Positions 1 through 64,000 of a stretch of 64,000 nt of DNA are shown in pieces. Positions within the stretch are counted from its first letter, which is position 1, and every line of letters starts with the position of its first letter. The notes beneath the pieces were generated by a model. It had not been told where the DNA came from, ran no database searches, and saw only the letters and a list, made by a program, of their open reading frames with translations. The stretch spans positions 124,001-188,000 of the forward strand of contig JACPUT010000002.1 in NCBI GenBank assembly GCA_016192145.1. The letters run 5' to 3'. This stretch comes from Acidobacteriota bacterium. GTDB taxonomy: Bacteria; Acidobacteriota; Holophagae; Holophagales; Holophagaceae. Made by a program: the position numbers and the translations under genes.

Positions 1-28
1 GCAAGTCATCAATCAACCCTAGGTCCCC

Positions 29-2245
29 GTGAAAATCCTCCAACTGAGCTCCCTGCGCCGGAAATTGATCCTCGTGATCATGCTGACGGTGGGCCTTGCC
101 CTGCTTTTGGCGGTGACGGCATTCGTCAGCATCGAGATCCGGGGATTTCGCGCCTCCGCCCAGCGGGAATTGCAGATCCTCGCCGACGTGCTGGGCGAGG
201 GGAGCACGGCGGCCCTTGAATTCAAGGAACCCACGGATGCCGCCCACCTGCTCTCCACGCTGCGGGTGCATCACCGGATTTCCCAAGCCGCCATTGTCGA
301 CGTGAGGGGCCAGCTGTTCGCGTCCTATCAGCGGGAGGGCGTGGCCAAGCCCATTCTCCCGGCCCACCTGCCTTCGAACACCTTCGTGTTCGAAGGAGAC
401 CACCTCTGGCTCACGAGCCCCATCCACCATGCGGGGGATCACCTGGGCACCCTCTACCTGCGGTCGGATCGCACGGAGCTGAACCAGCGCCTGCGCTGGG
501 TGCTGGCCGGGGGCCTGCTGGGCACCCTCCTCATCGGCTCAGCGGCCCTCCTCCTCGCCATGCGAATGGGCCGAGTCGTCTCCGAGCCCATCCTCCACCT
601 CACAGAGGCGGCCCGCGGCATGGCCAAGCGGCAGGGCCCCGGAGTGCGGGTTCAACGCGAGACCGAGGATGAGGTCGGCATGCTCGTGGACGCCTTCAAC
701 GACATGTTGGACCAGCTGGGCGAACGCCAGGCGCGCCTGGTGGAAGCCCAGCATCTCGCCCATCTCGGGAATTGGGCCTTTGATCCCGTGGCCCAGCACT
801 CGGAGTGGTCGGAGGAGACCTTCCACATCTTCGGACTGGACCCCGCGGGACCCGTGCCCGATGATGCCGCCTTCCAGGCCCTCGTCCATCCCGAGGATCG
901 GGCCAAGCTGGCGACCGCCCTGGACCGGGCGATGGCGGAGGGGGGGCGCTTCGAGATGGATCATCGGGTGCTCCGAGGGGAGGGCGCCGTGGGATGGGTA
1001 CACGTCTCGGGGGCCTGCTTCGAGGGCCCCGGGGGGCGGACCGTCCTGCGAGGCACCGTCATCGACATCACCGAACGAAAGCAGTCCGAGGCCGCCTTGC
1101 TGCAAGGGCAGAAGCTGGAGAGCCTGGGCGTCCTCACCGGTGGCATCGCCCACGATTTCAACAACCTGCTTGCGGCCCTGCAGGGTTTCCTCGACATCGT
1201 CCGCCTGGAATTGCCCCACGGCACCTCGGCCGAGACCTTCCTCGACAAGGCCGATCGGGTGATCGTCCGGGCCTCCGAGCTCATCCGCCAGATGCTCGCC
1301 TACTCCGGCAGGGCCAAATTCCAGGTGCGCCCCTTCGATCTGAGCCACCTCGTGGAAGAGATGGGCCACCTGCTCGCCGTCTCCATCTCCAAGAAGGTGG
1401 AGCTCCGGGTGCGGGTCGGCGAAAACCTGCCCGCCGTCGTGGGCGACACGGCGCAGATCCAGCAGGTGATCATGAACCTCGTGATCAACGCGAGCGACGC
1501 GCTCCAGGGCAAGGAGGGCATCATCCGGGTGAACACCCGTTGCGAGTGGCTGGATGCGGAAAGCCTGATCGCCACGTACTCGGGGCAGGCCATGGAGCCG
1601 GGCCTCTACGTCGTGCTGGAGGTGGAGGACAACGGACATGGCATGGACGCCGACACCATGACCCGCATCTTCGACCCCTTCTTCACGACCAAGTTCACGG
1701 GGCGGGGCTTGGGGCTGGCGGCGATGCTCGGCATCGTGAAGGGGCACCGGGGAGGCATCAAGGTCTACAGCGAGGTGGGCCGCGGGACCGCCTTCAAGGT
1801 CCTCTTCCCCGCCTCGCCCGATGCGGCGGCGAGGCCGGAGGACTTCGCGGACGTGGGGGATTACAAGGGCTCCGGCAAGGTGCTCATCGTGGATGATGAA
1901 CCCGACCTCCTGATCACCACGGCGGCAGCCTTCGAGCACCTGGGCTTCGAAGCGGTGCTCGCCTCCAACGGCCTGGAGGGGGTGGGCCGGGTGAGGGAGC
2001 ACCTGGGCAGCCTCCGGCTCGTGGTCCTCGACTTCACGATGCCCATGATGGATGGCGCCGAATGCCTGAGGATCATCAAGGGATTGGATCCCAACCTGCC
2101 CGTGCTCATGACCAGCGGGTTCAGCGAAGGCGATCGTTCGGGCCCCCTGGGAGACCTCCCCCTCGCGGGATTCCTCCAGAAGCCCTACACCCTGGCGACC
2201 CTGCAGGCCACGGTGCGCGGGATCCTCACCCCCACCCCGCCATAG
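29..2245 (+). CDS. Hybrid sensor histidine kinase (HAMP-PAS-HisKA-HATPase-REC)
   Basis: Membrane-bound hybrid kinase of 738 aa, started at the GTG. An N-terminal membrane helix (about residues 10-32) is followed by an extracytoplasmic sensor segment, a second helix (about 155-180) and a HAMP linker. Then come a PAS domain (about 245-350, ending in the usual DITERK motif), a phospho-acceptor helix with GGIAHDFNN (His375) and an HATPase_c domain with an NLVINASDAL N-box and FDPFFTTKF. A C-terminal receiver domain has VLIVDDEP and phospho-acceptor Asp668. The receiver may act as phosphate sink or relay; no DNA-binding output is present. A TonB receptor gene follows after about 60 bp, so the pair may be co-transcribed. 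The signal sensed is unknown. Confidence 0.93.
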   Translation: MKILQLSSLRRKLILVIMLTVGLALLLAVTAFVSIEIRGFRASAQRELQILADVLGEGSTAALEFKEPTDAAHLLSTLRVHHRISQAAIVDVRGQLFASYQREGVAKPILPAHLPSNTFVFEGDHLWLTSPIHHAGDHLGTLYLRSDRTELNQRLRWVLAGGLLGTLLIGSAALLLAMRMGRVVSEPILHLTEAARGMAKRQGPGVRVQRETEDEVGMLVDAFNDMLDQLGERQARLVEAQHLAHLGNWAFDPVAQHSEWSEETFHIFGLDPAGPVPDDAAFQALVHPEDRAKLATALDRAMAEGGRFEMDHRVLRGEGAVGWVHVSGACFEGPGGRTVLRGTVIDITERKQSEAALLQGQKLESLGVLTGGIAHDFNNLLAALQGFLDIVRLELPHGTSAETFLDKADRVIVRASELIRQMLAYSGRAKFQVRPFDLSHLVEEMGHLLAVSISKKVELRVRVGENLPAVVGDTAQIQQVIMNLVINASDALQGKEGIIRVNTRCEWLDAESLIATYSGQAMEPGLYVVLEVEDNGHGMDADTMTRIFDPFFTTKFTGRGLGLAAMLGIVKGHRGGIKVYSEVGRGTAFKVLFPASPDAAARPEDFADVGDYKGSGKVLIVDDEPDLLITTAAAFEHLGFEAVLASNGLEGVGRVREHLGSLRLVVLDFTMPMMDGAECLRIIKGLDPNLPVLMTSGFSEGDRSGPLGDLPLAGFLQKPYTLATLQATVRGILTPTPP

Positions 2246-2304
2246 TTGGCTTCCTCCGATTCGTTGTCGATGGAATGGTTCCGAGCCCCCGCTGGAGGTA
2301 CGAC

Positions 2305-4446
2305 ATGCCCGAAGGCACCCCCCGCCGCCTGACCTTGGCGGTGCCCGTCCTGGCCCTGGTGGCCCCGCTCTCCGCCCAAACGCGCCCCGACCTCCAGGCG
2401 CCCGAGGCGAAGCCCCTTGGGCTCCAGCAGCTCAGCATGGAGGAACTGCTCAACGTGAAGCTCACGGTGGCGAGCCGCACGGAAACGACCATGGCCGAGG
2501 CCCCCTCCGTGGTGTCCGTCATCACCGCTGAGGATATCCGGCGGATGGGAGCCCGGGACCTACGGGACGTGCTGCGCTCGGTGCCGGGCTTCGAGCTGGG
2601 CGTGCGGGGGCAGCTGGGCTACACGGAATTCGGATTGCGCGGCGTCATCACGGATAACACCGAGAAGATCCGGATCCTCCTGGATGGCGTGCCCGTGAAC
2701 GAGAACCTCGAGGGCAGCGGCACCATCATCTTCGGCGCGATGGCCCTGGATAACGTCCAGCAGATCGAGATCATCCGAGGCCCGGGCTCCGCCCTCTACG
2801 GCACCAACGCCTTCGTGGGCGTCATCAGCATCATCACGAAGGACGCCTCGAGCTCCGGAGCCTCCACCACCATCTCCACCAAGGGCGGGAGCTTCAACAC
2901 CAAGGAGGGCAGCGTGCTCACGGGTTGGTCCGGTCCCCGGTTCCGGGTTTCGGCCTACCTGCACTACCTGGAAACGGACGGCCCCGACTCGCCCATCGCG
3001 GCGGATTCCCTCAATTCCGTGGATTCGTTCCCCTCCTATTCCAGCTTGAACGCGGGAATCTCCCTGGCCGGAACGCCCAAGGGCCACACCTACGAATTCC
3101 GGCGCCAGCTGAGCACCCAGCTCAAGTTGGACTACCGGGGGCTCACCTTCAACGGGGTGTTCACGAACATCCACAAGGGCCCCTACCTGGGCACCTACTT
3201 GGCGGTGAACGAACACTCGGACGCCCATCCCTCCCAGGCTCAGGGCACGCTCGCCACCACCTTCCGGCCTTCCGAGGACTGGATCATCGAGCCGAAGATC
3301 TACGCGCTGCGCTACACCGCGGACAACCTCTGGAACGATGCCCCGGAGGGCTTCCGCCTCCGCCTCGACCAACCCTCGGGTCCTCCCGTCATCCTCGACT
3401 ACACCGAGGGGAGCTACCAGCTCAATCGGGCCACCCAGGCCACCCGCGGGGCCGAGGTCAAGGCGACCTGGAATGCCTCCCCGACCCAGAAGGTGATGCT
3501 GGGGAGTTCCGTGGAGGAGGAGAAGCTTTACCGGATCGAGAACTTCGCCAACGTGCCCGGCCTCGGTCCCGACGACATGGTGGAGTCTCCGCCCATCATG
3601 CGGAAGGCCCCGGTCCGCACCCTGTTTTCCGCCTTCCTCCAGGATCAATGGAATCCGACTCCCGCCCTGGGGATCACGGCGGGGCTCCGCCTCGACCGCT
3701 ACAACGACGCCGGCACGGCCCTCACACCCCGCCTGGCCGCCGTCTGGCGACCCCGTCAGGCCTTCCACCTGAAAGCCATGTACGGGGAGGCCTTCCGGGC
3801 CCCGACCTTCGTGGAGTCTTACCTCTACGCGGGGGGCGGTTTCATCCGGGGCCGGGAGGACATCCAGCCCGAGCGGATCAAGACGGGGGAATTCGAGGCC
3901 GGTCTGCGCCTGGGGGACTCCATCCTCTGGCGGGTGGTGCTCTTCGAGAACCGGATCACCAACCTCATCAAGCTGGGGGCCACCCCGTCCGGACTGGAGT
4001 ACCAGAACACCCCCGACGTCACGGTGATTCGCGGGATCGAGACGGAATGGACGGCCACCTTCACCGATTCCCTGGGGGGGTACCTCAACCTCTCCGGCCA
4101 GAGCGGCCGCAATGAGGTCACGGGGGACCGGCCCGTGGGGATGGCCCATTGGCGGGGGAACCTAGGAATCAACGCGGCCCTCCTGGAGGGGCTGAACCTC
4201 AACGCCACCCTTCACGTGGTGGGCCGCCGGGAGCGCGCCAAGGGGGATCCCCGGCCGGACTTGAAGGGATACCAGGTGCTGGACCTCGCCCTCACCTACG
4301 CCGCGGCCCGGAACCTGGACTTCAGCCTCACGGCCCACAACCTCCTGGATCGGGACCAGCGCTACGCCAGCGTCTCGACGCCCCTGCCCGGGGACTTCCC
4401 GGCCGGGGGGCGGGCCCTCCAAGCGGGCCTGCGCTGGCGATTCTAG
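2305..4446 (+). CDS. TonB-dependent outer-membrane receptor
   Basis: Outer-membrane receptor of 713 aa for TonB-driven uptake of a scarce ligand such as a siderophore, cobalamin or other chelate. It starts at the ATG directly behind a GGAGGT ribosome site; reading upstream of it runs into the preceding kinase gene. A signal peptide ends near APLSAQ. The plug domain (about 50-170) has the SVVSVITAEDIRRMGARDL pattern, the GLRG motif and PGSALYGTNAF. A beta-barrel follows and ends with an aromatic strand, LRWRF, with terminal Phe as required for Bam assembly. The plug resembles the CirA/BtuB class, but the ligand cannot be read from sequence. No tonB, exbB or ferric reductase lies nearby. Confidence 0.93.
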   Translation: MPEGTPRRLTLAVPVLALVAPLSAQTRPDLQAPEAKPLGLQQLSMEELLNVKLTVASRTETTMAEAPSVVSVITAEDIRRMGARDLRDVLRSVPGFELGVRGQLGYTEFGLRGVITDNTEKIRILLDGVPVNENLEGSGTIIFGAMALDNVQQIEIIRGPGSALYGTNAFVGVISIITKDASSSGASTTISTKGGSFNTKEGSVLTGWSGPRFRVSAYLHYLETDGPDSPIAADSLNSVDSFPSYSSLNAGISLAGTPKGHTYEFRRQLSTQLKLDYRGLTFNGVFTNIHKGPYLGTYLAVNEHSDAHPSQAQGTLATTFRPSEDWIIEPKIYALRYTADNLWNDAPEGFRLRLDQPSGPPVILDYTEGSYQLNRATQATRGAEVKATWNASPTQKVMLGSSVEEEKLYRIENFANVPGLGPDDMVESPPIMRKAPVRTLFSAFLQDQWNPTPALGITAGLRLDRYNDAGTALTPRLAAVWRPRQAFHLKAMYGEAFRAPTFVESYLYAGGGFIRGREDIQPERIKTGEFEAGLRLGDSILWRVVLFENRITNLIKLGATPSGLEYQNTPDVTVIRGIETEWTATFTDSLGGYLNLSGQSGRNEVTGDRPVGMAHWRGNLGINAALLEGLNLNATLHVVGRRERAKGDPRPDLKGYQVLDLALTYAAARNLDFSLTAHNLLDRDQRYASVSTPLPGDFPAGGRALQAGLRWRF

Positions 4447-4450
4447 GGGC

Positions 4451-4490
4451 GTGTCCGAGTGATTCCCCGCCCCGGGGATTGCTTGGACAC
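4451..4490. terminator. Hairpin between convergent genes
   Basis: GTGTCC...GGACAC outer arms enclose a CCCC/GGGG core (TTCCCCGCCCCGGGGA), between the convergent receptor and aminotransferase stop codons. No long U-run follows on either strand, so termination is inferred from position and stem only. Confidence 0.6.
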
Positions 4491-4492
4491 TC

Positions 4493-5725
4493 CTAGGTGC
4501 CCGTCGTCCCCAGGTTGTAGATGGGCGCGCGCCAGCCCCGGTCGATGTCTTTGAAGACGTCGCAGAGGTACTGGTTGTCCTCCCGGTTCCTCAGGGAGAA
4601 CCGCAGGTAACCGCGCCCCTTGATGCCCGAGATGTCGATGTGGGAGGCGATGATGCCCCGTTGCTCGAAGGCCCGCTTCAACTCCTCGCCCCCCAGGTGG
4701 TGGTGCCTCACCATGAAGATGTTGGTGGAGGAGGGGATGGCGGAGAAGTTGGATAGGGACGTGAGGTGGGCAAAGACCTCCTTGCGCTTGGAGATGTTCT
4801 CCGTGCGGGACTGGGTGAGGAAGGCCTCATCCTCGAGGGCGATCAGGGCGAGATCCGCCGAGAGCTGGGTGACGGGGAAGGGGTGCCGGTGGATCTGGAT
4901 GCCCTCCAGGATGTCCGGCGAGGAACACATCAGGTAGCCGATGCGCAGGCTCGCCAGGCCATATTTCTTGGAGAAGGTGCGCAGCACCATGAGGTTCTGG
5001 TACTTGGGCAGGAAGCGCGCGGCGGAGAGCACCTCGCCCGGGGGATCCGTGTACTCCCCGAAGGCCTCGTCCACCACGACGAAGGCGTTGTAGGAGCTGG
5101 CGTAGTCCAGCAGTTCCTCGATCACCATGTCGTGGATCAGGTGGCCCGTGGGGTTGTTGGGATTGGCGATCCAGATGAGCTTGGGCCTGAACTTGTCCAC
5201 CAGCTCCTTGAAGCGGTGGGTGGTCTGGTTCGTCCACCGGAACTGATCCTCCTCCCGCAGCTCCAGGAAGTAGGGCACGGCGCCCATGCGTTCCGAGAGC
5301 GCCTCGAACAGGAAGAAGCTGGGGGTGGGCATCAAGTAGACGTCCCGGTGGTCGAGGAAGACCCGGGTGATGAGATCCAGGATGGAATCCAGGCCCGCGG
5401 CGATGATGAACCACTCGGGGGGGATGGCGTACTTTTCCGCCAGGCGTTGTTTTAGGACGGCGTGGTTGCTGTCCGGGTACTCGTTGAAGCGGGCGACCCG
5501 CTGGTCGTCCAAGCGGAGTTCGTCCAGGTACTCGCGGATCCGTGGGGAATACCCTTCGGAGTTCTCGCCCAGGTCGAAGCGGTAGATCCGGTCCAGATCG
5601 TAGAGGGCCCGCACCCGCTCGATCTCCGCCTCCATGTCCACGGATTTATCCACGTACCCCTTGACCTTCTCGAACATGGCCTGGCGGGTGGGCGAGTTGA
5701 AGAACTTATGGGTCTTGGTATGCAT
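4493..5725 (-). CDS. PLP-dependent aminotransferase, class I/II (HisC/CobD-like fold)
   Basis: Fold-type I PLP enzyme of 410 aa. The start is the ATG behind GGAGGA (reads MHTKTHKFF); longer readings add a Pro/Cys-rich stretch overlapping the upstream gene. Family features are the PNNPTGH loop, VVVDEAFGEY with the cofactor-binding Asp, and the Schiff-base lysine region TFSKKYGLASLRIGY. The spacing resembles histidinol-phosphate aminotransferase and threonine-phosphate decarboxylase, but the gene is not in a his or cob cluster. It is the last gene of a minus-strand operon behind an unrecognised 497-aa protein (34-bp gap) and a DUF917-type protein. Its amino-group substrate is probably the product of those partners (inference). 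Confidence 0.85.
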   Translation of the reverse strand: MHTKTHKFFNSPTRQAMFEKVKGYVDKSVDMEAEIERVRALYDLDRIYRFDLGENSEGYSPRIREYLDELRLDDQRVARFNEYPDSNHAVLKQRLAEKYAIPPEWFIIAAGLDSILDLITRVFLDHRDVYLMPTPSFFLFEALSERMGAVPYFLELREEDQFRWTNQTTHRFKELVDKFRPKLIWIANPNNPTGHLIHDMVIEELLDYASSYNAFVVVDEAFGEYTDPPGEVLSAARFLPKYQNLMVLRTFSKKYGLASLRIGYLMCSSPDILEGIQIHRHPFPVTQLSADLALIALEDEAFLTQSRTENISKRKEVFAHLTSLSNFSAIPSSTNIFMVRHHHLGGEELKRAFEQRGIIASHIDISGIKGRGYLRFSLRNREDNQYLCDVFKDIDRGWRAPIYNLGTTGT

Positions 5726-5759
5726 GGTCGGCGGTCCTCCACACGGGGGATGGCTGGGA

Positions 5760-7253
5760 TCAACAGGCGAGGGCGGGCATGCGTTGAGAACAGAGGCGAA
5801 CCCAGTCGGCCCCATCGGGAAGCCGGGCTTCGCGGAGCCCCTGCTCGCCCAGCACCATGCGGGCGATGCCCGGAAGCTCGAGGCCCATGGCCTCCCGGAG
5901 GCTTAAGGAGGTGAGTTGATCGAGGTCGCCAGGGCTCAATCCTCCGTGGGCGAGGACCTCCATGCCTCCGGCGCTTTGGGCCGGGCCATCCGCGTAGGTG
6001 GCGAGCAGGCCCGCGAGCCCCGCCGTGAGCAGGGCGGGCAGGGGCGGGGCCAGGCGGGCGGCCCACTCTCCGTAGCCCGTGGACGCCATGGCCCGGCTGA
6101 GCCCCAGCTGCATGGCGGCCAAATAGTCCACCTGATTGAAGCCGCCGACCTGGACGAGGCCCCGCACGAGCCCGGTGGCCAGGCTGAGGAAGGAGGTGGG
6201 GACGAGGTTTCCCCCCCGGAGGCCCTCGAGGATGGGGGCGGGTTCCAGGGCGATCCGGCGGCCGTCGGAAGCCAGGAGGTGCCCCCCCTCCGCCACCAGG
6301 GGCGACGTTCGGCGTTGATCGGTGACCTCCCAGAGCAGGGCGGATCCGCCCCCCCGCCCGGCCTCGCTCCAACAGCAGGGCACCCCATCCAGCGCTTCCA
6401 GCACGGCCCCGCGCAGGGCCGCGTCGAAGAAGAGGCGGTGGATCGGAGATCCCGGATCCTCCAGATCGCGGATCAGGAGGGGCGTCCGGATGGATTCGAA
6501 GGTGGCGTAGGCGAGGGGGGGCACGCGCCTTCGGGCCTCCGGCGTGAACCACCGCTCCCAGAGCCTCGGCGTGGCGCTCGTCACCTGCTCGCGGAAGGTG
6601 GGGCGGCCCACCACTTCGGGGGCGCGCAGGATCCCGCTCAGGGTGGCCTCCAGGGCGTGGGCCTCCCGCTCGCCCAGGTACCCCGCCGCCACCAGGGATC
6701 GGACTCGGGCCTCCGCCTTGGCGAGGTCGGCTTCGCCGAAGGGGTCGAGGAGCAGGGTCATCTGGCGCCGCTGCTTGTTGGAGAGGTCGAGGATGGGCAC
6801 GCGGAGGGGCTTGCCCTCGTGCCGGCGGGCGAGCATGAGCCCCACGGGGTAGCTGGCGTTATCCGCGGGGATGAGGGCGGAGGCCTCCACGGGCAACGCC
6901 TCCGCAGGATCCTCGCCCAGGGCCGCGATGATCATGGATTGCACCGTGAGGGGCATGCACTCCACACAGAGGTGGTTGGCGGTGTACACGAGGGGGCTCC
7001 GCGTCAGGCGCGCCCTCACCCGGGCCGCGAGCGCCTCGCCCTGGCTGGCCCTCGCGTGGGCCTCCACCTCGGCGATGTAGTCCGATCGGTCCTGCAGGGG
7101 AGGCAGGTAGGCGGAGGAGAACTCCGCGAGGAAGTGGCCGAGGCTGGCATCCCCTTCCGCGAAGAGCCGCGAGTAGACGGGCCGCACCCGGGCGATGGCG
7201 GTCATCACGGGGTCGGCGAGGGCCCGGAGCCGATCCACGGGGGCGGGGCTCAT
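5760..7253 (-). CDS. Uncharacterised 497-aa protein of the DUF917 operon
   Basis: I do not recognise this protein. It starts at the ATG of an ATGA overlap with the DUF917 gene upstream, so translation of the two is probably coupled. It looks soluble, with no signal peptide or membrane helix. Likely active-site stretches are VYTANHLCVECMPL (residues 89-102), NASYPVG (132-138), ILDLSNKQRRQM (154-165) and a Gly-rich block NLVPTSFLSLATGL followed by GGFNQVDYLAAMQ. Tight packing with a hydantoinase-like DUF917 protein and an aminotransferase suggests an enzyme of small-molecule metabolism. Composition matches the neighbours, so there is no sign of recent transfer. Confidence 0.75.
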   Translation of the reverse strand: MSPAPVDRLRALADPVMTAIARVRPVYSRLFAEGDASLGHFLAEFSSAYLPPLQDRSDYIAEVEAHARASQGEALAARVRARLTRSPLVYTANHLCVECMPLTVQSMIIAALGEDPAEALPVEASALIPADNASYPVGLMLARRHEGKPLRVPILDLSNKQRRQMTLLLDPFGEADLAKAEARVRSLVAAGYLGEREAHALEATLSGILRAPEVVGRPTFREQVTSATPRLWERWFTPEARRRVPPLAYATFESIRTPLLIRDLEDPGSPIHRLFFDAALRGAVLEALDGVPCCWSEAGRGGGSALLWEVTDQRRTSPLVAEGGHLLASDGRRIALEPAPILEGLRGGNLVPTSFLSLATGLVRGLVQVGGFNQVDYLAAMQLGLSRAMASTGYGEWAARLAPPLPALLTAGLAGLLATYADGPAQSAGGMEVLAHGGLSPGDLDQLTSLSLREAMGLELPGIARMVLGEQGLREARLPDGADWVRLCSQRMPALAC

Positions 7254-8326
7254 GCCACGGCCGGAGGCGGGGCCGGGAAGAGGGCGCGCCCCCGCGGCGT
7301 ATTCCACACCTCGGCGCAGGGCAGGTGGAGGACGCTGAGGGCCTGGCCCACCGCCAAGGCGTTCTCGAAGCCGTGGCCATAGGTGACCTTGCCGAGCCCC
7401 GAATCGGAGTCCACGACGCAGATGAGATCGGGGCATTGGATGTCCAAGGCCCCGTTCCGCCAGGCCCACATGAATTCGTTTTGGAGGCCCACGCGATAGC
7501 GCTCTCCGGCGAAGGCCCCCGTGCCCTCAAGCTCCACGTGGCCCCGGAAGAAACCCCCTTCGAGCCGAGTCTCCGCGAGGGTCACGATCCCCTCGAAGGC
7601 CACGCGGCCGCCCCCCTTCGCGGCGAGGATCCCCGCGGGCCGTGTCCCGGGCCCGAGCAGGGCCCCCAGTTCCAGGCAGCGGCTCAGGGTGCGCGGAATG
7701 AGGGCCTCGCGCATCCGGGCGCCCGTCGCGGGGAAACCCGTCAGGCACACCAGGCCCCCGCTGCAGGTGGCCAGGGCCCGGCACAGGGCCTCACCCCGCG
7801 CCGCGTTCGCGACGCGCGTGGCGAGGACCAGATCCCCCTGGAAGGTGGCACCCACGAAGGGGGCGAGGGGAATGTCGAAGAGGGCGAGGGTCGTCTGATC
7901 CAACTCGGGCACGGCCCGCCCCGCGCAATCCCCATCCACCACGGGCACCCCGAGGTGGGCCGCGAGCCGGATCGCCTCCAGGGTGTTCTGGGGGCCCAAT
8001 TCCAAGGGGTACACGAACCCGATGGGCCTTTTCAGATAGGCGGCGAGGGCCTTAGCTGCGGGCACGGAGGGTGGCTCGGGGGCGAGGGCTTCCAATCGTT
8101 CCACCTCTGCGTTGGTGAGGCCGCCACCCGCCATGGCCGTGGAGATTCCCAGGGCGTCCGCGGGCAATTGATCGGGGTCGATGAGATCCACCGGGCGCCC
8201 TTCGGCCACGAGGTCCTCCACGATGGCCCGCCCACGGGAATAGGAACCCCCGCCCCCCGTGCCCAGGACGGAGGCTCCCCTCAATAGTTGTTTCAAGGCC
8301 TCTCGCTCCAGGCGGAGGCCCGTCAT
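7250..8326 (-). CDS. DUF917 family protein (hydantoinase / thiohydantoin desulfurase-like)
   Basis: Protein of 358 aa, started at MTGLRLERE, the first start with a plausible ribosome site (AGAGGCGG). The N-terminal VLGTGGGGSYSRG glycine loop, the MAGGGLTN segment and the central VPVVDGDCAGRAVPELDQ block are typical of DUF917 proteins. These occur beside hydantoinases and include S-methylthiohydantoin desulfurases. The C-terminal ICVVDSDSGLGKVTYG completes the fold. No HyuA/HyuB subunits are present here. It is the first gene of a three-gene operon and overlaps the next gene by ATGA. The reaction is unknown; hydrolysis or desulfurisation of a cyclic amide is an inference from family context only. 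Confidence 0.75.
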   Translation of the reverse strand: MTGLRLEREALKQLLRGASVLGTGGGGSYSRGRAIVEDLVAEGRPVDLIDPDQLPADALGISTAMAGGGLTNAEVERLEALAPEPPSVPAAKALAAYLKRPIGFVYPLELGPQNTLEAIRLAAHLGVPVVDGDCAGRAVPELDQTTLALFDIPLAPFVGATFQGDLVLATRVANAARGEALCRALATCSGGLVCLTGFPATGARMREALIPRTLSRCLELGALLGPGTRPAGILAAKGGGRVAFEGIVTLAETRLEGGFFRGHVELEGTGAFAGERYRVGLQNEFMWAWRNGALDIQCPDLICVVDSDSGLGKVTYGHGFENALAVGQALSVLHLPCAEVWNTPRGRALFPAPPPAVA

Positions 8327-8671
8327 CGGTCCGCCTCTGGGAGAAGGGTCGCTCCCCCCCGTCCCCAGCGAATCCGGCTTCGAGCTACCATCGCGATCTC
8401 CGAGCATGGGTCAAGTCGAATCCCCTTCGGTTCCTTGGCCACGCTTCTCAAGGAGCGGCTCCCACGGGTTACTTGGACAAGCTCCTAGCTTCGGCGGCTG
8501 CGCGGCGGAAACCCAAGGGATCCTTGGCGGAACACGGCGTAGCTTCGTGAGTTGATGATTCCGACCATACCTCGTCCCGGGGCCCCGGAGGCAGCGGATC
8601 TTTCCTACATTTTTCCATAAGGAATTCTCACAAAACCCTGTCGACCGAAGCACCCTGGCACGCCTCGGGAG
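8327..8671. other. Divergent intergenic region
   Basis: This is 345 bp between the DUF917 operon (minus) and the small exporter (plus). I see no convincing gene. An AT-rich patch near 8604-8640 is the best place for promoters. Around 8465-8492 the sequence resembles the hairpin at 4451-4490 (shared CTTGGACA...CTCCTAG), which suggests a repeated motif. Confidence 0.5.
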
Positions 8672-9238
8672 GTGAGGTCTGGGCGGGTAATATGGAGCAT
8701 GCTCCCCGTGCTCCTGCTCTTTCTGCTTCCCGTGGGGGGCGGCATTCCGGCCGGGGTATTGCTGGCCCAATCGAAGGGCATGGGCTGGCCCGTGGTGGCG
8801 GGGCTCTACCTGGTGTCGGACGTGATGCTGGCCCTGACCTTCGAGCCCCTGCTGCGCCTTCTCGTAAGGCTCGCCGCGAAGGTCCCCTTCCTGGCCCGAT
8901 TCGGTGAGGCCATGAAGGTGGCGATGGCCCGCGGCGCGGCCTCGTTCGGAGGCACCGGCGCAGGGCCTTTCACCCTTCTCCTGATCTCATTCGGCGTGGA
9001 TCCCATGACGGGCCGCTCGGCGGCCCTCGCCGCGGGCCATGGTTTCCTGATCGGCTGGGCCTTCGCCATCGCCGGCGACATGCTCTATTACGCCGTCCTC
9101 GCGATCACGACCTTGCGCTTGAATACCTATTTCCGGGATCCGAACACGACGGTCTGGGTGGTGCTGGGGGCGATGATCGTGGTGCCCATGGTGGTGCGGC
9201 GGGTTTGGGCCAAACCGACGGCCGAGGCCCTGGGGTGA
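8672..9238 (+). CDS. Small multidrug-export-type membrane protein
   Basis: Polytopic inner-membrane protein of 188 aa if the GTG at 8672 is used. An ATG at 8699 (MLPVLLLF) would give 179 aa and an N-terminus that is immediately hydrophobic. Four or five membrane helices are visible, with a central GTGAGPFTLLLISFGVDP segment and a C-terminal helix followed by a short basic tail. The layout resembles the putative small multidrug export family (COG2426), which is poorly characterised. It stands alone between a divergent operon and a short unknown frame, so context adds nothing about substrate. Confidence 0.6.
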   Translation: MRSGRVIWSMLPVLLLFLLPVGGGIPAGVLLAQSKGMGWPVVAGLYLVSDVMLALTFEPLLRLLVRLAAKVPFLARFGEAMKVAMARGAASFGGTGAGPFTLLLISFGVDPMTGRSAALAAGHGFLIGWAFAIAGDMLYYAVLAITTLRLNTYFRDPNTTVWVVLGAMIVVPMVVRRVWAKPTAEALG

Positions 9239-9316
9239 GGGGCCGGGGAGGAGGAGGCCCCACCGGCTTGATTCCTTTCTGGCCGTATCCGCCTGGAGGC
9301 CCTGGACTCCGCTTCC

Positions 9317-9508
9317 GTGGCCGCCGGGGATCCCCGGGTGATCTGGAGTACGCATGGCGAGATGCGGGGAAGCTACCCGGAACTGGCCGAAGCCATTCCC
9401 TACATGCTGGCCTCCATGGAGACGCGCTTCGGCCGGGTGGCTGAATCGAAGGTGATGGTGACGAAGCGGCCCTGGGATGCCGAGGCGGAGCGGTTGAAGG
9501 CTCGTTAG
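9317..9508 (+). CDS. Short hypothetical protein
   Basis: A 63-aa frame from a GTG with neighbour-like codon use (GC-rich third positions) and a plausible protein sequence, including SYPELAEAIPYMLASMETRF. The open frame begins only about 45 bp earlier, after a TGA, so a much longer gene is impossible. It could be the surviving C-terminus of a decayed gene. No clear ribosome site precedes it. Its stop overlaps the stop of the convergent M23 gene by a few bases. Function unknown. Confidence 0.35.
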   Translation: MAAGDPRVIWSTHGEMRGSYPELAEAIPYMLASMETRFGRVAESKVMVTKRPWDAEAERLKAR

Positions 9509-10653
9509 CGGTACTTTCGCTTCAGCCACTTGTTGGGATCCTCCGGCTTGGCCTGGAGGCGCACTTCAAAGCCGAGGCGTGGCCCGTCCACGGTCTCGCC
9601 CACGGTGCCCACGGGATCACCCTGGTGGAGCACGGCGCCCTTGGCGACGATGATGCCCTGCAGGTGCTGGTAGAGGGTGAACCAGCCGCCGCCGTGATCG
9701 AGGATCACCATGGGGCCGTAGCTCTGGTAGGGCTCGGCGAAGATCACGCGGCCATCCGCCACGGCGGTGACGCGGGCGCCCACGGCGGCTTCGATGAGCA
9801 GGCCGCTCTGGATGCGCTTCGTCTTGTACCGGGGGTGGAGGTGCTCGCCGAAGGCCTCGGCGAGGGTGCCCTCCACGGGGCTGGGCAGGTCGCCGCGCAA
9901 TTCGGCGAACTTGAGGGCGGGCTCGAAGGCCTCGCTGCGGGGCACGCCCAGGAGCTTCGCCAGCATGCGCTCGAGCTGGAGGGCCTCCTCCGCCAGTTCG
10001 GCCTGCACCTGCCGTTGGGCGGCTTCATCCTGGGAAAGCCCATCGAGGTACTTTTGGAGTTCCTCTTCCGAGAGCCGGAGGGAGGCGCCCAAGGCCGCCG
10101 CCTGCTGCTCCTCCTGGCCCAGTCGCACGAGCACGGATTTGAGATCCTTCTCCTTGATGGCGAGGTCGCCCTGGAGGAGGGTGATGCGGTCCAGGCGCTT
10201 GCGCTCCTGGAGGCGCTGCCAGGCCAGCAACCGGCCCCGGTCCACGAAGGCCTGCAGATCTTGAAAGCCCGTGTAGATGCCAAAGGCGCCGAAGGGGCCC
10301 ACCGCCTGCATCCACCGCACCTGGCGGCGCAGATCCTCCCGGAGCTTCAGCATCTCGGATTGGATGCGCCCCTGGGCGGCGGTGATCTGATGCACCTCCG
10401 TCTGGGCCTGATCCCGGCGGAGGCGCGCGCCTTCCACCTGGGCCCGGGCCTGATCCCGGCGGAGGCTGATGCCCTGGATATCCACGAGGATGCCCTTGCG
10501 GCGCTTCTTGAGGGCGGAAACCTGCTGCTCCACCTGGGCCAGGCGGCCCTGCACCTCGGCGAGGCGACGCTTCAGCTCGGCGGGATCCTGCGGCGCGCTG
10601 CCCTGCTGGGCGGTGAGGCCCAGGGAGAGGCAGGAGAGGAGGATCCGCTTCAA
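9505..10653 (-). CDS. M23 peptidase / EnvC-like murein hydrolase activator
   Basis: Periplasmic protein of 382 aa, started at a TTG that gives a signal peptide (KRILLSCLSLGLTAQQG). The reading frame upstream lies inside the preceding gene. Long coiled coils (about residues 25-230) lead into a C-terminal LytM/M23 domain with GTLAEAFGEHLHPRYKTKR, AVGARVTAVADGRVIFA and ILDHGGGWFTLYQHL. Usual M23 catalytic residues are hard to place in full. Together with the coiled coil this suggests an EnvC/NlpD-type activator of amidases at cell division rather than an active endopeptidase. It follows the membrane-protein gene by 10 bp on the minus strand, so the two are co-transcribed. Confidence 0.82.
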   Translation of the reverse strand: MKRILLSCLSLGLTAQQGSAPQDPAELKRRLAEVQGRLAQVEQQVSALKKRRKGILVDIQGISLRRDQARAQVEGARLRRDQAQTEVHQITAAQGRIQSEMLKLREDLRRQVRWMQAVGPFGAFGIYTGFQDLQAFVDRGRLLAWQRLQERKRLDRITLLQGDLAIKEKDLKSVLVRLGQEEQQAAALGASLRLSEEELQKYLDGLSQDEAAQRQVQAELAEEALQLERMLAKLLGVPRSEAFEPALKFAELRGDLPSPVEGTLAEAFGEHLHPRYKTKRIQSGLLIEAAVGARVTAVADGRVIFAEPYQSYGPMVILDHGGGWFTLYQHLQGIIVAKGAVLHQGDPVGTVGETVDGPRLGFEVRLQAKPEDPNKWLKRKYR

Positions 10654-10663
10654 CGTGTGAAGG

Positions 10664-11443
10664 TCAAGCGCGCTTGGCCTTGCGGGGGCCCGAAGCGCCC
10701 GCCGCGGGTGCGGAAGCCATGGGGAGGAAGGCGAGGAGCACGCCCAGCAGCAGCGGCCCGCCAAGGGAGAGGGGCAGGGCCAGGGGGCTGAAGGGGTCGC
10801 TGGGAAGCTGGGCCATGGGCAGCAACTTGTGGAACACGTTGATCACCTGCACGGCCCCCTTGGTGAGGCCCATGTCTTCGCCGAAATCCAGGAAGAAGGA
10901 CAGCTTCGGCCCGAGCTCCCGCAGGAGGATCGTGAACAGCAGGGCCAGGCCCACGTTGGAGCGGAAGAGGCGCGCGAACACGGCGCCCCAGAGCAACAAC
11001 TGGAGGCCCAGCAGCAGGCCGTGGAGATCCGCGCGCAGCAGCTCGGGGGGGAAGGGCTCCTTGAGCAGGCGCAGGCAGAGGCTCCAGATGGGGAGGAGCG
11101 CCACCTGGCCCAGGAAGGCGCCGTGGATGAAGCCCCAGAAGGAACCGATGAACAGGCCCGTGGCGCGGTCACTGGCGGTGGCGGCCTGGGTGCGGGCCAC
11201 CAGGGGGAAGAAGCCCCCGAGCAGCATCACCAGGGAGCCGGCCCAGTACATGGCGGGCTGCAGATTGCCGATGGTGTAGTTGCGCAGGGTGTCCTGGCCC
11301 AGGGGCAGGGAGGTGCCGAAGACGAGGACCTGGCTGCCCTCAGGCCCCTGCACACCCTTCACGGCCATGAACACGAGGCCGGATAGGAACAGGAAGACCA
11401 GGGCCCACGCGATGCGCAGCTTGGAGGAACCGAACGCTTCCAT
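10664..11443 (-). CDS. Hypothetical polytopic membrane protein
   Basis: Membrane protein of 259 aa started at MEAFGSSKLR behind GGAG. The same frame stays open far upstream through the LOG gene, but that reading is not a fusion: it is an out-of-frame shadow there. Six or so hydrophobic helices are visible, starting at IAWALVFLFLSGLVFMAV. A charged C-terminal tail ends GPRKAKRA, fitting a cytoplasmic end. I do not recognise a family. It sits between the LOG gene and the M23/EnvC-like gene in one operon, which hints at an envelope role. Confidence 0.65.
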   Translation of the reverse strand: MEAFGSSKLRIAWALVFLFLSGLVFMAVKGVQGPEGSQVLVFGTSLPLGQDTLRNYTIGNLQPAMYWAGSLVMLLGGFFPLVARTQAATASDRATGLFIGSFWGFIHGAFLGQVALLPIWSLCLRLLKEPFPPELLRADLHGLLLGLQLLLWGAVFARLFRSNVGLALLFTILLRELGPKLSFFLDFGEDMGLTKGAVQVINVFHKLLPMAQLPSDPFSPLALPLSLGGPLLLGVLLAFLPMASAPAAGASGPRKAKRA

Positions 11444-11475
11444 GGGATCTCCGGGAATGGGACCAGTGTATCGAG

Positions 11476-12048
11476 CTAGGTCCACTTCGAGACGGCCCCC
11501 GGGGCCGCCCAGGTTTCCAGATCCTCCACGAGGGCCTGGGGGTCGGCGTGGGCCCGGAGCATGCCATGGTGCTGGGGCCGCACGAAGCCCTCGGCCTCGG
11601 CCCGGGCCACGAAGGTCAGCAGGGCGTCGTAGTAGCCGGCGGTGTTGAGCAGGGCCACGGGCTTCTGGTGTAGCCCCAGCTGGGCCCAGGTGAGGGCCTC
11701 GAAGGTCTCGTCCAGGGTGCCGAAGCCCCCGGGCAGCATGATGAAGCCGTCGCTGAGGTCCGCCATGAGGGCCTTCCGGCCGTGCATGGAGTGGACCGTG
11801 TGGAGGTGGGTGAGGCCCTGGTGGGCGATCTCCTTGGCCTCCATGAACTCCGGGATCACGCCGATGACCTCGCCTCCGGCGGCCAGGGCGGCATCCGCCA
11901 CGGCCCCCATGAGGCCCACCTGGGCTCCGCCATAGACGAGGGCGTGGCCCCGCCGGGCCAGGATCCCGCCCAGGGCCTCGGCGGCTTCCCGGAAGCGGGG
12001 ATCCGCGCCGAAGGTGGAACCCGTGAACACGGCAAAGGTTTGTGACAT
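11476..12048 (-). CDS. LOG family protein (TIGR00730, Rossman fold)
   Basis: Protein of 190 aa matching the LOG family, phosphoribohydrolases that release free bases from nucleoside 5'-monophosphates (cytokinin-type in characterised members). Visible motifs are the N-terminal VFTGSTFGAD nucleotide loop, LVYGGAQVGLMG, and the signature MLPGGFGTLDETFEAL with the PGGxGTxxE residues. The preceding MHGRKALM supplies the usual Arg/Lys pair. Length is normal. It heads a minus-strand operon with a membrane protein (32-bp gap) and an M23 protein. In bacteria the role is often nucleotide salvage or house-cleaning. Confidence 0.9.
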   Translation of the reverse strand: MSQTFAVFTGSTFGADPRFREAAEALGGILARRGHALVYGGAQVGLMGAVADAALAAGGEVIGVIPEFMEAKEIAHQGLTHLHTVHSMHGRKALMADLSDGFIMLPGGFGTLDETFEALTWAQLGLHQKPVALLNTAGYYDALLTFVARAEAEGFVRPQHHGMLRAHADPQALVEDLETWAAPGAVSKWT

Positions 12049-12130
12049 GTCCCATGATCACAGATCCGGCCCCTGGGGAAGGCTCCGGGCCTCGGGCCCG
12101 GTATCCTGGGGGTTCCGTCTTGGAGCCCCC

Positions 12131-13504
12131 ATGATCGCCGATCAGCTCACCCTTGAATCCCTCCAGTCCTTCGCGGCGGATCAGCGCGCGACCTTCGAGA
12201 GGGAGCTGAAGACCCTCGTGGAGATCCCTTCCGTGAGCGCCGATCCCGCCCGCAAGGGGGATGTCCGTCGCTGCGCCGAGGCGGCCGTGAGCCTCTTCGA
12301 GCGCCACGGCGGTAAGGCCGAGATCCTGGAGACGGAGGGCAACCCCCTCATCCACGGGTGGTTCGGCGAGGATGCCTCCCAGCGCACCATCACCGTGTAC
12401 AACCACATGGACGTGCAGCCCGCCAACGAGCCCGAGTGGGTGGCCGATCCCTTCACCTTCGTCATCGACGGCGACACCTACAAGGGCCGCGGCAGCACGG
12501 ATGACAAGGGCCCCGCCGTCACCGCCTTCTTCGGTGCCCTGGCCGCCAAGAAGGCCGGCGTGCCCCTCAACATCCATTTCCTCTGGGAGCTGGAGGAGGA
12601 GATCGGCAGCCCCAGCTTCGAGGGCGGCCTCATGCGCCACAAGGATCGCCTGAAGACGGACGCCATCGTCGTCTCAGACACGGTCTGGATCACCCGCGGC
12701 AAGCCCAGCACCCCCGCGGGCCTGCGCGGCCTCCAGGGCTTCCGCCTCACCCTGGAGACGGCGGATCACGACCTGCACTCTGGTGTGGTGGGCGGGGCCG
12801 CCCGCAACCCCCTCTCCGAGCTCATCACCCTCGTGGGCAAGATGCTCGACGGCAACACGGGCCAGGTGCTCCTCCCCGGCTTCTACGACGAGGTGATCCC
12901 CCCCTCCGCCGAGGAGCTGGAGGGCTGGAAGAATTCCGGTTTCACCACCGAGCAGTTCATGAAGGACCACATGCTCAAGGGCATCCGCGTTCAGGAGCCC
13001 ATCGAGGTGCTCAAGCGCGTGTGGGGCCAGCCCACCATGGAAGTGCACGGCGTCGTGGGCGGCTACACGGGCCCCGGCATCAAGAGCGCCGTGGCGCCCC
13101 GGGCCGAAGTGAAGGTGAGCTGCCGCCTGGTGCCCGCCATGGATTCCCACAAGGTGCTGGCTCGCGTGAAGGCCTTCGTGAAGCAGCACGCCCCTGACGT
13201 GGAAGTGCATGAGGAGCACGGCCTCGCGGCCTTCAAGGGCCACGTCACCGGCCAGTACGCCGAGGCCATCCGCGCCGCCTACAAGTTCGCCTTCAACGCC
13301 CCCTGCACCTTCACCCGCGAAGGCGGCTCCATCGGGGCCGTGAAGACCATGGAGGATGTGCTGGGCTGCGAAGTCTACTTCCTCGGCCTCAGCCTCCCCA
13401 GCCACGGCTACCACGCCCCCAACGAGAACTACGACTGGGAGCAGGCCTCCGGCGGCATGGTGGCCTTCGCCCACTACTTCGAGACCGTAAGCCGCTTCAA
13501 GTAA
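12131..13504 (+). CDS. M20 family dipeptidase
   Basis: Zinc dipeptidase of 457 aa, started at MIADQLTLES behind GGAG. Metal ligands are recognisable: His92 in YNHMDVQP, bridging Asp124 in GRGSTDDKGP, the catalytic WELEEEIGS Glu pair, Asp in VVSDT, and the C-terminal SLPSHGYHAPNE His. The dimerisation (lid) domain starts near LRGLQGFRLTLETADHDLHSGV. It hydrolyses dipeptides or related N-acyl amino acids in the cytosol. It stands alone, divergent from the LOG operon and followed by a strong hairpin. Confidence 0.92.
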   Translation: MIADQLTLESLQSFAADQRATFERELKTLVEIPSVSADPARKGDVRRCAEAAVSLFERHGGKAEILETEGNPLIHGWFGEDASQRTITVYNHMDVQPANEPEWVADPFTFVIDGDTYKGRGSTDDKGPAVTAFFGALAAKKAGVPLNIHFLWELEEEIGSPSFEGGLMRHKDRLKTDAIVVSDTVWITRGKPSTPAGLRGLQGFRLTLETADHDLHSGVVGGAARNPLSELITLVGKMLDGNTGQVLLPGFYDEVIPPSAEELEGWKNSGFTTEQFMKDHMLKGIRVQEPIEVLKRVWGQPTMEVHGVVGGYTGPGIKSAVAPRAEVKVSCRLVPAMDSHKVLARVKAFVKQHAPDVEVHEEHGLAAFKGHVTGQYAEAIRAAYKFAFNAPCTFTREGGSIGAVKTMEDVLGCEVYFLGLSLPSHGYHAPNENYDWEQASGGMVAFAHYFETVSRFK

Positions 13505-13531
13505 GCCACCCGACCGGACTGGCCCGGATTT

Positions 13532-13575
13532 CCTCGCCCACCTAAGCGCCCTACGGGGCGCGGAGGTGGGCGAGG
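13532..13575 (+). terminator. Strong hairpin after the M20 dipeptidase
   Basis: CCTCGCCCACCT pairs perfectly with AGGTGGGCGAGG around an inner GCGCC/GGCGC stem with a CTACG loop. No U-run follows, so either terminator or mRNA-stabilising stem. Confidence 0.65.
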
Positions 13576-13753
13576 GGATGAACGCGGGTCTAGCCCCCAG
13601 GGAGGCCGTGGCGACCTCGGGGCTGGCATTCAGCCCCCCCCTTTTCTGTCTGGTTGTCAGGTTGATGTCGGAATTGTGACGGAAGTCCAATGGGCCGAAC
13701 CGATCCTTCAGGGAAGCCTCCCGCACCGAGGCCGGAGCCACCCGAAGGCCGCC

Positions 13754-14938
13754 ATGATGTTGGAACCTAGCCAAATTGGGTGCCCTCTCCCCGACACCTA
13801 TTTCGCGCCCGCGGTCCGAGCCACGGAGGGGGAGTTAAGGGCCGCGGCCGAGGCCTGCCTCGCCCATCCCGTCGCCCGGTTCTTCATGCAGGCGGCCGGG
13901 GGCCTCGTGTTCATCCTGGATGGGCACCGCCAGGTGCTCGCGGTGAACGCCCAGGTGATGGCCCTGCTCGGCCCGGATGATCCCTCCCCCTTCGGACGCC
14001 GCCCCGGGGAGCTCTTCAATTGCATCCACGCGGTGGAAGGGCCAGGGGGGTGCGGCACTTCGCCATCCTGCGCCCACTGCGGGGCCGTGCTCTCCCTGCT
14101 CGCCTGCCAACGCACGGGGGAGACGGTCGAAGGCGAATGCCAACTTTCCCTCCGGCGCCACGGACGCCTGGAAGGGGCGGAGTACCGGATTCTGACGAGC
14201 CCCTTGGACGTGGGCCCCCACCGGCTCTTCGCGATGGTTCTGCAGGATCTCAGCGCCGGGAAGCGTCGGGAGGCCCTGGAGCGCCTCTTCTTCCACGACG
14301 TGGCCAACCTGATGCAGGGCATCCGGGGCTGGTCGGAGCTCGTCCTCGAAGGCGGCGCCACGGCCCAGCTGGCCGCCACCAAGTTGATCCACCTCCTGGA
14401 TCTCCTGGATCGGGAATTGAGGAGCCACCAGGACATGGCCTTGGCGGAGTCGGGGGAATTGACGCCGGATCTGAGGCCCATGCGCCCCTCGGAGGTGGTC
14501 GCGGAAGTGCGGGATTCCCTGGACCGCCACCCGGCCTCGCATGGCCATACGTTGGATCTGGACCTGGCGGCGGATCCCCTCCTCTTCACGGACCGGGACT
14601 TGCTCACCCGGGTGATCCGGAACATGGTCGTCAACGCCATGGAGGCCTGCCCCGCGGGGAGCGGCGTGCGGTTGGCGACTTCCCGCCGGGGAGAGCGGCT
14701 CCGGGTGGAGGTCGACAACCCCGGTGAGATCCCTCCCGAGATCCGCTCCCGCATCTTCCTCCGCTCCTTCAGCACCAAAGGGGCGACCGGGCGCGGCCTC
14801 GGGACCTACGCCATGAAGCTGTTCGGGGAGAACGTCCTGGGTGGGGAGGTGGGGTTCACCAGCGGGGAGGGGAAGACGGCGTTCTTCATCGAGCTCCCGT
14901 TGGTGGGGGCGCGGGCCGGCCGGCCCGTCGAGCGGTGA
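13754..14938 (+). CDS. Sensor histidine kinase with a cysteine-rich PAS-like domain
   Basis: Soluble kinase of 394 aa if started at the ATG pair at 13754; a GTG at 13676 would add 26 residues. A PAS-like domain (about 42-165) contains a cysteine cluster, C90, C100, C106 and C109, in FNCIH and GCGTSPSCAHCG. This type may bind zinc, heme or an Fe-S centre. The acceptor helix has LFFHDVANLMQGIRG (His181) and the ATPase domain has NMVVNAMEA, VDNPGEI and STKGATGRGLGTYAMKLF. No response regulator is adjacent, so it is an orphan. Redox or metal sensing is inferred from the cysteines only. Confidence 0.85.
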   Translation: MMLEPSQIGCPLPDTYFAPAVRATEGELRAAAEACLAHPVARFFMQAAGGLVFILDGHRQVLAVNAQVMALLGPDDPSPFGRRPGELFNCIHAVEGPGGCGTSPSCAHCGAVLSLLACQRTGETVEGECQLSLRRHGRLEGAEYRILTSPLDVGPHRLFAMVLQDLSAGKRREALERLFFHDVANLMQGIRGWSELVLEGGATAQLAATKLIHLLDLLDRELRSHQDMALAESGELTPDLRPMRPSEVVAEVRDSLDRHPASHGHTLDLDLAADPLLFTDRDLLTRVIRNMVVNAMEACPAGSGVRLATSRRGERLRVEVDNPGEIPPEIRSRIFLRSFSTKGATGRGLGTYAMKLFGENVLGGEVGFTSGEGKTAFFIELPLVGARAGRPVER

Positions 14939-14968
14939 GCGGCCCCCCCAAATCGGGGCGCTTCCGAC

Positions 14969-15000
14969 TTGACAAGGTATCAAAGTGATATCACTTTGAT
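14969..15000 (+). promoter_or_regulatory. Promoter-like TTGACA with a perfect 22-bp palindrome (operator)
   Basis: TTGACA at 14969-14974 is followed at 14979-15000 by ATCAAAGTGAT and its exact reverse complement ATCACTTTGAT. The palindrome lies where a -10 region and spacer should be, 16 bp before the SPFH start, so a bound dimer would block transcription. Confidence 0.75.
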
Positions 15001-15016
15001 TGCCCTGGAGGTCTCC

Positions 15017-15886
15017 ATGTTAAAAGAACGTTCCGCCCACACCCTCGGCGGGCTCTCGGTGCTGCTGCTGGGCCTGCTGGGCATCCTCGCCGCCGTGGCG
15101 CTGTTCATCTCCGCCATTGTGGCCAACGACCCCATGCGTCTCGCCTTCGCGGTGCCCCTGCTGGTGCTCTGCATCTTCGTGCTTACCGGCCTCTTCGTGG
15201 TGAATCCCAACGAGGCCATGGCCCTGCAGCTCTTCGGCGACTACCGCGGCACCGTGCGCCAGGAGGGCATGGCCTGGGCCAACCCCTTCCTCTCCAAGCG
15301 GAAGATCAGCACAAAGGTGCGCAGCTTCGAGAGCACGCACCTGAAGGTGAACGATCTGGATGGCAACCCCGTGGAGATCGCCGCCATCATCGTGTGGCGC
15401 GTGGTGGACACGGCCGAGGCCCTCTTCGAGGTGGAGGACTGCGAGAAGTTCGTGGCCGTGCAAAGCGAATCGGCCCTGCGCAGCCTCGCGGCCCACTTCC
15501 CCTACGACGCCCACGAGCCCGCCCAGCTGAGCCTCCGGGGCAGCACCGACGAGGTGGCCCACAAGCTGAAGGTGGAGCTCACCAAGGTGCTCTCCCAGGC
15601 CGGCGTGGAAGTCTCCGACGCCCGCATCAGCCACCTCGCCTACGCCCAGGAGATCGCCCAGGCCATGCTGCAGCGCCAGCAGGCCGGCGCCATCCTCGCC
15701 GCCCGGGCCCGCATCGTGGAAGGCGCCGTGGGCATGGTGGAGATGGCCCTCGAGCGCCTCGAGAAGGGTGGACACGTGGCCCTGGATGAGGAACGCAAGG
15801 CCGCCATGGTGAGCAACCTCCTCGTGGTGCTGTGCAGCGAGCGCGCCGCGGCCCCCGTGGTGAACACCGGTACGCTCTACCACTGA
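15017..15886 (+). CDS. SPFH domain (band 7) membrane protein
   Basis: Stomatin/flotillin-like protein of 289 aa, started at MLKERSAHT behind GGAGG. Two N-terminal membrane helices (about 12-37 and 42-62) are followed by an SPFH core with [37 protein letters not shown] and the [16 protein letters not shown] segment. The C-terminal helix includes the [26 protein letters not shown] pattern typical of band 7 proteins. It is first in an operon with a ribbon-helix-helix protein, an ABC ATPase and a permease. It may scaffold or stabilise that transporter in a membrane microdomain (inference). A palindromic operator precedes it. Confidence 0.9.
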
Positions 15887-15893
15887 GATCCCC

Positions 15894-16073
15894 GTGGCCG
15901 AACGCAAATCCTTCCTCCTCCGGGTCGATCCCGAAGTGCTTGCCCAGCTCCAGGCCTGGGCGGGCGAGGACATGCGCAGCCTCAACGGCCACATCGAATT
16001 CCTCCTGCGGGAGGCCCTTCGCAAGGCGGGCCGCCTTCCCGAACCTACCTCCCCGCCCAAGGCCAAACGATGA
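15894..16073 (+). CDS. Arc-like ribbon-helix-helix DNA-binding protein (59 aa)
   Basis: Very small gene starting at GTG, 7 bp after the SPFH stop. The N-terminal strand SFLLRVDPEVLAQL and the following helix pair with RSLNGHIEFLLREALRKAGR are a textbook Arc/MetJ-type ribbon-helix-helix fold. The C-terminus is Pro/Lys-rich. Its stop overlaps the ATPase start (ATGA). Such proteins bind palindromic DNA as dimers, and a perfect palindrome stands at the head of this operon, so autoregulation is a reasonable inference. It is short enough to be missed by automated annotation. Confidence 0.88.
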   Translation: MAERKSFLLRVDPEVLAQLQAWAGEDMRSLNGHIEFLLREALRKAGRLPEPTSPPKAKR

Positions 16074-16822
16074 CCTACGAGCCTGCCCTCGAACTCACCG
16101 CCCTCACTAAGCGCTTCGGCGACAAGACGGCCGTGGATGACCTCTCCCTCTCGGTCCCTCGGGGCAGCTTCCTGGGCCTCCTGGGCCGCAACGGGGCGGG
16201 CAAGTCCACCACGCTGAAGATGGCCACGGGCCTGCTGCGGCCCACCTCCGGCACCGTGCGGGTGCTGGGCCTGGACATGGCGCAGGATCCCATCGCCATC
16301 AAGCGCCAGATCGGCACCATGCCGGAGGACATGGCCCTCCTCGACATGCTCACCGGGCCCCAGTACCTGCGCTTCGTGGGCCGCATGTACGGCCTGGAGG
16401 ACGGCGTCATCGATGGCCGCGCGGCTGAGCTCTTCGAGAAGTTGGATCTGGCGCCGGGCCCCAAGACCCTCATCGCCGACTACAGTTTCGGCATGAAGAA
16501 GAAGATCGCGTTGTGCGCGGCCATCCTGCACGGGCCCAAGCTGCTCTTCCTGGATGAACCCTTCGAGGGCATCGACGCCGTCACCAACCGCACCATCAAG
16601 GACATCCTGCTCTCGCTCCAATCGCGCGGCACCACGCTGGTGCTCACGAGCCACATCCTGGACGTGGTGGAGAAGCTCTGCCCCCTCATCGCCATCATCG
16701 ACGAGGGCCGCCTGAAGAGCTATGGCACCCTGGAGGAACTGCAGATGGGGGGCGAGAGCCTGGAGAGCCGCTTCGTGGATCTCGTGGGCGGCACCCGCAC
16801 GGGAGAGCTTTCATGGCTGTGA
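16070..16822 (+). CDS. ABC transporter ATP-binding protein
   Basis: Nucleotide-binding subunit of 250 aa with all core motifs: Walker A GRNGAGKST, Q-loop near KRQIGTMPEDM, signature SFGMKKKIALCAAIL, Walker B LLFLDEPFEGID and H-loop TSHILD. The signature is the degenerate form seen in ABC-2-type exporters (CcmA/NatA-like). It overlaps the RHH gene by ATGA and the permease gene by 10 bp, so the complex is translated from one message. Substrate is unknown; export of a lipid, antibiotic or ion is typical of the class. Confidence 0.93.
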   Translation: MTYEPALELTALTKRFGDKTAVDDLSLSVPRGSFLGLLGRNGAGKSTTLKMATGLLRPTSGTVRVLGLDMAQDPIAIKRQIGTMPEDMALLDMLTGPQYLRFVGRMYGLEDGVIDGRAAELFEKLDLAPGPKTLIADYSFGMKKKIALCAAILHGPKLLFLDEPFEGIDAVTNRTIKDILLSLQSRGTTLVLTSHILDVVEKLCPLIAIIDEGRLKSYGTLEELQMGGESLESRFVDLVGGTRTGELSWL

Positions 16823-18411
16823 GCCCCGTCCGCGCGCTGCTCACGGCGCACTTCCAATCCAGCCTCGCCCGCAGCACGAAGGAACTGAGCCGCCAGGGCG
16901 TGTGGGCGCTGGTGCTGCTGGTGGCCGTGCTGGGCCTCTTCGTCGCCCTGCCCGCGGCCTTCGGCCTCTTCATGGCGGGCTTTGCCGTGGGGCCCAAGCT
17001 GGGTACCGCAGAGGGGGATTCCGCCACGCCCATCCTCGGTGGGGTGCTGGGCCTCGTGGTGGCCGTGGGCGGCATCCTCGGGGGTCTGCTCGGCGGCGCC
17101 AAAAAGCTCAGCTGGGAGCAGTACCGCATCTTCCCGCTGCACCCGCTGCGCCTCCTCGGCGCCGAGCTGGTGGCGGGCCTCGGGGATGTGCTCGTGGCCG
17201 GGCTCGCCCTGGGCCTGGGGGCTCTGACCCTGGGCCTGGGCATCGCGCGCCCGGCGCTGCTGCCGCTCCTCCTGATCGTGCTCGTGGAGCACCTGCTGCT
17301 CATCCTCGTGCTGCAGCTGCTCCTCGGAAGCCTCGCCCAGCGCATCGCCAAGCGGCTGAAGGTGGCGGTGTGGGCCCTCATGGTGCTCGTGTGGCTCGGC
17401 TCCATGCTGATGGGCCAGATGTCGCCGCGCCGGGGGCACCCCATCAACCCCGCCTTGCAGCAGGTGATGCGGACCGTGGCGGAGCATGCGCTCGCCGTGA
17501 TCCGCGCCCTGCCCACCACCTGGGCCATGGACGGCCTCGACGCCGCCGCCCGGGGCCACCTGGCGAAGGGGCTGCTGCTGCAGCTCTACCCCTTGGGCCT
17601 CGGGCTCCTCTGCGCCCTGGGCGCCGCGAAGCTCCTGGAGCGGGAACAGGAGGCCCTGGCCCCCGTGGCGGAGAAGGCGGGCACCAAGGAGAAGCTCTGG
17701 TCCTTCCGCACCCCCGCCGAGGGCCTGGGCCGCCTGCAGTTCCGCACCCTCATGAGCAGCCACCACGGCAAGTTCGGGTTTCTCATGCCGGTGGTGACGG
17801 TGATCCTCGTGCGCGGGCCCATGGCCCAGTTCCAGGGGCAATCCTTCTGGGCCATCCCCGGGGCCTTCGCATACCTGGCGCTCTTCGGGAACCAGTTCCA
17901 GTTCAACCAGTTCGGCATGGATGGGCACGGCGTGAAGGGGCTCTTCCTCCTGCCCCTCGGGGGGCGCCAGCTGCTCGAAGGGAAGCTGCGGGGCTTCGTG
18001 ATGTACCAGGGGCTGCAGGCGCTCCTGCTCATCGCCTTGATGGTGCCCCTCTTCTGGCCCTCGCCGGTGGAGCTGCTCGCGGCGCTCTGCATGGCCGTGT
18101 GCTTCTTCCTCACGCAGAGCGCCGTGGGCGCCTTCACCAGCAGCTGGATGCCCCGGCGCATCGACCGCACCAGCCTCAAGAACAACCAGATGCCCATGAT
18201 GCTCGTGCTGGTGGCCATGGGGGTTTCTTTGCTCTGCACACTCCTTTTTGGCGGCGCCTTCGCGCTGCTGAAGTGGCAGGCGCCCGCCTTCCTCCTGCCG
18301 GGCATGGCGCTCCTGGCGGGGCTCGCCTGGCTCGCCCACGGGGCCGTGAAGGGGGAGGCCGCCGCGTATTTGGATCGACGGCGGGAGGTGATCGTGGAGG
18401 CCGTCGGGTGA
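16813..18411 (+). CDS. ABC transporter permease, large ABC-2-like
   Basis: Integral membrane protein of 532 aa that partners the ATPase just upstream. Ten or more hydrophobic helices are visible, grouped in an N-terminal set (to about residue 230) and a C-terminal set (about 315-520) around a hydrophilic loop with KAGTKEKLWSFRTPAEGLGR. The start lies inside the ATPase gene (10-bp overlap) and the stop overlaps the next start (GTGA). It is much longer than typical ABC-2 permeases and may be a fused two-half unit. I do not recognise the substrate. Confidence 0.82.
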   Translation: MAVSPVRALLTAHFQSSLARSTKELSRQGVWALVLLVAVLGLFVALPAAFGLFMAGFAVGPKLGTAEGDSATPILGGVLGLVVAVGGILGGLLGGAKKLSWEQYRIFPLHPLRLLGAELVAGLGDVLVAGLALGLGALTLGLGIARPALLPLLLIVLVEHLLLILVLQLLLGSLAQRIAKRLKVAVWALMVLVWLGSMLMGQMSPRRGHPINPALQQVMRTVAEHALAVIRALPTTWAMDGLDAAARGHLAKGLLLQLYPLGLGLLCALGAAKLLEREQEALAPVAEKAGTKEKLWSFRTPAEGLGRLQFRTLMSSHHGKFGFLMPVVTVILVRGPMAQFQGQSFWAIPGAFAYLALFGNQFQFNQFGMDGHGVKGLFLLPLGGRQLLEGKLRGFVMYQGLQALLLIALMVPLFWPSPVELLAALCMAVCFFLTQSAVGAFTSSWMPRRIDRTSLKNNQMPMMLVLVAMGVSLLCTLLFGGAFALLKWQAPAFLLPGMALLAGLAWLAHGAVKGEAAAYLDRRREVIVEAVG

Positions 18412-19142
18412 GTTCACTGGAAGGGCTGCGCCTCGCGGCCGAGTGGCAGGGCTCCCTCCTCTCCGGGGAGGGCGGGCCCCTGCTGCTCATCGAGCGCGTG
18501 CGCGAGCACACGGGACCCCGCCTCGCGCTGTTCGCGCCGGAGCCGGAGCTGCTCGCGCCCGCCCTGGAGGCCTGGGCCCGCAGCGAGGCCAACCTGAACC
18601 TCGTGGCGATGGTCCCCCTGGCGCAGACGGACCTGCCCCGGGCGCTCCGGCGGGAGACGCGGCGCATCGGCGCCCTGATGGGGGCCCTGGATCTGGGCCA
18701 GTCGACCCTGGGGTCGGCACCCCATTTGGCGCGGCGCCTCCCCGGCCTCCTGGAACCCGAGGCCTCCGGCCTTCCGGAACTGCCCCTCTCCACCATCCAG
18801 GCCTTCGAGCTGCGGCGCTATATCGGCGGCCTGCCCGGATGGGCGGCGGATGGCCGCCACTGGTGGGAGGGTGCAGCCCCCGCGGGTGCCCGGGTGATCG
18901 CGGAGCCTTTGAGCCTGCCCACGGCCACGCCCTTCGTCGAGGCCCTCCGCGGCACCTTGCGTGCGACTTCCTCTGAGCCCGTGGACTTCCTCCCGATGCC
19001 CGGGGATCCCCGGGCCCTCCAGGCCCTGCGCGGGCTCACCCCGGCCATCGCGTGCTTCTGGGGGGACGCCCCGATCTGGGGCGAAGCCATCCGCAGGCTG
19101 GCGGAACTGCCGGCCCCGGCGCACTTCTGCGGGCGTTGCTAA
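18408..19142 (+). CDS. Hypothetical protein, last gene of the SPFH-ABC operon
   Basis: Protein of 244 aa started at the GTG of a GTGA overlap with the permease stop. It looks soluble, Leu/Ala/Pro-rich, with no signal peptide or membrane helix. The C-terminus ends HFCGRC, with a short Cys-x-x-Cys that could bind metal. I do not recognise a family. Strict translational coupling to the permease argues for a role with the transporter, perhaps as a cytoplasmic accessory subunit. Confidence 0.68.
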   Translation: MSSLEGLRLAAEWQGSLLSGEGGPLLLIERVREHTGPRLALFAPEPELLAPALEAWARSEANLNLVAMVPLAQTDLPRALRRETRRIGALMGALDLGQSTLGSAPHLARRLPGLLEPEASGLPELPLSTIQAFELRRYIGGLPGWAADGRHWWEGAAPAGARVIAEPLSLPTATPFVEALRGTLRATSSEPVDFLPMPGDPRALQALRGLTPAIACFWGDAPIWGEAIRRLAELPAPAHFCGRC

Positions 19143-19148
19143 GGGGGA

Positions 19149-19682
19149 TCAGTCCCTGGTCTCGGGAGTCTCGGCCCCAGGCACTTCATCCGGGTGGTGC
19201 TGCCACACTCGCCACATCCAGCGTCCCGTGGCGCGGTCGAAGACGTCGATGCAGCCCAGCCAGTTGAGGAGGCCCACGAGCATCACGTAGGTGGCGCCGT
19301 ATTCCTGGGTGAGGTTCTGGATGGGTTCCACCAGTTCAGGGCTCCCGAGGCCGCCGAAGGCCCAGGCGAAGGGCAGGTAGAGGGGGCCCATGCCGAGGGT
19401 GGCGAGGGCGCCGAGGGTCTTGAGCCACTGCCCCGCCACGGGGACGAACACGCCGGAGCGGGTGCCATCCGCGGGCCCGAAGTGCATCTGCAGGGCGCCG
19501 AGGGTGAGGAAGATCGCGGCCATGGCGAAGAAGGCCTTCGCGCGCCCCTTCTCGCCCAGGCGCCAGTAGCCGAGGCCGGGTACGAGCCACTGCAGCAGCA
19601 CGGGCAGCCAGGCGGCCTTCAGGGCCTTCTGCTTGCGCAGGGGCTGGGGCAGGTTGGGGAGGGGGGACTGCGGCTCGGACAT
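19149..19682 (-). CDS. Small membrane protein (DUF6677-like)
   Basis: Protein of 177 aa started at MSEPQSPLP. A basic N-terminus (LRKQKALKAAW) leads into helix one with LLQWLVPGLGYWRLGEKGRAKAF, the motif pattern of TM2-like and DUF6677 membrane proteins. Three or four further helices follow and the tail is acidic. The family name is from memory of that motif and is not certain. The gene is divergent from HMG-CoA lyase and convergent with the SPFH-ABC operon. Confidence 0.68.
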   Translation of the reverse strand: MSEPQSPLPNLPQPLRKQKALKAAWLPVLLQWLVPGLGYWRLGEKGRAKAFFAMAAIFLTLGALQMHFGPADGTRSGVFVPVAGQWLKTLGALATLGMGPLYLPFAWAFGGLGSPELVEPIQNLTQEYGATYVMLVGLLNWLGCIDVFDRATGRWMWRVWQHHPDEVPGAETPETRD

Positions 19683-19740
19683 GCTTCCAGGGTAGCCGAT
19701 GCCCCGCCCAGGGCCCCAAGATGGAGGTTCAGGTGCTGCC

Positions 19741-20658
19741 ATGACCTTTCCAAGCCGCGTGAAGATCGTCGAGGTGGGTCCCCGGGATGGCCTCCAGAAC
19801 GAGGCCCTGCCTGTGGCCACGGAGCACAAGGTGGCCCTCATCGAAGGCCTCGCCGAGGCCGGCTTGCCCGTGGTGGAGGCCACCAGCTTCGTCTCGCCCA
19901 AGTGGGTGCCCCAGATGGCGGATGCCGCCGAGGTGCTGGGCCGCATCCGGCGGAAGGGGGGCGTCTCCTATCCCGTGCTCACGCCGAATCTGAAGGGGTT
20001 TGAGGCCGCCCTGGCGGCGGGGGCCACGGAGGTGGCCATCTTCGGCGCGGCCTCGGAGGCCTTCAGCCAGCGCAACATCAACTGCTCCATCGCCGAGAGC
20101 CTGGATCGCTTCCAACCGGTGGTGGATGCCGCCCAATCGGCGGGCGTCCCCGTGCGCGGCTACGTGAGCTGCGTGCTCGGCTGCCCCTACGAGGGCGAGG
20201 TGCCCGCGGCCAAGGTGGCCGAAGTCGCCGAGCGCCTCCACCGCATGGGCTGCTATGAGATCTCCCTGGGCGACACCATCGGCGTGGGCACCCCCGCCAA
20301 GGCCCGGGCCATGGTGCAGGCCGTGGCGGAACGGGTGCCCATGGCCGCCCTGGCCGCGCACTTCCACGACACCTACGGGCAGGCCCTGGCCAACCTCTAC
20401 GCCGTGCTGGAACTGGGGGTGGCCACCGTGGACAGCTCCGTCGCGGGCCTGGGCGGTTGCCCCTACGCCGCGGGCGCCAGCGGCAACGTGGCCACGGAGG
20501 ATGTGGTGTACCTGCTCCAGGGCCTCGGCATCGAGACGGGCGTGGATCTGGATCGCCTCGTGGACGTGGGCGCGCGCATCTGCGCCGTTCTGGAGCGGAA
20601 ACCGGCCTCCCGGGTGGCTCAGGCCCTCCTGGCGAAGCGGGCCAAGGCCAGCTGTTGA
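19741..20658 (+). CDS. mvaB: Hydroxymethylglutaryl-CoA lyase
   Basis: HMG-CoA lyase of 305 aa, which cleaves HMG-CoA to acetyl-CoA and acetoacetate in the last step of leucine breakdown. Start at [21 protein letters not shown] follows AGGTG. The N-terminal [10 protein letters not shown] carries catalytic Arg and metal-binding Asp, [12 protein letters not shown] lies mid-protein, [10 protein letters not shown] provides metal-binding His residues, and [14 protein letters not shown] carries the catalytic cysteine. Length is typical. No other leucine-degradation gene lies beside it, so it is probably regulated alone. Confidence 0.93.
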
Positions 20659-20713
20659 ATTCACCCTGCCCACTCCATCCCGGGCACTGCTCTTAATGTA
20701 AGGAAGAAATCCG

Positions 20714-21055
20714 ATGACCAACCTGCCGAACTGCCCGAAGTGCAACTCCGGATACACCTACGAATCCGAGGGACTGTTCGTGTGCCCGGAATGCGCGAAC
20801 GAGTGGACCCTGGAAGCGAAGGCTGAACCTGGTGAGCAGGAAGTGGCCGTCAAGGACGCCCATGGGAACCTCCTCAAGGATGGCGATTCCGTCGTCCTCA
20901 TCAAGGATCTCAAGGTCAAGGGCAGCCCCTCTCCCTTGAAGATGGGCACCAAGGTGAAGAACATCCGCCTGGTGGATGGGGATCACAACATCGACTGCAA
21001 AATCGACGGCTTCGGCGCGATGAGCCTGAAGTCGGAGTTCGTGAAGAAGGCCTGA
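20714..21055 (+). CDS. yjdM: Zinc-ribbon alkylphosphonate utilisation protein YjdM (PhnA)
   Basis: Protein of 113 aa in the YjdM/PhnA family. An N-terminal zinc ribbon, [11 protein letters not shown] then CPECANEW, is followed by an SH3-like KOW domain with [17 protein letters not shown] and [16 protein letters not shown]. Despite the old name PhnA, family members have no demonstrated phosphonoacetate hydrolase activity in most bacteria, and the exact role is unclear. It is a single gene with a good ribosome site (AAGGAAG) and is followed by a bidirectional terminator. Confidence 0.92.
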
Positions 21056-21190
21056 GTTTTCGGATGCCGGGGCCCTCTGCGTCCTCTGCGTTCCATCTTT
21101 TCGATTCGAAACGCGAAGCGATCCGTCGTGGCCCAACCGCTCACTTCTCGTTCCAGCGGGACAGGATCCCCGGAAACCCGCGATGAACCC

Positions 21191-21222
21191 AAAAAAAGCG
21201 GGGGCCGAAGCCCCCGCTTTTT
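21191..21222. terminator. Bidirectional rho-independent terminator
   Basis: A-run, AGCGGGGGC stem, CGAA loop, GCCCCCGCT stem, then T-run. The layout works on both strands and serves yjdM (plus) and the rpsF-rpsR operon (minus). Confidence 0.93.
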
Positions 21223-21240
21223 ATCCACCAGCCGAAAATA

Positions 21241-21510
21241 CTAATCGGTGGCGAAGGGCAGCAACGCGATGTTGCGGGCCCGCTTGATGGATTCCACGAG
21301 CATGCGCTGGTGGTTGGCGCACACGCCGCTGGTGCGGCGGGGGAGCACCTTGCCGCGCTCGGGGGTGAAGCCCTGCAGGGTCTTGACGTCCTTGTAGTCG
21401 ATGAAGGTGCTCTTCTCGACGCAGAACTTGCAGAACTTGGACCGGCGGCCGGTAAACGACTTCTTCTTCTTGGGCTTGCCCTTGCCCTTGGCGTCAGCGC
21501 GCTTCTTCAT
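21241..21510 (-). CDS. rpsR: 30S ribosomal protein S18
   Basis: Small-subunit protein of 89 aa with a Lys-rich N-terminus ([16 protein letters not shown]), the CKFC pair, then the conserved core [22 protein letters not shown] and [20 protein letters not shown]. The extra cysteines (CKFC, CAN) fit the zinc-binding form. It overlaps the rpsF stop (TAATG), so S6 and S18, which bind each other on the ribosome, are translationally coupled. No rplI follows; the operon ends at a terminator. Confidence 0.97.
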
Positions 21511-21896
21511 TACATCATCTCCTCAATGCTGCGCTCTTTCACGCCGGCCTGCGCCTTGCGCTTGCCTTCGCGCTCGAAGCGCTGCTTGGCGCGACCGGCG
21601 GCCTTCTCCTGCTCGTCGAGGCGAACGGAGAGGTACTTGATCACGGAGTCGTTGTTGCGGAAGCGGCGCTCGAGCTCGGCGATGAGCTTGGGACCGGCGT
21701 TCATCTCGAAGAGCGTGTAGTAGCCTTCGCTGAACTTCTGGACGTCGTAGGCCAGCTTCTTGCGGCCCCACTTGTCGGTCTTGAGCAGCTCGCCACCCTG
21801 CTCGGCGATGATTCCCTCGAACTGCTTCACGAGCTCGTCTGCTTGCTCGTCCGTCAGCACGGGGGAGGCGATGAAGATGGTCTCGTAGTGACGCAT
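21510..21896 (-). CDS. rpsF: 30S ribosomal protein S6
   Basis: Protein of 128 aa started at MRHYETIFI behind AGGAGG. The family core is intact: [29 protein letters not shown] and [18 protein letters not shown] charged C-terminal tail (about residues 100-128) is rich in Lys, Arg and Glu, as in many S6 proteins. It is directly followed by rpsR. Many bacteria place ssb between them; here none is present. Confidence 0.97.
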
Positions 21897-21983
21897 CTGT
21901 CCTCCTTGTGGATATGAAGCCCCCCTTTGAATTCCGGGGAGCAAGGAAGACGCCTTCAAGCGAAGGCGCGAACAGCTAGATTC

Positions 21984-22580
21984 TCAGGAAAGCCCTTCCA
22001 TCTCAAGGCTTTTTCGCCCCCAGAAGGCCTCCGGGTTCACGAGGTTGCCCAGTTTGGCGAGGTCTCCGCAGCCGCCCAGCAGCTCCAGGAACCTGGCGAA
22101 GGGGGCGTCCAGGCCATCGATGACTTCCCACTGGGGGTCGGTCCAGGGGCAAAGGACGTAGTCGGCCAGGGGGCGCTCGAAGGGGCCGATGCCCAGGCGA
22201 AGGCGGGCCACCTTGGAGGTGCCCAGCTCGTCGAAGACGGACTTGAGGCCGTTGTGCCCCGCGTCGGAGCCATCCAGCCGGAAGCGGCCCGTGCCCAGGG
22301 GCAGGTCCTTATCGTCGTATAGGAGGATGAGCTTCCGGGGGTCCATGCCGGCCCGCGCCGCCTGGAAGCACACCTCGCCGCTGAGGTTCATGTAGGTGGA
22401 GGGCACCAGGGCCTGCAACTTGGGCGTGAGGCCGTAGAGCCGGCCGCTGGCGAACTTCTTCACCACGGGCGGGTTCAGGTTCCGGTCCTCCATCCAGCGC
22501 TGGAGGAGGAGGCGCCCCAGGTTGTGCCGGGTGTCGGCGTACTCGGGGCCGGGGTTGCCAAGGGGAACGAGGGTCCACAT
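21984..22580 (-). CDS. pth: Peptidyl-tRNA hydrolase
   Basis: Recycles peptidyl-tRNA released prematurely from ribosomes. The protein has 198 aa from the ATG at 22580; a TTG two codons earlier is possible. Active-site features are PLGNPGPEY, catalytic His in DTRHNLG, the STYMN segment, LLYDDKDLPLG with its Asp, and AGHNGLKS. It follows rplY on the minus strand, but a strong hairpin lies between the two genes, so expression may be partly uncoupled. rpsF lies 87 bp downstream. Confidence 0.95.
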   Translation of the reverse strand: MWTLVPLGNPGPEYADTRHNLGRLLLQRWMEDRNLNPPVVKKFASGRLYGLTPKLQALVPSTYMNLSGEVCFQAARAGMDPRKLILLYDDKDLPLGTGRFRLDGSDAGHNGLKSVFDELGTSKVARLRLGIGPFERPLADYVLCPWTDPQWEVIDGLDAPFARFLELLGGCGDLAKLGNLVNPEAFWGRKSLEMEGLS

Positions 22581-22612
22581 CCTCAAACGCTACCAGCGAT
22601 CAGCCGGTACCT

Positions 22613-22658
22613 TCCCTCAACAAAACGGGCGCCGAGAGGCGCCCGCTTTGTTGAGGGA
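22613..22658 (-). terminator. Long hairpin between rplY and pth
   Basis: TCCCTCAACAAA and TTTGTTGAGGGA arms enclose CGGGCGCC-GAGA-GGCGCCCG. It is nearly perfectly paired over 46 bp, with A/T-rich outer arms, and works as a rho-independent terminator or attenuator on the minus strand. Confidence 0.85.
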
Positions 22659-22669
22659 TAGTGGAAGAC

Positions 22670-23311
22670 TTACTTCTTGTCCTTCTTGCCCTTGGTGCCC
22701 ACGACTTCGGGCTCGGCGGCCGCGGCGGCCTCGGCGGCAACTTCCTCGGCGGGCTTGCCGTGGATGGCGCAGATCACCTCGTGGGCCTCGCCGACGATCT
22801 TCAGGGTGGAGGCCAGGCTCAGCTGCTCGAAGCGGATGGAATCACCCACCTTCAGGGCCTCGACGTTCACGGGGATGCTGGTGGGGATCAGGCTGGGGAG
22901 GCACTCGATCTCGATCTCGCGGTGCACGAAGTCGAGGAGGCCGCCCTGGGTCTTCACGCCGTAGGCGATGCCGTTGAGCTTCACGGGCACCTTCACGCGC
23001 ACCTTGTGGGTGGGGTCGACGCGGAGGAAGTCCACGTGCTTCAGGCGGCCGGTGACGGGATCGCGCTGCAGATCATGGATGATGACGTGGCGCTTGATGT
23101 CGGTGCCTTCGCGCTGCAGGAAGACCACGCTGTTCATGCCGCTCTCGCTGGCGATGATGCGGGCCACGACCTTGGGGCTGATGGCGACGTGCACGGTGGG
23201 CTCGTTCAGGCCATAGACGACCGCGGGGATCATCCCGTTCTTGCGCATGGCCTTCGTGGCGACCTTGCCGAGCTCGGTGCGCAGGGACACCTGGATGGTT
23301 TCGTTGCTCAT
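22670..23311 (-). CDS. rplY: 50S ribosomal protein L25 / general stress protein Ctc
   Basis: 5S-rRNA-binding protein of 213 aa, the long CTC/TL5 form with an extra C-terminal beta domain. It starts at MSNETIQVSLRTELG behind GGAGGAAGC; the open frame continues far upstream antisense to ppk but is not coding there. The N-terminal L25 domain (1-95) has GMIPAVVYG and the HDLQRDPVTGRLKHVDFLRV block. The C-terminal domain has GGLLDFVHREIEIECLP. An Ala/Glu then Lys-rich tail ends it. A 12-bp palindrome, TCCGACGTCGGA (23334-23345), lies in the leader. The gene is divergent from ppk. Confidence 0.95.
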   Translation of the reverse strand: MSNETIQVSLRTELGKVATKAMRKNGMIPAVVYGLNEPTVHVAISPKVVARIIASESGMNSVVFLQREGTDIKRHVIIHDLQRDPVTGRLKHVDFLRVDPTHKVRVKVPVKLNGIAYGVKTQGGLLDFVHREIEIECLPSLIPTSIPVNVEALKVGDSIRFEQLSLASTLKIVGEAHEVICAIHGKPAEEVAAEAAAAAEPEVVGTKGKKDKK

Positions 23312-23437
23312 GCTTCCTCCTACCAAGCCCTTGTCCGACGTCGGATGGGCCCTCTCGTTGGGTGGGGCTCCCGACGCGGGAACCCGGAACCGATGAGTAT
23401 CGCGGAATTTACATTGAGATGAAAGGCTTTTCTTCCT

Positions 23438-25564
23438 ATGAGTACCCTGTTGGAACCCATGAAGGCCCGCCACCCCCGCCCCGAGGAGCTGCTCAACCGC
23501 GAGCTGAGCTGGCTCGACTTCAATGCCCGGGTGCTGGAGGAGGCCGAGGACGACAGCGTCCCCCTCCTGGAGCGGGTGAAGTTCCTGAGCATCGCCTCCA
23601 GCAATTGGGACGAGTTCTTCATGGTGCGGGTGGCCGGGATCTGGCGGGAGATCGATGCCGGCATCACCAAGGCCGGGCCCGATGGCCTCACCCCCCGCCA
23701 GGTGCTGGATCGGGTCTCCGCCAAGATCCACACGGCCGCCCAGCGGCAGCACGCCCTCTTCCAGGCGGTGCTGGAGCCCCGCCTGGAGGCGGAGGGCGTG
23801 CGCATCCTCGAACCCTCCCAGCTGGATGGCGAGCAGGCGGCCTTCGTGGAGGAGCACTGGCGCTCCACCCTGATGCCCCTGGTGACGCCCCTGGCCGTGG
23901 ATCCCGGCCACCCCTTCCCCCGCCTGGGCAACCGGGCCCTCGTGCTGGTGTGCGAGCTGGAGAGCCCGGAGGAGGATGGCGAGGGCCTTCCCGTCAGCGA
24001 GCTGAGCTTCATCCCCGTGCCCACCTCCGTGGCCCAGCGCTTCCTGAGGCTGCCCTCCCGGGAGGGGCGCTACGACTTCGTGACGCTGGAGGATCTCGTC
24101 CGCCACAACCTCGAACGGATCTACAGCGGTTACCAGGTGAAGGCCAGCCACGCCATCCGCGTGACCCGGGACTCGGACATCCCCCTGGATGAGGACGAGA
24201 GCGAGGACCTCCTCAAGAGCATCGAGGAGAGCCTGCGGGATCGCCGCCGCGGGGCCGTGGTGCGCCTCCAGTACGAGTTGGGCCTCAGCCCGGAGCTGCT
24301 GCAGCTGCTGACGCGGGAGCTGGACCTGGCGCCTGAAGATCTCTACCCCGCGGAGGGCATGGCGGCGTTCAGCGACCTCATGCAGCTCTACGTCCAGGTG
24401 GATCTGCCCCACCTCAAGGACGAGGCCCTGCCGCCCCTCCCCGTGCCCCAGCTGGAGGGCACCGGAAGCGTCTTCGACGCCATCGCGCGCCACGACATCC
24501 TGCTGAGCCATCCGTATCAATCCTTCGATGATTCCGTCGTGCGTTTCGTGCGCGAGGCGGCCCTGGACCCCAAGGTGCTGGCCATCAAGATGACCCTGTA
24601 CCGCATGAGCCCCGGCAGCCCCATCGCCTCGGCCCTGGAGCAGGCCGCCGAACGCGGCAAGCAGGTGGCGGCCATCGTGGAGCTGCGCGCCCGCTTCGAT
24701 GAGGAGGCCAACATCGCCTGGGCCCGGCGCCTGGAGAAGGCGGGCGTGCACGTGGTGTACGGCCTGCCCGGCTACAAGACGCACTGCAAGGCCACGCTCG
24801 TCGTGCGCCAGGAGGAGACGGGCATCCGCCGTTACTGCCACCTGGGCACGGGCAACTACAACGAGCGCAGCAGCCGCCTCTACGCGGACTTCGGCCTGCT
24901 CACGGCCCGGGAGGAGTTCGGCGAGGACCTGAGCCACTTCTTCAACCTGCTCACGGGCTACACGCGCCCGCCCCGCCTGAACCGGATCCTCCCCGCACCC
25001 ACCCACCTGAAGTCCGCGCTCCTGGACCGCATCCAGCGGGAGATCAGCCACGCGCGCCTGGGCCGTCCCGCCCGAATGATCCTGAAGACCAACGCCATCG
25101 TGGACGCGGTGATCATCCAGGCCCTTTACGAGGCCAGCGAGGCGGGCGTGAAGGTGGACCTCATCGTGCGCGGCACCTGCTGCCTCAAGCCCGGCGTGCC
25201 GGGCCTCAGCGAGAACATCCGCGTGCTGAGCATCCTGGATCGCTTCCTGGAGCACGCCCGCATCTACCACTTCGGCAATGCCGGGGAACCCGAGACCTGG
25301 CTCTCCAGCGCCGACCTCATGCCCCGGAACCTGGATCGCCGCGTGGAACTGGCCTTCCCCCTGGTAGACCCCCTCCTCGCCGCCGAGGTGGTGGAACTGC
25401 TGGAGCTCCAGCTCCGGGACACGGTGAAGGGCCGCGTCATCGGGCCCGAGGGCCAGACCCTGCGCCGGGGGTTGGAGCCGGGCTCCGCGCTGCGCAGCCA
25501 GCTCCGCTTCTACGAGCACGCCCGTCAGCGGAGCGGGGTGGGGGACGTGACCCGGCGGCTATAA
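23438..25564 (+). CDS. ppk1: Polyphosphate kinase 1
   Basis: Makes long-chain polyphosphate from ATP, reversibly, at the membrane or cytosol. The protein has 708 aa, normal for PPK1. The N-terminal domain has NRELSWLDFNARVLEEA, followed by FLSIASSNWDEFFMVRV. The autophosphorylated histidine is His468 in YCHLGTGNYNERSS, and a second conserved His611 lies in RIYHFGNAG. LSHPYQSFDD and KMTLYRM belong to the catalytic core. No exopolyphosphatase (ppx) gene is adjacent. It is divergent from rplY and followed by a long inverted-repeat element. Confidence 0.96.
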   Translation: MSTLLEPMKARHPRPEELLNRELSWLDFNARVLEEAEDDSVPLLERVKFLSIASSNWDEFFMVRVAGIWREIDAGITKAGPDGLTPRQVLDRVSAKIHTAAQRQHALFQAVLEPRLEAEGVRILEPSQLDGEQAAFVEEHWRSTLMPLVTPLAVDPGHPFPRLGNRALVLVCELESPEEDGEGLPVSELSFIPVPTSVAQRFLRLPSREGRYDFVTLEDLVRHNLERIYSGYQVKASHAIRVTRDSDIPLDEDESEDLLKSIEESLRDRRRGAVVRLQYELGLSPELLQLLTRELDLAPEDLYPAEGMAAFSDLMQLYVQVDLPHLKDEALPPLPVPQLEGTGSVFDAIARHDILLSHPYQSFDDSVVRFVREAALDPKVLAIKMTLYRMSPGSPIASALEQAAERGKQVAAIVELRARFDEEANIAWARRLEKAGVHVVYGLPGYKTHCKATLVVRQEETGIRRYCHLGTGNYNERSSRLYADFGLLTAREEFGEDLSHFFNLLTGYTRPPRLNRILPAPTHLKSALLDRIQREISHARLGRPARMILKTNAIVDAVIIQALYEASEAGVKVDLIVRGTCCLKPGVPGLSENIRVLSILDRFLEHARIYHFGNAGEPETWLSSADLMPRNLDRRVELAFPLVDPLLAAEVVELLELQLRDTVKGRVIGPEGQTLRRGLEPGSALRSQLRFYEHARQRSGVGDVTRRL

Positions 25565-25571
25565 AAGCTGG

Positions 25572-25682
25572 AACCGCGAATGACGCGAATGGACGCGAAT
25601 TTGGGTTCCGACCCGCCGGTTGGGCTTGGACGGGTCAAACCACCGCGAATTCCATTCGCGAAAATTCGCGTCATTCGCGGTT
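25572..25682. repeat. Inverted-arm element, CGCGAAT type
   Basis: The 19-bp arm AACCGCGAATGACGCGAAT at the left recurs exactly inverted at the right end; further CGCGAAT copies lie inside both arms. The spacer is about 70 bp. It lies between ppk and mrp and may form a terminator-like hairpin. The element at 46366-46439 has the same CGC-NN-ATGACGC scaffold. Confidence 0.8.
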
Positions 25683-25767
25683 ACCCCCCCCCACGGGTGC
25701 CTGTCCTGATATCGGTCAAGGGAGCCGCGGCCGACCCATGCGAAACTGGGTGGCTCTGGAGATGTCC

Positions 25768-26805
25768 ATGGACAAGAAGCTCAGCCGCGCCGCCATCTTT
25801 GAATCCGTGAACGGGTACGTGGTGCCCGGCACCTCGGCGAACCTGGCTACGTTGAAGGCCCTGAAGGGCATCGACGTGCAGGGGGGCGGCATCACCGTGC
25901 AGCTCGGCATGCTCGACGCCTACCAGGATCGCGAGGCGGAAATCCGCGCCGCCCTCACGGACAAGCTCAAGGCCCAGGACGGCGTGACCTCCGTGAACGT
26001 GGCCTTCACCTGGGAGAAGACCCCCCAGGTCGAGTTCAAGAACCTCCTGCCCACCGTGAAGCACGCCATCGTCGTAGGCTCCGGCAAGGGCGGCGTGGGC
26101 AAGTCCACCGTGGCCGCCAACCTCGCCATCGCCTTGGCCCAGCAGGGCCTCAAGGTGGGCCTCCTGGACGCGGACCTCTACGGCCCCTCCATGGGCATGA
26201 TGTTCGGTGTCACCGAGGGTCCCGAGGGCACCCCCGAGGGCAAGATCAAGCCCGTCGACAAATTCGGGATCAAGCTCATGAGCATGGCCTTCCTCATCGA
26301 CGAGGACCGGCCCGTCGTGTGGCGCGGCCCCATGCTCAACAAGGCCCTCACCCAGTTCATGGCGGACGTGCTCTGGGGCGATCTCGACGTGCTCCTCATG
26401 GACCTGCCCCCCGGCACGGGCGACGTGCAGATCAGCCTCATCCAGAACGCCCACGTGAAGGGGGCCGTCATCGTCTCCACGCCCCAGGACGTGGCCTTCC
26501 TCGACGCCAAGAAGGCCATCGGCATGTTCAACGTGGTGAAGGTGCCCGTGCTCGGCATGATCGAGAACATGAGCAGCTACGTGTGCCCCAAGTGCGGCGA
26601 GGAGACCCAGATCTTCGGTCACGGCGGGGTGAAGAAGGCCGCCGAACGCATGGAACTCCCCTTCCTGGGCGAGATCCCCATCGACCTGGCCATCCGCGAG
26701 GGCGGTGACAACGGCAAGCCCCTCGTCGTGGCCCACCCCGACAGCCCCCAGGCCAAGGGCTTCCACGCCATCGCGAAGGGCCTGCGGGAGAAGCTGGGGC
26801 TGTAG
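25768..26805 (+). CDS. mrp: Mrp/NBP35 family iron-sulfur carrier ATPase (ApbC-like)
   Basis: P-loop ATPase of 345 aa that carries and delivers Fe-S clusters. The start chosen is the second of two close ATGs (GGAG with 6-bp spacing). The N-terminal domain (about 1-90) is MIP18/DUF59-like. The deviant Walker A GSGKGGVGKST begins at residue 104, DADLYGPSMGMMFG and DLPPGTGDVQ follow, and Cys273/Cys276 in YVCPKCG are the cluster-binding CxxC that bridges the dimer. It stands alone, with repeat elements on both sides. Confidence 0.94.
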   Translation: MDKKLSRAAIFESVNGYVVPGTSANLATLKALKGIDVQGGGITVQLGMLDAYQDREAEIRAALTDKLKAQDGVTSVNVAFTWEKTPQVEFKNLLPTVKHAIVVGSGKGGVGKSTVAANLAIALAQQGLKVGLLDADLYGPSMGMMFGVTEGPEGTPEGKIKPVDKFGIKLMSMAFLIDEDRPVVWRGPMLNKALTQFMADVLWGDLDVLLMDLPPGTGDVQISLIQNAHVKGAVIVSTPQDVAFLDAKKAIGMFNVVKVPVLGMIENMSSYVCPKCGEETQIFGHGGVKKAAERMELPFLGEIPIDLAIREGGDNGKPLVVAHPDSPQAKGFHAIAKGLREKLGL

Positions 26806-26806
26806 C

Positions 26807-26939
26807 AGGCTGGAGGCTTCGGGCTGGAGGCTGGAGGCTGGAATCGGTGCGGGCGCCCCCCGGGGGCGCCCGTTCCATGTCAGGTGCGGCCCGTGGGGCC
26901 GCCGCAGATTCCCCCTCCAGTCTCCAGCCTCCAGCCCCA
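26807..26939. repeat. Inverted-arm element, GGAGGCT type, copy 1
   Basis: Left arm: tandem CTGGAGG/GGCTGGA units (26807-26843). Right arm: TCCAGTCTCCAGCCTCCAG (about 26914-26939), the inverse. Inside lies a GGGCGCCCCCCGGGGGCGCCC hairpin-forming block. It begins at the mrp stop. A second copy lies at 27738-27863. Confidence 0.82.
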
Positions 26940-26979
26940 CTTGGCCCGCCCTGTGCAATCCTCCCCCCGGGAGGCCCCC

Positions 26980-27600
26980 ATGAGCGCCAAGTCGCCGTCC
27001 GCGCCGGTCATCGCCGTGGCCAACCTGAAGGGCGGCGTCGGGAAATCGACGCTGGCCGTCCACCTGGCCTACTACCTGGAAGCCCTCCTGGTGGATCTGG
27101 ACCCCCAAGGGGATGCCACCGATTGGGCCGCCCGTTCGGGTTGGGTGCAGTGCCACCAGGCCCCCACCTGGGCCGAAGCCCACCGGACCCTGGCGAAGGC
27201 GGAGGGCCCCCTGGTGCTGGATTGCCCCCCGGGGGAGGGCGCCCACCTGGTGGATGTGCTGGCGGCCGCGGATCTGGTGGTGATCCCCACCAAGGCCGGG
27301 CGGCAGGATCTGCGGGCGGTGGGCCGCATGCTCGAGCTGGTGAAGGAGGCCCGGCGGGGACACCGGGGCCTCAAGGCCGGCCTCGTGTTCAACGAGGTGA
27401 AGAGCCAGACGAATCTCGCCGCGGAGGTGGAGGAGGCCCTGCGGCACCTGAAGGACGCCACCTTCCTGGGGGCCCTGGGCAGCCGACAGGCCTTCGTGGA
27501 GGCCTTCGCCGCAGGCAGGGCCATGACCTCGGGGCCCGCCTTCGACGAACTCCATGCCGTCCTCAAGCGAACCCGGAAGCTGCTGAAGGAGGTCCAATGA
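26980..27600 (+). CDS. ParA-like ATPase
   Basis: ParA/MinD-superfamily ATPase of 206 aa, started at MSAKSPSAP behind GGAGG. The deviant Walker A NLKGGVGKST (about 15-24) has the signature lysine, and VDLDPQGDATDW is the A' motif. VLDCPPGEGAHLVD is Walker B, and VIPTKAGRQDLRAV follows. It is short and lacks an N-terminal DNA-binding domain, like orphan ParAs (ParC, PpfA, McdA types) that position cargo such as chemoreceptor arrays or organelles. No parB or origin features are nearby. It overlaps a 46-aa Lys-rich gene by ATGA. Confidence 0.9.
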   Translation: MSAKSPSAPVIAVANLKGGVGKSTLAVHLAYYLEALLVDLDPQGDATDWAARSGWVQCHQAPTWAEAHRTLAKAEGPLVLDCPPGEGAHLVDVLAAADLVVIPTKAGRQDLRAVGRMLELVKEARRGHRGLKAGLVFNEVKSQTNLAAEVEEALRHLKDATFLGALGSRQAFVEAFAAGRAMTSGPAFDELHAVLKRTRKLLKEVQ

Positions 27601-27737
27601 CCAAGCCCTCGGATCTCGATCCCCAGGCCTGGATCGCCCAGGGGCGCAAGGAGCGCCAGGCCAAGGCGGAAAAGACGGGCAAGCCCGTACGCAAGGCGGC
27701 GTCTGTACCCAAGGTCAAGAAACCCAAGGCCAAGTAG
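27597..27737 (+). CDS. 46-aa Lys-rich protein coupled to ParA
   Basis: Tiny gene whose ATG overlaps the ParA stop. It begins MTKPSDLDPQAWIAQGRKER and ends in a run of Lys/Pro/Val (SVPKVKKPKAK), strongly basic. It is below usual gene-calling cut-offs but the coupling and neighbour-like codon use support it. Partner proteins of orphan ParAs often stimulate ATP hydrolysis through a short basic peptide, so a role as ParA activator or adaptor is possible. That is inference; I know no family for it. Confidence 0.7.
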   Translation: MTKPSDLDPQAWIAQGRKERQAKAEKTGKPVRKAASVPKVKKPKAK

Positions 27738-27863
27738 GCCGGAGGCTGGAGGCTGGAGACCGGAGGCTGGATTCGGAAGGCGGGCGCGATGCGCCCGCAC
27801 CCAACCTCCTTGCGGGGCGGAGCCCCGCCGCCCTTTCCCACCTCCAGTCTCCAGCCTCCCGCC
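27738..27863. repeat. Inverted-arm element, GGAGGCT type, copy 2
   Basis: Left arm GGCCGGAGGCTGGAGGCTGG and onward to 27771; right arm CCTCCAGTCTCCAGCCTCCC (27841-27860). Internal GGGCGC/GCGCCC and GGGGCGGAGCCCCG stems lie between. It starts right after the stop of the small gene, the same placement as copy 1. Confidence 0.82.
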
Positions 27864-27879
27864 TGATAGCCTGTCCCCC

Positions 27880-28323
27880 ATGGCCAAGCCCGTCATTCCC
27901 TCCGCCGTCGCCTCGGATCTGCTGGACCGGCTGCAGGCGCGGTTCCACCCCTGGCCCCTCATCAAAGATTGGGACCTCACCATCGACGAGGTGGCGCCGG
28001 GGTTCGCCCTCATGCGTCTGGAGCCCGGCCCCCGCACCACCAACCGCGGGCGCGGCAACATCAACGGCGGCGTGCTGGCCACCATGGTGGACATGGTGGG
28101 GGCCGTGGCCCTCTCCACGGCCTTCGACGGGCTCATGCCCTTCGCCACCTCCGACCTCCACGTGCGCTACCTGGAGCCGGCCGTGGGGCCCGCCGTGGCC
28201 ACGGCTTCGGTGCTGCGCCTCTCCCGGGCGGGTGCCGTAGTTGAGGCTCGGGTGCACTGCGCCGAGAAGCTCGTGGTGGCCGCGACGATGAACTTCAGCA
28301 TCAAATCCAACCTGGCAGGCTGA
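27880..28323 (+). CDS. PaaI-type hotdog thioesterase
   Basis: Acyl-CoA thioesterase family protein of 147 aa with one hotdog domain. NRGRGNINGGVLATMVDMVGAVA matches the family signature NxxGxxHGG...D with a substitution: the usual HGG is NGG, and Asp in MVDM follows on the long helix. FATSDLHVRYLEPA is the conserved strand. The start is ATG. The substrate is unknown; members act on phenylacetyl-CoA or medium-chain acyl-CoAs. It precedes the K+ channel gene by 4 bp and may be co-transcribed. Confidence 0.85.
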   Translation: MAKPVIPSAVASDLLDRLQARFHPWPLIKDWDLTIDEVAPGFALMRLEPGPRTTNRGRGNINGGVLATMVDMVGAVALSTAFDGLMPFATSDLHVRYLEPAVGPAVATASVLRLSRAGAVVEARVHCAEKLVVAATMNFSIKSNLAG

Positions 28324-28327
28324 TCCC

Positions 28328-29353
28328 GTGAGAGATCTGCCACCCCTCCACCGGTTCCGCTTCACGGTGCTCCTCCTCGCGCTCGTCGTGTGCGTGGGGG
28401 CGGCGGGCTACCACCTGATGTCCCGGACGGACCTCGTGGACAGCTTCTACATGGCCGTCACCACCCTGTTCACGGTGGGCTTCCGGGAGCTCGGCCAGGT
28501 CAGCACGGGGAGCAAGCTCTTCACCATCGGGTACCTCGTGGCGGGCTTGGGTGTGGCCACCTACGCCCTCTCCAATCTCACGGCCCTCATCGTGGAGGGG
28601 GACCTCCAAGGCTATCTACGGGAGCGACGCATGGATAAGCGGCTCGATTCGCTGCAGGACCACATCATCGTCTGCGGCCTCGGCAAGATGGGCTTTCAGG
28701 CGGTGCTGGAGCTGAAGGCCTCGGGCGTGCCCTTCGTGGTCATCGAGCAGGACAATCAGAAGGGGAACAATCCCAGGATCTCCGGCGAGATCATCCTGCA
28801 CGGCAACGCCATGCATGAACACATCCTCGAGCGGGCGGGCATCCGGCGGGCCCGGGGCCTCATGGCGGCCCTCACCTCCGACGCCGACAACGTGCTCGTC
28901 ACCCTCATGGCCAAGGAGCTGAATCCCGGGCTCCTCGTGGTGGCCCGCAACGCCAAGCTGGGTACCGAAAGGCAGCTGAAGGCGGCCGGAGCCACCCACA
29001 TCGTGAGCCCCTATGAGATCGGCGGGCGGCGCATGGCCGCCCTGCTCATGAACCCAAACCTCATGGACATGTTTGACATCGTCCTGAACCAGGACCAGCT
29101 TGAGCTGGGCCTGGAGCGCATCCAGATCCACCCCAGCTCCTGGATGGCGGGCAAGGTGCTGCGGGATGCCCGCATGCGCGACACCACGGGCTGCCTCATC
29201 GTGGGCATCCGCCGGGAGGGCCAGGGCCTCCACTTCAACCCCCAGGGCTCCGACAGCTTCGAGGCCGGGGACGAGGTGCTGGTGATGGGCCCCACCGCCG
29301 CGCTGAAATCCTTCGAAAGCCAGGCCCGCGGGGAATCCGAACCCCCGCGCTAG
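28328..29353 (+). CDS. Potassium channel with RCK (TrkA-N/TrkA-C) domains
   Basis: Two-helix channel protein of 341 aa, GTG start. Helix one lies at about 12-30, the pore loop has TTLFTVGFREL (about 44-56) and helix two at about 62-85. A TrkA-N Rossmann domain follows (HIIVCGLGKMGFQAVLEL, about 112-230) and then TrkA-C (about 250-335). This is the MthK-like ligand-gated layout. The selectivity filter reads TVGFR instead of the canonical TVGYG, a replacement of the last filter glycine. The gene ends back-to-back with the M28 peptidase without any spacer. Confidence 0.9.
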   Translation: MRDLPPLHRFRFTVLLLALVVCVGAAGYHLMSRTDLVDSFYMAVTTLFTVGFRELGQVSTGSKLFTIGYLVAGLGVATYALSNLTALIVEGDLQGYLRERRMDKRLDSLQDHIIVCGLGKMGFQAVLELKASGVPFVVIEQDNQKGNNPRISGEIILHGNAMHEHILERAGIRRARGLMAALTSDADNVLVTLMAKELNPGLLVVARNAKLGTERQLKAAGATHIVSPYEIGGRRMAALLMNPNLMDMFDIVLNQDQLELGLERIQIHPSSWMAGKVLRDARMRDTTGCLIVGIRREGQGLHFNPQGSDSFEAGDEVLVMGPTAALKSFESQARGESEPPR

Positions 29354-30817
29354 CTAGCGCGCGGGCTCGCGGGGCGCCTCGGGGGCCTTGTGGGGCAGGC
29401 GCTGCTCGAGGTTGGCCAGTTCCCAGGCCGTGACGGCCAGGGCCTGCGCGCCCTGCAGGAGGGCCTCGGGCTGCACGCGTTCGAAGCTGTCCACGTGGCT
29501 GTGGTGGGTGTGGGAGAAGTAGTCCTCGGCGTCCTGCTGGGCCGAGAAGGCGGGCACGCCGTAGGGGAGGAAGGAGGCGTGGTCCGTGGACCCCATCCGC
29601 GCCAACGACACCTCCCGCAGGCCGAAGTCGTTCATGGGGGAGATGACGGAGGCCATGACGGCCTTCACATCCTCGCGGCCCTGCAGGGCCCAGCCGCGGA
29701 TGCGGCCCGTGCCCATGTCATCCACGATGACGGCCTGCACCTTGTCCAGCTCATCCTTGTGGGCCTTGGCATAGGCCTTGGAACCCAGAAGGCCCTGTTC
29801 CTCGCCGGAGAAGAGCACCACCCGGATGGTGCGCTTGGGTTTCGCCCCGCTGGCGAGGATGGCCCGCAGGGCTTCAAGGGAGGCGCAGGTGCCCGTGCCG
29901 TTGTCGTTGGCGCCCGTGGAGAGGTCCCAGCTATCCATGTGGGCCCCGATGATGACGACCTCCTCGGGCTTTTCGCCGCCGCGGATCTCGCCCACCACGT
30001 TGTAGTCCTTCACGGGGGCCTTGGAGAGCTTGCCGCCCAGCTGGAGCTCCAGCTTCACGGGCTCCTTGCGGGCCAGCAGGCGCTGCAACTGCTTGAAGCC
30101 CTCCTGGGTGAGGGTGGCCACCGGGACGGGGACCTTGGCGATTTCCCTGAAAGTGCGCCCACCGGTGGTGAGGAGGCCGTACTGCTTGTTGCTCATGGTG
30201 AGCACCGCCAATACGCCCTCGTCCTTGAGGAATTGGTTCAGGGTGTCCTGCTCCTGCGGGTTCGGCATGCCCGCAGGTCGCGGCGCGCCGGGGGCCGGGC
30301 GGGCGCCCATGGCGCGCAGGAGGATCTTGCCCTTGAGCTGGCCCTTGAGGGCCTGGAGGGTCGCCAGCTTGAAGTCGGCGGGCTCCAGGACCTCACCCAC
30401 CACGGGCTTGTCGAAGCCGGGGGTGAAGGCGTTGTGGGCGATCATCAGCGGCATCTGGTTGTGGGTGAGCAGGCGGGCCTGATCCACGCCGCGGGTCCAG
30501 GCGAAGCCGAAGTCCCAGGCCTCCTCGTGCACGTTCTGGGCGCCCATCTGGGTGAGCTTGGCCTGGGCCCAGGCGTGGGCCCTGCGCATGCGCTCGGAGC
30601 CCGTGAGGCGGGGGCCGATGGTGTCCACCAGTTCCTGGAGATCGGCCAGCTGCTGGCCCTGCTCGGCGATGAGCTTCATCAATTGGCCGGGTACGCCGGC
30701 GGGGAACTGGGGAGGCCTGGGGGCGGTGGCGGCGGGGGGCGCTGCGGGAACGGGGGTCTGACCGACGAGGAGGGTCGGCAGCAGGGCCAGGAGCGAGGCA
30801 CGAAGGGCGGGACGCAT
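29354..30817 (-). CDS. M28 family zinc aminopeptidase, secreted
   Basis: Exported peptidase of 487 aa, started at MRPALRASLL behind GGAG, with a signal peptide ending near VGQTPVPA and a Pro/Ala-rich linker. A protease-associated (PA) insert spans about 140-260. The catalytic M28 domain has the zinc ligands in IIGAHMDSWDL, GANDNGTG, the catalytic FSGEEQGLLGS Glu pair, the Asp in GSTDHAS and the final His in SHVDSFE. It cleaves N-terminal residues from peptides in the periplasm or outside. Alone in its transcription unit. Confidence 0.92.
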   Translation of the reverse strand: MRPALRASLLALLPTLLVGQTPVPAAPPAATAPRPPQFPAGVPGQLMKLIAEQGQQLADLQELVDTIGPRLTGSERMRRAHAWAQAKLTQMGAQNVHEEAWDFGFAWTRGVDQARLLTHNQMPLMIAHNAFTPGFDKPVVGEVLEPADFKLATLQALKGQLKGKILLRAMGARPAPGAPRPAGMPNPQEQDTLNQFLKDEGVLAVLTMSNKQYGLLTTGGRTFREIAKVPVPVATLTQEGFKQLQRLLARKEPVKLELQLGGKLSKAPVKDYNVVGEIRGGEKPEEVVIIGAHMDSWDLSTGANDNGTGTCASLEALRAILASGAKPKRTIRVVLFSGEEQGLLGSKAYAKAHKDELDKVQAVIVDDMGTGRIRGWALQGREDVKAVMASVISPMNDFGLREVSLARMGSTDHASFLPYGVPAFSAQQDAEDYFSHTHHSHVDSFERVQPEALLQGAQALAVTAWELANLEQRLPHKAPEAPREPAR

Positions 30818-30913
30818 GGGGACTCCGGGAGGAATCACCAAGCATCCCGCCACGAGGTCCGGAGGGGTGGGGAGTGGCCCCGGTGGAGGCTCGACTGGCC
30901 CCATAAATGGGAA

Positions 30914-30942
30914 CCCCGCGCTCGGGGAGGCCGGTCGCGGGG
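30914..30942 (-). terminator. Hairpin downstream of the ALDH7 gene
   Basis: CCCCGCG at 30914-30920 pairs with CGCGGGG at 30936-30942, about 24 bp past the dehydrogenase stop. The T-tract on the minus strand is weak (TTCCCATTTAT). Confidence 0.55.
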
Positions 30943-30965
30943 CTTTGTTTGGCTAGCTGAATGGG

Positions 30966-32510
30966 CTAGATATCGAACTTCACGCCCTGGGCCAGGGGTA
31001 GCTTCGTGGAGTAGTTGATGGTGCAGGTCTGGCGGCGCATGTAGACCTTCCAGGCATCCGATCCCGACTCGCGGCCGCCGCCCGTCTCCTTCTCGCCGCC
31101 GAAGGCCCCGCCGATCTCGGCGCCGGAGGTGCCGATGTTCACGTTGGCGATGCCGCAGTCGCTGCCCGCCGCGGAGAGGAAGGCCTCGCTGTGGTGGATG
31201 TTCGTCGTGAAGATGGCGGAGCTGAGGCCCTGGGCCACGGCGTTGTGCTGCGCGATGGCGTCTTCGAGCTTCTCGAACTCGAAGATGTAGAGGATGGGGG
31301 CGAAGGTCTCCTCGCAGCTGATGTCCAGCTGCTTGGCGGCCTTGATGAGGGTGGGCGTCACGAAGTTACCCTTGCCCTCGAGGCGCTTGCCACCGTAGAC
31401 GATCTCGCCGCCCTCGCGCACGGCCTCGCTGATGGCGTGTTCAAAGTCCTTCACCGCCTGCTCGTCGATGAGGGGACCGACGAGGATGCCACCTTCCAGG
31501 GGGCTGCCGATGGGCAGGGAGGCGTAGGCCTTCTTCAGCTTCTCCACGAAGCCCGCGGCGATGCCCTTTTGAAGGAAGAGGCGGCGGGTCGTGGTGCAGC
31601 GCTGGCCGGCGGTGCCCGCGGCGCCGAAGGCCACGGCCCGCAGGGCCAGATCCAGGTTGGCGTCGTCCATGACGATGATGCCGTTGTTGCCGCCGAGCTC
31701 CAGAAGGCTGCGGCCGAAGCGCTGGGCGCAGGCTTCGCCGACGTGGCGGCCCATGCGCACGGAGCCCGTGAAGCTCACGAGGGGGATGCGCTTGTCGTGG
31801 TTGATGCGCTCGCCCACGTCCTTGCCGCGGCCCACGATGAGCGTGAAGACGCCGGGCATCTGGTGGCGGGCCATGACGCGATCCACGATCTTCTGCACGG
31901 CCACGGCGCAGAGGGGCACCTTGGAGGAGGGCTTCCACACGGTGGTGTCGCCGCAGACCATGGCGAGCATGGCGTTCCACGCCCACACGGCCATGGGGAA
32001 GTTGAAGGCGGTGATCACGGCCACGGGGCCCAGGGGGTGCCACTGCTCGTACATGCGGTGGCCGGGGCGCTCGGAGTGCATGGAGAGGCCGTAGAGCTGG
32101 CGGCTGAGGCCCACGGCGAAATCGCAGATGTCGATCATCTCCTGCACCTCGCCGAGGCCCTCTGAGTAGATCTTCCCCATCTCCAGGGAGATCAGGGCCC
32201 CCAGGGGCTCCTTGTGCTTGCGGAACTCGTCGCCCAGCTGGCGCACGATCTCGCCGCGCAGGGGAGCGGGCATGGTGCGCAGGGTGGCGAAGGCCTTCGT
32301 GGAGGCCGCCATGATCTGCTCGTAGTCGGCGTCGTTGCCCTGGATGAGGGTCGCGATCAGTTCGCCCGTGGCTGGGTTGTGGGAGGGCAGTTCGGGCCCG
32401 CCGGGCTTGGGGAAGAAGGCGGCGCCATCGGAGACGCCGGATTGGACGGCCTGCAGATCGAGGGCCTTCAGGATCTCGGCCGTGGTCCAGGTGGTGGTGA
32501 TGGCGGTCAT
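30966..32510 (-). CDS. amaB: Aldehyde dehydrogenase, ALDH7 type (aminoadipate semialdehyde dehydrogenase)
   Basis: NAD-dependent dehydrogenase of 514 aa, started at MTAITTTWTTAE behind AAGGAGG. Diagnostic ALDH7 features are SLEMGKIYSEGLGEVQEMID, AVITAFNFPMAVWAWN, general base Glu in LELGGNNGII and catalytic Cys in GQRCTTTRR. In other bacteria this enzyme oxidises alpha-aminoadipate-6-semialdehyde to aminoadipate in lysine catabolism (inferred here; lysine aminotransferase or cyclase genes are not adjacent). A 14-bp palindrome lies 33 bp before the start and could be an operator. Confidence 0.93.
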   Translation of the reverse strand: MTAITTTWTTAEILKALDLQAVQSGVSDGAAFFPKPGGPELPSHNPATGELIATLIQGNDADYEQIMAASTKAFATLRTMPAPLRGEIVRQLGDEFRKHKEPLGALISLEMGKIYSEGLGEVQEMIDICDFAVGLSRQLYGLSMHSERPGHRMYEQWHPLGPVAVITAFNFPMAVWAWNAMLAMVCGDTTVWKPSSKVPLCAVAVQKIVDRVMARHQMPGVFTLIVGRGKDVGERINHDKRIPLVSFTGSVRMGRHVGEACAQRFGRSLLELGGNNGIIVMDDANLDLALRAVAFGAAGTAGQRCTTTRRLFLQKGIAAGFVEKLKKAYASLPIGSPLEGGILVGPLIDEQAVKDFEHAISEAVREGGEIVYGGKRLEGKGNFVTPTLIKAAKQLDISCEETFAPILYIFEFEKLEDAIAQHNAVAQGLSSAIFTTNIHHSEAFLSAAGSDCGIANVNIGTSGAEIGGAFGGEKETGGGRESGSDAWKVYMRRQTCTINYSTKLPLAQGVKFDI

Positions 32511-32542
32511 GGGTCCTCCTTGACGAACGTATGACCCTAAAG

Positions 32543-32556
32543 TTTCCGGCCGGAAA
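32543..32556. promoter_or_regulatory. Palindrome upstream of the ALDH7 gene
   Basis: TTTCCGGCCGGAAA, a perfect 14-bp inverted repeat 33 bp before the dehydrogenase start. A second one, GGCATTTAATGCC, lies at 32598-32610. Either may bind a regulator; none is encoded next to it. Confidence 0.45.
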
Positions 32557-32678
32557 GAAGGGATGTCTAGCTGATGAATGAAAAACCGATGATCCTTCGG
32601 CATTTAATGCCAAAGATCAAAGGGGGCCGGTGATGAAGGGGGATGAACGGGGATGGCACCGCGACCCACCCTCTCCAG

Positions 32679-33251
32679 TCATCGCTGTCCATCGGTGGTT
32701 GTCTTTTGGGGTGCGGCTTTCAGCCAAGCCGGGGCCCATGCCCTCAGGCCCCAGGCCAGTCCGCCCGCCAGCAGGAGCCAACCGATGGGGGATTTCGCGG
32801 CGATGCGGAGGTCCTGGCCGGAGGGTACCGATCCGAAGACGAGGTTGGCCAGGAGGAACACCATGCCCGCCTCGGGCCACCCGAGGACTGGCTTCGCATC
32901 GAGGCGCCACAGGAAGAGCCCGTAGGCCAGGGGCAGCAGGAGCAGGGGCGCGAGGCCCACGAAGAAGGCGTTGTACCAGCGGAGGTTCGCGAAGCCCACG
33001 GAGCCCAGGATGAGGCCGCGTCCCTCGCGGTGGGGAAGCACGGTGAAGTGGACGGGCTGCCCGTTCAACAGCTTCCCGATCAGCCAGTGGCACGTTTCAT
33101 GGCAGAGGGTTCCAGGTAGCGCGAAGAGGGATACCAGCCAGAGGGAACGACGGGTCTGGTTCATGACCCATAGGACGGCGCTCAGGGCTAGGAGGTAGAT
33201 GAGAGTCGGAGCGGGCTGTCCGTCCAAGGGGGTGAGGGAGGGGAAGGGCAT
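32679..33251 (-). CDS. M50-like integral membrane metalloprotein
   Basis: Membrane protein of 190 aa started at MPFPSLTPLD. Helix one lies at about 15-31; the next helix carries HETCH (residues 51-55), an HExxH zinc-binding motif inside the membrane. A later NAFFVGLAPLLLLP resembles the NxxPxPxLDG-type second motif of site-2 proteases but lacks its Asp, so catalytic activity is doubtful. Three or four more helices follow. It could be an inactive or divergent M50 relative. No sigma/anti-sigma gene is adjacent. Confidence 0.65.
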   Translation of the reverse strand: MPFPSLTPLDGQPAPTLIYLLALSAVLWVMNQTRRSLWLVSLFALPGTLCHETCHWLIGKLLNGQPVHFTVLPHREGRGLILGSVGFANLRWYNAFFVGLAPLLLLPLAYGLFLWRLDAKPVLGWPEAGMVFLLANLVFGSVPSGQDLRIAAKSPIGWLLLAGGLAWGLRAWAPAWLKAAPQKTTTDGQR

Positions 33252-33377
33252 GGGCAGATCGGATTCCAGAAGCTGGGTGGGGGCGGTGGCGCTGCGAGGC
33301 CAGGCCAAGGCGCCACCACCATCTCCATCCTGCCGGATCCTCCTGCCCGCTGCCCGGGCTACTTCCAGCCCGAGGGA

Positions 33378-34598
33378 TCAGGCACCCTGCGCCTCCAACG
33401 AGGCCTCCCGTGCCGGAAGGGTGAACCAGAAACAGCTTCCCCGCCCCAGCTCGCTCTCCAGGCCGATCCGCCCACCCATGAGTTCCACGAGCTGCTTGCA
33501 AATGTAGAGCCCGAGCCCCGAACCCTCCCGTTGGCGCACCCCTTGGGAATAGGGTTTGAATAAAAGCTCCCCATTCCGGATGCCCACGCCGGAATCCACA
33601 ACTTCCAGTCGCAGAAAGTCGCCCGCTTTCATGGCCCGGGCCAGGATCTGGATGCGTCCGGAGGTCGTGAACTTGAGCGCGTTGCCCATGAGGTTCAGCA
33701 GGACCTGGCGAACGCGCACCTCGTCGAGGAGGAGCGCGGGGGCTCCTTCCCAGTGGTTGATGAAGCCCAGCTCCAACCCCTTCTCGTTGGCGGCAGGGCG
33801 AAAAGCCTCAAGAACTTCTCCGATGAAGGCGCTCAACTCAATTGGGGTCAAGTTGAGGGGCATGCGTTCCGAATCCAAGCGCCCGAAATCCAAGATTCCG
33901 TTCAAGAGATCCAGGCTTTGGCGTCCCGCTTTCCGAACGCGATCCGAAAGGTGTTTCGTCTCGGTATCCGGCGCTGTCTCCACCAGCAGCTCCGCGTATC
34001 CAAGGACGGCGGCCACGCTGTTCCGAACTTCGTGGCTGATCATCGCGAGCAGTTGGGAGCGCTGCTCCCGTTGGCGGCCCGCCTCGGCCAGGGCCTCGCT
34101 GAGTTCCCGCTTTTGTTTGCGCAGTTCCAACAGACTCATCACCTGCCAGGCCAAAGTGCGCAGGGCCTCGCGCTGGATCGGGCCCAGGCTGCGGGGTTTG
34201 GTGTCCAGCACCGCGAGAGTGCCCAGCACCATCCCTTCGGCGGTGATCAGATTGGCGCCGGCATAGAACCGGAAGTTGGGGGGGTTCACCACGACGGCCA
34301 GCGCATTGAACCGTGGGTCCTGCTGGGCATCAGGCACTTCGATGAAATCACCCAGCTCGATGGCCCGGCCGCAAAAGCTATCCTCCCGGGGTACTTCGGA
34401 GAGCGTGAGCCCCACGCTGGCCTTGAACCACACGCGGTCCCGCTCGACGAGGGAGATGCAGGCAACGGGAACGTGGAGCAACTCGGAGGCCAAGCGGCAT
34501 ACCTGATCGAAGTCATCCTCCCGGGGCGTATCCAGCACGCTGTAATCCCGAAGTGAATTCAGGCGCTGGGCCTCTTGGAATGGGTTGGGTGCGTTCAT
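33378..34598 (-). CDS. GAF-domain sensor histidine kinase
   Basis: Soluble kinase of 406 aa. An N-terminal GAF domain (about 20-165) with VACISLVERDRVWFKASVGL, FCGRAI and FYAGANLITAEG is followed by a coiled linker. HisKA has MISHEVRNSVAAVLGY (acceptor His) and HATPase_c has NLMGNALKF, VVDSGVGI, a KPYSQG F-box and GSGLGLYICKQLVELMGG. No transmembrane helix or receiver is present. The GAF domain is the common bacterial type and its ligand is unknown. No cognate response regulator is adjacent. Confidence 0.9.
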   Translation of the reverse strand: MNAPNPFQEAQRLNSLRDYSVLDTPREDDFDQVCRLASELLHVPVACISLVERDRVWFKASVGLTLSEVPREDSFCGRAIELGDFIEVPDAQQDPRFNALAVVVNPPNFRFYAGANLITAEGMVLGTLAVLDTKPRSLGPIQREALRTLAWQVMSLLELRKQKRELSEALAEAGRQREQRSQLLAMISHEVRNSVAAVLGYAELLVETAPDTETKHLSDRVRKAGRQSLDLLNGILDFGRLDSERMPLNLTPIELSAFIGEVLEAFRPAANEKGLELGFINHWEGAPALLLDEVRVRQVLLNLMGNALKFTTSGRIQILARAMKAGDFLRLEVVDSGVGIRNGELLFKPYSQGVRQREGSGLGLYICKQLVELMGGRIGLESELGRGSCFWFTLPAREASLEAQGA

Positions 34599-34749
34599 GT
34601 CAAACCTCGGCTTTGCTCATTCGATGCGAGTACAGGGCATTCGTTACATGGCGCGGACTGCACGGGGGCCTCGGCTGTTCGCGGCTTTCACTCGGTGGCA
34701 TGCATGGGTGCGGGGGCTGCTAGAGTGGCACCTACCGTAGAGGTGGCCC

Positions 34750-35238
34750 ATGAGCGTGGAGTTCGCGGTGTGGCATCCCGATCGTCTCCTGGGTCCTGGT
34801 GAGGCCAAGGCCCGCTTCCACTCCCTACAAGCGGGTCAGGTCCCCGATCTTGTGGCCGATGGGGAGATTGAAAACCTCATGATGGAAGTGAGCACCCGCT
34901 TTGGGGATCTTCATCCCGGCGTTTCGGACGAGGCGGATGATGCGAGCCCTTGGAACGTCCCCTTACGGTGGTCCCAATCCTTTGCCTTCTTCAGCGTCCG
35001 TCACGATCGCTGCGTGGAGGTGATGCCCTGGGTGGCGGAAGCCGCCTGGCGACGGGGACTCGTCGTTTATCACCCCGTATTCGATGACTGCCTCCTGCCC
35101 GGTGGGCCCACGCCCCCAAGCCCGAAATTGATGGAATACTTCGCTGTCACTAACCGGCGTGCAGCCCGCTATGGGCGCGTGGGTCGGGTCGCCCTGTGGA
35201 TCTGTATTGCATGCATCGTCTGGTTCATGTTCCGGTGA
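34750..35238 (+). CDS. Unknown protein with C-terminal membrane anchor
   Basis: Protein of 162 aa with no signal peptide and a cytoplasmic body, ending in one hydrophobic helix (WICIACIVWFMF, about 148-161) and a terminal Arg, so it looks tail-anchored. The N-terminal MSVEFAVWHPDRLLGPGEA...FHSLQAG layout recalls small immunity-type or DUF proteins, but I cannot name a family. Conserved-looking aromatic stretch RWSQSFAFFSVRH lies mid-protein. It stands alone; no toxin gene is adjacent. The locus is slightly less GC-rich than its surroundings. Confidence 0.6.
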   Translation: MSVEFAVWHPDRLLGPGEAKARFHSLQAGQVPDLVADGEIENLMMEVSTRFGDLHPGVSDEADDASPWNVPLRWSQSFAFFSVRHDRCVEVMPWVAEAAWRRGLVVYHPVFDDCLLPGGPTPPSPKLMEYFAVTNRRAARYGRVGRVALWICIACIVWFMFR

Positions 35239-35300
35239 ATGAGCTCCTGGATGGGCCATGATTGAAAAATCGAGACATTGCCTGGCCTAACCCAAGGGCC

Positions 35301-35930
35301 TCAGGCGCCCTTTTCCTGGATGTGTTCAGTCGAGGCATACAGGGCTTCCCCATGGTGTGAGTGAGGCTCTGGGAGGGGCCACACCCTCCCCGGTTCCACC
35401 ACGAGATCGGCGGCGTTGGCCCAGGTGTTGGCCCAATTGGCGAAAGCGGCGAGCATTACCATCTCGAGGACTTCCTCCTGGCTGAAGCCGTTCCGCGCCA
35501 TCATCTCGAAATGCGAGGCCGTGAGCGAGTTGGACGCGGCAGCCACTTGTTTGGTGAACAGCAGGGCGGCCCGGGTGGGGTTCATGACTTGCGTGACATC
35601 CGGATCTTCCAGGCAGCTCTGGATGACCTCTTCGGGCACGCCCATGGCGGCCAGTGCCCGCGCATGCGCGATGCAGCAGTAGTGAGATTCGTTCTGGGCG
35701 GAAATGGCCAGGATGATCATGTGCTGAAGGGTGGGGGGCAGCCGCCCGGGCACGAGGGTCGCTTTCGTCAAGGCCCATGCTCCTGCGAGGAGATCCGGGC
35801 GGATGCCCATGGCGCTGTAAAAGTTGATGGGCCCCGCCTGGGTGGCGAATCCAGCCTCGTAGATTTCGTCGTAGATGGCTCGCAAGGCCCTTCGATCGCC
35901 AGGATCCTGGATAGTAAGGAATCGAGACAT
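35301..35930 (-). CDS. Carboxymuconolactone decarboxylase / AhpD-like protein
   Basis: Protein of 209 aa started at MSRFLTIQDP behind GAGGGG. The helical CMD fold is recognisable, with LQHMIILAISAQNESHYCCIAHARAL. AhpD-type peroxidase-linked proteins use a CxxC pair followed by His; here the positions read Ser82-x-x-Cys85-Cys86 with His89, so the first redox cysteine is replaced and a neighbouring cysteine is present. It is divergent from an ECF sigma factor gene, a pairing seen for sigma-controlled oxidative-stress genes. Reading further upstream crosses the intergenic region and is rejected. Confidence 0.85.
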   Translation of the reverse strand: MSRFLTIQDPGDRRALRAIYDEIYEAGFATQAGPINFYSAMGIRPDLLAGAWALTKATLVPGRLPPTLQHMIILAISAQNESHYCCIAHARALAAMGVPEEVIQSCLEDPDVTQVMNPTRAALLFTKQVAAASNSLTASHFEMMARNGFSQEEVLEMVMLAAFANWANTWANAADLVVEPGRVWPLPEPHSHHGEALYASTEHIQEKGA

Positions 35931-36050
35931 AGCCCCTCCGCCGGCGGTCGCTCCGGGTGGGAACACCCTCGACCCCGATCGCGCTGTTGAAGACTTAGAT
36001 GCGGGATTTCTGCGGCGTGACGGAGAAATTTGGATGATATTCAGCCGACG

Positions 36051-36078
36051 GGAATTACCTGTGCTAATGGCTCGTAAT
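36051..36078 (+). promoter_or_regulatory. Candidate ECF-type promoter for the sigma factor gene
   Basis: GGAATT, 16 bp, CGTAAT: the spacing and base choice resemble ECF promoters (GGAAC-like -35, CGTC-like -10). It points toward the sigma gene, whose start is about 78 bp downstream, and suggests autoregulation. Not tested. Confidence 0.45.
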
Positions 36079-36155
36079 GGGAATAAACCGTGGATAGGAT
36101 GGTTTGGCTCCGAGCGATGGAGGTAAAGTGCCCTGAAAGCCACCCCTTCTGAGCC

Positions 36156-36764
36156 ATGCCGACAACCCCTGCCCAACAATCGGACCTGATCCGCCTCGCG
36201 GTGGAAGGTGACTCCGATGCCTTCGGGGCGCTCATCCACCCTCACCTCAGCCTGTTCCACCATGGCATCTACCGGATCCTGGCCAATCACCAGGATGCCC
36301 AGGACGCCTTGCAGGACGGACTGCTGGCCATCTATCGGGGGCTGCCACGATTCGAGGGACGCAGCCAGTTCAGCTCCTGGGCCTATCGCATCTGCATCAA
36401 CGCCGCCCTGATGCATCGGCGGTCGTCCAGGCGGTATGTCGAGAAAAATGCCAGTGATTTCCCGTCACTGGATCCGGAAGAGGAACATCCGAATCCCATG
36501 GAGACCCTTCCGGAGGTGGCCGCCGCATCCGAGGCCTACAATCAGCTGGAGCATCGCGAGCTTCGAGATAAGTTGATGGAGACGCTGGCCCTGCTGCCCC
36601 CCTCCCAGCGTGAGGTATTCGTGCTGCGGGACATCGAGGACTGGAGCACCGAGGACATCGCCACTCAATTGGGGGTGACAACCCTCGTTGTTCGTCAGCG
36701 CCTTCATCGGGCTCGGGATTTCATCTGCGCCCGCCTACAGCCCTACTTCCTGAGGGTGCCATGA
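36156..36764 (+). CDS. ECF-type RNA polymerase sigma factor
   Basis: Sigma-70 family protein of 202 aa. Region 2 has DAFGALIHPHLSLFHHGIYRIL, DAQDALQDGLLAIYRGLPRFEGRSQFSSWAYRI split over about residues 20-85, with the conserved FSSWAYRIC. An acidic linker (DPEEEHPNPME) follows. Region 4 has LPPSQREVFVLRDIEDWSTEDIA and RQRLHRARDFI. It overlaps the next gene by ATGA, which encodes a zinc anti-sigma factor. The divergent CMD gene is a likely target. A candidate ECF promoter lies upstream. Confidence 0.92.
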   Translation: MPTTPAQQSDLIRLAVEGDSDAFGALIHPHLSLFHHGIYRILANHQDAQDALQDGLLAIYRGLPRFEGRSQFSSWAYRICINAALMHRRSSRRYVEKNASDFPSLDPEEEHPNPMETLPEVAAASEAYNQLEHRELRDKLMETLALLPPSQREVFVLRDIEDWSTEDIATQLGVTTLVVRQRLHRARDFICARLQPYFLRVP

Positions 36765-37039
36765 CTCCCTTTCCCTTCCCGCCGTGTAAGGAAGTGCACG
36801 AAAGCCTCACGGAGCTCATGGAGGGTAGCGCACCGCTCTACAAGCGACTGATGCTCCGCCTCCACCTGGCCTTCTGCGATGCCTGCCGCCCCGCCTACTT
36901 GGCATTTCTGGCCATGCGCAGGGTGGGCCCGAAGCTGCTGCTTCCCCCAGCTGACTCTCCTCGGGAGGCAGAGGATGCCCTGAAGGCGGTGCTGAAGCGC
37001 GTCGAACAAGATCGTTCTGAGAAGAAGATCAAGGGCTAA
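36761..37039 (+). CDS. Zinc-containing anti-sigma factor (ZAS type)
   Basis: Short protein of 92 aa with Cys9 and the H35-x3-C39-x2-C42 motif (LHLAFCDACRPAYL) of zinc anti-sigma factors. No transmembrane helix is visible, so it acts in the cytosol, as redox-sensing RsrA-type factors do. The basic C-terminus ends KKIKG. Translational coupling to the sigma gene fixes stoichiometry. Loss of zinc under oxidative stress would free the sigma factor (family knowledge; not shown here). Confidence 0.85.
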   Translation: MTPFPFPPCKEVHESLTELMEGSAPLYKRLMLRLHLAFCDACRPAYLAFLAMRRVGPKLLLPPADSPREAEDALKAVLKRVEQDRSEKKIKG

Positions 37040-37102
37040 GCTCCGGTCCGTAAACGGTCCATTTCAAAGAAGACAAGGCCCCTTGATGGGAGCCATAGTT
37101 TT

Positions 37103-37299
37103 ATGCAGGCTTCATCGAGATGCCGACGACACGCGCCCTTCTATCTGGCGCCGCAGCATTTGGAGACTTAGCTCCAGGTATCGAACGATTTTGTCCTCCT
37201 GCTCCGCCTTCGGCATCGCTGACCTGGAGCCTCCCACTTGATGTTGTCCATGAAGGCGGCGAGGTAGTCGGGGCGCTTGATGCCGTGGTCGACCATAGA
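37103..37299 (-). pseudogene. Degenerate duplicate of the sodB 3' end
   Basis: On the minus strand this reads a shortened, mutated copy of the superoxide dismutase C-terminus, including DHGIKRPDYLAAFMDNIKW, against DYGIKRPDYLAAFMDNIKW in the intact gene at 37454. The copy extends beyond the stop into the downstream flank (similar GCAGGC...GATGCC...GCGCCC). It has a 60-bp insertion with inverted ends (37171-37230) where the reading frame breaks. The N-terminal four-fifths of the gene is absent. Confidence 0.85.
37171..37230. repeat. 60-bp insertion with 9-bp inverted ends inside the sodB copy
   Basis: GCTCCAGGT at the left end and ACCTGGAGC at the right end. It interrupts the homology between the sodB tail copy and the intact gene. 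It is too small to encode a transposase; a miniature element is possible. Confidence 0.6.
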
Positions 37300-37378
37300 G
37301 GCTCCACCTCCAAGAGCCCGAAGGGCGATTGGGAGCACCCTGCCGGGCAGGGTGCGATAGGTGGAGGCGTGCGACCTC

Positions 37379-37408
37379 AGAAAAAGTAAGGGCCCCCACC
37401 GGGGGCCC
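37379..37408 (-). terminator. Rho-independent terminator of sodB
   Basis: GGGCCCCC-ACC-GGGGGCCC stem (37390-37408), then a T-rich tract on the minus strand (CTTACTTTTTC). It lies 46 bp past the sodB stop. Confidence 0.88.
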
Positions 37409-37453
37409 CACCTTGAGCAGGCGTTGTCGGGATGCCCCGACAAGCGCCCCTGA

Positions 37454-38032
37454 TCAGGCGCCGAAGCGCTTGGAGACTTCGGACCACTTGATGTTGTCCA
37501 TGAAGGCCGCGAGGTAGTCGGGGCGCTTGATGCCGTAGTCCACCATGAACGCGTGCTCCCACGAGTCCAGCACGATCAGCAGGTCCTGATCCATGGGCAA
37601 CCCGATGTGGTGCTCGGCGACGAAGTAGGTGTGGAGCTTGCCATCCCGGCGGTTGCGGGTGAGGAGGGCCCAGCCGGGGCCGCCCATGGCGCAGGCCTTG
37701 AGGTCGGCGAGCACCTTGGCCTGGCCGCCGGCGGCGTCCAGGGCCTTCTGCAGGCCGGCGCTCACGGTGGCGTCGGCGCCGAGGTTCTCGAAGTACATCT
37801 CGTGGAGGAAGGAGCCGTTGAAGGCCACGCACTCGCGGCGCTTCAGCTCGCTGTACTCGTTGAAGGAGTAGTTGGGCTTCGTGTTATCGATGGAGGCCAG
37901 CTTCTCCTCGATCTCGTTCAGCTTGGTGATGTAGCCCTTGTAGAGGGTGAAGTGCTGATCCAGCTGGGAATCGGACAGGCCCTTGAGCGCGCCGCCCTTG
38001 AGGTGATCGTAGTTCTTGGCTTCATGGGCCAT
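37454..38032 (-). CDS. sodB: Superoxide dismutase, Fe/Mn family
   Basis: Cytosolic dismutase of 192 aa. Metal ligands are His27 (QLDQHFTLYKGY), His in FLHEMYFENL, and Asp plus His in VLDSWEHAFMVDYG. The core resembles the Fe/Mn family but is short at the N-terminus and lacks the usual GG-xxNH motif, so the metal cannot be assigned. Second-shell residues differ from E. coli SodB. A terminator follows, and a decayed copy of its 3' end lies beyond. It belongs to a minus-strand group with dps, a DUF3501-like gene and rubrerythrin. Confidence 0.9.
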   Translation of the reverse strand: MAHEAKNYDHLKGGALKGLSDSQLDQHFTLYKGYITKLNEIEEKLASIDNTKPNYSFNEYSELKRRECVAFNGSFLHEMYFENLGADATVSAGLQKALDAAGGQAKVLADLKACAMGGPGWALLTRNRRDGKLHTYFVAEHHIGLPMDQDLLIVLDSWEHAFMVDYGIKRPDYLAAFMDNIKWSEVSKRFGA

Positions 38033-38145
38033 GGTCGTCTCCTTGGGGACCCGGATCGGCTCCGGGAACGGGTGGGTAGTTTACCGAAGCAGTCCGGACC
38101 GCCCCAGGCTGGATTCAGCGGATACCGAGGTCTTGTTCACCGCCT

Positions 38146-38589
38146 TCACCCGACCATGGCTCGCAGGAACCAGGCTTCCTTCTGGTGGACCTGCACGAAG
38201 CGCGTGAGCAGGTCCGCCGTGCCGGGGTCACCCGCTGTGTTAGCCAGCTCGATGCCCTTGTGGGTGAAGCCGATGGCGGCCTCTTCGCCCGCGAGGGCTT
38301 CCCGCACCATGGCCTTGGCATCCAATTGGACGGAGGGGTCCGAGGGCTTCACCTGGGAGAGCTGCTCCATCTGGGCGGGGGTGTGGATGGGCGTGCCCCC
38401 CAGCATGCGGACGCGCTCGGCGAGTTCATCCACCAGGCCGTCCACGGCGGCGTGGAGGTCGTCGAAGCGCAGGTGGTAATCCCGGAAGTGGGGGCCGGAG
38501 ACGTTCCAGTGGTAGCGCTTGGCGTTGAAGGAGAGCACCCAGGCCGTGGCCAACTGGGCGTTGAGATGGTCGAGGACGGCGTGGCTCAT
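38146..38589 (-). CDS. dps: Dps/ferritin-like DNA-binding stress protein
   Basis: Protein of 147 aa started at MSHAVLDHLN behind GGAG; longer readings add a Pro-rich stretch. The ferroxidase centre is the family hallmark: KRYHWNVSGPHFRDYHLRFDD with its two His and the Asp/Glu residues of the partner subunit. Dps dodecamers oxidise and store iron using peroxide, protecting DNA. The C-terminus ends near FLRAMVG. It lies between sodB and the DUF3501-like gene, so it fits the stress island. Confidence 0.92.
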   Translation of the reverse strand: MSHAVLDHLNAQLATAWVLSFNAKRYHWNVSGPHFRDYHLRFDDLHAAVDGLVDELAERVRMLGGTPIHTPAQMEQLSQVKPSDPSVQLDAKAMVREALAGEEAAIGFTHKGIELANTAGDPGTADLLTRFVQVHQKEAWFLRAMVG

Positions 38590-38642
38590 GGAGGCTCCCG
38601 GGGGCGGTTGCGGGGTTGAGGGAAGCGGAAAAGGCGGGGGGT

Positions 38643-39200
38643 TCAGGTTTGCGACGGTGTCCAGGAACCCCAAGATTCGGGACCGGGGTGGAAGCCCGGC
38701 ACCTCGGGCTCCAGGGAAAGGAGAGCCACGGGCTGGCGCCCCTCGGGCACGAGGTAGCGCAGGCCCAGCACGGCGGGCAGGCGGTCGGAATCGCCCGTGT
38801 AGCCCCGATCCACCGCGGGGATGACTTCATGGCCATCGTCCAGCACGAGGCGCAGGCGCTCGGGCAGGTTGGCGAGGGCCGCCATGCGCGCGTTCCGGAT
38901 CTCCTCGGGGAAGCCGAGCATCAACGTGGCCACGATGGACCAGCCGTTGGCCTCTCGGCGCGGCGCGAGGGCGCCGAAAGAGGCGCGCATTTCGGCGAGG
39001 GACTCCGGCGTGGCTTGGGCGGGGTCGTGGCCCTCGGACCAGAAGGTCTCCCGCACCTGGTCCTCCACGCTCGCCTCCGTCTCGGGTTGGAAGCGGATGC
39101 CCGGGGCCAGCTCCAGCGCCAAGGCCCAATGGCGGGCGAGGAAGGGCCGGCGGGCCGCGTAGCGGGCGTGTTCGGCGTCGAGATCGAAGGCACTGGACAT
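38643..39200 (-). CDS. DUF3501-like protein
   Basis: Protein of 185 aa. The pattern LAPGIRFQPETEASVEDQVRE, then a central GWSIVATLMLGFPEEI, then DRLPAVLGLRYLVPEG, matches DUF3501, which I recall from clusters with rubrerythrin and Fe-S electron-transfer proteins. Function is unknown; an anaerobic peroxide or electron-transfer role is suggested by that context. A rubrerythrin gene indeed lies upstream here. The usual CCG/FeS partner gene is absent. Match is by memory of the motif, not by search. Confidence 0.6.
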   Translation of the reverse strand: MSSAFDLDAEHARYAARRPFLARHWALALELAPGIRFQPETEASVEDQVRETFWSEGHDPAQATPESLAEMRASFGALAPRREANGWSIVATLMLGFPEEIRNARMAALANLPERLRLVLDDGHEVIPAVDRGYTGDSDRLPAVLGLRYLVPEGRQPVALLSLEPEVPGFHPGPESWGSWTPSQT

Positions 39201-39224
39201 GGCGGATCCTCGGGGAAAGGGTGC

Positions 39225-39334
39225 TTTTGGGCTCTAGGCTCTGGGCTATAGGCTTTAGCTGGGTACGGTCATCGGGAGCTTGCGGAATCAGCCAGAGCCC
39301 AAAGCCAAGAGCCCAGAGCCAAGAGCCAGGAGCC
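39225..39334. repeat. Inverted-arm element, GGCTTTAG type, copy 1
   Basis: Left arm TTGGGCTCTAGGCTCTGGGC... (39227-39262), right arm GCCAGAGCCCAAAGCCAAGA... (39291-39334), imperfectly inverted. It sits between the rubrerythrin stop and the DUF3501-like start. A related element lies at 56087-56223. Confidence 0.8.
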
Positions 39335-39799
39335 TCAAAGGTTCGCGGCGATCTCGGGGCTCATGGGGGTCATGGCGCCGGATTCGAGCTTGGTGAGGGC
39401 CTCCTGGAAGCGGCCCGCGTGGAAGCGTTCCACTTTGGCGAGGGTCTCGAACCAAGCGGCGATTTCCGTGAAGCCCTCCTCGCGGGCCACGCGGGCGAAG
39501 TCGGGGTACATGTCCGTGTATTCGTAGGTCTCGCCGGCCACGGCGCTCTTCAAGTTGGTCTTGGAATCGCCCAGGGGCATGCCCGTGGCGGGGTCGCCGG
39601 CCTGGGCGGCCAGCAGCATGAGGTGCTTCAGGGCATGGCCCGTTTCGCCGTCGGCGCTGTGGCGGAAGAGGGAGGCCACTTCGGGGAGGCCCTCCTTGTC
39701 GGCGACCTGGGCCATCCACGTGTAGCGGCGGTTGGCCTGGCTCTCGCCGGCGAAGGCGGCCTTGAGGTTCTGGTGGGTCTTGGACTGGGGGAAGGACAT
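39335..39799 (-). CDS. Rubrerythrin (single-domain, no rubredoxin tail)
   Basis: Diiron peroxidase of 154 aa. Metal-ligand helices are visible: [34 protein letters not shown] and [14 protein letters not shown]-terminal rubredoxin domain is missing, so electrons must come from another protein. It detoxifies hydrogen peroxide, typically in anaerobes and microaerobes. It is divergent from a GAF/AAA+/Fis activator with about 175 bp of intergenic sequence that holds promoters for both. Confidence 0.93.
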
Positions 39800-39975
39800 G
39801 GGGAATCTCCTGGATCCGCTTCGGCGGGTGGCCTTCTATCGCCAGAGTCATGCCGGATATTTAAAAATTGAAATAAATAGAAATACAAATTCGACTCAGT
39901 CCCAAGGGCGGTTGCATTCACGGCCGGGCGTTGACAGGCATCTCGAAATACCGAGACTGGGAGTTCGGAGCCCCC

Positions 39976-41508
39976 ATGCAAACCCCGCCCGAACCCCTGG
40001 AATCCGCCCTCACCGGCGCCCGGATGGTGGACGAAGTGGGGGACCTCCTCACCCTGGGGCAAGACCCGGAAGCCATGCTGGAACGGGCTTTCAAGCGGCT
40101 GGGCGACCTCGTCCCCTTCGACCTGGCCACGGTGCTGCTGCGGGAGGAGGGGGATCTGGTGGTGCGCCACGCCACGGGGCCCTTTCCCCGGCCCGACCTG
40201 CTGGGCACCCGCATCAAGATTCACGACAATCCGCGACTCGTCGTGGCCCTGAAGGCGAGACAAGCCCATGCCTACGAGGAAGATGAACCCGGGGAAGACA
40301 CCTTCCACGGCATCCTCGACTTCCCCGAGGGGCACAGCTGCCTCGTGGCCCCGCTGCGGAGCCAGGGGGAGATCTTCGGGCTCCTGACCCTGGATGCCCT
40401 CGTCTGCCGGCAGTACCCGGAAAGCGTGGTTCGCCACGTGGGCACCTTCGCGAGCCTCCTGGCCCTGGCGCTGAAACAGGCGGAGCACCTCCAGCAGCTG
40501 GCCCACCGCGAGCTGAACCTCCAAGCCGAAGTGAAATTCCTGCGGGATGAGCAGATGCAGGGCCTCATGGCCGAGCCCCTGCGGGCGGAGAGTCCGGCGC
40601 TGCGGCGCGTCGTGGATCAGCTCCGGCAGGTGGCCCCCACCACGGCCACGGTGCTCATCACGGGCGAGACGGGCACGGGCAAGGAGAAGGTCGCCCAGAC
40701 CCTCCACCACCTCTCGCCCCGCCGCGAGAAGCCCTTCATCAAGGTCAACTGCGGCGCCCTGCCGGGTGGCCTCATCGAAAGCGAGCTCTTCGGCCACGTG
40801 AAGGGGGCCTTCACGGGGGCCAGCGCCGCCCGCAAGGGCCGCTTCGAGCTGGCGGACGGCGGCACCCTCTTCCTCGATGAGGTAGGCGAGTTGCCCTTGG
40901 ATCTGCAGCCTCGGCTGTTGCGCGTGCTGCAGGAAGGCGAGATCGACCCCGTGGGCAGCGAGAAGCCCCGCAAGGTGGACGTGCGCCTCATCGCGGCCAC
41001 GAACCGAGATCTGGAAGGGGAGGTGGCGGCGGGCCGCTTCCGGGCCGACCTCTATTACCGCCTCGGCGTCTTCCCCCTGCACCTGCCGCCGCTGCGGGAG
41101 CGGCCCGAGGATGTGCGGGCCCTGGCCGAATCCTTCCTGGATCGCTTCGCCCGCACCAACAAACGCACCGCCCTGAAGCTCACCAAGACCTCCCTCGCGC
41201 GGTTGGAGGCCTATGCTTGGCCGGGCAACGTGCGGGAGCTCTTCAACGTGCTGGAGCGGGCCGCCATCCTCTCCGTCGGCCGGGAGTTGGACATGGAGGG
41301 CGCCCTGCCCGGAGGCGGGAAGGCCCGCGGCGCGAAGCTGCCCACCTGGGAAGCCCTGGAGCGGGATTACCTGGTCTCCCTGATGCGCGCCACTCGGGGC
41401 AAGGTGACGGGTAAAGGGGGTGCCGCGGCCCTGGCGGGCCTGGCGCCCAGCACCCTCATCTCCCGCCTGGAGAAGCTGGGGCTGAAGCCCGCCGACTTCC
41501 GCCGCTGA
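39976..41508 (+). CDS. Sigma-54-dependent transcriptional activator (GAF-AAA+-Fis)
   Basis: Enhancer-binding protein of 510 aa started at MQTPPEPLES behind GGAG. The N-terminal GAF domain (about 20-185) is the sensory part, as in NorR/FhlA. The AAA+ domain has ITGETGTGKEKVAQ Walker A, the GAFTGA loop (VKGAFTGASA) that contacts sigma-54, FLDEVGELPLDLQ Walker B and RADLYYRLGVFPL. A short C-terminal Fis-like HTH follows (GGAAALAGLAPSTLISRLEKLG). It is divergent from rubrerythrin, a possible target, but I did not find a clean -24/-12 element. Confidence 0.92.
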   Translation: MQTPPEPLESALTGARMVDEVGDLLTLGQDPEAMLERAFKRLGDLVPFDLATVLLREEGDLVVRHATGPFPRPDLLGTRIKIHDNPRLVVALKARQAHAYEEDEPGEDTFHGILDFPEGHSCLVAPLRSQGEIFGLLTLDALVCRQYPESVVRHVGTFASLLALALKQAEHLQQLAHRELNLQAEVKFLRDEQMQGLMAEPLRAESPALRRVVDQLRQVAPTTATVLITGETGTGKEKVAQTLHHLSPRREKPFIKVNCGALPGGLIESELFGHVKGAFTGASAARKGRFELADGGTLFLDEVGELPLDLQPRLLRVLQEGEIDPVGSEKPRKVDVRLIAATNRDLEGEVAAGRFRADLYYRLGVFPLHLPPLRERPEDVRALAESFLDRFARTNKRTALKLTKTSLARLEAYAWPGNVRELFNVLERAAILSVGRELDMEGALPGGGKARGAKLPTWEALERDYLVSLMRATRGKVTGKGGAAALAGLAPSTLISRLEKLGLKPADFRR

Positions 41509-41514
41509 GTCCCG

Positions 41515-42036
41515 CTACTTTCGGCGCGTGTACGCGATCTCCATCTCCAGGGCGTACTTGCCGTCCTTGCCCTGGGTGTACATGGCCATCGTCCGGTGGT
41601 CCGCATCCACCTGGACGGAGACCTCCTTGTAGGCGCAGGGCTTGCCATCCATCCCCACGCCCATGAAGGTCAGGGTGACCTCCTTGCAGGCGTCCTTGGG
41701 GAAGGCCTGGCTCATCACCATGGAATCCACCCAGGTGCCCACGTGCTTGCCCAGGGCGGGATCGTAGCCGAAGAGGCCGCTCCCCTCGAAGGGCATCCCC
41801 CCCATGTCGGAGCTGAAGGAGGTCTGCATCCACAGCCCGCCCATCAGGATCCGGTTCACTTCCACGCCCTTGGACTCCATGGGGGGCTTGCCGGGGCCCG
41901 TCTGCATCTTCACCACGGCGTCCCAAGTGCCCTCTGCGGCCTTCATGGCCAGGTGGTGGGGGGTGGGTTTGGGGAGTTCGGGGGCCTGCCCCACCAGGGT
42001 GGGGGCGAGGGCGAGCAGGAGCGGGATGGCGCGCAT
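41515..42036 (-). CDS. DUF1579-like exported protein
   Basis: Protein of 173 aa with a signal peptide (IPLLLALAPTLVGQ) and the DUF1579 pattern: a GTWD start, GKPPMESKGVEVNRILMGG, then LFGYDPALGKHVGTWVDSM. Members are beta-rich, probably lipocalin-like, and secreted; function unknown. The gene ends 7 bp from the convergent activator gene. It starts with ATG at 42036. Confidence 0.8.
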   Translation of the reverse strand: MRAIPLLLALAPTLVGQAPELPKPTPHHLAMKAAEGTWDAVVKMQTGPGKPPMESKGVEVNRILMGGLWMQTSFSSDMGGMPFEGSGLFGYDPALGKHVGTWVDSMVMSQAFPKDACKEVTLTFMGVGMDGKPCAYKEVSVQVDADHRTMAMYTQGKDGKYALEMEIAYTRRK

Positions 42037-42060
42037 GGGACCTCCGGGGGAGGGATCACC

Positions 42061-42402
42061 CTACGCCGGGGCGGCACCCTCCGCAAGGGGTTTGGGCTCG
42101 GGCCTCAGCAGCCAGGCGGCCCAGAGCGTGAAGGCCGCCACGCCCCCCAGGATGAGGCTCATGCGGAGCCAAGGGAGGCCCGCCTCCAAGCGCGCTTCGC
42201 GGATCAGGAGGAGGGTCCGGATCCACTCCAGGGCGGCCAAGGCCAGGGCGGTTTGAAGGGTGCGCACCGTCCAGGCGCGGCGCAGGAACGCGAGGCCCCC
42301 CAAGGCGAGGCAGGGGAGGATGAGGATCGACTGGCCTTCCCGCATCAGGTGCGCGCTGATGAGCAACAAGGCGAAGATGGCGGGCAGGGCACGAAGGCGC
42401 AT
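42061..42402 (-). CDS. Small hydrophobic membrane protein
   Basis: Protein of 113 aa started at MRLRALPAIF; a longer reading adds no likely signal. Three or four helices cover most of its length (PAIFALLLISAHLM, SILILPCLALGGLAFL, LQTALALAALEWI, LILGGVAAFTLWAAWLL). The short Pro/Glu-rich tail is cytoplasmic or periplasmic. No family recognised. It lies between the DUF1579-like gene and folE. Confidence 0.6.
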   Translation of the reverse strand: MRLRALPAIFALLLISAHLMREGQSILILPCLALGGLAFLRRAWTVRTLQTALALAALEWIRTLLLIREARLEAGLPWLRMSLILGGVAAFTLWAAWLLRPEPKPLAEGAAPA

Positions 42403-42467
42403 GGCGGATTCTCCGATGCCAGGGTGCCCCAGGCTCCCATGTGACCGGATCACAGTTCGGCGGAGCG

Positions 42468-43010
42468 CTATCGGAAATCCACGGGAGGTTTTTCCACCCA
42501 GGTTCCGCCCAGCAGCGTCGTCGATACGGGAATGCCGGGGGTCTTCACGCCCCGGTGGGACATGCAGGTGTGCTCCGCCGTGAGCTTCACCCCCCAGGCG
42601 GCCGGGCGGAGATGCTGGCCGAGGGCATCGAAGATCTGCTTCGTCAGGCGCTCCTGCACCTGGAGGCGCCAGGCGAAGGCCTGGACCACGCGCACGAGCT
42701 TGCTCAGGCCCACGGTACCGCCGGGCCCCGGCAGGTAACCCAGGGTGGCCACGCCCTCGAAGGGGGCGAGGTGGTGCTCGCAGGTGGAGACGAAGGGGAT
42801 GCGCTCGAGCACGATGGGCACGGGCGTGAGCTCCCCGGGCAGGGGCGTCAGTTCCGTCGCCAGATCGATCTCATATCCCGCCAGGCGCTCCCGCCAGAAC
42901 TCGGCCACCCGCTGGGGCGTGTCCTTCAGCTCGGGGCAGTCGGGATCCCGCCCCAGGGATTGCAGGAGCTGCCGGATGGCAAGGGCGGTTCGGGTGTCAT
43001 CCAGGGGCAT
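42468..43010 (-). CDS. folE: GTP cyclohydrolase I
   Basis: First enzyme of tetrahydrofolate (and queuosine/biopterin) synthesis, converting GTP to dihydroneopterin triphosphate. It has 180 aa. Zinc ligands are Cys and His in STCEHHLAPF and the Cys in HTCMSHRGVKTPG. QAFAWRLQVQERLTKQI is the conserved helix. Length is typical of the bacterial enzyme. It is divergent from the metalloprotease gene. Confidence 0.96.
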   Translation of the reverse strand: MPLDDTRTALAIRQLLQSLGRDPDCPELKDTPQRVAEFWRERLAGYEIDLATELTPLPGELTPVPIVLERIPFVSTCEHHLAPFEGVATLGYLPGPGGTVGLSKLVRVVQAFAWRLQVQERLTKQIFDALGQHLRPAAWGVKLTAEHTCMSHRGVKTPGIPVSTTLLGGTWVEKPPVDFR

Positions 43011-43087
43011 GGGGCGACCGTTCGGACAGAAACAGTTGAAGGATGGCAGATCGGGCCGATGAGATGGAGGGCTGTGGCGGAGGCGGG

Positions 43088-45274
43088 ATGATCGTGAAGC
43101 GGGTCGCGCGGGGGTTGGGTGCTGTCAGCTTGGGCTTGGCCCTGGCATGCGGGGGCGGTGGGGGCGGTTCATCCACACCTCCCCCACCCCCCCCGCCCTC
43201 GGTGACTCCACCCACGTTGACGTCCTTCAGCCCCACGTCCGGCGTGGTCGGCGCGCCGGTGATGCTGACCGGTACCAGTTTCACGGGGGCCACCTCGGTG
43301 AAATTCAACGGACAGTCCTCCTCCTTTACCGTGCAGGGCGACACTTCCATCTCCACCACGGTGCCCGCCGGGGCCACCACGGGCCCGCTGAGCGTCACCA
43401 GCCCGGGTGGAACCGCCACCAGCAGCGCGACCTTCACGGTCACGGCCACGCCAGTGCCGACCCTCGCGGCCTTCCTCCCCGCCTCCGGCCCCGTGGGGAC
43501 CACGGTCAGCCTCACCGGCACGGGCTTCTGGGGCGTCACCGCCGTGGCCTTCGGCGCCACGGCGGCCACCTTCACCATCCAAAGCGATACTCAGATCCAG
43601 GCCACGGTGCCCCCCGGGGCGGCCACCGCCACGATCCACGTCACCAACTCCGCGGGCTCCGCCGTGAGCGCCACGCCCTTCACGGTCACCGCCGCCGCGA
43701 GCCTGGATCTCACCATCGAGGGGCTCTACCTCACCCAGGCCACCCAGAACTACCCCAATCCCGCCGTACCCCTGGTGAAGGACCGCTCCGCCTGGGTGCG
43801 CGTCTTCGTGAAGGCCAACGAGGCCAACAGCGCCCAGCCCCAGGTCCGGGTCCGGTTCATCAATGGCGGCACGACGAACACGCTCACGATCAACGCGCCC
43901 GCGGCCGGTGTTCCCCTCTCGGTGACGGAAGGCGTGGCCGCCTCCAGCTGGAACGCGGCGGTATCGGCCGCCTGGATCCAACCCGGCACCCACGTCATCG
44001 CCGAGGTCGACCCCACGGGCGTGGTGCCCGAGGCCGACGAATCCAACAACGCCTCCCCCGACACGGCCCTGGACGTGCGCACGCTGCCCACCTGGAAGAT
44101 CACGCTCGTGCCGGTGACCACCCCGGGAACGACGGGGACGATCACCGGCGCCGTCAGTGCCGCCAACATGAATGCTTTCGTGGACACGGCCAAGCGCCTC
44201 TGGCCCGTGCCCGATGCCGTGGATGTGAGCGTGCGCGCCCCGTTCACCAGCTCCATCCCCTCTCCCCTGGAGAGCGGTGGCGGGCAGTGGACCACCGTGC
44301 TCAGCGAGATGAGCGCCCTGCGCAGTTCCGATGCCAGTTCCCGGTACTACTACGGCGTGGTGGCCACCACCTACAGCGGCGGCGTGGCGGGCTACGGCTA
44401 TGTTCCGGGGCACGCGGCCATTGGCTGGGACAAGAGCGGCTCCCGCGCCAGCGTGCTGGCCCATGAGGTGGGCCACAACTTCAGCCGGCCCCACAGCCCC
44501 TGCGGGGGGGTGAGCGACGCGGACCCGAGCTACCCCACCACGGGCAACTACGCCGGGGGCCACATCGGGGTGACCGGGTGGGATGTGTTCGCCGCGAGCA
44601 ACCAGCTCAAGGCCGCCGCCACCTACACGGATGTCATGGGCTACTGCGGCACCCAGTGGGTGAGCGACTACTGCTACAAACTGGTGCTCACCTACCGCGC
44701 CGGCAACGTCAACAATCTGGCGCCCGGCGCGGCGGATCTGGCGCCGGAAGACTGCCTCATCCTGTGGGGGCGCATCGAAGGCGGCCGGATGATCCTCGAA
44801 CCGGCCTTCCCCGCCTTCACGACTCCGAGCCTTCCTGAGGACGGCGACTTCGCCTTGGAGGCCCTGGACGCCTCGGGCCAGAGCCTTCTGCAGCTTCCCT
44901 TCAAGCCCACCGAGGTGGCGGATCTGCCCGAAGGCCAGCGCGCGAGCCACTTCGCCTTCGCCGTGCCGCGCCGCCTCCTGGGTGGCGAATCCCTCCAGTC
45001 CATCCGCCTCCTGGATCGGGGTGTGGAGCGGGCCCGGCACACCCGCCTGGCCTCGGGCCCCGGCCTGGAACGCCCCCTGGCGGCCGCGGGCCGGACCCTC
45101 CAGTGGAACCCCGAGCGCCACCCGCTCCTGGTGGTCCGGGACGCGGCCACGGGCCAGGTGCGGGCCTTCCTCCGGGGCGGCCAGGCCACCCTCCCGGCCG
45201 AGCCGGGCCTGGAAATCCTCGCCTGCGACGGGGTGTCGAGCCACGTCCAGCGCATGTCCCAGGATTCGGAGTAG
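43088..45274 (+). CDS. Secreted metzincin-type metalloprotease lipoprotein with IPT/TIG repeats
   Basis: Protein of 728 aa started at MIVKRVARGLG behind GGAGG. The signal peptide ends in a lipobox, SLGLALAC, with Cys lipidation. A Gly/Ser/Pro linker follows, then two IPT/TIG Ig-like domains (about 42-120 and 122-200) and a CARDB-like domain (about 205-325). The catalytic zinc site is HEVGHNFSRPH (His459, His463, His469, Glu460) and the Met-turn is VMGYCG (Met517), so it is a metzincin. A C-terminal beta-rich region (about 550-728) may be another Ig-like domain. Surface-anchored proteolysis is likely; the substrate is unknown. Confidence 0.88.
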   Translation: MIVKRVARGLGAVSLGLALACGGGGGGSSTPPPPPPPSVTPPTLTSFSPTSGVVGAPVMLTGTSFTGATSVKFNGQSSSFTVQGDTSISTTVPAGATTGPLSVTSPGGTATSSATFTVTATPVPTLAAFLPASGPVGTTVSLTGTGFWGVTAVAFGATAATFTIQSDTQIQATVPPGAATATIHVTNSAGSAVSATPFTVTAAASLDLTIEGLYLTQATQNYPNPAVPLVKDRSAWVRVFVKANEANSAQPQVRVRFINGGTTNTLTINAPAAGVPLSVTEGVAASSWNAAVSAAWIQPGTHVIAEVDPTGVVPEADESNNASPDTALDVRTLPTWKITLVPVTTPGTTGTITGAVSAANMNAFVDTAKRLWPVPDAVDVSVRAPFTSSIPSPLESGGGQWTTVLSEMSALRSSDASSRYYYGVVATTYSGGVAGYGYVPGHAAIGWDKSGSRASVLAHEVGHNFSRPHSPCGGVSDADPSYPTTGNYAGGHIGVTGWDVFAASNQLKAAATYTDVMGYCGTQWVSDYCYKLVLTYRAGNVNNLAPGAADLAPEDCLILWGRIEGGRMILEPAFPAFTTPSLPEDGDFALEALDASGQSLLQLPFKPTEVADLPEGQRASHFAFAVPRRLLGGESLQSIRLLDRGVERARHTRLASGPGLERPLAAAGRTLQWNPERHPLLVVRDAATGQVRAFLRGGQATLPAEPGLEILACDGVSSHVQRMSQDSE

Positions 45275-45319
45275 GAAAGCCAGGCCCCACATGGGAAAAT
45301 AGCCCCCTTGGGGGAAACC

Positions 45320-46357
45320 ATGTCTCAGGGCAAGACCAGTTACGCCGCGTCCGGTGTCGACATCAGCCGTCAGGACGAGGCCCTGCGCCGCATCAAGCCC
45401 CACGTGAAGGCCACGAAGACCCCCGGCGTCCGCAGCGACATCGGTCTCTTCGGCGGCCTCTTCGCCGCCCAGTTCCCTGAGCAGAAGCCCATCCTCGTGT
45501 CCTCCATGGATGGCGTGGGCACCAAGATGAAGGTGGCCCGCAAGGCCGGCATCTGGGACACCGTGGGCCAGGACCTGGTGAACCACTGCCTCAACGACAT
45601 CCTCGTGCAGGGCGCCCGCCCCCTCTTCTTCCTCGATTACATCGCCGCCGAGAAGCTGGAGCCCGAGGTCATCGAGCAGATCGTGAAGGGCATGGCCACC
45701 GCCTGCCAGCAGAGCGGCTGCGCCCTCATCGGCGGCGAGCTGGCCGAGATGCCCGGCGTCTACGCCGCGGGCGAAGTCGATGTCGCCGGCACCATCGTGG
45801 GCCTCGTGGATGAAGCCGACCTCCTGCCCCGCCTGCCCGAGATGCAGGCCGGCGACGTGCTCATCGGCCTGCCCTCCAGCGGCCTCCACACCAACGGCTA
45901 CAGCCTGGCCCGCAAGGTCTGCTTCGAGCTGGAGAAGCTCGATGTGAACGATCAGCTCCCCGGCACGAGCAAGACCGTGAGTGAAGCCCTCCTCGCCATC
46001 CACCGCTCCTACCTCACCCAGCTCATGCCCCTCGTGAAGGCCCACCAGCTCCTCGCCATGGCCCACATCACCGGCGGCGGCCTCACGGACAACATCCCCC
46101 GCGTGCTCCCCGAAACGCTGGACGCCGTCATCGATACTCAGAGCTGGCAGATCCCCGCCCTCTTCACCTACCTCATGGAGAAGGGCGGCCTCGGCATCGA
46201 CGATGCCCGCCAGGCCCTGAACCTCGGTGTGGGCATGGTGCTCGTGGCTTCCAAGGAACAGGCGCCCGCCGTGCTGGCCGGGCTCAAGGCCGCGGGCGAA
46301 GCCGCCTGGGTGCTGGGCGAGCTGGCCGCGGGGTCGGGGCACGTGCAGTACAAGTAA
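45320..46357 (+). CDS. purM: Phosphoribosylformylglycinamidine cyclo-ligase
   Basis: AIR synthetase of 345 aa, fifth step of purine synthesis, ATP-dependent. The start ATG lies behind GGGGG; the TTG four codons upstream is weaker. Signatures are the N-terminal YAASGVDISRQDEAL, SMDGVGTKMKVARKAG, VNHCLNDILVQGARPLFFLD and LIGGELAEMPGVY. GLPSSGLHTNGYSLAR lies before the C-terminal domain, and HITGGGLTDNIPRVLP follows. It stands alone, followed by a palindromic element. Confidence 0.97.
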   Translation: MSQGKTSYAASGVDISRQDEALRRIKPHVKATKTPGVRSDIGLFGGLFAAQFPEQKPILVSSMDGVGTKMKVARKAGIWDTVGQDLVNHCLNDILVQGARPLFFLDYIAAEKLEPEVIEQIVKGMATACQQSGCALIGGELAEMPGVYAAGEVDVAGTIVGLVDEADLLPRLPEMQAGDVLIGLPSSGLHTNGYSLARKVCFELEKLDVNDQLPGTSKTVSEALLAIHRSYLTQLMPLVKAHQLLAMAHITGGGLTDNIPRVLPETLDAVIDTQSWQIPALFTYLMEKGGLGIDDARQALNLGVGMVLVASKEQAPAVLAGLKAAGEAAWVLGELAAGSGHVQYK

Positions 46358-46365
46358 AGAAGGTC

Positions 46366-46439
46366 GTCCGCAGATGACGCCGATGGCGCAGATGAAGAAC
46401 TCACGTCTTTAATCTGCGCCATCGGCGCCATCTGCGGAC
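46366..46439. repeat. Inverted-arm element, CGCAGAT type
   Basis: GTCCGCAGATGACGCCGATG and GGCGCAGAT in the left arm are inverted in the right arm (ATCTGCGCCATCGGCG, CATCTGCGGAC), about 28 bp per arm with an 18-bp loop. It lies between purM and creB. The scaffold matches the element at 25572-25682 with other dinucleotides. Confidence 0.9.
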
Positions 46440-46442
46440 AAA

Positions 46443-47126
46443 ATGCTTTCCATGACCGGCGACATCCTGATCGTGGAAGATGAACCCGCCATCGCGGATG
46501 CCATCGCCTACGCGCTGAAGACCGAGGGCTTCCTTCCCCACCGCGTGACGACGGGGGCGGAGGCCTTGGCGCATGTGCGCTCCGGCGCGTCCCGCCTCGT
46601 GATCCTCGACGTGGGCCTGCCGGACCTCTCGGGTTTCGAGGTGTGCCGCCGACTGCGCGCTTTTTCAGATGTACCCGTGCTCTTCCTCACGGCCCGCAGC
46701 GAGGAGGTGGATCGCGTGCTGGGCCTGGAGATCGGCGGCGACGATTACGTGGCCAAGCCCTTCAGTCCCCGGGAGCTGGTGGCCCGGGTGCGCGTGATCC
46801 TGCGCCGCTTGGAAAGGCCCGAGGCGGCCTCGCCCAAACTGTTCGAACACGACGCGGCCGGGCGGCGCGTGCGTTTCCGGGGCCAGGCCCTGGACCTCAC
46901 CCGCTACGAGTACCTGCTCCTGCGCACCCTGCTGGAGCAGCCCGAGCGGATCTTCACGCGGGCCCAGCTCATGGAGCAGGTGTGGAGTGGCGCCGAGGAG
47001 AGTTCGGATCGCACGGTGGACACGCACGTGAAGACCCTTCGCGCCAAGCTGCGGGCGCTGGATCCCGAGTCCGACCCCATCCAGACCCACCGGGGCGTGG
47101 GATATAGCCTGTCGGTGCGAGGCTAA
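46443..47126 (+). CDS. creB: Response regulator CreB (OmpR family)
   Basis: Response regulator of 227 aa from the first ATG; a second ATG nine bases on (MTGDILIVEDEP) is equally possible. Receiver domain: DILIVEDEP, phospho-acceptor Asp56 in VILDVGLPDLSGFEVCRRL and KPFSPRELVARV. The LDVGLPDLSGFE string closely matches E. coli CreB. The C-terminal winged helix has LTRYEYLLLRTLLEQPE, SSDRTVDTHVKTLRAKL and THRGVGYSL. Its stop overlaps creC (TAATG). It activates genes with a TTCAC-N6-TTCAC tag, one of which is found before creD. Confidence 0.92.
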   Translation: MLSMTGDILIVEDEPAIADAIAYALKTEGFLPHRVTTGAEALAHVRSGASRLVILDVGLPDLSGFEVCRRLRAFSDVPVLFLTARSEEVDRVLGLEIGGDDYVAKPFSPRELVARVRVILRRLERPEAASPKLFEHDAAGRRVRFRGQALDLTRYEYLLLRTLLEQPERIFTRAQLMEQVWSGAEESSDRTVDTHVKTLRAKLRALDPESDPIQTHRGVGYSLSVRG

Positions 47127-48547
47127 TGCGCCTCAGCCTCCGCGTCATCCTGGGCTTCTTCGCCATCGTGGCCCTGGCGGCCTACCTGCTGCTGAACACC
47201 TTCCTGCAGGAAGTGAAGCCCGGTGTGAAGCAGGGCTTGGAGGTGGCCCTGGTGGATACGGCGCACCTGCTCGCCGAGGTGGCGGCCCCGGAGCTGGCGC
47301 AGGGGCGCCTCCAGGAGGGCGAATTCGCTCGGGCCGTGGCGGCCTACCGCACCCGCGCGCCCCGGGCCCGCATCTTCGGCGTGGACAAGCGGAAGGTGGA
47401 GTTCCGGGTCTACGTCACCGACGCCCGGGGCCTGCTCGTCTACGATTCCGATGGCGATCGGCCCGGCACCGACTACAGCCGCTGGAACGACGTGTACCTC
47501 ACCCTGCGGGGCGGCTACGGCGTGCGGGCCTCCCTCGCCGACCCGGCGGATCCCGCCTCCCACACCATGTACGTGGCGGCGCCGATCCACTGGGAGGGGC
47601 GCCTGTTGGGCTCCCTCACGGTGGCCAGCCCCACCGCCACCGTGACGCCCTTCGCGGAACGGAGCCAGCGGCGGGTGCTGAACGCAGGGCTGGTGCTCCT
47701 CGGCGCCTGCCTGGTCATCGGCGGCGGCATCTCCTGGGGGCTCACCCGCGCCATCGGGCGCATGCGCACCTACGCCCGGGACGTGGCCGAGGGGCACCGG
47801 GCCGCGATCCCGGATGTCGGCGGCGGCGAGCTGGCGGAGTTGGGGCAGGCCCTGGAGACCATGCGCTCCAAACTGGAGGATCGGGCCTACGTGGAGCGCT
47901 ACGTGGCGACCCTCACCCATGAGATGAAGAGCCCCCTGGCAGCGATCCGGGGCGCGGCGGAACTGCTGGAGGAGGAGATGCCCGAAGCGGATCGCCTGCG
48001 CTTCGTGGCGAACATCCGGGAACAGGAGACGCGGCTTCGCACGGTGCTGGAGCGAATGCTCGATCAGGCCGCCGTCGAACAGCGCCAGTCGCTGGAGGAT
48101 CCCCGGGAGCTGGCCCTGGCGCCCCTCGTGCGGCGGGTGGTGGCTTCCAAGGATGTGGCCCTCTTGCGCCGCGCCCTCCGGGTGGAGGTGGACGTGGCTG
48201 ATTCCCTGCACGTGCGGGGCGAGGCCTTCCTCCTGGAGCAGGCGCTGTCCAACCTCCTGGATAACGCCATCGCCTTCTCCCCCGACGGGGGCGGGATCAC
48301 CATCACGGCATCCCAAGGGGAGCAGGGCCTGCGCCTCGGCGTCCGGGATGCGGGGCCCGGGGTACCCGACTACGCCATGGCCCGGCTCTTCGAGCCCTTC
48401 TACTCCCTGCCGAGCCCCGCCACGGGTCGCAAGGGCACCGGCCTCGGGCTCCGCTTCGTGAAGGAAGTCGCGGAGCTGCATGGGGGCCGGGCCGGATTGG
48501 AGAATGTGGCCGGGGGCGGAGCGGAGGCCTGGATCACCCTGGGCTGA
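47126..48547 (+). CDS. creC: Sensor histidine kinase CreC
   Basis: Inner-membrane kinase of 473 aa, the same length as E. coli CreC. Helix one lies at about 7-28, the periplasmic sensor at about 30-185 with RIFGVDKRKVEFRVYVTDARG, and helix two at about 185-210. A HAMP linker and acceptor helix with LTHEMKSPLAAIRGAAELL (His265) follow, then HATPase with NLLDNAIAFSP, VRDAGPGVPDYA and GTGLGLRFVKEV. The gene overlaps creB by one base. In enterobacteria the signal is linked to carbon source and aerobic/anaerobic shift. Confidence 0.92.
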   Translation: MRLSLRVILGFFAIVALAAYLLLNTFLQEVKPGVKQGLEVALVDTAHLLAEVAAPELAQGRLQEGEFARAVAAYRTRAPRARIFGVDKRKVEFRVYVTDARGLLVYDSDGDRPGTDYSRWNDVYLTLRGGYGVRASLADPADPASHTMYVAAPIHWEGRLLGSLTVASPTATVTPFAERSQRRVLNAGLVLLGACLVIGGGISWGLTRAIGRMRTYARDVAEGHRAAIPDVGGGELAELGQALETMRSKLEDRAYVERYVATLTHEMKSPLAAIRGAAELLEEEMPEADRLRFVANIREQETRLRTVLERMLDQAAVEQRQSLEDPRELALAPLVRRVVASKDVALLRRALRVEVDVADSLHVRGEAFLLEQALSNLLDNAIAFSPDGGGITITASQGEQGLRLGVRDAGPGVPDYAMARLFEPFYSLPSPATGRKGTGLGLRFVKEVAELHGGRAGLENVAGGGAEAWITLG

Positions 48548-48555
48548 GGGCTGAC

Positions 48556-48571
48556 TTCACACCGGCTTCAC
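48556..48571 (+). promoter_or_regulatory. cre tag (CreB-binding direct repeat)
   Basis: TTCAC-ACCGGC-TTCAC, exactly the TTCAC-N6-TTCAC consensus of E. coli CreB targets, 62 bp before the creD start. A CCGCCT-TGCCG-AGGCGG stem (48587-48603) follows in the leader. Confidence 0.85.
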
Positions 48572-48633
48572 GGAACGCCATCCTCCCGCCTTGCCGAGGC
48601 GGCAGTCTTCCGGGAACACCCGAGGAGGACGCC

Positions 48634-49959
48634 GTGAAGAAGACCCTGTTCCTGAAGAGCCTCATCGTGGGAGGGCTCGCGCTGCTGCTGCTGGTTCCCC
48701 TCTCCATGATCGAGGGCCAGATCCGCGCCCGGAACACCCGGCAGATCGAGACGGAAAACGAGATCGCGGAGCTGACGGCGGGGCGCCAGCAGCTGGTGGG
48801 GCCCCTCGTGGTGGTGCCCTACCAGGAGGAGGTGACCCGCGACGAAACCAACCCGAAAACGGGCGAGGTCGTGAAACGGAGCTATTGGGAGGACAGGCGC
48901 CAGGTCCTCGTCCCCCGCAGCCTGGTGGTGACTTCGGAGGCCCGCGTGGACGAGCGCCACCGCGGCCTCTTCAAGGCCCAGGCCTACGAGATCGACGCCA
49001 TCGTGAAGGGCGACATCTTCATGGCCAAAGGGCTGGGATTGCCCGCGGATCGCACGATCAAACCCGGGCGGGCCTATCTGGTGGTGGGCCTCACGGATCT
49101 GCGGGGCATCCGGAGCCAGCCCCTGCTCACCTGGAACGGGGCGGACTTCGGCTTCAGTCCCGGCGTGCCCTGCGGGATCTTCAATCAGGGCATCCACGTG
49201 GACCTCGGACCCGCGGCCGCGCTGGAGGGGCGGCTGAGCGCCTTCACCCTGCCCCTGGCCCTCAAGGGTTCCCAATCCTTCTTCGTGGCCCCCGTGGCGG
49301 AATCCACGAAGGTCACCCTGCATTCCCCCTGGCCCACGCCCAGCTTCCAGGGCCGCTTCACGGCCACCCACTCCGAGGGGCCCGAGGGATTCACGGCCAC
49401 CTGGGAAGTGTTCCACCTGGCGCGGAACCTCGCCAAGATCCTGGAGGGCAAGGGCGAGACCACCGAGGCCTTCGGCGTCGCCTTCCTCAAGGGCGTGAAC
49501 GTCTACCTGAAGTCGGAGCGGGCCGTGAAGTACGGGTTCCTCTTCGTGGGCCTCACCTTCGCGGCGTTCTTCTTCTTCGAGATGCTGCGCCGGCTACCGA
49601 TCCACCCCATCCAGTACCTGCTCGTGGGCTTCGCCCTCGCGATCTTCTTCCTGCTGCTCCTGAGCCTCTCGGAACAGCTTTCCTTCGGATGGGCCTACCT
49701 CGCGGCGAGCTCCGCCTGCACGCTGCTCCTGGGGGCCTACCTCGCCCAGGTGCTCCAGAGCCCGCGGCGGGGCTGGGGGTTCGCGGCGGGGTTGGGGCTG
49801 CTCTTCGCGGTGCTCTACGCCCTCATCGATTCCGAGGACAACGCGCTGCTCATGGGCTCCCTGCTGACCTTCGTCGGGTTGGCGGCGGTGATGATCGGCA
49901 CGCGGAAGATCGACTGGTACGCCCTCTCCGAGGGGGAAACCGCTCAAGCGGAGCCCTGA
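48634..49959 (+). CDS. creD: Inner-membrane protein CreD
   Basis: Membrane protein of 441 aa, GTG start behind GAGGAGGA. One N-terminal helix (about 8-25) with PLSMIEGQIRARNTRQ is followed by a large periplasmic domain (about 26-285). Six helices then close the C-terminus (YGFLFVGLTFAAFFFFE onward). The pattern matches CreD, whose overproduction affects envelope integrity and colicin tolerance in E. coli. The preceding cre tag shows direct control by CreB. The gene is separated from creC by 86 bp. Confidence 0.93.
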   Translation: MKKTLFLKSLIVGGLALLLLVPLSMIEGQIRARNTRQIETENEIAELTAGRQQLVGPLVVVPYQEEVTRDETNPKTGEVVKRSYWEDRRQVLVPRSLVVTSEARVDERHRGLFKAQAYEIDAIVKGDIFMAKGLGLPADRTIKPGRAYLVVGLTDLRGIRSQPLLTWNGADFGFSPGVPCGIFNQGIHVDLGPAAALEGRLSAFTLPLALKGSQSFFVAPVAESTKVTLHSPWPTPSFQGRFTATHSEGPEGFTATWEVFHLARNLAKILEGKGETTEAFGVAFLKGVNVYLKSERAVKYGFLFVGLTFAAFFFFEMLRRLPIHPIQYLLVGFALAIFFLLLLSLSEQLSFGWAYLAASSACTLLLGAYLAQVLQSPRRGWGFAAGLGLLFAVLYALIDSEDNALLMGSLLTFVGLAAVMIGTRKIDWYALSEGETAQAEP

Positions 49960-49993
49960 GGCCCCGCTACACTGGCCCATCCCAAGGCCGAGA

Positions 49994-51067
49994 ATGAACG
50001 CTTCCGCCCCCGCCCGCTTCCAGAGCCTCGACGCCCTCCGGGGCCTCCTGGCCCTGGGCGTGGCGGTCTATCACCTGAGCGTGTGGTTCGGGCTCACGCC
50101 TTCGGGCTCCTTCTCCAACATGGCGCTGGCGAAGGCGGGGAACTACAGCGTCTCCGCCTTCTTCGTGCTGACGGGCTTCCTGTTGGCGCGCACGGCGCCC
50201 TGGGCCTCCATCGCGAAGCAGGGCCTGGGCCCTTGGGCCCAGAAGCGGCTGCTGCGCCTGGCACCGCTGTTCTGGATCGCCGTGAGCGTGGACCTCGCCT
50301 TCGGGCTGGGCATGGGCCCCACGCCCAACGCGCGGTTCATCGTGGAGAACTACACGCTCACCTTCGGGCTCTTCCACCCCAACCACGCGTTGGTGACGGG
50401 CGGCTGGTACGTGGGGGTGGCCGTGCTGGCCTACGTGGCCTGGCCCTTGGTGGCCTGGCTCATGGAGAAGGCGGGGGCTTGGGTGCTGTCGCTCCTGTTC
50501 GCGGGGCTCCTGGCCTGGAGCCTGCCCTCGACGCTGCATGGCGTCATGGCGGAGGAGCAGTGGAATCGCTTCCACGTGTACGTGCTGCCTGGAAACCAGC
50601 TCTTCCTCGTGGCGCTGGGTGCCCTGGGCGGCTGGGCCCACCGCCGCATCGAGGGGCGCCTCGGCCACCGGACCTTCCTGCTCGCCACGGGCCTCGTGGT
50701 GTGGGCCATCTTCCGCCCCTTCCCCTGGTTCGGCGATCACCTGGCCATCCTCACGGGCCCCCTGCGCTACCGCTATCTGCTCCTCGTCTCGCTCCTCGTC
50801 CTGCTAGCAGCCTTCCATCGCGGCTGGCCCGACGCCGGCCCGGCGGAGCCCGGAAACCTCAACGTGGCCCGATGGATGAAGCCGATGGTGCTGCTGGGCT
50901 CCTGGAGTTACGGCATCTACCTCGCCCACCCCTTCCTCCAGCGCCTGGTGGCCCCGCATGTGGCGGGGTGGACGGGGCTCCTCCTGGCGCTCGGGGGCAG
51001 CATCCTCGTGGCGGCCGCGGCCGAACGCTGGGTGGAGCAGCCCTTGAGCCGGTGGCTGTCGCGCTGA
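49994..51067 (+). CDS. Acyltransferase family 3 membrane protein
   Basis: Polytopic enzyme of 357 aa. The N-terminal RFQSLDALRGLLALGVAVYH carries the family's conserved Arg and His of the AT3 domain. About ten helices follow, with FFVLTGFLLAR and the late SYGIYLAHPFLQRL. Members transfer acyl groups to cell-surface sugars (O-antigen, lipid A, peptidoglycan, exopolysaccharide). The acceptor here is unknown. It lies between creD and the retropepsin gene on the plus strand. Confidence 0.88.
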   Translation: MNASAPARFQSLDALRGLLALGVAVYHLSVWFGLTPSGSFSNMALAKAGNYSVSAFFVLTGFLLARTAPWASIAKQGLGPWAQKRLLRLAPLFWIAVSVDLAFGLGMGPTPNARFIVENYTLTFGLFHPNHALVTGGWYVGVAVLAYVAWPLVAWLMEKAGAWVLSLLFAGLLAWSLPSTLHGVMAEEQWNRFHVYVLPGNQLFLVALGALGGWAHRRIEGRLGHRTFLLATGLVVWAIFRPFPWFGDHLAILTGPLRYRYLLLVSLLVLLAAFHRGWPDAGPAEPGNLNVARWMKPMVLLGSWSYGIYLAHPFLQRLVAPHVAGWTGLLLALGGSILVAAAAERWVEQPLSRWLSR

Positions 51068-51091
51068 GCGGGAGTGTGGGAGGGTAGGGCC

Positions 51092-52156
51092 ATGCGAACC
51101 GCGCTTGCAACCCTGACCTTGGTGATGAGCCCCCTGGTCGCACCCGCGCATCCGGGTGCCCTTGGCCAGGCATCCTCCCTGGCCAGCCGCATCAGCGAAG
51201 CCGAAGCCATCGTCGCGCGCCACTTCCGGGGCGAGCCTTTAGAGCGGGCCCGGGCCCGGGTGGTCGCCGATATCGCGGCCTTCAACGCCGAGAACGCCAC
51301 GGGCAAGGCCGACTTGGAGGCCGCGAAGGCCGATCTCGACGCGAAGCTCTCGCCCCTGAAGGCCATGGAAGCCCGCCTGGGGGAAATGGATCAGCGGTTG
51401 AAACACCTCCCCACCGCCACCGAGGGGCGGAATTCCCCCGCGGAGCTGAAGCACGCGGCCCAGATGACGGAGCGCAACGCGCTGGCCGCGAAGTACACCG
51501 CCCTGCAAGCGGTGACGCAGCCCCAGCTGGAGGCCTACAACGCCAAGGTGAAGGCCTCCAACGAAGCGATGACGGCCCGCCGCGCCTCGGTCATGGAAGC
51601 GCAAAGGGAACTCAATGCCCGCATCGATGCCTACGGAGTCTTCCAGAAGAACGGCGGAGATATCGCGTTCTACGCCGGGCTCTCGCGATTGCTGGGCGAA
51701 TCCCTCAAGGCCTCCGACGGGGCCGCGGCGAGCCGGGTGCGGGCCCTGCGCAAGGAGCTCTTCGCCTGGGCCATGGCCCGCGCGGCGGCGGACCCCTTCG
51801 GCCCCGTGCTCGTGGAGGTGCTGATCGGAGGCGAACCCTGCTGCCTCATGGTGGACACGGGGGCCATGCGCACGAGCCTTTCCCCGGAGCTGGTGGGGGC
51901 CCTGGGGCTCAACGACCGGCTGGGGGAGGAGGCTTCCTTCGTGCTCGCCGGCGGTGTCCGCTTGCGCGGCCGCGTCGTGGACCTGCCCTCCGTGGCCCTC
52001 GGGGACGTTTCCGCCAAGGCCGTGCCGGCGGTGGCCATCGCGGCCTCGGAGGTGGGCATCGATGGCCTGCTGGGGCAGAGCTTCCTGAAGGGCTTCATCT
52101 ACACCGTGGATGAACGCAGGTCCGAAAAATTACTCCTTCAGCCGCGCAAGCTCTGA
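51092..52156 (+). CDS. Exported coiled-coil protein with retropepsin-like aspartyl protease domain
   Basis: Protein of 354 aa started at MRTALATLTLV behind GGGAGGG, with a signal peptide (MSPLVAPAHPGA). A long Ala/Glu/Lys-rich coiled coil (about 25-235) leads to a C-terminal retropepsin fold: CLMVDTGAMRTSLSPEL with catalytic Asp255 in the DTGA motif, then LGLNDRLGEE and DGLLGQSFLKGF. The retroviral-type protease is a half-domain needing dimerisation, which the coiled coil could provide. Substrate unknown. Periplasmic location is inferred from the signal peptide. Confidence 0.82.
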   Translation: MRTALATLTLVMSPLVAPAHPGALGQASSLASRISEAEAIVARHFRGEPLERARARVVADIAAFNAENATGKADLEAAKADLDAKLSPLKAMEARLGEMDQRLKHLPTATEGRNSPAELKHAAQMTERNALAAKYTALQAVTQPQLEAYNAKVKASNEAMTARRASVMEAQRELNARIDAYGVFQKNGGDIAFYAGLSRLLGESLKASDGAAASRVRALRKELFAWAMARAAADPFGPVLVEVLIGGEPCCLMVDTGAMRTSLSPELVGALGLNDRLGEEASFVLAGGVRLRGRVVDLPSVALGDVSAKAVPAVAIAASEVGIDGLLGQSFLKGFIYTVDERRSEKLLLQPRKL

Positions 52157-52241
52157 ACCCGAGTTCGATCGCAAAACTCAGAATCCTTTCAGGTAGTCCC
52201 GAGACAGGCAGGGTAAGCAAAGGCCGAACCCGGGGGTCGCC

Positions 52242-54182
52242 ATGCACTGGCATAACTTCAGCATCAAGACGCGGCTCGTCTGGATCCTGCTCCTGCCCCT
52301 GGGGGCCTTCGGCATTTATGCGGGGATGATCCTGCGACAGGTCTGGCAGGAGGCGGCCAACGACCGGGCCCTCGCCGGATGGATGCCCGCGGTGCAGCAG
52401 ATGGCCGGCCTGACGGGCGACCTCCAGAAGGAGCGGGGCCGGAGCAGCCGCTTCCTCTCCTCCCAAGAGGTGAGCGACGCGAGTCTGGATGGATTCCGCA
52501 AGGCCACGGATCAGGCGTTGGCGGCCTGGGTCCGGGGCTTGGGGGAGCTGGATCCGGCGCCCCGGAGCTGGGAGAAGGCCCCGGCCCTGGCCCGGGATCT
52601 CTCCGCGAAGCTGTCGGACCTCCGCAAGGTCGTGGATGGGCGGGCCCAGGCCGCGCCCCAGGTGGTGGCCCAGTACACCGCCGCCATCGCCACGCTGGAC
52701 GCCCTGTACGCGAGCCTTCCCACGGAGGTGGAACACGTTGACACCTCCCGGCGCCTTCGGGGCCTCTTGCACCTCAGCCGGGCCCGGGAAGCCGCGGGGC
52801 AGGAGCGGGCCACCCTCATGAGCGTATTCACGGCGGATGCCCTCGCGCCGGGGCAGATGGAACGCCTGGGCAACCTCATCGGCGCGCAGGGCGCGCACCT
52901 GGGCACCTTCAAGGAGCTGGCCGGCCCGGAGGGCGCGGCGGCGCTGGAGGCCGCGGTTCCCCAGGCCATGGCCGACGAGGTCGCCGCCACGCGCACCCAG
53001 GTGGTGGGGGCCGCCAAGGCCGCGGGCTTCGGCGGGAATCCGGAGCTCTGGTGGGGGCAGTCCACCAAGCGCATCGAGGCCCTGGGCGACGTGGAGCGCA
53101 AGCTCTCCGAGCAGCTGGCCTCGGATGCCAAGGCGGCGGCGGGGCAGGCCCGGTCGGGCCTCCTCCTGCACTTCGGGCTCGGAATCGGACTGTTCACCGC
53201 GACCCTCCTCGTGGGTATGAGCCTCTCCCGGAGCATCGCGGGCCCCGTGGGCGCCTTCGTCGGGTTGATGGACGACTTGGCCATGCACCACGACCTCACG
53301 CGCATCGTGAAGGCCGAAGGGCAGGATGAGACGAGCCGGCTCTTCCTGGCCTACATCAAGCTCAGCACGGAGTTCCGAAGGCTATTCAGCGAGTTGAAGC
53401 TCGTTTCCGCGCAGGTGGCGAGCGGTTCCACGCAGCTCTCGGCCAGCTCCGGGGAGATGGCCAAGGCCGCCGACGAGATCGCCCGCAACTCGGAGCACCA
53501 GCGGCGCAGCGAGGACGAAGTCCAGGGCCAGCTCGTGCAGGTGGAGGACAAGGCCCGGGACGTGGCCACCTCCGTCCACCAGGCCGAGGGCGAAGTGGGC
53601 CAGGCCACCCAGCGCATGGACGAAGGCGCCCAAGCCGCCCAGCGCACCACCCAGGCCATGGCGGACATCCTGGAGACGAGCAACCGCATGGTGCAAGCCG
53701 TGCGCGTGATTCAGGAGATCGCGCGGCAGACGAACCTGCTCTCCCTCAACGCCGCCATCGAGGCCGCCAAGGCCGGGGCCATGGGCAAGGGCTTCGCGGT
53801 GGTGGCCGAGGAAGTGCGCAAGCTGGCGGAGCGCTCCGTGGGCGCCGCCCGGGAGATCGAGGCCCTCATCCAGGCCAGCGGGCAGACGCTCACGGCCGGC
53901 CAAGCCGCCGTCGAGGCCACGAGCCAGGCCATGGTGGCCGCTCAGGGCCGCATGGGTGAGGCCGCCCAGGGCGTGCGCACCATCGAAGTGCGCATGCACG
54001 AGCTCACGGAATGCACCCGGGCCATGGTGAGGCTGGTGGAGGCCAGCGCCACCGAGACCCGGCAGAACGCCTCCGCCTCCGCGGAACTCTCGGCCACCAC
54101 CCACGAGATCACCCGCACCGCGGAGGACCTCGCCCACGTGGCGGAGAACCTCGCGGCGATGGTGGCGTCGTTCAAGACTTAG
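52242..54182 (+). CDS. Methyl-accepting chemotaxis protein with NIT sensor domain
   Basis: Chemoreceptor of 646 aa. Helix one lies at about 10-30 and the periplasmic domain at about 31-305 carries the NIT signature ([15 protein letters not shown]) of nitrate/nitrite-sensing receptors. Helix two is at about 307-326, with HAMP at about 327-380. The signalling tip is [20 protein letters not shown] and [18 protein letters not shown] (about 489-535), and methylation helices flank it. Attractant is inferred as nitrate or nitrite. The C-terminal coding end overlaps the convergent PPIase end by 11 bp. Confidence 0.92.
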
Positions 54183-55995
54183 GCGACAACACCTCAACAC
54201 GCAGGATGCGCGCGCCCACGTTGAGGTCATCCAGCATGGGCAGCGCGCGGGCGGGCGCTTCCACCTCCCCCAGGCGGGTGTAGCGGCCCGTGAGGTGGGG
54301 GGTGGCGTTGGTGGTGATGAAGAACTGGCTGCCGCCCGTGTCCTTGCCGGAGAGGGCCATGCCCACGCTGCCGGGGCCGTACCAATCGAGGCTGTCTTCG
54401 CAGCGCACGGAGTAGCCGGGGCCGCCGCTCATGCTGTCGAAGGGCGAGCCCATCTGCACGACGAAGTCGGGCACGACGCGGGGCACGCGGTGGCCATCGA
54501 AGAAGCCCTTCCGCGCGAGCCGCACGAGGTTCGCCACGTTGATGGGCGCCACCTCGGGATCGAGGCGGAGGATCACCCCGCGGGGACCTTCGAAGGTGAT
54601 GCGGAGGCGCACGGGCTGGCCGGCCACGGTGAGGCGCTCGGCTTCCCGGAGCAGGGCCTCCTCTTCGGCGGTGGGGGCGGGCGCCTGGGGCCAGGGCGTG
54701 GCGGGATCCAGCTTCACGAGGGCCCGGTAGGCCTCCCGGCGGCAGGCCCAATCCGGGTGCTGGAGCCAGGGGCGCAGGCGGGCGAGCTTCTGATCGGTGG
54801 GCAGCTCCCAGGCGGCGAGCCGCTGGATGAGGGCCTGCTCGGCTTCGAAGTCGTTGGCCTTCCAGATCCGCGCGGTGAGCGCCGTGAGCTCGGCCTCGGG
54901 AGGCGCCGCGGGCAGGCCCTCCAGGGCGGCGGCCTGGGCGATGGCGTCGGTCCCCTCCAGCAGGGCCTGGCGCACCCGGGCGCCCGCCTCGGGGGCGTGC
55001 TTCAGCAGGGCGGGCAGGAGGGCCGCGCGGGTGGAGGGCAGGGTGGCCAGGGCCAGGACTTCCTGGGCCAGGTCGCCCGCGCCGGGATCGGAGCACCTCG
55101 TGAGGGCCTGGCCGTAGGCGCCCATGAAGGGCTGCCCCATAGCCTCGAGGCGGTGGGGGGCGAGGGTTCGCAGGGCGGCGAGCTCCACCTGGCCCTCGGG
55201 GTAGCCGTCGAGCCAGCGGCCCAGGGCGCCGATCCGCGCCTCGGGGGAGAAGGCGCCGCGGGGGGTGGCGAGGCCGAGCACCGCCCGCGCCCGCTGCCCG
55301 GCTTCCGTGCGATCGAAGAGGTGCCGCAGGCTGCCGTGAACGGCTTTGCGGGCCTCCCAGGGCCCGCGGTTCCAAGCGTCCAGCAGGGCCAGCACGTGGC
55401 CCTCGTTGAAGGGCACGGGGGGAAGCAGCTTCGACTCCTTGCCCGCGAGGAGGAGCCTGAGGCGGGCCGCCTGGGATCGCAGGGGATCCGCGGAAGGGCT
55501 GGCCTCCAGGGCGGCGAGGAAGGCCGAGGTCCCGGCGGCGGGGATGCAGCCGTTCAGGCGGGCGGCGGCCACCCCGCCCTGCAGGTGGAGCGCCCGGGGC
55601 CACGTGGCCGCGTCCTTCGCGGTCAACCCCTCCAGGGCCAGCAGCGCCTGGGTGGACTTCAGGCGGTTCAGGAAGGCCAGCGCCGTCACCCGCGCTTCGG
55701 GTGTGCGGGCGGCCCGGGCCTGCTCGAGCCAGAGGGCCTCCGTGGGCGCGGCGAGCTCGGGGGGGAGCAGCTCGGGCAAACCCGGTTGCCCGATGCGGCG
55801 GAGGGTGCGCTCCAGGCGGGCCCGATCCGCGGAGGACAGCCGGGCCCGATCGGCGTCGGAAAGGGCGGGCGCCTGCCGCAGCCACTCGGCCCGGATCGCC
55901 TCCCGGGGGCCGAAGGCGGGCGGGGCGGGACTCTGGGCGGCGAGGGCGGTGGCCAGGGCCAGCGGTGACCAACGGAGCGAGGCGGGGAGGGGCAT
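54172..55995 (-). CDS. Peptidylprolyl isomerase (cyclophilin) with long HEAT-like N-terminus
   Basis: Exported protein of 607 aa, started at [11 protein letters not shown], with a signal peptide ending near ALAAQS. A long helical Ala/Leu-rich repeat region (about 30-430) looks like HEAT or armadillo-type repeats. A C-terminal cyclophilin domain (about 440-607) has [37 protein letters not shown] and [13 protein letters not shown]. It probably folds envelope proteins. Cyclophilins fused to HEAT repeats are common in Acidobacteriota and Bacteroidota relatives (family memory). It heads its own minus-strand unit. Confidence 0.88.
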
Positions 55996-56086
55996 GGGGC
56001 ACCAGGGGGAATGGCCCAAGGTGCCATGGGGGCGACCCGGCGGGAAGTGTGCTCAAACCGGATCGTGCAGTTGGGTTTGGATGGAG

Positions 56087-56223
56087 TGGGCTTTTGGGCT
56101 TTTGGGCTTTGGGCTATCGGCTTTAGGCTTTTGCCGATTCCGGCCTTGCTTTGGTCCGTCCAATGGTGAATCGACCGGAATTGCCGTGCCCAGCTAAAGC
56201 CTAGAGCCGAAAGCCCAGAGCCA
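56087..56223. repeat. Inverted-arm element, GGCTTTAG type, copy 2
   Basis: Left arm TTGGGCTTTGGGCTATCGGC... (to about 56130), right arm AGCTAAAGCCTAGAGCCGAA... (56193-56223), inverted with a few mismatches. It lies between the cyclophilin start and the ScfR stop. The left arm shares TGGGCTAT..GGCTTTAG with copy 1 at 39225-39334. Confidence 0.82.
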
Positions 56224-56238
56224 ATTGCATGGCCCGGG

Positions 56239-57672
56239 TTACCCCAAGCTCGCGTAGAAGCTGCTCCGCCTCAGGTTCTCGTCCACCTTGAAGGGCGTCT
56301 GCAGGGGCGGGAAGGCCCGCTGCTCGCAGTCGGTGCGGTCGCAGAGGCGGCAGGTGACGCCCACGGGCACGGGCGGTTGATCGAGGCGGATGCCGTCGGA
56401 GTACACGAGCTCCTTCGCGTAGCCCAGCTCGCATCCGAGGCCCAGGGCCTGGATGGCGTGCTGGCCCCGGTAGGAGCCCGTGTCCCGCTGCAGGGTGCGG
56501 GCGATGCAGAAGTAACGGCGGCCATCGGGGAACTCGCTCACCTGGGTGCGGATGAGGCCCGGCGTGAGGAAGGCCGCGTGCACGTTCCACCGGGGGCAGC
56601 AGCCGCTGTAGCGGGCGATGCGGATGCCCGAGGCGGAAAAGCTCTTGGAGATGTTGCCGGCGATGTCGATGCGCAGGAAGTGGAAGGGCACGCCCTCCTC
56701 GCCGGGGCGGCGCAGCGTCGTGAGGCGGTGGCACACTTGTTCGAAGCCCGCCTGGAAGCGCCGCGTGAGCAGCTCGATGTCGTAGCGCTCCGCCTTGACC
56801 GCCCTCAGGAAGGCGCCGTAGGGCATGGCCACGGCGGAGGCGAAGTAGTTCGCCAGGGCCACGCGGCCCAGGGCCCGGGCGCCGGGGGTGCCCAGGGCGG
56901 TGTGGTCCGTGAGGCGGTCCAGCAGGTCCCCGTGCTCCAGCAGGGCCCACTGGTGGGCCAGCTGGAAGACGCGGGAGCGCACGGGCAGCAGCTCCGAGAG
57001 GTGCAGCACCTTGCGCTCGGGCTCGAAGCGGCGCAGCTGGCCCGGCATGGCCTCGGCCCGGCGGATCTCCACGCGCAGTCCCCGGGCCTCGAAGGCGTTG
57101 AGCAGGCCCGGATAGAGGAGGTCGGCATCGAGGGCCGCCCCCTTCCAGAGGGCCTCGGCGGCCTCCTCCAGCTCGGGGTAGTAGTTGCGGGCGGACTGGA
57201 GGAAGTCCCCCACGGATTCCGAGGGGAGCTGGGTGCGATCGGGGTCGAAGCCCTGGCCATCGCTGAACTGCTCGCTGAGGGTGTCGAGCCCCCCCTTGGC
57301 CGCCTGGTAGGCCTGGTAGAGCCGGAAGACGGCCCGGGAGAGGGCGGGGTTGTTCATGGCCAGATCCCGCACTTCCTGGGCGGGGATCACGTCGCGATCG
57401 AAGAGGGCGTCTCCGAAGGCCTCCATGAGGTCCTCGGAGATGCGCAGATCCTCCTCGGGGGCGAAGGTGCGGAGGTCCAGCTGGAAGACCTGGGCCAGCC
57501 GGAGCAGGAGCTGGGCCGTGAGGGGCCGCTTGTTGCCCTCGATGAGGTTCAGGTAGCTGGGGCTGATGGCGAGGCGCTCGGCCAGCTGCACCTGGGAAAG
57601 GTTCTCCTGGCGGCGCAGCAGTCGGAGCTTGGCGCCGAGGCGGGCCTGGGGTTTGGGGGGGGCGGAGGGCAT
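56239..57672 (-). CDS. XRE-family regulator with IrrE/DUF955 and ScfR C-terminal domains (RamB-like)
   Basis: Transcription regulator of 477 aa started at MPSAPPKPQARLG. The N-terminal Xre HTH has LRRQENLSQVQLAERLAISP and SYLNLIEGNKRPL. A central ImmA/IrrE-like segment follows (about 180-290), in which the catalytic HExxH is not intact. The C-terminal domain has FHFLRIDIAGNISKSFSASG, a CCPRWN motif and VTCRLCDRTDCEQRAFPPL cysteine/His cluster. This layout matches RamB/ScfR/MtaR regulators of acetate and short-chain acyl metabolism. It is divergent from aceB-aceA, which it probably controls. Confidence 0.9.
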   Translation of the reverse strand: MPSAPPKPQARLGAKLRLLRRQENLSQVQLAERLAISPSYLNLIEGNKRPLTAQLLLRLAQVFQLDLRTFAPEEDLRISEDLMEAFGDALFDRDVIPAQEVRDLAMNNPALSRAVFRLYQAYQAAKGGLDTLSEQFSDGQGFDPDRTQLPSESVGDFLQSARNYYPELEEAAEALWKGAALDADLLYPGLLNAFEARGLRVEIRRAEAMPGQLRRFEPERKVLHLSELLPVRSRVFQLAHQWALLEHGDLLDRLTDHTALGTPGARALGRVALANYFASAVAMPYGAFLRAVKAERYDIELLTRRFQAGFEQVCHRLTTLRRPGEEGVPFHFLRIDIAGNISKSFSASGIRIARYSGCCPRWNVHAAFLTPGLIRTQVSEFPDGRRYFCIARTLQRDTGSYRGQHAIQALGLGCELGYAKELVYSDGIRLDQPPVPVGVTCRLCDRTDCEQRAFPPLQTPFKVDENLRRSSFYASLG

Positions 57673-57688
57673 GGCGGCGTTGACCTCA

Positions 57689-57722
57689 TTGACAAAATTA
57701 ACGCAGTCGTTTGACAAAAATT
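57689..57722. promoter_or_regulatory. TTGACAAAATT direct repeat between regulator and aceB
   Basis: TTGACAAAATT at 57689 and TTGACAAAAATT at 57711 are 22 bp apart, two helical turns, in the divergent promoter region. Likely operator for the ScfR/RamB-like regulator (inference). Confidence 0.6.
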
Positions 57723-57772
57723 TTCCAGTTAACCCCAATTAAAGCTTCGGATGCTTGCCAATCACCAATGTA

Positions 57773-57787
57773 AGTCAATCATTGACT
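57773..57787. promoter_or_regulatory. AGTCAAT-C-ATTGACT palindrome upstream of aceB
   Basis: Perfect 7-bp arms around one base, 25 bp before the aceB start. It repeats the TTGAC core of the direct repeats at 57689 and 57711, so the same protein may bind it. Confidence 0.5.
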
Positions 57788-57812
57788 CAAGTCCATCCCA
57801 AGGAGTTGAGCC

Positions 57813-59405
57813 ATGACAACGACCCTCGCTTCCCCCGCCCGCTGGAACGGCCCCGAAGCCGCCGCCCTGCTGACTCCCCAGGCTCTGGATCTGCTGACCG
57901 GCCTTCAGCGCCGCTTCGGCGATGACCTCCAGAACCTCCTGGCGGAGCGCCAGGAACGCCAGCGCCGCTACGACCAGGGGGAGCGCCCCCGCTTCCTCCC
58001 GGGCACCGAAGGCGTGCGCACCGGCGAGTGGACGGTGGCCCCGTTACCCGACCTCCTCCTGGACCGCCGCGTGGAGATCACGGGCCCCCCCGAGCGCCGC
58101 ATGATGCTCCACGCCCTCAACAGCGGCGCCAAGGTCTACATGGCCGACTTCGAGGACAGCCTCGCGCCCACCCCCGAAAAGCTCCTCCAGGGACAGCTGA
58201 ACCTCCAGGAGGCGGTCCTCGGCACGCTGCAGGATGGGGAGCTACACCTCAAGGATGAGACGGCCCTGCTCATGGTGCGTCCCCGCGGTCTGCACCTGGT
58301 GGAGCGCCACCTGCAGGTGGATGGCGAGCCTGTGGCCGCGCCCTTCTTCGACGCGACGCTCTTCCTCGTGCACAACGCCCAGGAGCTGGTGAGCCGTGGG
58401 CTGCCCGTGTGCCTCTACCTGCCCAAGCTGGAGCACCACCGCGAGGCCCGCCTTTGGAACAAGGTGCTGAACCACCTCGAGGAAGGCCTCGGCCTGCCCC
58501 AGGGCACCGTGAAGGTCACCGTCCTCATCGAGACCCTGCCCGCCGCCTTCCAGATGGAGGAGATCCTCTTCGAGCTGCGCATCCGCGCCGCAGGCCTGAA
58601 CCTGGGCCGCTGGGACTACCTCTTCAGCGTGCTCAAGGTGCACCGCATGGATGGCCAATCCGTGCTGCCGGATCGCAGCGCGCTCAACATGGAACTGCCC
58701 TTCCTCCAGGCCTACGCCAAGCGCCTCGTGCAGGTGTGCCACCGCCGTGGGGCCTTGGCCCTGGGCGGCATGGCGGCCCTGGTGCCCCAGCGCCGCGATC
58801 CCGAGGCCACGGAGCGCGCCCTGCAGGCCGTGCGCGCCGACAAGCTCCGGGAAGTGCGCCAGGGCTGCGATGGTACCTGGGTGGCCCACCCGGACCTCGT
58901 GCCCGTGGCCATGGAGGTGTTCACCACCCACGTGGAGGGCGTGAATCAGCGCACCTTCATCCCCACCGGGGAAGTGAACGCGGCGCAGCTCCTGGAGTTG
59001 CCGCGCGGCCCTGTCACCGCGGACGGCCTGCGCCGCAACCTGCGCGTGGCCCTGCGCTACTTGGATTCCTGGCTCCGCGGCGAAGGCTGCGCGGCCATCG
59101 ACGGCCTCATGGAGGACGCCGCCACTGCGGAGATCAGCCGCATGCAGCTTTGGCAGTGGGTGCGCCACGGCGTCGAGGTCGAAGGCCTCGGCCGCCTGGA
59201 TCGCCCGGGCTTCCACGGCCACGTGCATGACGTGCTCGTGGGCCTCCGGGCCGAACTGGGCCCCGTGGTCGTCGCCGAGAGCCGCCTGCTCGAAGCTTCC
59301 GAGCTACTGGAGGAGCTGATCCTCGCGGACCTGCCCGAAGCCTTCCTGACCCCCCGCGCCTACACCCTCCTTCTCACACTGCCGACGCTGCAGGAGATCG
59401 CATGA
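57813..59405 (+). CDS. aceB: Malate synthase A
   Basis: Condenses glyoxylate and acetyl-CoA to malate, second step of the glyoxylate bypass. It has 530 aa, normal for isoform A. Features: [38 protein letters not shown] with the Mg-binding Glu/Asp pair, [32 protein letters not shown] and [27 protein letters not shown] is a family marker. Start ATG follows AAGGAG. It overlaps aceA by ATGA. Confidence 0.96.
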
Positions 59406-60676
59406 ACGCCTGGCTTCCCATCCCCACCTTCGTCGAGGACCCCGGCTCCCACCGCTGGGAGGGCGTCCATCGCCCCTATGCCGCGGCGGACGTGCAAAAG
59501 CTCCGCGGCACCGTGCGCGTCGAGCACACCCTGGCCCAGCTGGGTGCCCGAAAGCTCTGGGAGCAGCTCCACCAGGACGAGCCCGTGCGCGCCCTGGGTG
59601 CCCTCAGCGGCGGCCAGGCCGTGCAGATGGCCAAGGCCGGCCTCAAGGCTATCTACTGCTCCGGCTGGCAGGTGGCGGCGGATGCCAACGCCGGTGGCCA
59701 GACCTATCCCGACCAGAGCCTCTATCCCGCCAACTCCGTGCCCCAGCTCGTGAAGCGCCTGAACAACGCGTTCATGCGGGCGGATCAGGTCGAACATGGG
59801 GAGGGCGGCGCCAAACGCGACTGGTTCCTGCCCATCGTTGCGGATGCTGAGGCCGGATTCGGCGGGCCCCTCAACGCCTTCGAGCTCATGAAGGGCATGA
59901 TCGAAGCCGGTGCGGCCGGTGTGCACTATGAGGATCAGCTCTCCAGCGAGAAGAAGTGCGGCCACCTGGGCGGCAAGGTGCTCATCCCCACGGGGCAGTT
60001 CATCCGCACCCTCACCTCGGCCCGCCTGGCTTCGGACGTCCTCGAAGTGCCCACGGTGCTCATCGCCCGCACGGATGCGGACGCCGCGCGCCTCATCACC
60101 TCCGACGTGGATGAGCGCGACCGCGCGTTCCTCACCGGCGAGCGCACCCCGGAGGGCTTCTTCCGCATCACGGGCGGCATCGAAATGGCCATCGCCCGGG
60201 GCAGGGCCTACGCCCCCTACGCCGACCTCATCTGGTGCGAGACCTCCACGCCCGATCTGAAGGAGGCGAAGAAGTTCGCGGAAGGGGTCCGCGCCGAGTT
60301 CCCCACCAAGCTGCTGGCCTACAACTGCTCGCCCTCCTTCAACTGGAAGAAGAAACTCAGCGATGCCGAGATCGCCACCTTCCAGCGCGAACTCGCCGCC
60401 ATGGGCTACAAGTTCCAGTTCATCACCCTGGCGGGCTTCCACAGCCTCAACCACGGCATGTTCGAGCTGGCCAACGCCTACCGCACCGAGGCCATGACCG
60501 CCTACGCCCGCCTGCAGGAAGCGGAGTTCGCGGCCGAAGCCCAGGGCTACACGGCCACCAAGCACCAACGCGAAGTGGGCACCGGCTACTTCGACCAGGT
60601 GGCCGAAGTGCTCAGCGGCGGCCAGGCCTCCACCCTCGCCCTGCAGGGCAGCACCGAGGCCGCGCAGTTCCACTAA
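59402..60676 (+). CDS. aceA: Isocitrate lyase
   Basis: Splits isocitrate into succinate and glyoxylate, first step of the glyoxylate bypass. It has 424 aa. The catalytic loop reads KKCGHLGGK with the active cysteine; [21 protein letters not shown] and [12 protein letters not shown] are conserved. [13 protein letters not shown] lies in the C-terminal part. The gene is translationally coupled to aceB (ATGA overlap) and followed by a hairpin. With acetate or fatty acids as carbon source both enzymes are needed. Confidence 0.97.
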
Positions 60677-60697
60677 ACAACACCCCTTTCGTCCCTC

Positions 60698-60735
60698 GGG
60701 GGCGCGGCGGAAGGGTGAACCCTTCCCCGCGCCCC
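60698..60735 (+). terminator. Hairpin after aceA
   Basis: GGGGCGCGGCGGAAGGGT pairs with ACCCTTCCCCGCGCCCC, with one unpaired base and a short loop. No strong U-tract, so factor-dependent or weak intrinsic termination. Confidence 0.7.
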
Positions 60736-60859
60736 TTCCCCATTCGGAGTTCCCCATGGTCCTTCAGCCTATCCTTCAGCACCCCTCACAGGCCCTCCTC
60801 GAGGAGCGCTTGGACACAATCCACGGCATTGAGCGTCGACCTAGCGCAGAGGAGGGACG

Positions 60860-60991
60860 ATGCGATGGAAAGGATGGGCGATGCTGATGGCATGGCGGTG
60901 GGGCCGGCGGACGGCCCCGGTCCTGCTCTGGGAGGCGGACGCCACCCTGGAGGCGGAGGTGATGGAAGAGCTACAGTCCCGGCCCGATTAG
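60860..60991 (+). CDS. Possible 43-aa protein
   Basis: ATG with an excellent GAGGAGGGA ribosome site, frame MRWKGWAMLMAWRWG..., Trp/Arg-rich N-terminus then acidic C-terminus (EAEVMEELQSRPD). Its stop overlaps the stop of the convergent SEL1 gene by 3 bases. It may be a small membrane or leader peptide. No family known. The ribosome site is the main support. Confidence 0.4.
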   Translation: MRWKGWAMLMAWRWGRRTAPVLLWEADATLEAEVMEELQSRPD

Positions 60992-63015
60992 GGGGTCAAA
61001 GACCGTCGAGGATTTCTTCCTCGAACGAAGGGCGGAGGGAATCGGACAAACAATTGGCAGTATGCCTCGCGGATGGGATCGCCTTGAACGCCCCTACCCT
61101 CGCCATAAATCCGAGCGAGCCCCGCCCATGCCTCCAACAGATCCAGGGCGACCCCTAGGCGGAACAACCGCCGTGCACGCACGGGATCCTGGAGCTCGCC
61201 CTTTCCATCAAGACTGAGCGCCCCGACCTTCATCAAGTCGTGTAAGAGCCCCTTATCCGCCGCCTCCAAATTGACCGCAGCACCGTGGGCCAATTCGTCC
61301 GCACGCTTCATGGCCTCGATCAGTCCATCGGGGTCCCCGCCCTCGAATAAAAGGACGACGAGGGCGAGCTTCGAAACTGGATCGCGATCCGCCTCGAATC
61401 GAAGCCGATCCGCCAGTATTCGAGACCTTTCCAGCGTGAGGACCTTGTGCCTTTTCAGGGCGAGAAAGGCGGAACTGGCCGCGCCAAAGTGGCCAGCTTC
61501 CGCTGCCCGCATTAGGAGAGCCACGCCGGTCGCCGCCTCTGCTGAAAACCCTCCTTCCGCTTGTCCGCCTTCAAGACCCGCTAGGAGCCGCCCCAGGTGA
61601 ACGTCTGCCGTGGCCTCACCTGTTTTCATCCCTTCCTGGAATGCGGATTTGGCTGCGGAGAGCGCGCTGCGCTCTTTGGAAGAGCGGTATTTGGCCAGAT
61701 ACATCTCACCAAGGGCCACCAAGGCACCGGGTTGTTTCTCCTTGATCGCTTTCAGGAGCGGGCGACGGGCTTGGCTGAAATCCTGCCATTCCGTATGAAG
61801 TCGGGCGGCCGCCAGGAGGTCCCGGGAGGTCCCGACTCCCCGTGCATAGGCCCAGGCCAATTCACCTTGGACCCCCTCCACCCCTTCCACAAAGTTCTCT
61901 CCAAAGTTCTCTTCATAGGCTTGCCGGAGAAAGGCGAAACCTTCCTCGGCGCGGACAGGGGGGGACGCCATGATTAGGGTCCGGCCCCAGCCCCTCAGCG
62001 CCAATAGATCCGGATTCTTGGCCTCGGCAGCCTTTCTAAGGCATTCCTTGGCCTTCACCGGATCCTTCCCCTCCCCCTCGTTGTCGCTGAAATAGCGATA
62101 GAGAGCCATCCAGGCTCGCCCCTCGCCGAGTTCCCCCTGTCTTTGAAGGAGCTCCTCCCCCTTGGCAGGATCTTTTTCGAATCCATCCTCTCCGAGCAAG
62201 TAGGCCCTCCCGAGCCGGATGACTCCCTCGGGATCGTTCTGGGCCGCGGCTTGGATCATCATCAGGACGACCTTCTCTTCTTGCCCCGCGTGGGCATAGA
62301 AATCCGCAGCGCGGGCCCAATCCCGGCGACCTCCCTTCCCCTCTTCCCAAAGGTGGGCCAGGAACTCGGCGCTTTCTTGGGAGAGTTCCGGATAGGGCCT
62401 CATACCCAGAACCCGCTCACGCAGATGGTGGCTGAATTCTAGATCGCGGGGAACGCCTTGGCCCTGCTCATAAAGCCAGGCCAACTTCCACAAGGCTTCA
62501 GGAAGGGGTTGTTGATATCCCCTCTCAGCAGCCTTAGCCTCTAAGGCTTTGATGAATGCTTTCGCGGCAACCTCGGGCTGTTTGGGGAGGTCCTTTCCTT
62601 CCAGGTACAGGAGCCCGGCCTCATAGCTCCCCTGGGCGCTGCCCGACGATGCCGCGTCTTCAAATTTTTTCAATGCCTCAAGCAACCGCCCCTGGGCCCG
62701 CAGCGAGCGCCCTTCGTCTAGAAGGGCTTGTTTGGAGTGGTAAACAGGCCGACCGAATGGTTGAGTTGATCGCGATTGAGAAACCAGGGGGGGCGGCTGC
62801 GCGAGCCTCCCCGCAAACTTGAGGAACACATAGGTCGAGTAACCGCCTCCTGCCAGAATCGCTGCAATCAGGGAGATCCAAGCCACCGGGGTGTAGATCG
62901 GGCGGGCCCAAAAGGTGACCGGTTCAGGCTCGGAAAGCATGACCGTGAATTCCTGGGCGCTTGATTTGTCGGACGAAGGCTGAGGCTGTTCTGGGCGCAG
63001 GGGTTCAGGATTCAT
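60988..63015 (-). CDS. SEL1-repeat membrane protein
   Basis: Protein of 675 aa. A cytoplasmic Pro/Ser-rich N-terminus (1-48) and one membrane helix (about 44-68) precede a large C-terminal domain made of SEL1-like/TPR repeats. Repeat pieces include AGLLYLEGKDLP, LAWLYEQGQGVPRD, LGRAYLLGEDGFEKD, LAWAYARGVGTSRD and LARIYGEGRGVQGDP, at about 36-residue intervals. Such proteins assemble signalling or envelope complexes. The coding region is visibly less GC-rich than its neighbours (more A/T at third positions), which suggests acquisition or relaxed selection. Confidence 0.85.
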   Translation of the reverse strand: MNPEPLRPEQPQPSSDKSSAQEFTVMLSEPEPVTFWARPIYTPVAWISLIAAILAGGGYSTYVFLKFAGRLAQPPPLVSQSRSTQPFGRPVYHSKQALLDEGRSLRAQGRLLEALKKFEDAASSGSAQGSYEAGLLYLEGKDLPKQPEVAAKAFIKALEAKAAERGYQQPLPEALWKLAWLYEQGQGVPRDLEFSHHLRERVLGMRPYPELSQESAEFLAHLWEEGKGGRRDWARAADFYAHAGQEEKVVLMMIQAAAQNDPEGVIRLGRAYLLGEDGFEKDPAKGEELLQRQGELGEGRAWMALYRYFSDNEGEGKDPVKAKECLRKAAEAKNPDLLALRGWGRTLIMASPPVRAEEGFAFLRQAYEENFGENFVEGVEGVQGELAWAYARGVGTSRDLLAAARLHTEWQDFSQARRPLLKAIKEKQPGALVALGEMYLAKYRSSKERSALSAAKSAFQEGMKTGEATADVHLGRLLAGLEGGQAEGGFSAEAATGVALLMRAAEAGHFGAASSAFLALKRHKVLTLERSRILADRLRFEADRDPVSKLALVVLLFEGGDPDGLIEAMKRADELAHGAAVNLEAADKGLLHDLMKVGALSLDGKGELQDPVRARRLFRLGVALDLLEAWAGLARIYGEGRGVQGDPIREAYCQLFVRFPPPFVRGRNPRRSLTP

Positions 63016-63124
63016 GGGCTCTCGACATAATCGGGATGGGTACTCGACTGATCATGTGGGTAAAGGCTAATGCAATCTTAGTGAGGATTCCGAGCCTTTA
63101 TGCCCTCCGAATTCGTGGAGACGC

Positions 63125-63531
63125 AAAGTGGCGTGCCGCGTGGACGATGCCCAGGATGTCTGGGGGTGGCGGGCATCGTGGGCGCGCTCCTCACGGGCCT
63201 CTTCGCCACCACGGCCCTCAATCCGGGCGGCGGGGACGGCCTCCTGGCGGGGCGGCCGGCCCTTGTGGGGATCCAGGCCCTGTCCGTGCTCGTGGCCGTG
63301 GCCTTTTCGGCCCTGGGCACGGCGGGAATCCTGGGCCTCATGTCCCTGGTGATGCCCTTGAGGGTGGAACTGGGCGAGGAGGTAGCGGGCCTCGATCAGA
63401 ACCAGCACGGGCAGCTCGCCTACCCCGGGGGTGGCGGGGAAGGGGGCTTCACCCCGCTGGGCGAAGGGGTGCTGCTGCCTTTGGAGGAATACGCGGTGCC
63501 CAGGGACCCCCTGGGCCGACCCCTCGCATGA
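63125..63531 (+). pseudogene. Remnant of an ammonium transporter (Amt) C-terminus
   Basis: Only the last quarter of an Amt protein remains. One frame reads CRVDDAQDVWG, then the frame changes in a run of five G and continues VAGIVGALLTGLFATTALNP and GLDQNQHGQLAYP, the last part of the Amt fold and its cytoplasmic tail. In intact Amt proteins DDxxDVFGVHGVGG is continuous; here the HGV residues, including the second pore histidine, are missing. The first 300 or so residues are absent. One extra G would restore the junction frame, so a sequencing error at the run is possible, but not the rest. Confidence 0.8.
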
Positions 63532-63642
63532 CCAAGGGCAATGTCCTTTGATTCCGGTCACGGATGGGAGCCGAATACTTGGCTCCGGAGGCCGCCAGAC
63601 CGATAGTCCGGCGATGGGCGGTTTTCCGCCAGGGAGCCGCGC

Positions 63643-64000
63643 GTGAGGAACAACCAGCCTGTCACCCAGGTCCGCCGGGAGATCGCGGAGGGCCATTTCG
63701 TGGTCTCCACGACGGACTTGAAGGGGACGATCACCTCGGTCAATGACGAGTTCATGCGCATCAGCGGCTTCTCCGAGGGGGAGCTGGTGGGCTCGCCCCA
63801 CAACCTCATCCGCCACCCCGACATGCCGCCCGCGGCCTTCGAGGCGCTGTGGGCCACGGTGAAGCGCGGAGAGATGTGGCACGGGATCGTGAAGAACCGC
63901 TGCAAGGATGGCGGTTTCTATTGGGTGGATGCCTGCGTGGCGCCGCTCATGGAAGCGGGCCGGGTGACGGGATACCTCTCCGTGCGGAGCCGCCCCACCG
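63643..64000 (+). CDS. Aer-like PAS chemoreceptor, 5' part only (cut by window end)
   Basis: GTG start, 119 codons to the window edge. The PAS domain matches aerotaxis receptors: MRNNQPVTQVRREI, STTDLKGTITSVNDEF, RISGFSEGELVGSPHNLIRHPDMP and WHGIVKNRCKDGGFYWVDACV, the FAD-binding type. The C-terminal signalling part lies outside the window. It senses redox or oxygen state. It is preceded by 111 bp after the Amt remnant, with no clear riboswitch or promoter assigned. Confidence 0.85.
   Translation, partial: MRNNQPVTQVRREIAEGHFVVSTTDLKGTITSVNDEFMRISGFSEGELVGSPHNLIRHPDMPPAAFEALWATVKRGEMWHGIVKNRCKDGGFYWVDACVAPLMEAGRVTGYLSVRSRPT

Follow-up and report, generated by a model that had tools for sequence, protein, structure and literature searches.

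Between positions 8326 and 4493 of the minus strand, the window (the whole 64,000-nucleotide stretch from an Acidobacteriota bacterium analysed here) carries three co-directional genes in the order DUF917 gene, gene of a 497-residue protein designated X, and aminotransferase gene. X gave zero matches against Pfam, NCBIfam and the PDB sequences. The initial annotation had stated that this protein matches no family. This holds for named families, but X can be placed by its predicted fold, resembling BshC and the class I tRNA synthetases (aaRS), and by its relatives. We lean towards the explanation that X is an amide-forming ligase with a BshC-like fold which acts together with the aminotransferase and the DUF917 protein in one small-metabolite pathway.

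Organization of the three genes

The DUF917 gene and the X gene (5760..7253, minus strand) share a 4-bp ATGA overlap, in which the start of X is located, and 34 bp separate X from the aminotransferase gene. The ORF coordinates thus agree with the overlap, the gap and the three-gene placement described earlier. Third-position G+C is high in genes 1, 2 and 3 (0.86, 0.90 and 0.93, respectively), resembling the adjoining genes. Since neither a sigma-70-like promoter nor a minus-strand terminator was found for the operon, it is the spacing that suggests co-transcription of the three genes.

Gene 1 (7250..8326, minus strand, 358 aa) belongs to the DUF917/S-Me-THD-like superfamily, with PF06032 in the N-terminal (E 1.8e-34, 119.5 bits) and PF20906 in the C-terminal part (E 2.6e-33, 115.4 bits; cut-offs 27). 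Its start is ambiguous, as there is a further in-frame ATG at 8407; in the shorter reading the domain starts with residue 10. A remote solved relative is 2o3i. Gene 1 shares both Pfam domains with S-methyl thiohydantoin desulfurase, but it reaches only 67.7 bits against the equivalog model NF058532 (cut-off 450) and has no hydantoinase neighbour. The earlier designation "hydantoinase-like" is therefore a loose one.

Gene 3 (4493..5725, minus strand, 410 aa) encodes a HisC-like fold-type I PLP aminotransferase (PF00155, E 8.7e-44). HisC (TIGR01141) is its best-matching family, although the score of 211.2 bits is below the equivalog cut-off of 276.55. The protein contains the motif FSKKYG with the probable PLP lysine K253 and the motif NPNNPTG at position 188.

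Predicted fold of X

An AlphaFold model of X built with 12 family members reached a pLDDT of 87.9 and a pTM of 0.88; the single-sequence prediction (pLDDT 35) was set aside. In a Foldseek search with this model, BshC of B. subtilis (4wbd; E 8.3e-6, probability 1.00), the bacillithiol-synthesis enzyme which adds cysteine to glucosaminyl-malate, was the sole match below 0.001. VIA-align superimposed 368 residues on BshC (Z 18.2, rmsd 3.9 A), followed by class I LysRS (Z 13.5 over 277 residues) and MshC (Z 6.7), and ArgRS and TyrRS were weaker matches than class I LysRS. The predicted model thus has the BshC fold by both programs and, by the LysRS match, a HUP catalytic core. Comparing a structure prediction with the PDB, a check suggested in the initial annotation, has therefore led to BshC and then to class I LysRS. 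Among the viral structures of BFVD nothing was found under E 0.17.

An hhalign comparison of the X and BshC profiles yielded a score of 34.6, which none of 60 column shuffles reached (maximum 21.1; reversed 22.9); the hhalign probability taken alone is low (12%). Global hhalign placements were useless. The full MAC alignment is in register and sets the TANHxG loop of X opposite TGQQxG of BshC, and the GGxxQxxY motif opposite GGPAExAYF. On the strength of the model we regard a BshC-like, class I tRNA synthetase-like fold of X as well supported.

The BshC family profile PF10079 matched neither X nor its relatives, sequence searches of X against PF10079 and PDB chains gave nothing significant, and HMM searches of the PDB sequences with X profiles gave nothing meaningful. 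In the host genome PF10079 detected a separate gene on contig C9, which is not X, and in six X-carrying genomes it detected nothing. An IucA/IucC siderophore synthetase, tried as a candidate for X, was ruled out by the lack of a Pfam match.

Conserved motifs of X

Residues 88-96 of X (LVYTANHLC; 6966..6992, minus strand) comprise strand 1 and the next loop and take the place of HIGH in class I aaRS and of TGQQxG in BshC; in the AlphaFold model the strand spans residues 88-92 and is followed by a helix at 101-112. The GGxxQxxY motif, defined by family conservation and the BshC alignment, is found at residues 370-381 (GGFNQVDYLAAM; 6111..6146, minus strand). VYTANHL, NASYPVG and GGFNQVDY start at residues 89, 132 and 370, as originally noted.

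H94, W308, G370, G371 and Y377 are invariant in all 26 diverse X sequences compared, Q374 is kept in 22 of them, and N93 in all 14 core-clade sequences. H-x-G is present at the HIGH-equivalent loop in 12 of the 14 core sequences. The window copy itself deviates from the family consensus with C at G96, i.e. the G position of this motif, M at F100 and S at T304, which speaks against a ligase. Neither KMSKS nor, in the Pfam and NCBIfam libraries, an anticodon-binding domain was recognised in X. Instead of the conserved BshC motif TGQQ, X has TANH, and at the second, SEDHD-like motif it has no acids; the BshC-conserved residues D155, D157 and E160 are without counterpart. For this reason the chemistry of X may differ from that of BshC or be lost.

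Distribution and gene neighbourhood of X

Relatives with 23-33% identity to X were detected in actinomycetes, gammaproteobacterial MAGs, Desulfovibrionaceae and Clostridia, and further ones, recognised by profile only, in other Pseudomonadota. A Pfam-A search of the tested relatives likewise gave no match, and the viral contigs searched contained no relatives. X is a member of a sparse, unnamed family which reaches at least four other phyla and appears repeatedly, in unrelated bacteria, within gene clusters for small molecules. Within its own phylum it is absent from 394 of the 395 other genomes, the remaining one showing a marginal partial match; it is also absent from 59 other close relatives. 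Among 100 genomes searched, a DUF917 homologue was present in the host genome only. Close relatives yielded no clear orthologue of the TonB receptor encoded nearby.

Exporters, racemases and other ligases recur beside X. Neighbours of its relatives include an MFS transporter (exporter), a DAP-epimerase-like gene and an ATP-grasp L-amino-acid ligase, and a clostridial relative is fused to an alanine racemase. The actinobacterial loci are plain biosynthetic clusters, in which Fem/LPG-synthase-like GNAT ligases adjoin X. Gammaproteobacterial X is adjoined by Cache-MFS, histidine kinase and ABC substrate-binding genes, and in Gammaproteobacteria, Clostridia and Desulfovibrio the X loci are rich in genes for sensors and binding proteins. 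In the MFS fusions, the N-terminal part looks, by eye, like a periplasmic sensor of the Cache type flanked by transmembrane helices; a methyltransferase was rejected for this part, as profile comparison with the methyltransferase-like gene gave no match.

No exporter or racemase adjoins the window operon, and at none of the 29 other X loci is there a homologue of gene 1 or gene 3 beside X. Both observations count against the ligase reading. Homologues in which the three genes are never neighbours had been named in the initial annotation as a finding that would refute its proposal; the survey found exactly this, so that a conserved triad has to be given up, though not a role of X in a pathway. 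The small-metabolite pathway proposed at the same time is plausible. The relatives of X are mostly located in biosynthesis-like or transport-rich clusters.

Proposed function and alternatives

Judged from the predicted fold and the recurrence of its family in small-molecule gene clusters, X most likely uses ATP to ligate amino-acid-like substrates in the synthesis of a small metabolite; it is probably an amino-acid ligase of a kind so far overlooked. In the order of steps that we infer, X would most likely activate, by adenylation, the carboxyl group of an amino acid or a similar acid at the NHxG loop of strand 1 and hand the activated acid to a small-molecule amine, yielding an amide-linked metabolite. 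The task of the HisC-like aminotransferase would be to produce the building block, an amino or keto acid, or to convert one form into the other. The DUF917 protein may co-operate by hydrolysing a cyclic (hydantoin-like) intermediate, or it may act on the product.

With class I LysRS as the second-best fold match, X might instead be tRNA-dependent, either charging tRNA or using aminoacyl-tRNA like the cyclodipeptide synthases or SbzA, with a Fem/GNAT-type transferase or, directly, a small molecule as recipient of the amino acid. The pairing with GNAT ligases in actinobacterial clusters would fit, as Fem-like and LPG-synthase-like enzymes of this type draw on aminoacyl-tRNA in known pathways (PMC12945691; PMC2922099). 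We nevertheless consider a tRNA-dependent X unlikely, because such a partner is missing in the window operon and among the genes examined in Gammaproteobacteria and Clostridia, and because no anticodon-binding domain was recognised. Furthermore, the best match, BshC, works independently of tRNA.

It is likewise improbable that X lies by chance between unrelated DUF917 and aminotransferase genes which share no pathway with it. Chance would explain why the partner genes occur at no other X locus and why close relatives lack both DUF917 and X. However, the start/stop overlap, the short gap and the common strand argue against it; moreover, all three genes are either absent from related genomes or distant to the copies there, which fits an arrival as one cassette. 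Less probable still is that X has kept the fold but not the catalysis and serves metabolite transport by binding, by sensing or as a scaffold, in connection with the Cache-MFS, kinase and ABC genes that adjoin it in Gammaproteobacteria. The loss of the acidic BshC motif and the abundance of sensors and binding proteins agree with such a role, but the invariance of H94, W308, GG and Y377 across several phyla is a typical active-site pattern, the actinobacterial loci are plainly biosynthetic, and the clostridial relative is fused to an enzyme.

The ligase reading can be extended to a wider proposal, which we hold tentatively and with rather more doubt than belief: X might represent a separate, scattered and undescribed family of standalone amide ligases derived from class I aaRS, sister to BshC, which build a new class of exported metabolites from amino acids, possibly including D-amino acids, in at least five phyla, the DUF917 operon of Acidobacteriota being a distinct sub-pathway. 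Amide ligases define natural-product pathways, and genome mining sees only those ligases for which models exist. As there is no Pfam-A or NCBIfam model for X and no Pfam-A model for the tested relatives, clusters built around X may be overlooked. In the literature, mostly outside subscription journals, we came across no paper placing a BshC-like protein in a biosynthetic cluster. If the reaction were confirmed, actinobacterial, proteobacterial and clostridial clusters would become searchable, and BshC would no longer be a one-off but a branch of a larger group of tRNA synthetase-like ligases in small-molecule synthesis.

Comparison with known systems

X is like BshC in its overall predicted fold, and the full-length profile alignment shows one common order of strand-1 loop, F-x-W...GRR-x-PL strand region and GG..Y. 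It differs from BshC in sequence (about 10% identity) and in both conserved motifs. With the class I aaRS (LysRS-I 1irx, ArgRS, TyrRS) X shares the predicted HUP core, and most core sequences of its family have H-x-G in the loop that follows strand 1, whereas the fourth residue of HIGH is V or I in the X family, not H or N. The GGxxQ of X may resemble the TyrRS motif GGSDQ. Unlike in class I aaRS, neither KMSKS nor an anticodon-binding domain was recognised in X, and its gene is located in metabolite operons.

MshC, the mycothiol cysteine ligase, is a HUP-fold amide ligase with a small-molecule substrate and a weak structural match to X. By sequence MshC is a CysRS paralogue (PMC2922099); in contrast, no match between X and any aaRS is detectable at sequence level. 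The available part of Aravind et al. 2010 (PMC2922099) contains no description of X that we could find. It does cover, as predicted or described, paralogous MetRS-cupin systems and cyclodipeptide synthases (CDPSs), in which a class I aaRS-like domain, encoded in one operon with cupins, ATP-grasp or Fem ligases, has been recruited for the synthesis of peptide-derived metabolites. X can be likened to these systems in principle, the families being different.

Operon structure and flanking genes

The sequence bore out the operon layout of the initial annotation (8326-4493, minus strand): the DUF917 gene (7250-8326) and the gene of the 497-aa middle protein, here called X (5760-7253), share an ATGA overlap, and the aminotransferase gene (4493-5725) follows 34 bp further on. 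The motifs proposed for X were likewise found at the expected residues. Judged by codon-position G+C, all three are genes of normal composition for the host genome. Upstream lies a divergent gene for a small membrane protein (8672-9238), and downstream, convergent and 46 bp from the operon end, a gene for a TonB-dependent receptor (2260-4446, plus strand). A metallophore role of the operon would fit this receptor. Their adjacency may be due to chance because the host genome contains 31 TonB-receptor-like matches.

The DUF917 protein exhibits both S-Me-THD-like domains well above cut-off and is far from both curated desulfurases (n=2) in profile comparison. No homologue of its gene was detected outside its own genome among 100 genomes searched. 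Its closest plasmid relatives (about 32% identity) adjoin ABC transporters or hydantoinase genes, and such neighbours are absent from the window. The aminotransferase is a fold-type I PLP enzyme closest to HisC. It scores under the cut-off for that family, and the best copies found in 100 related genomes share no more than 32% identity with it. It retains the NPNNPTG and FSKK motifs, the lysine probably binding PLP.

Distribution of X

X is rare within its own phylum: no convincing homologue turned up in 59 further close relatives or in a sample of 395 other genomes of the phylum, one marginal partial match being observed. Among plasmids, tblastn detected relatives of nearly full length in Streptomyces; the matches in Nitratidesulfovibrio vulgaris and S. 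clavuligerus were partial. The shortened relative on the S. clavuligerus plasmid (L007:14740-15834) adjoins hypE, hypF, DUF3865, arginase-family and ATP-grasp genes. Searching genome contigs with a three-row alignment added 12 loci (Gammaproteobacteria, Streptosporangiaceae, Streptomyces, Desulfovibrio, Clostridia). A 16-row profile then recovered relatives (E 1e-11 to 1e-19) from 10 of the 348 further Pseudomonadota genomes searched, as well as from one small actinobacterial genome. Beyond the seeds, the phyla of Desulfovibrio and Clostridia yielded none, with about 200 genomes of each covered. In an assembly of the Olavius algarvensis Gamma 3 symbiont (L016:10019-11555) X is broken into two overlapping frames, reflecting either disruption or an assembly error.

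The window protein forms a separate long branch of unsure exact placement within a 14-member core clade and deviates at three positions nearly constant there (G96C, F100M, T304S). Since codon usage gives no sign of recent import for the operon genes, either old transfer or multiple loss is the best reading of the scattered occurrence.

Gene neighbourhoods of X

The suggestion that the three genes form a conserved triad was not supported, as none of 29 other X loci carries a homologue of the DUF917 or aminotransferase gene beside X. Neighbours at actinobacterial loci vary from locus to locus and include a TauD-type dioxygenase, a DAP-epimerase-like protein, a cupin, a methyltransferase, a PLP decarboxylase, an SDR, an amidinotransferase, a zinc-dependent dehydrogenase, an ATP-grasp L-amino-acid ligase, an MFS transporter and Fem/LPG-synthase-like GNAT ligases. 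Five of these loci are clusters of about 10 genes having the amidinotransferase and the GNAT ligases, one (L020) with an additional D-Ala-D-Ala dipeptidase.

Gammaproteobacterial loci comprise a Cache histidine kinase with an EAL response regulator, a DAP-epimerase-like protein, a sensor-like domain-MFS fusion, X and two ABC_sub_bind proteins; those of Desulfovibrionaceae comprise ABC_sub_bind, the MFS fusion and X. At four loci of other Pseudomonadota an MFS-type gene lies immediately upstream of X. The MFS genes adjoining X at nine loci encode an N-terminal extension of 400-560 residues, without a Pfam match, that resembles a membrane-anchored Cache-type sensor. At five loci, X relatives of a second group (about 460 aa) are flanked by a GNAT-like gene on one side and adenylate/guanylate cyclase-TPR genes on the other, with no MFS gene.

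In two clostridial contigs (L015:8750-11287 and L019:5557-8076, the encoded proteins being 65% identical over the full length) alanine racemase is fused to the N-terminus of X. The L015 racemase is complete, with Ala_racemase_N and _C domains, and these proteins are racemase-ligase fusions, the ligase part being predicted. The theme common to X loci is amino-acid chemistry, often racemisation, plus export or sensing.

Predicted fold and function of X

An AlphaFold model built from 12 family members was confident (pLDDT 87.9, pTM 0.88). With this predicted model, the sole Foldseek match in the PDB below 0.001 was B. subtilis BshC, the cysteine-adding enzyme of bacillithiol synthesis (E 8.3e-6, probability 1.00). 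VIA-align gave a Z-score of 18.2 for BshC (368 residues, 3.9 A), well above its stated background, followed by class I lysyl-tRNA synthetase (13.5); scores then fell to 7.4 or less (arginyl-tRNA synthetase, the mycothiol cysteine ligase MshC, tyrosyl-tRNA synthetases). Sequence methods by themselves fell short of significance for this kinship: X did not match the BshC family PF10079 in profile search, nor its profile any PDB sequence. In hhalign, X scored 34.6 against eight BshC-like proteins; none of 60 column-shuffled controls exceeded 21.1, and the reversed control reached 22.9. The core of this match is the F-x-W ... GRR-x-PL region; in the full alignment TANHxG falls on TGQQxG and GGYYQxxYLP on GGPAExAYF, placements outside the core being of low confidence taken alone. 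Apart from X, the host also encodes a BshC-like protein (PF10079) that is divergent and shortened (genome G000, contig C9, 120501-121256), and so do its family relatives.

In the model, N93-H94 directly follow the first strand, which would be the place of the nucleotide-binding HIGH loop of class I synthetases. H94, W308, G370, G371 and Y377 are each invariant (26/26 sequences). The GGxxQ stretch presumably resembles the GGSDQ motif of tyrosyl-tRNA synthetases, which contacts the adenylate.

Fold, motifs and neighbourhood suggest that X is most likely an ATP-dependent ligase, which would activate a carboxyl group with ATP and transfer it to an amine. Going by family names and adjacency, the amino or keto acid would come from the aminotransferase of the window operon, and the substrate of the DUF917 protein would be either a cyclic intermediate or the product. 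The main alternative is that X acts in a tRNA-dependent manner, to which its Fem/GNAT neighbours in actinobacteria lend support; the ligase reading is preferred. The initial annotation was right that X matches no known family, and a literature search found no description of one of this type, which does not disprove that one exists elsewhere. X can nevertheless be placed: it represents a new family whose predicted fold is of a known kind and whose function is likely that of a ligase. BshC has conserved acidic residues, whereas these are missing in X; identity of mechanism is therefore not claimed. Class I synthetase-like enzymes have precedents in the synthesis of natural products (PMC2922099; PMC12945691).
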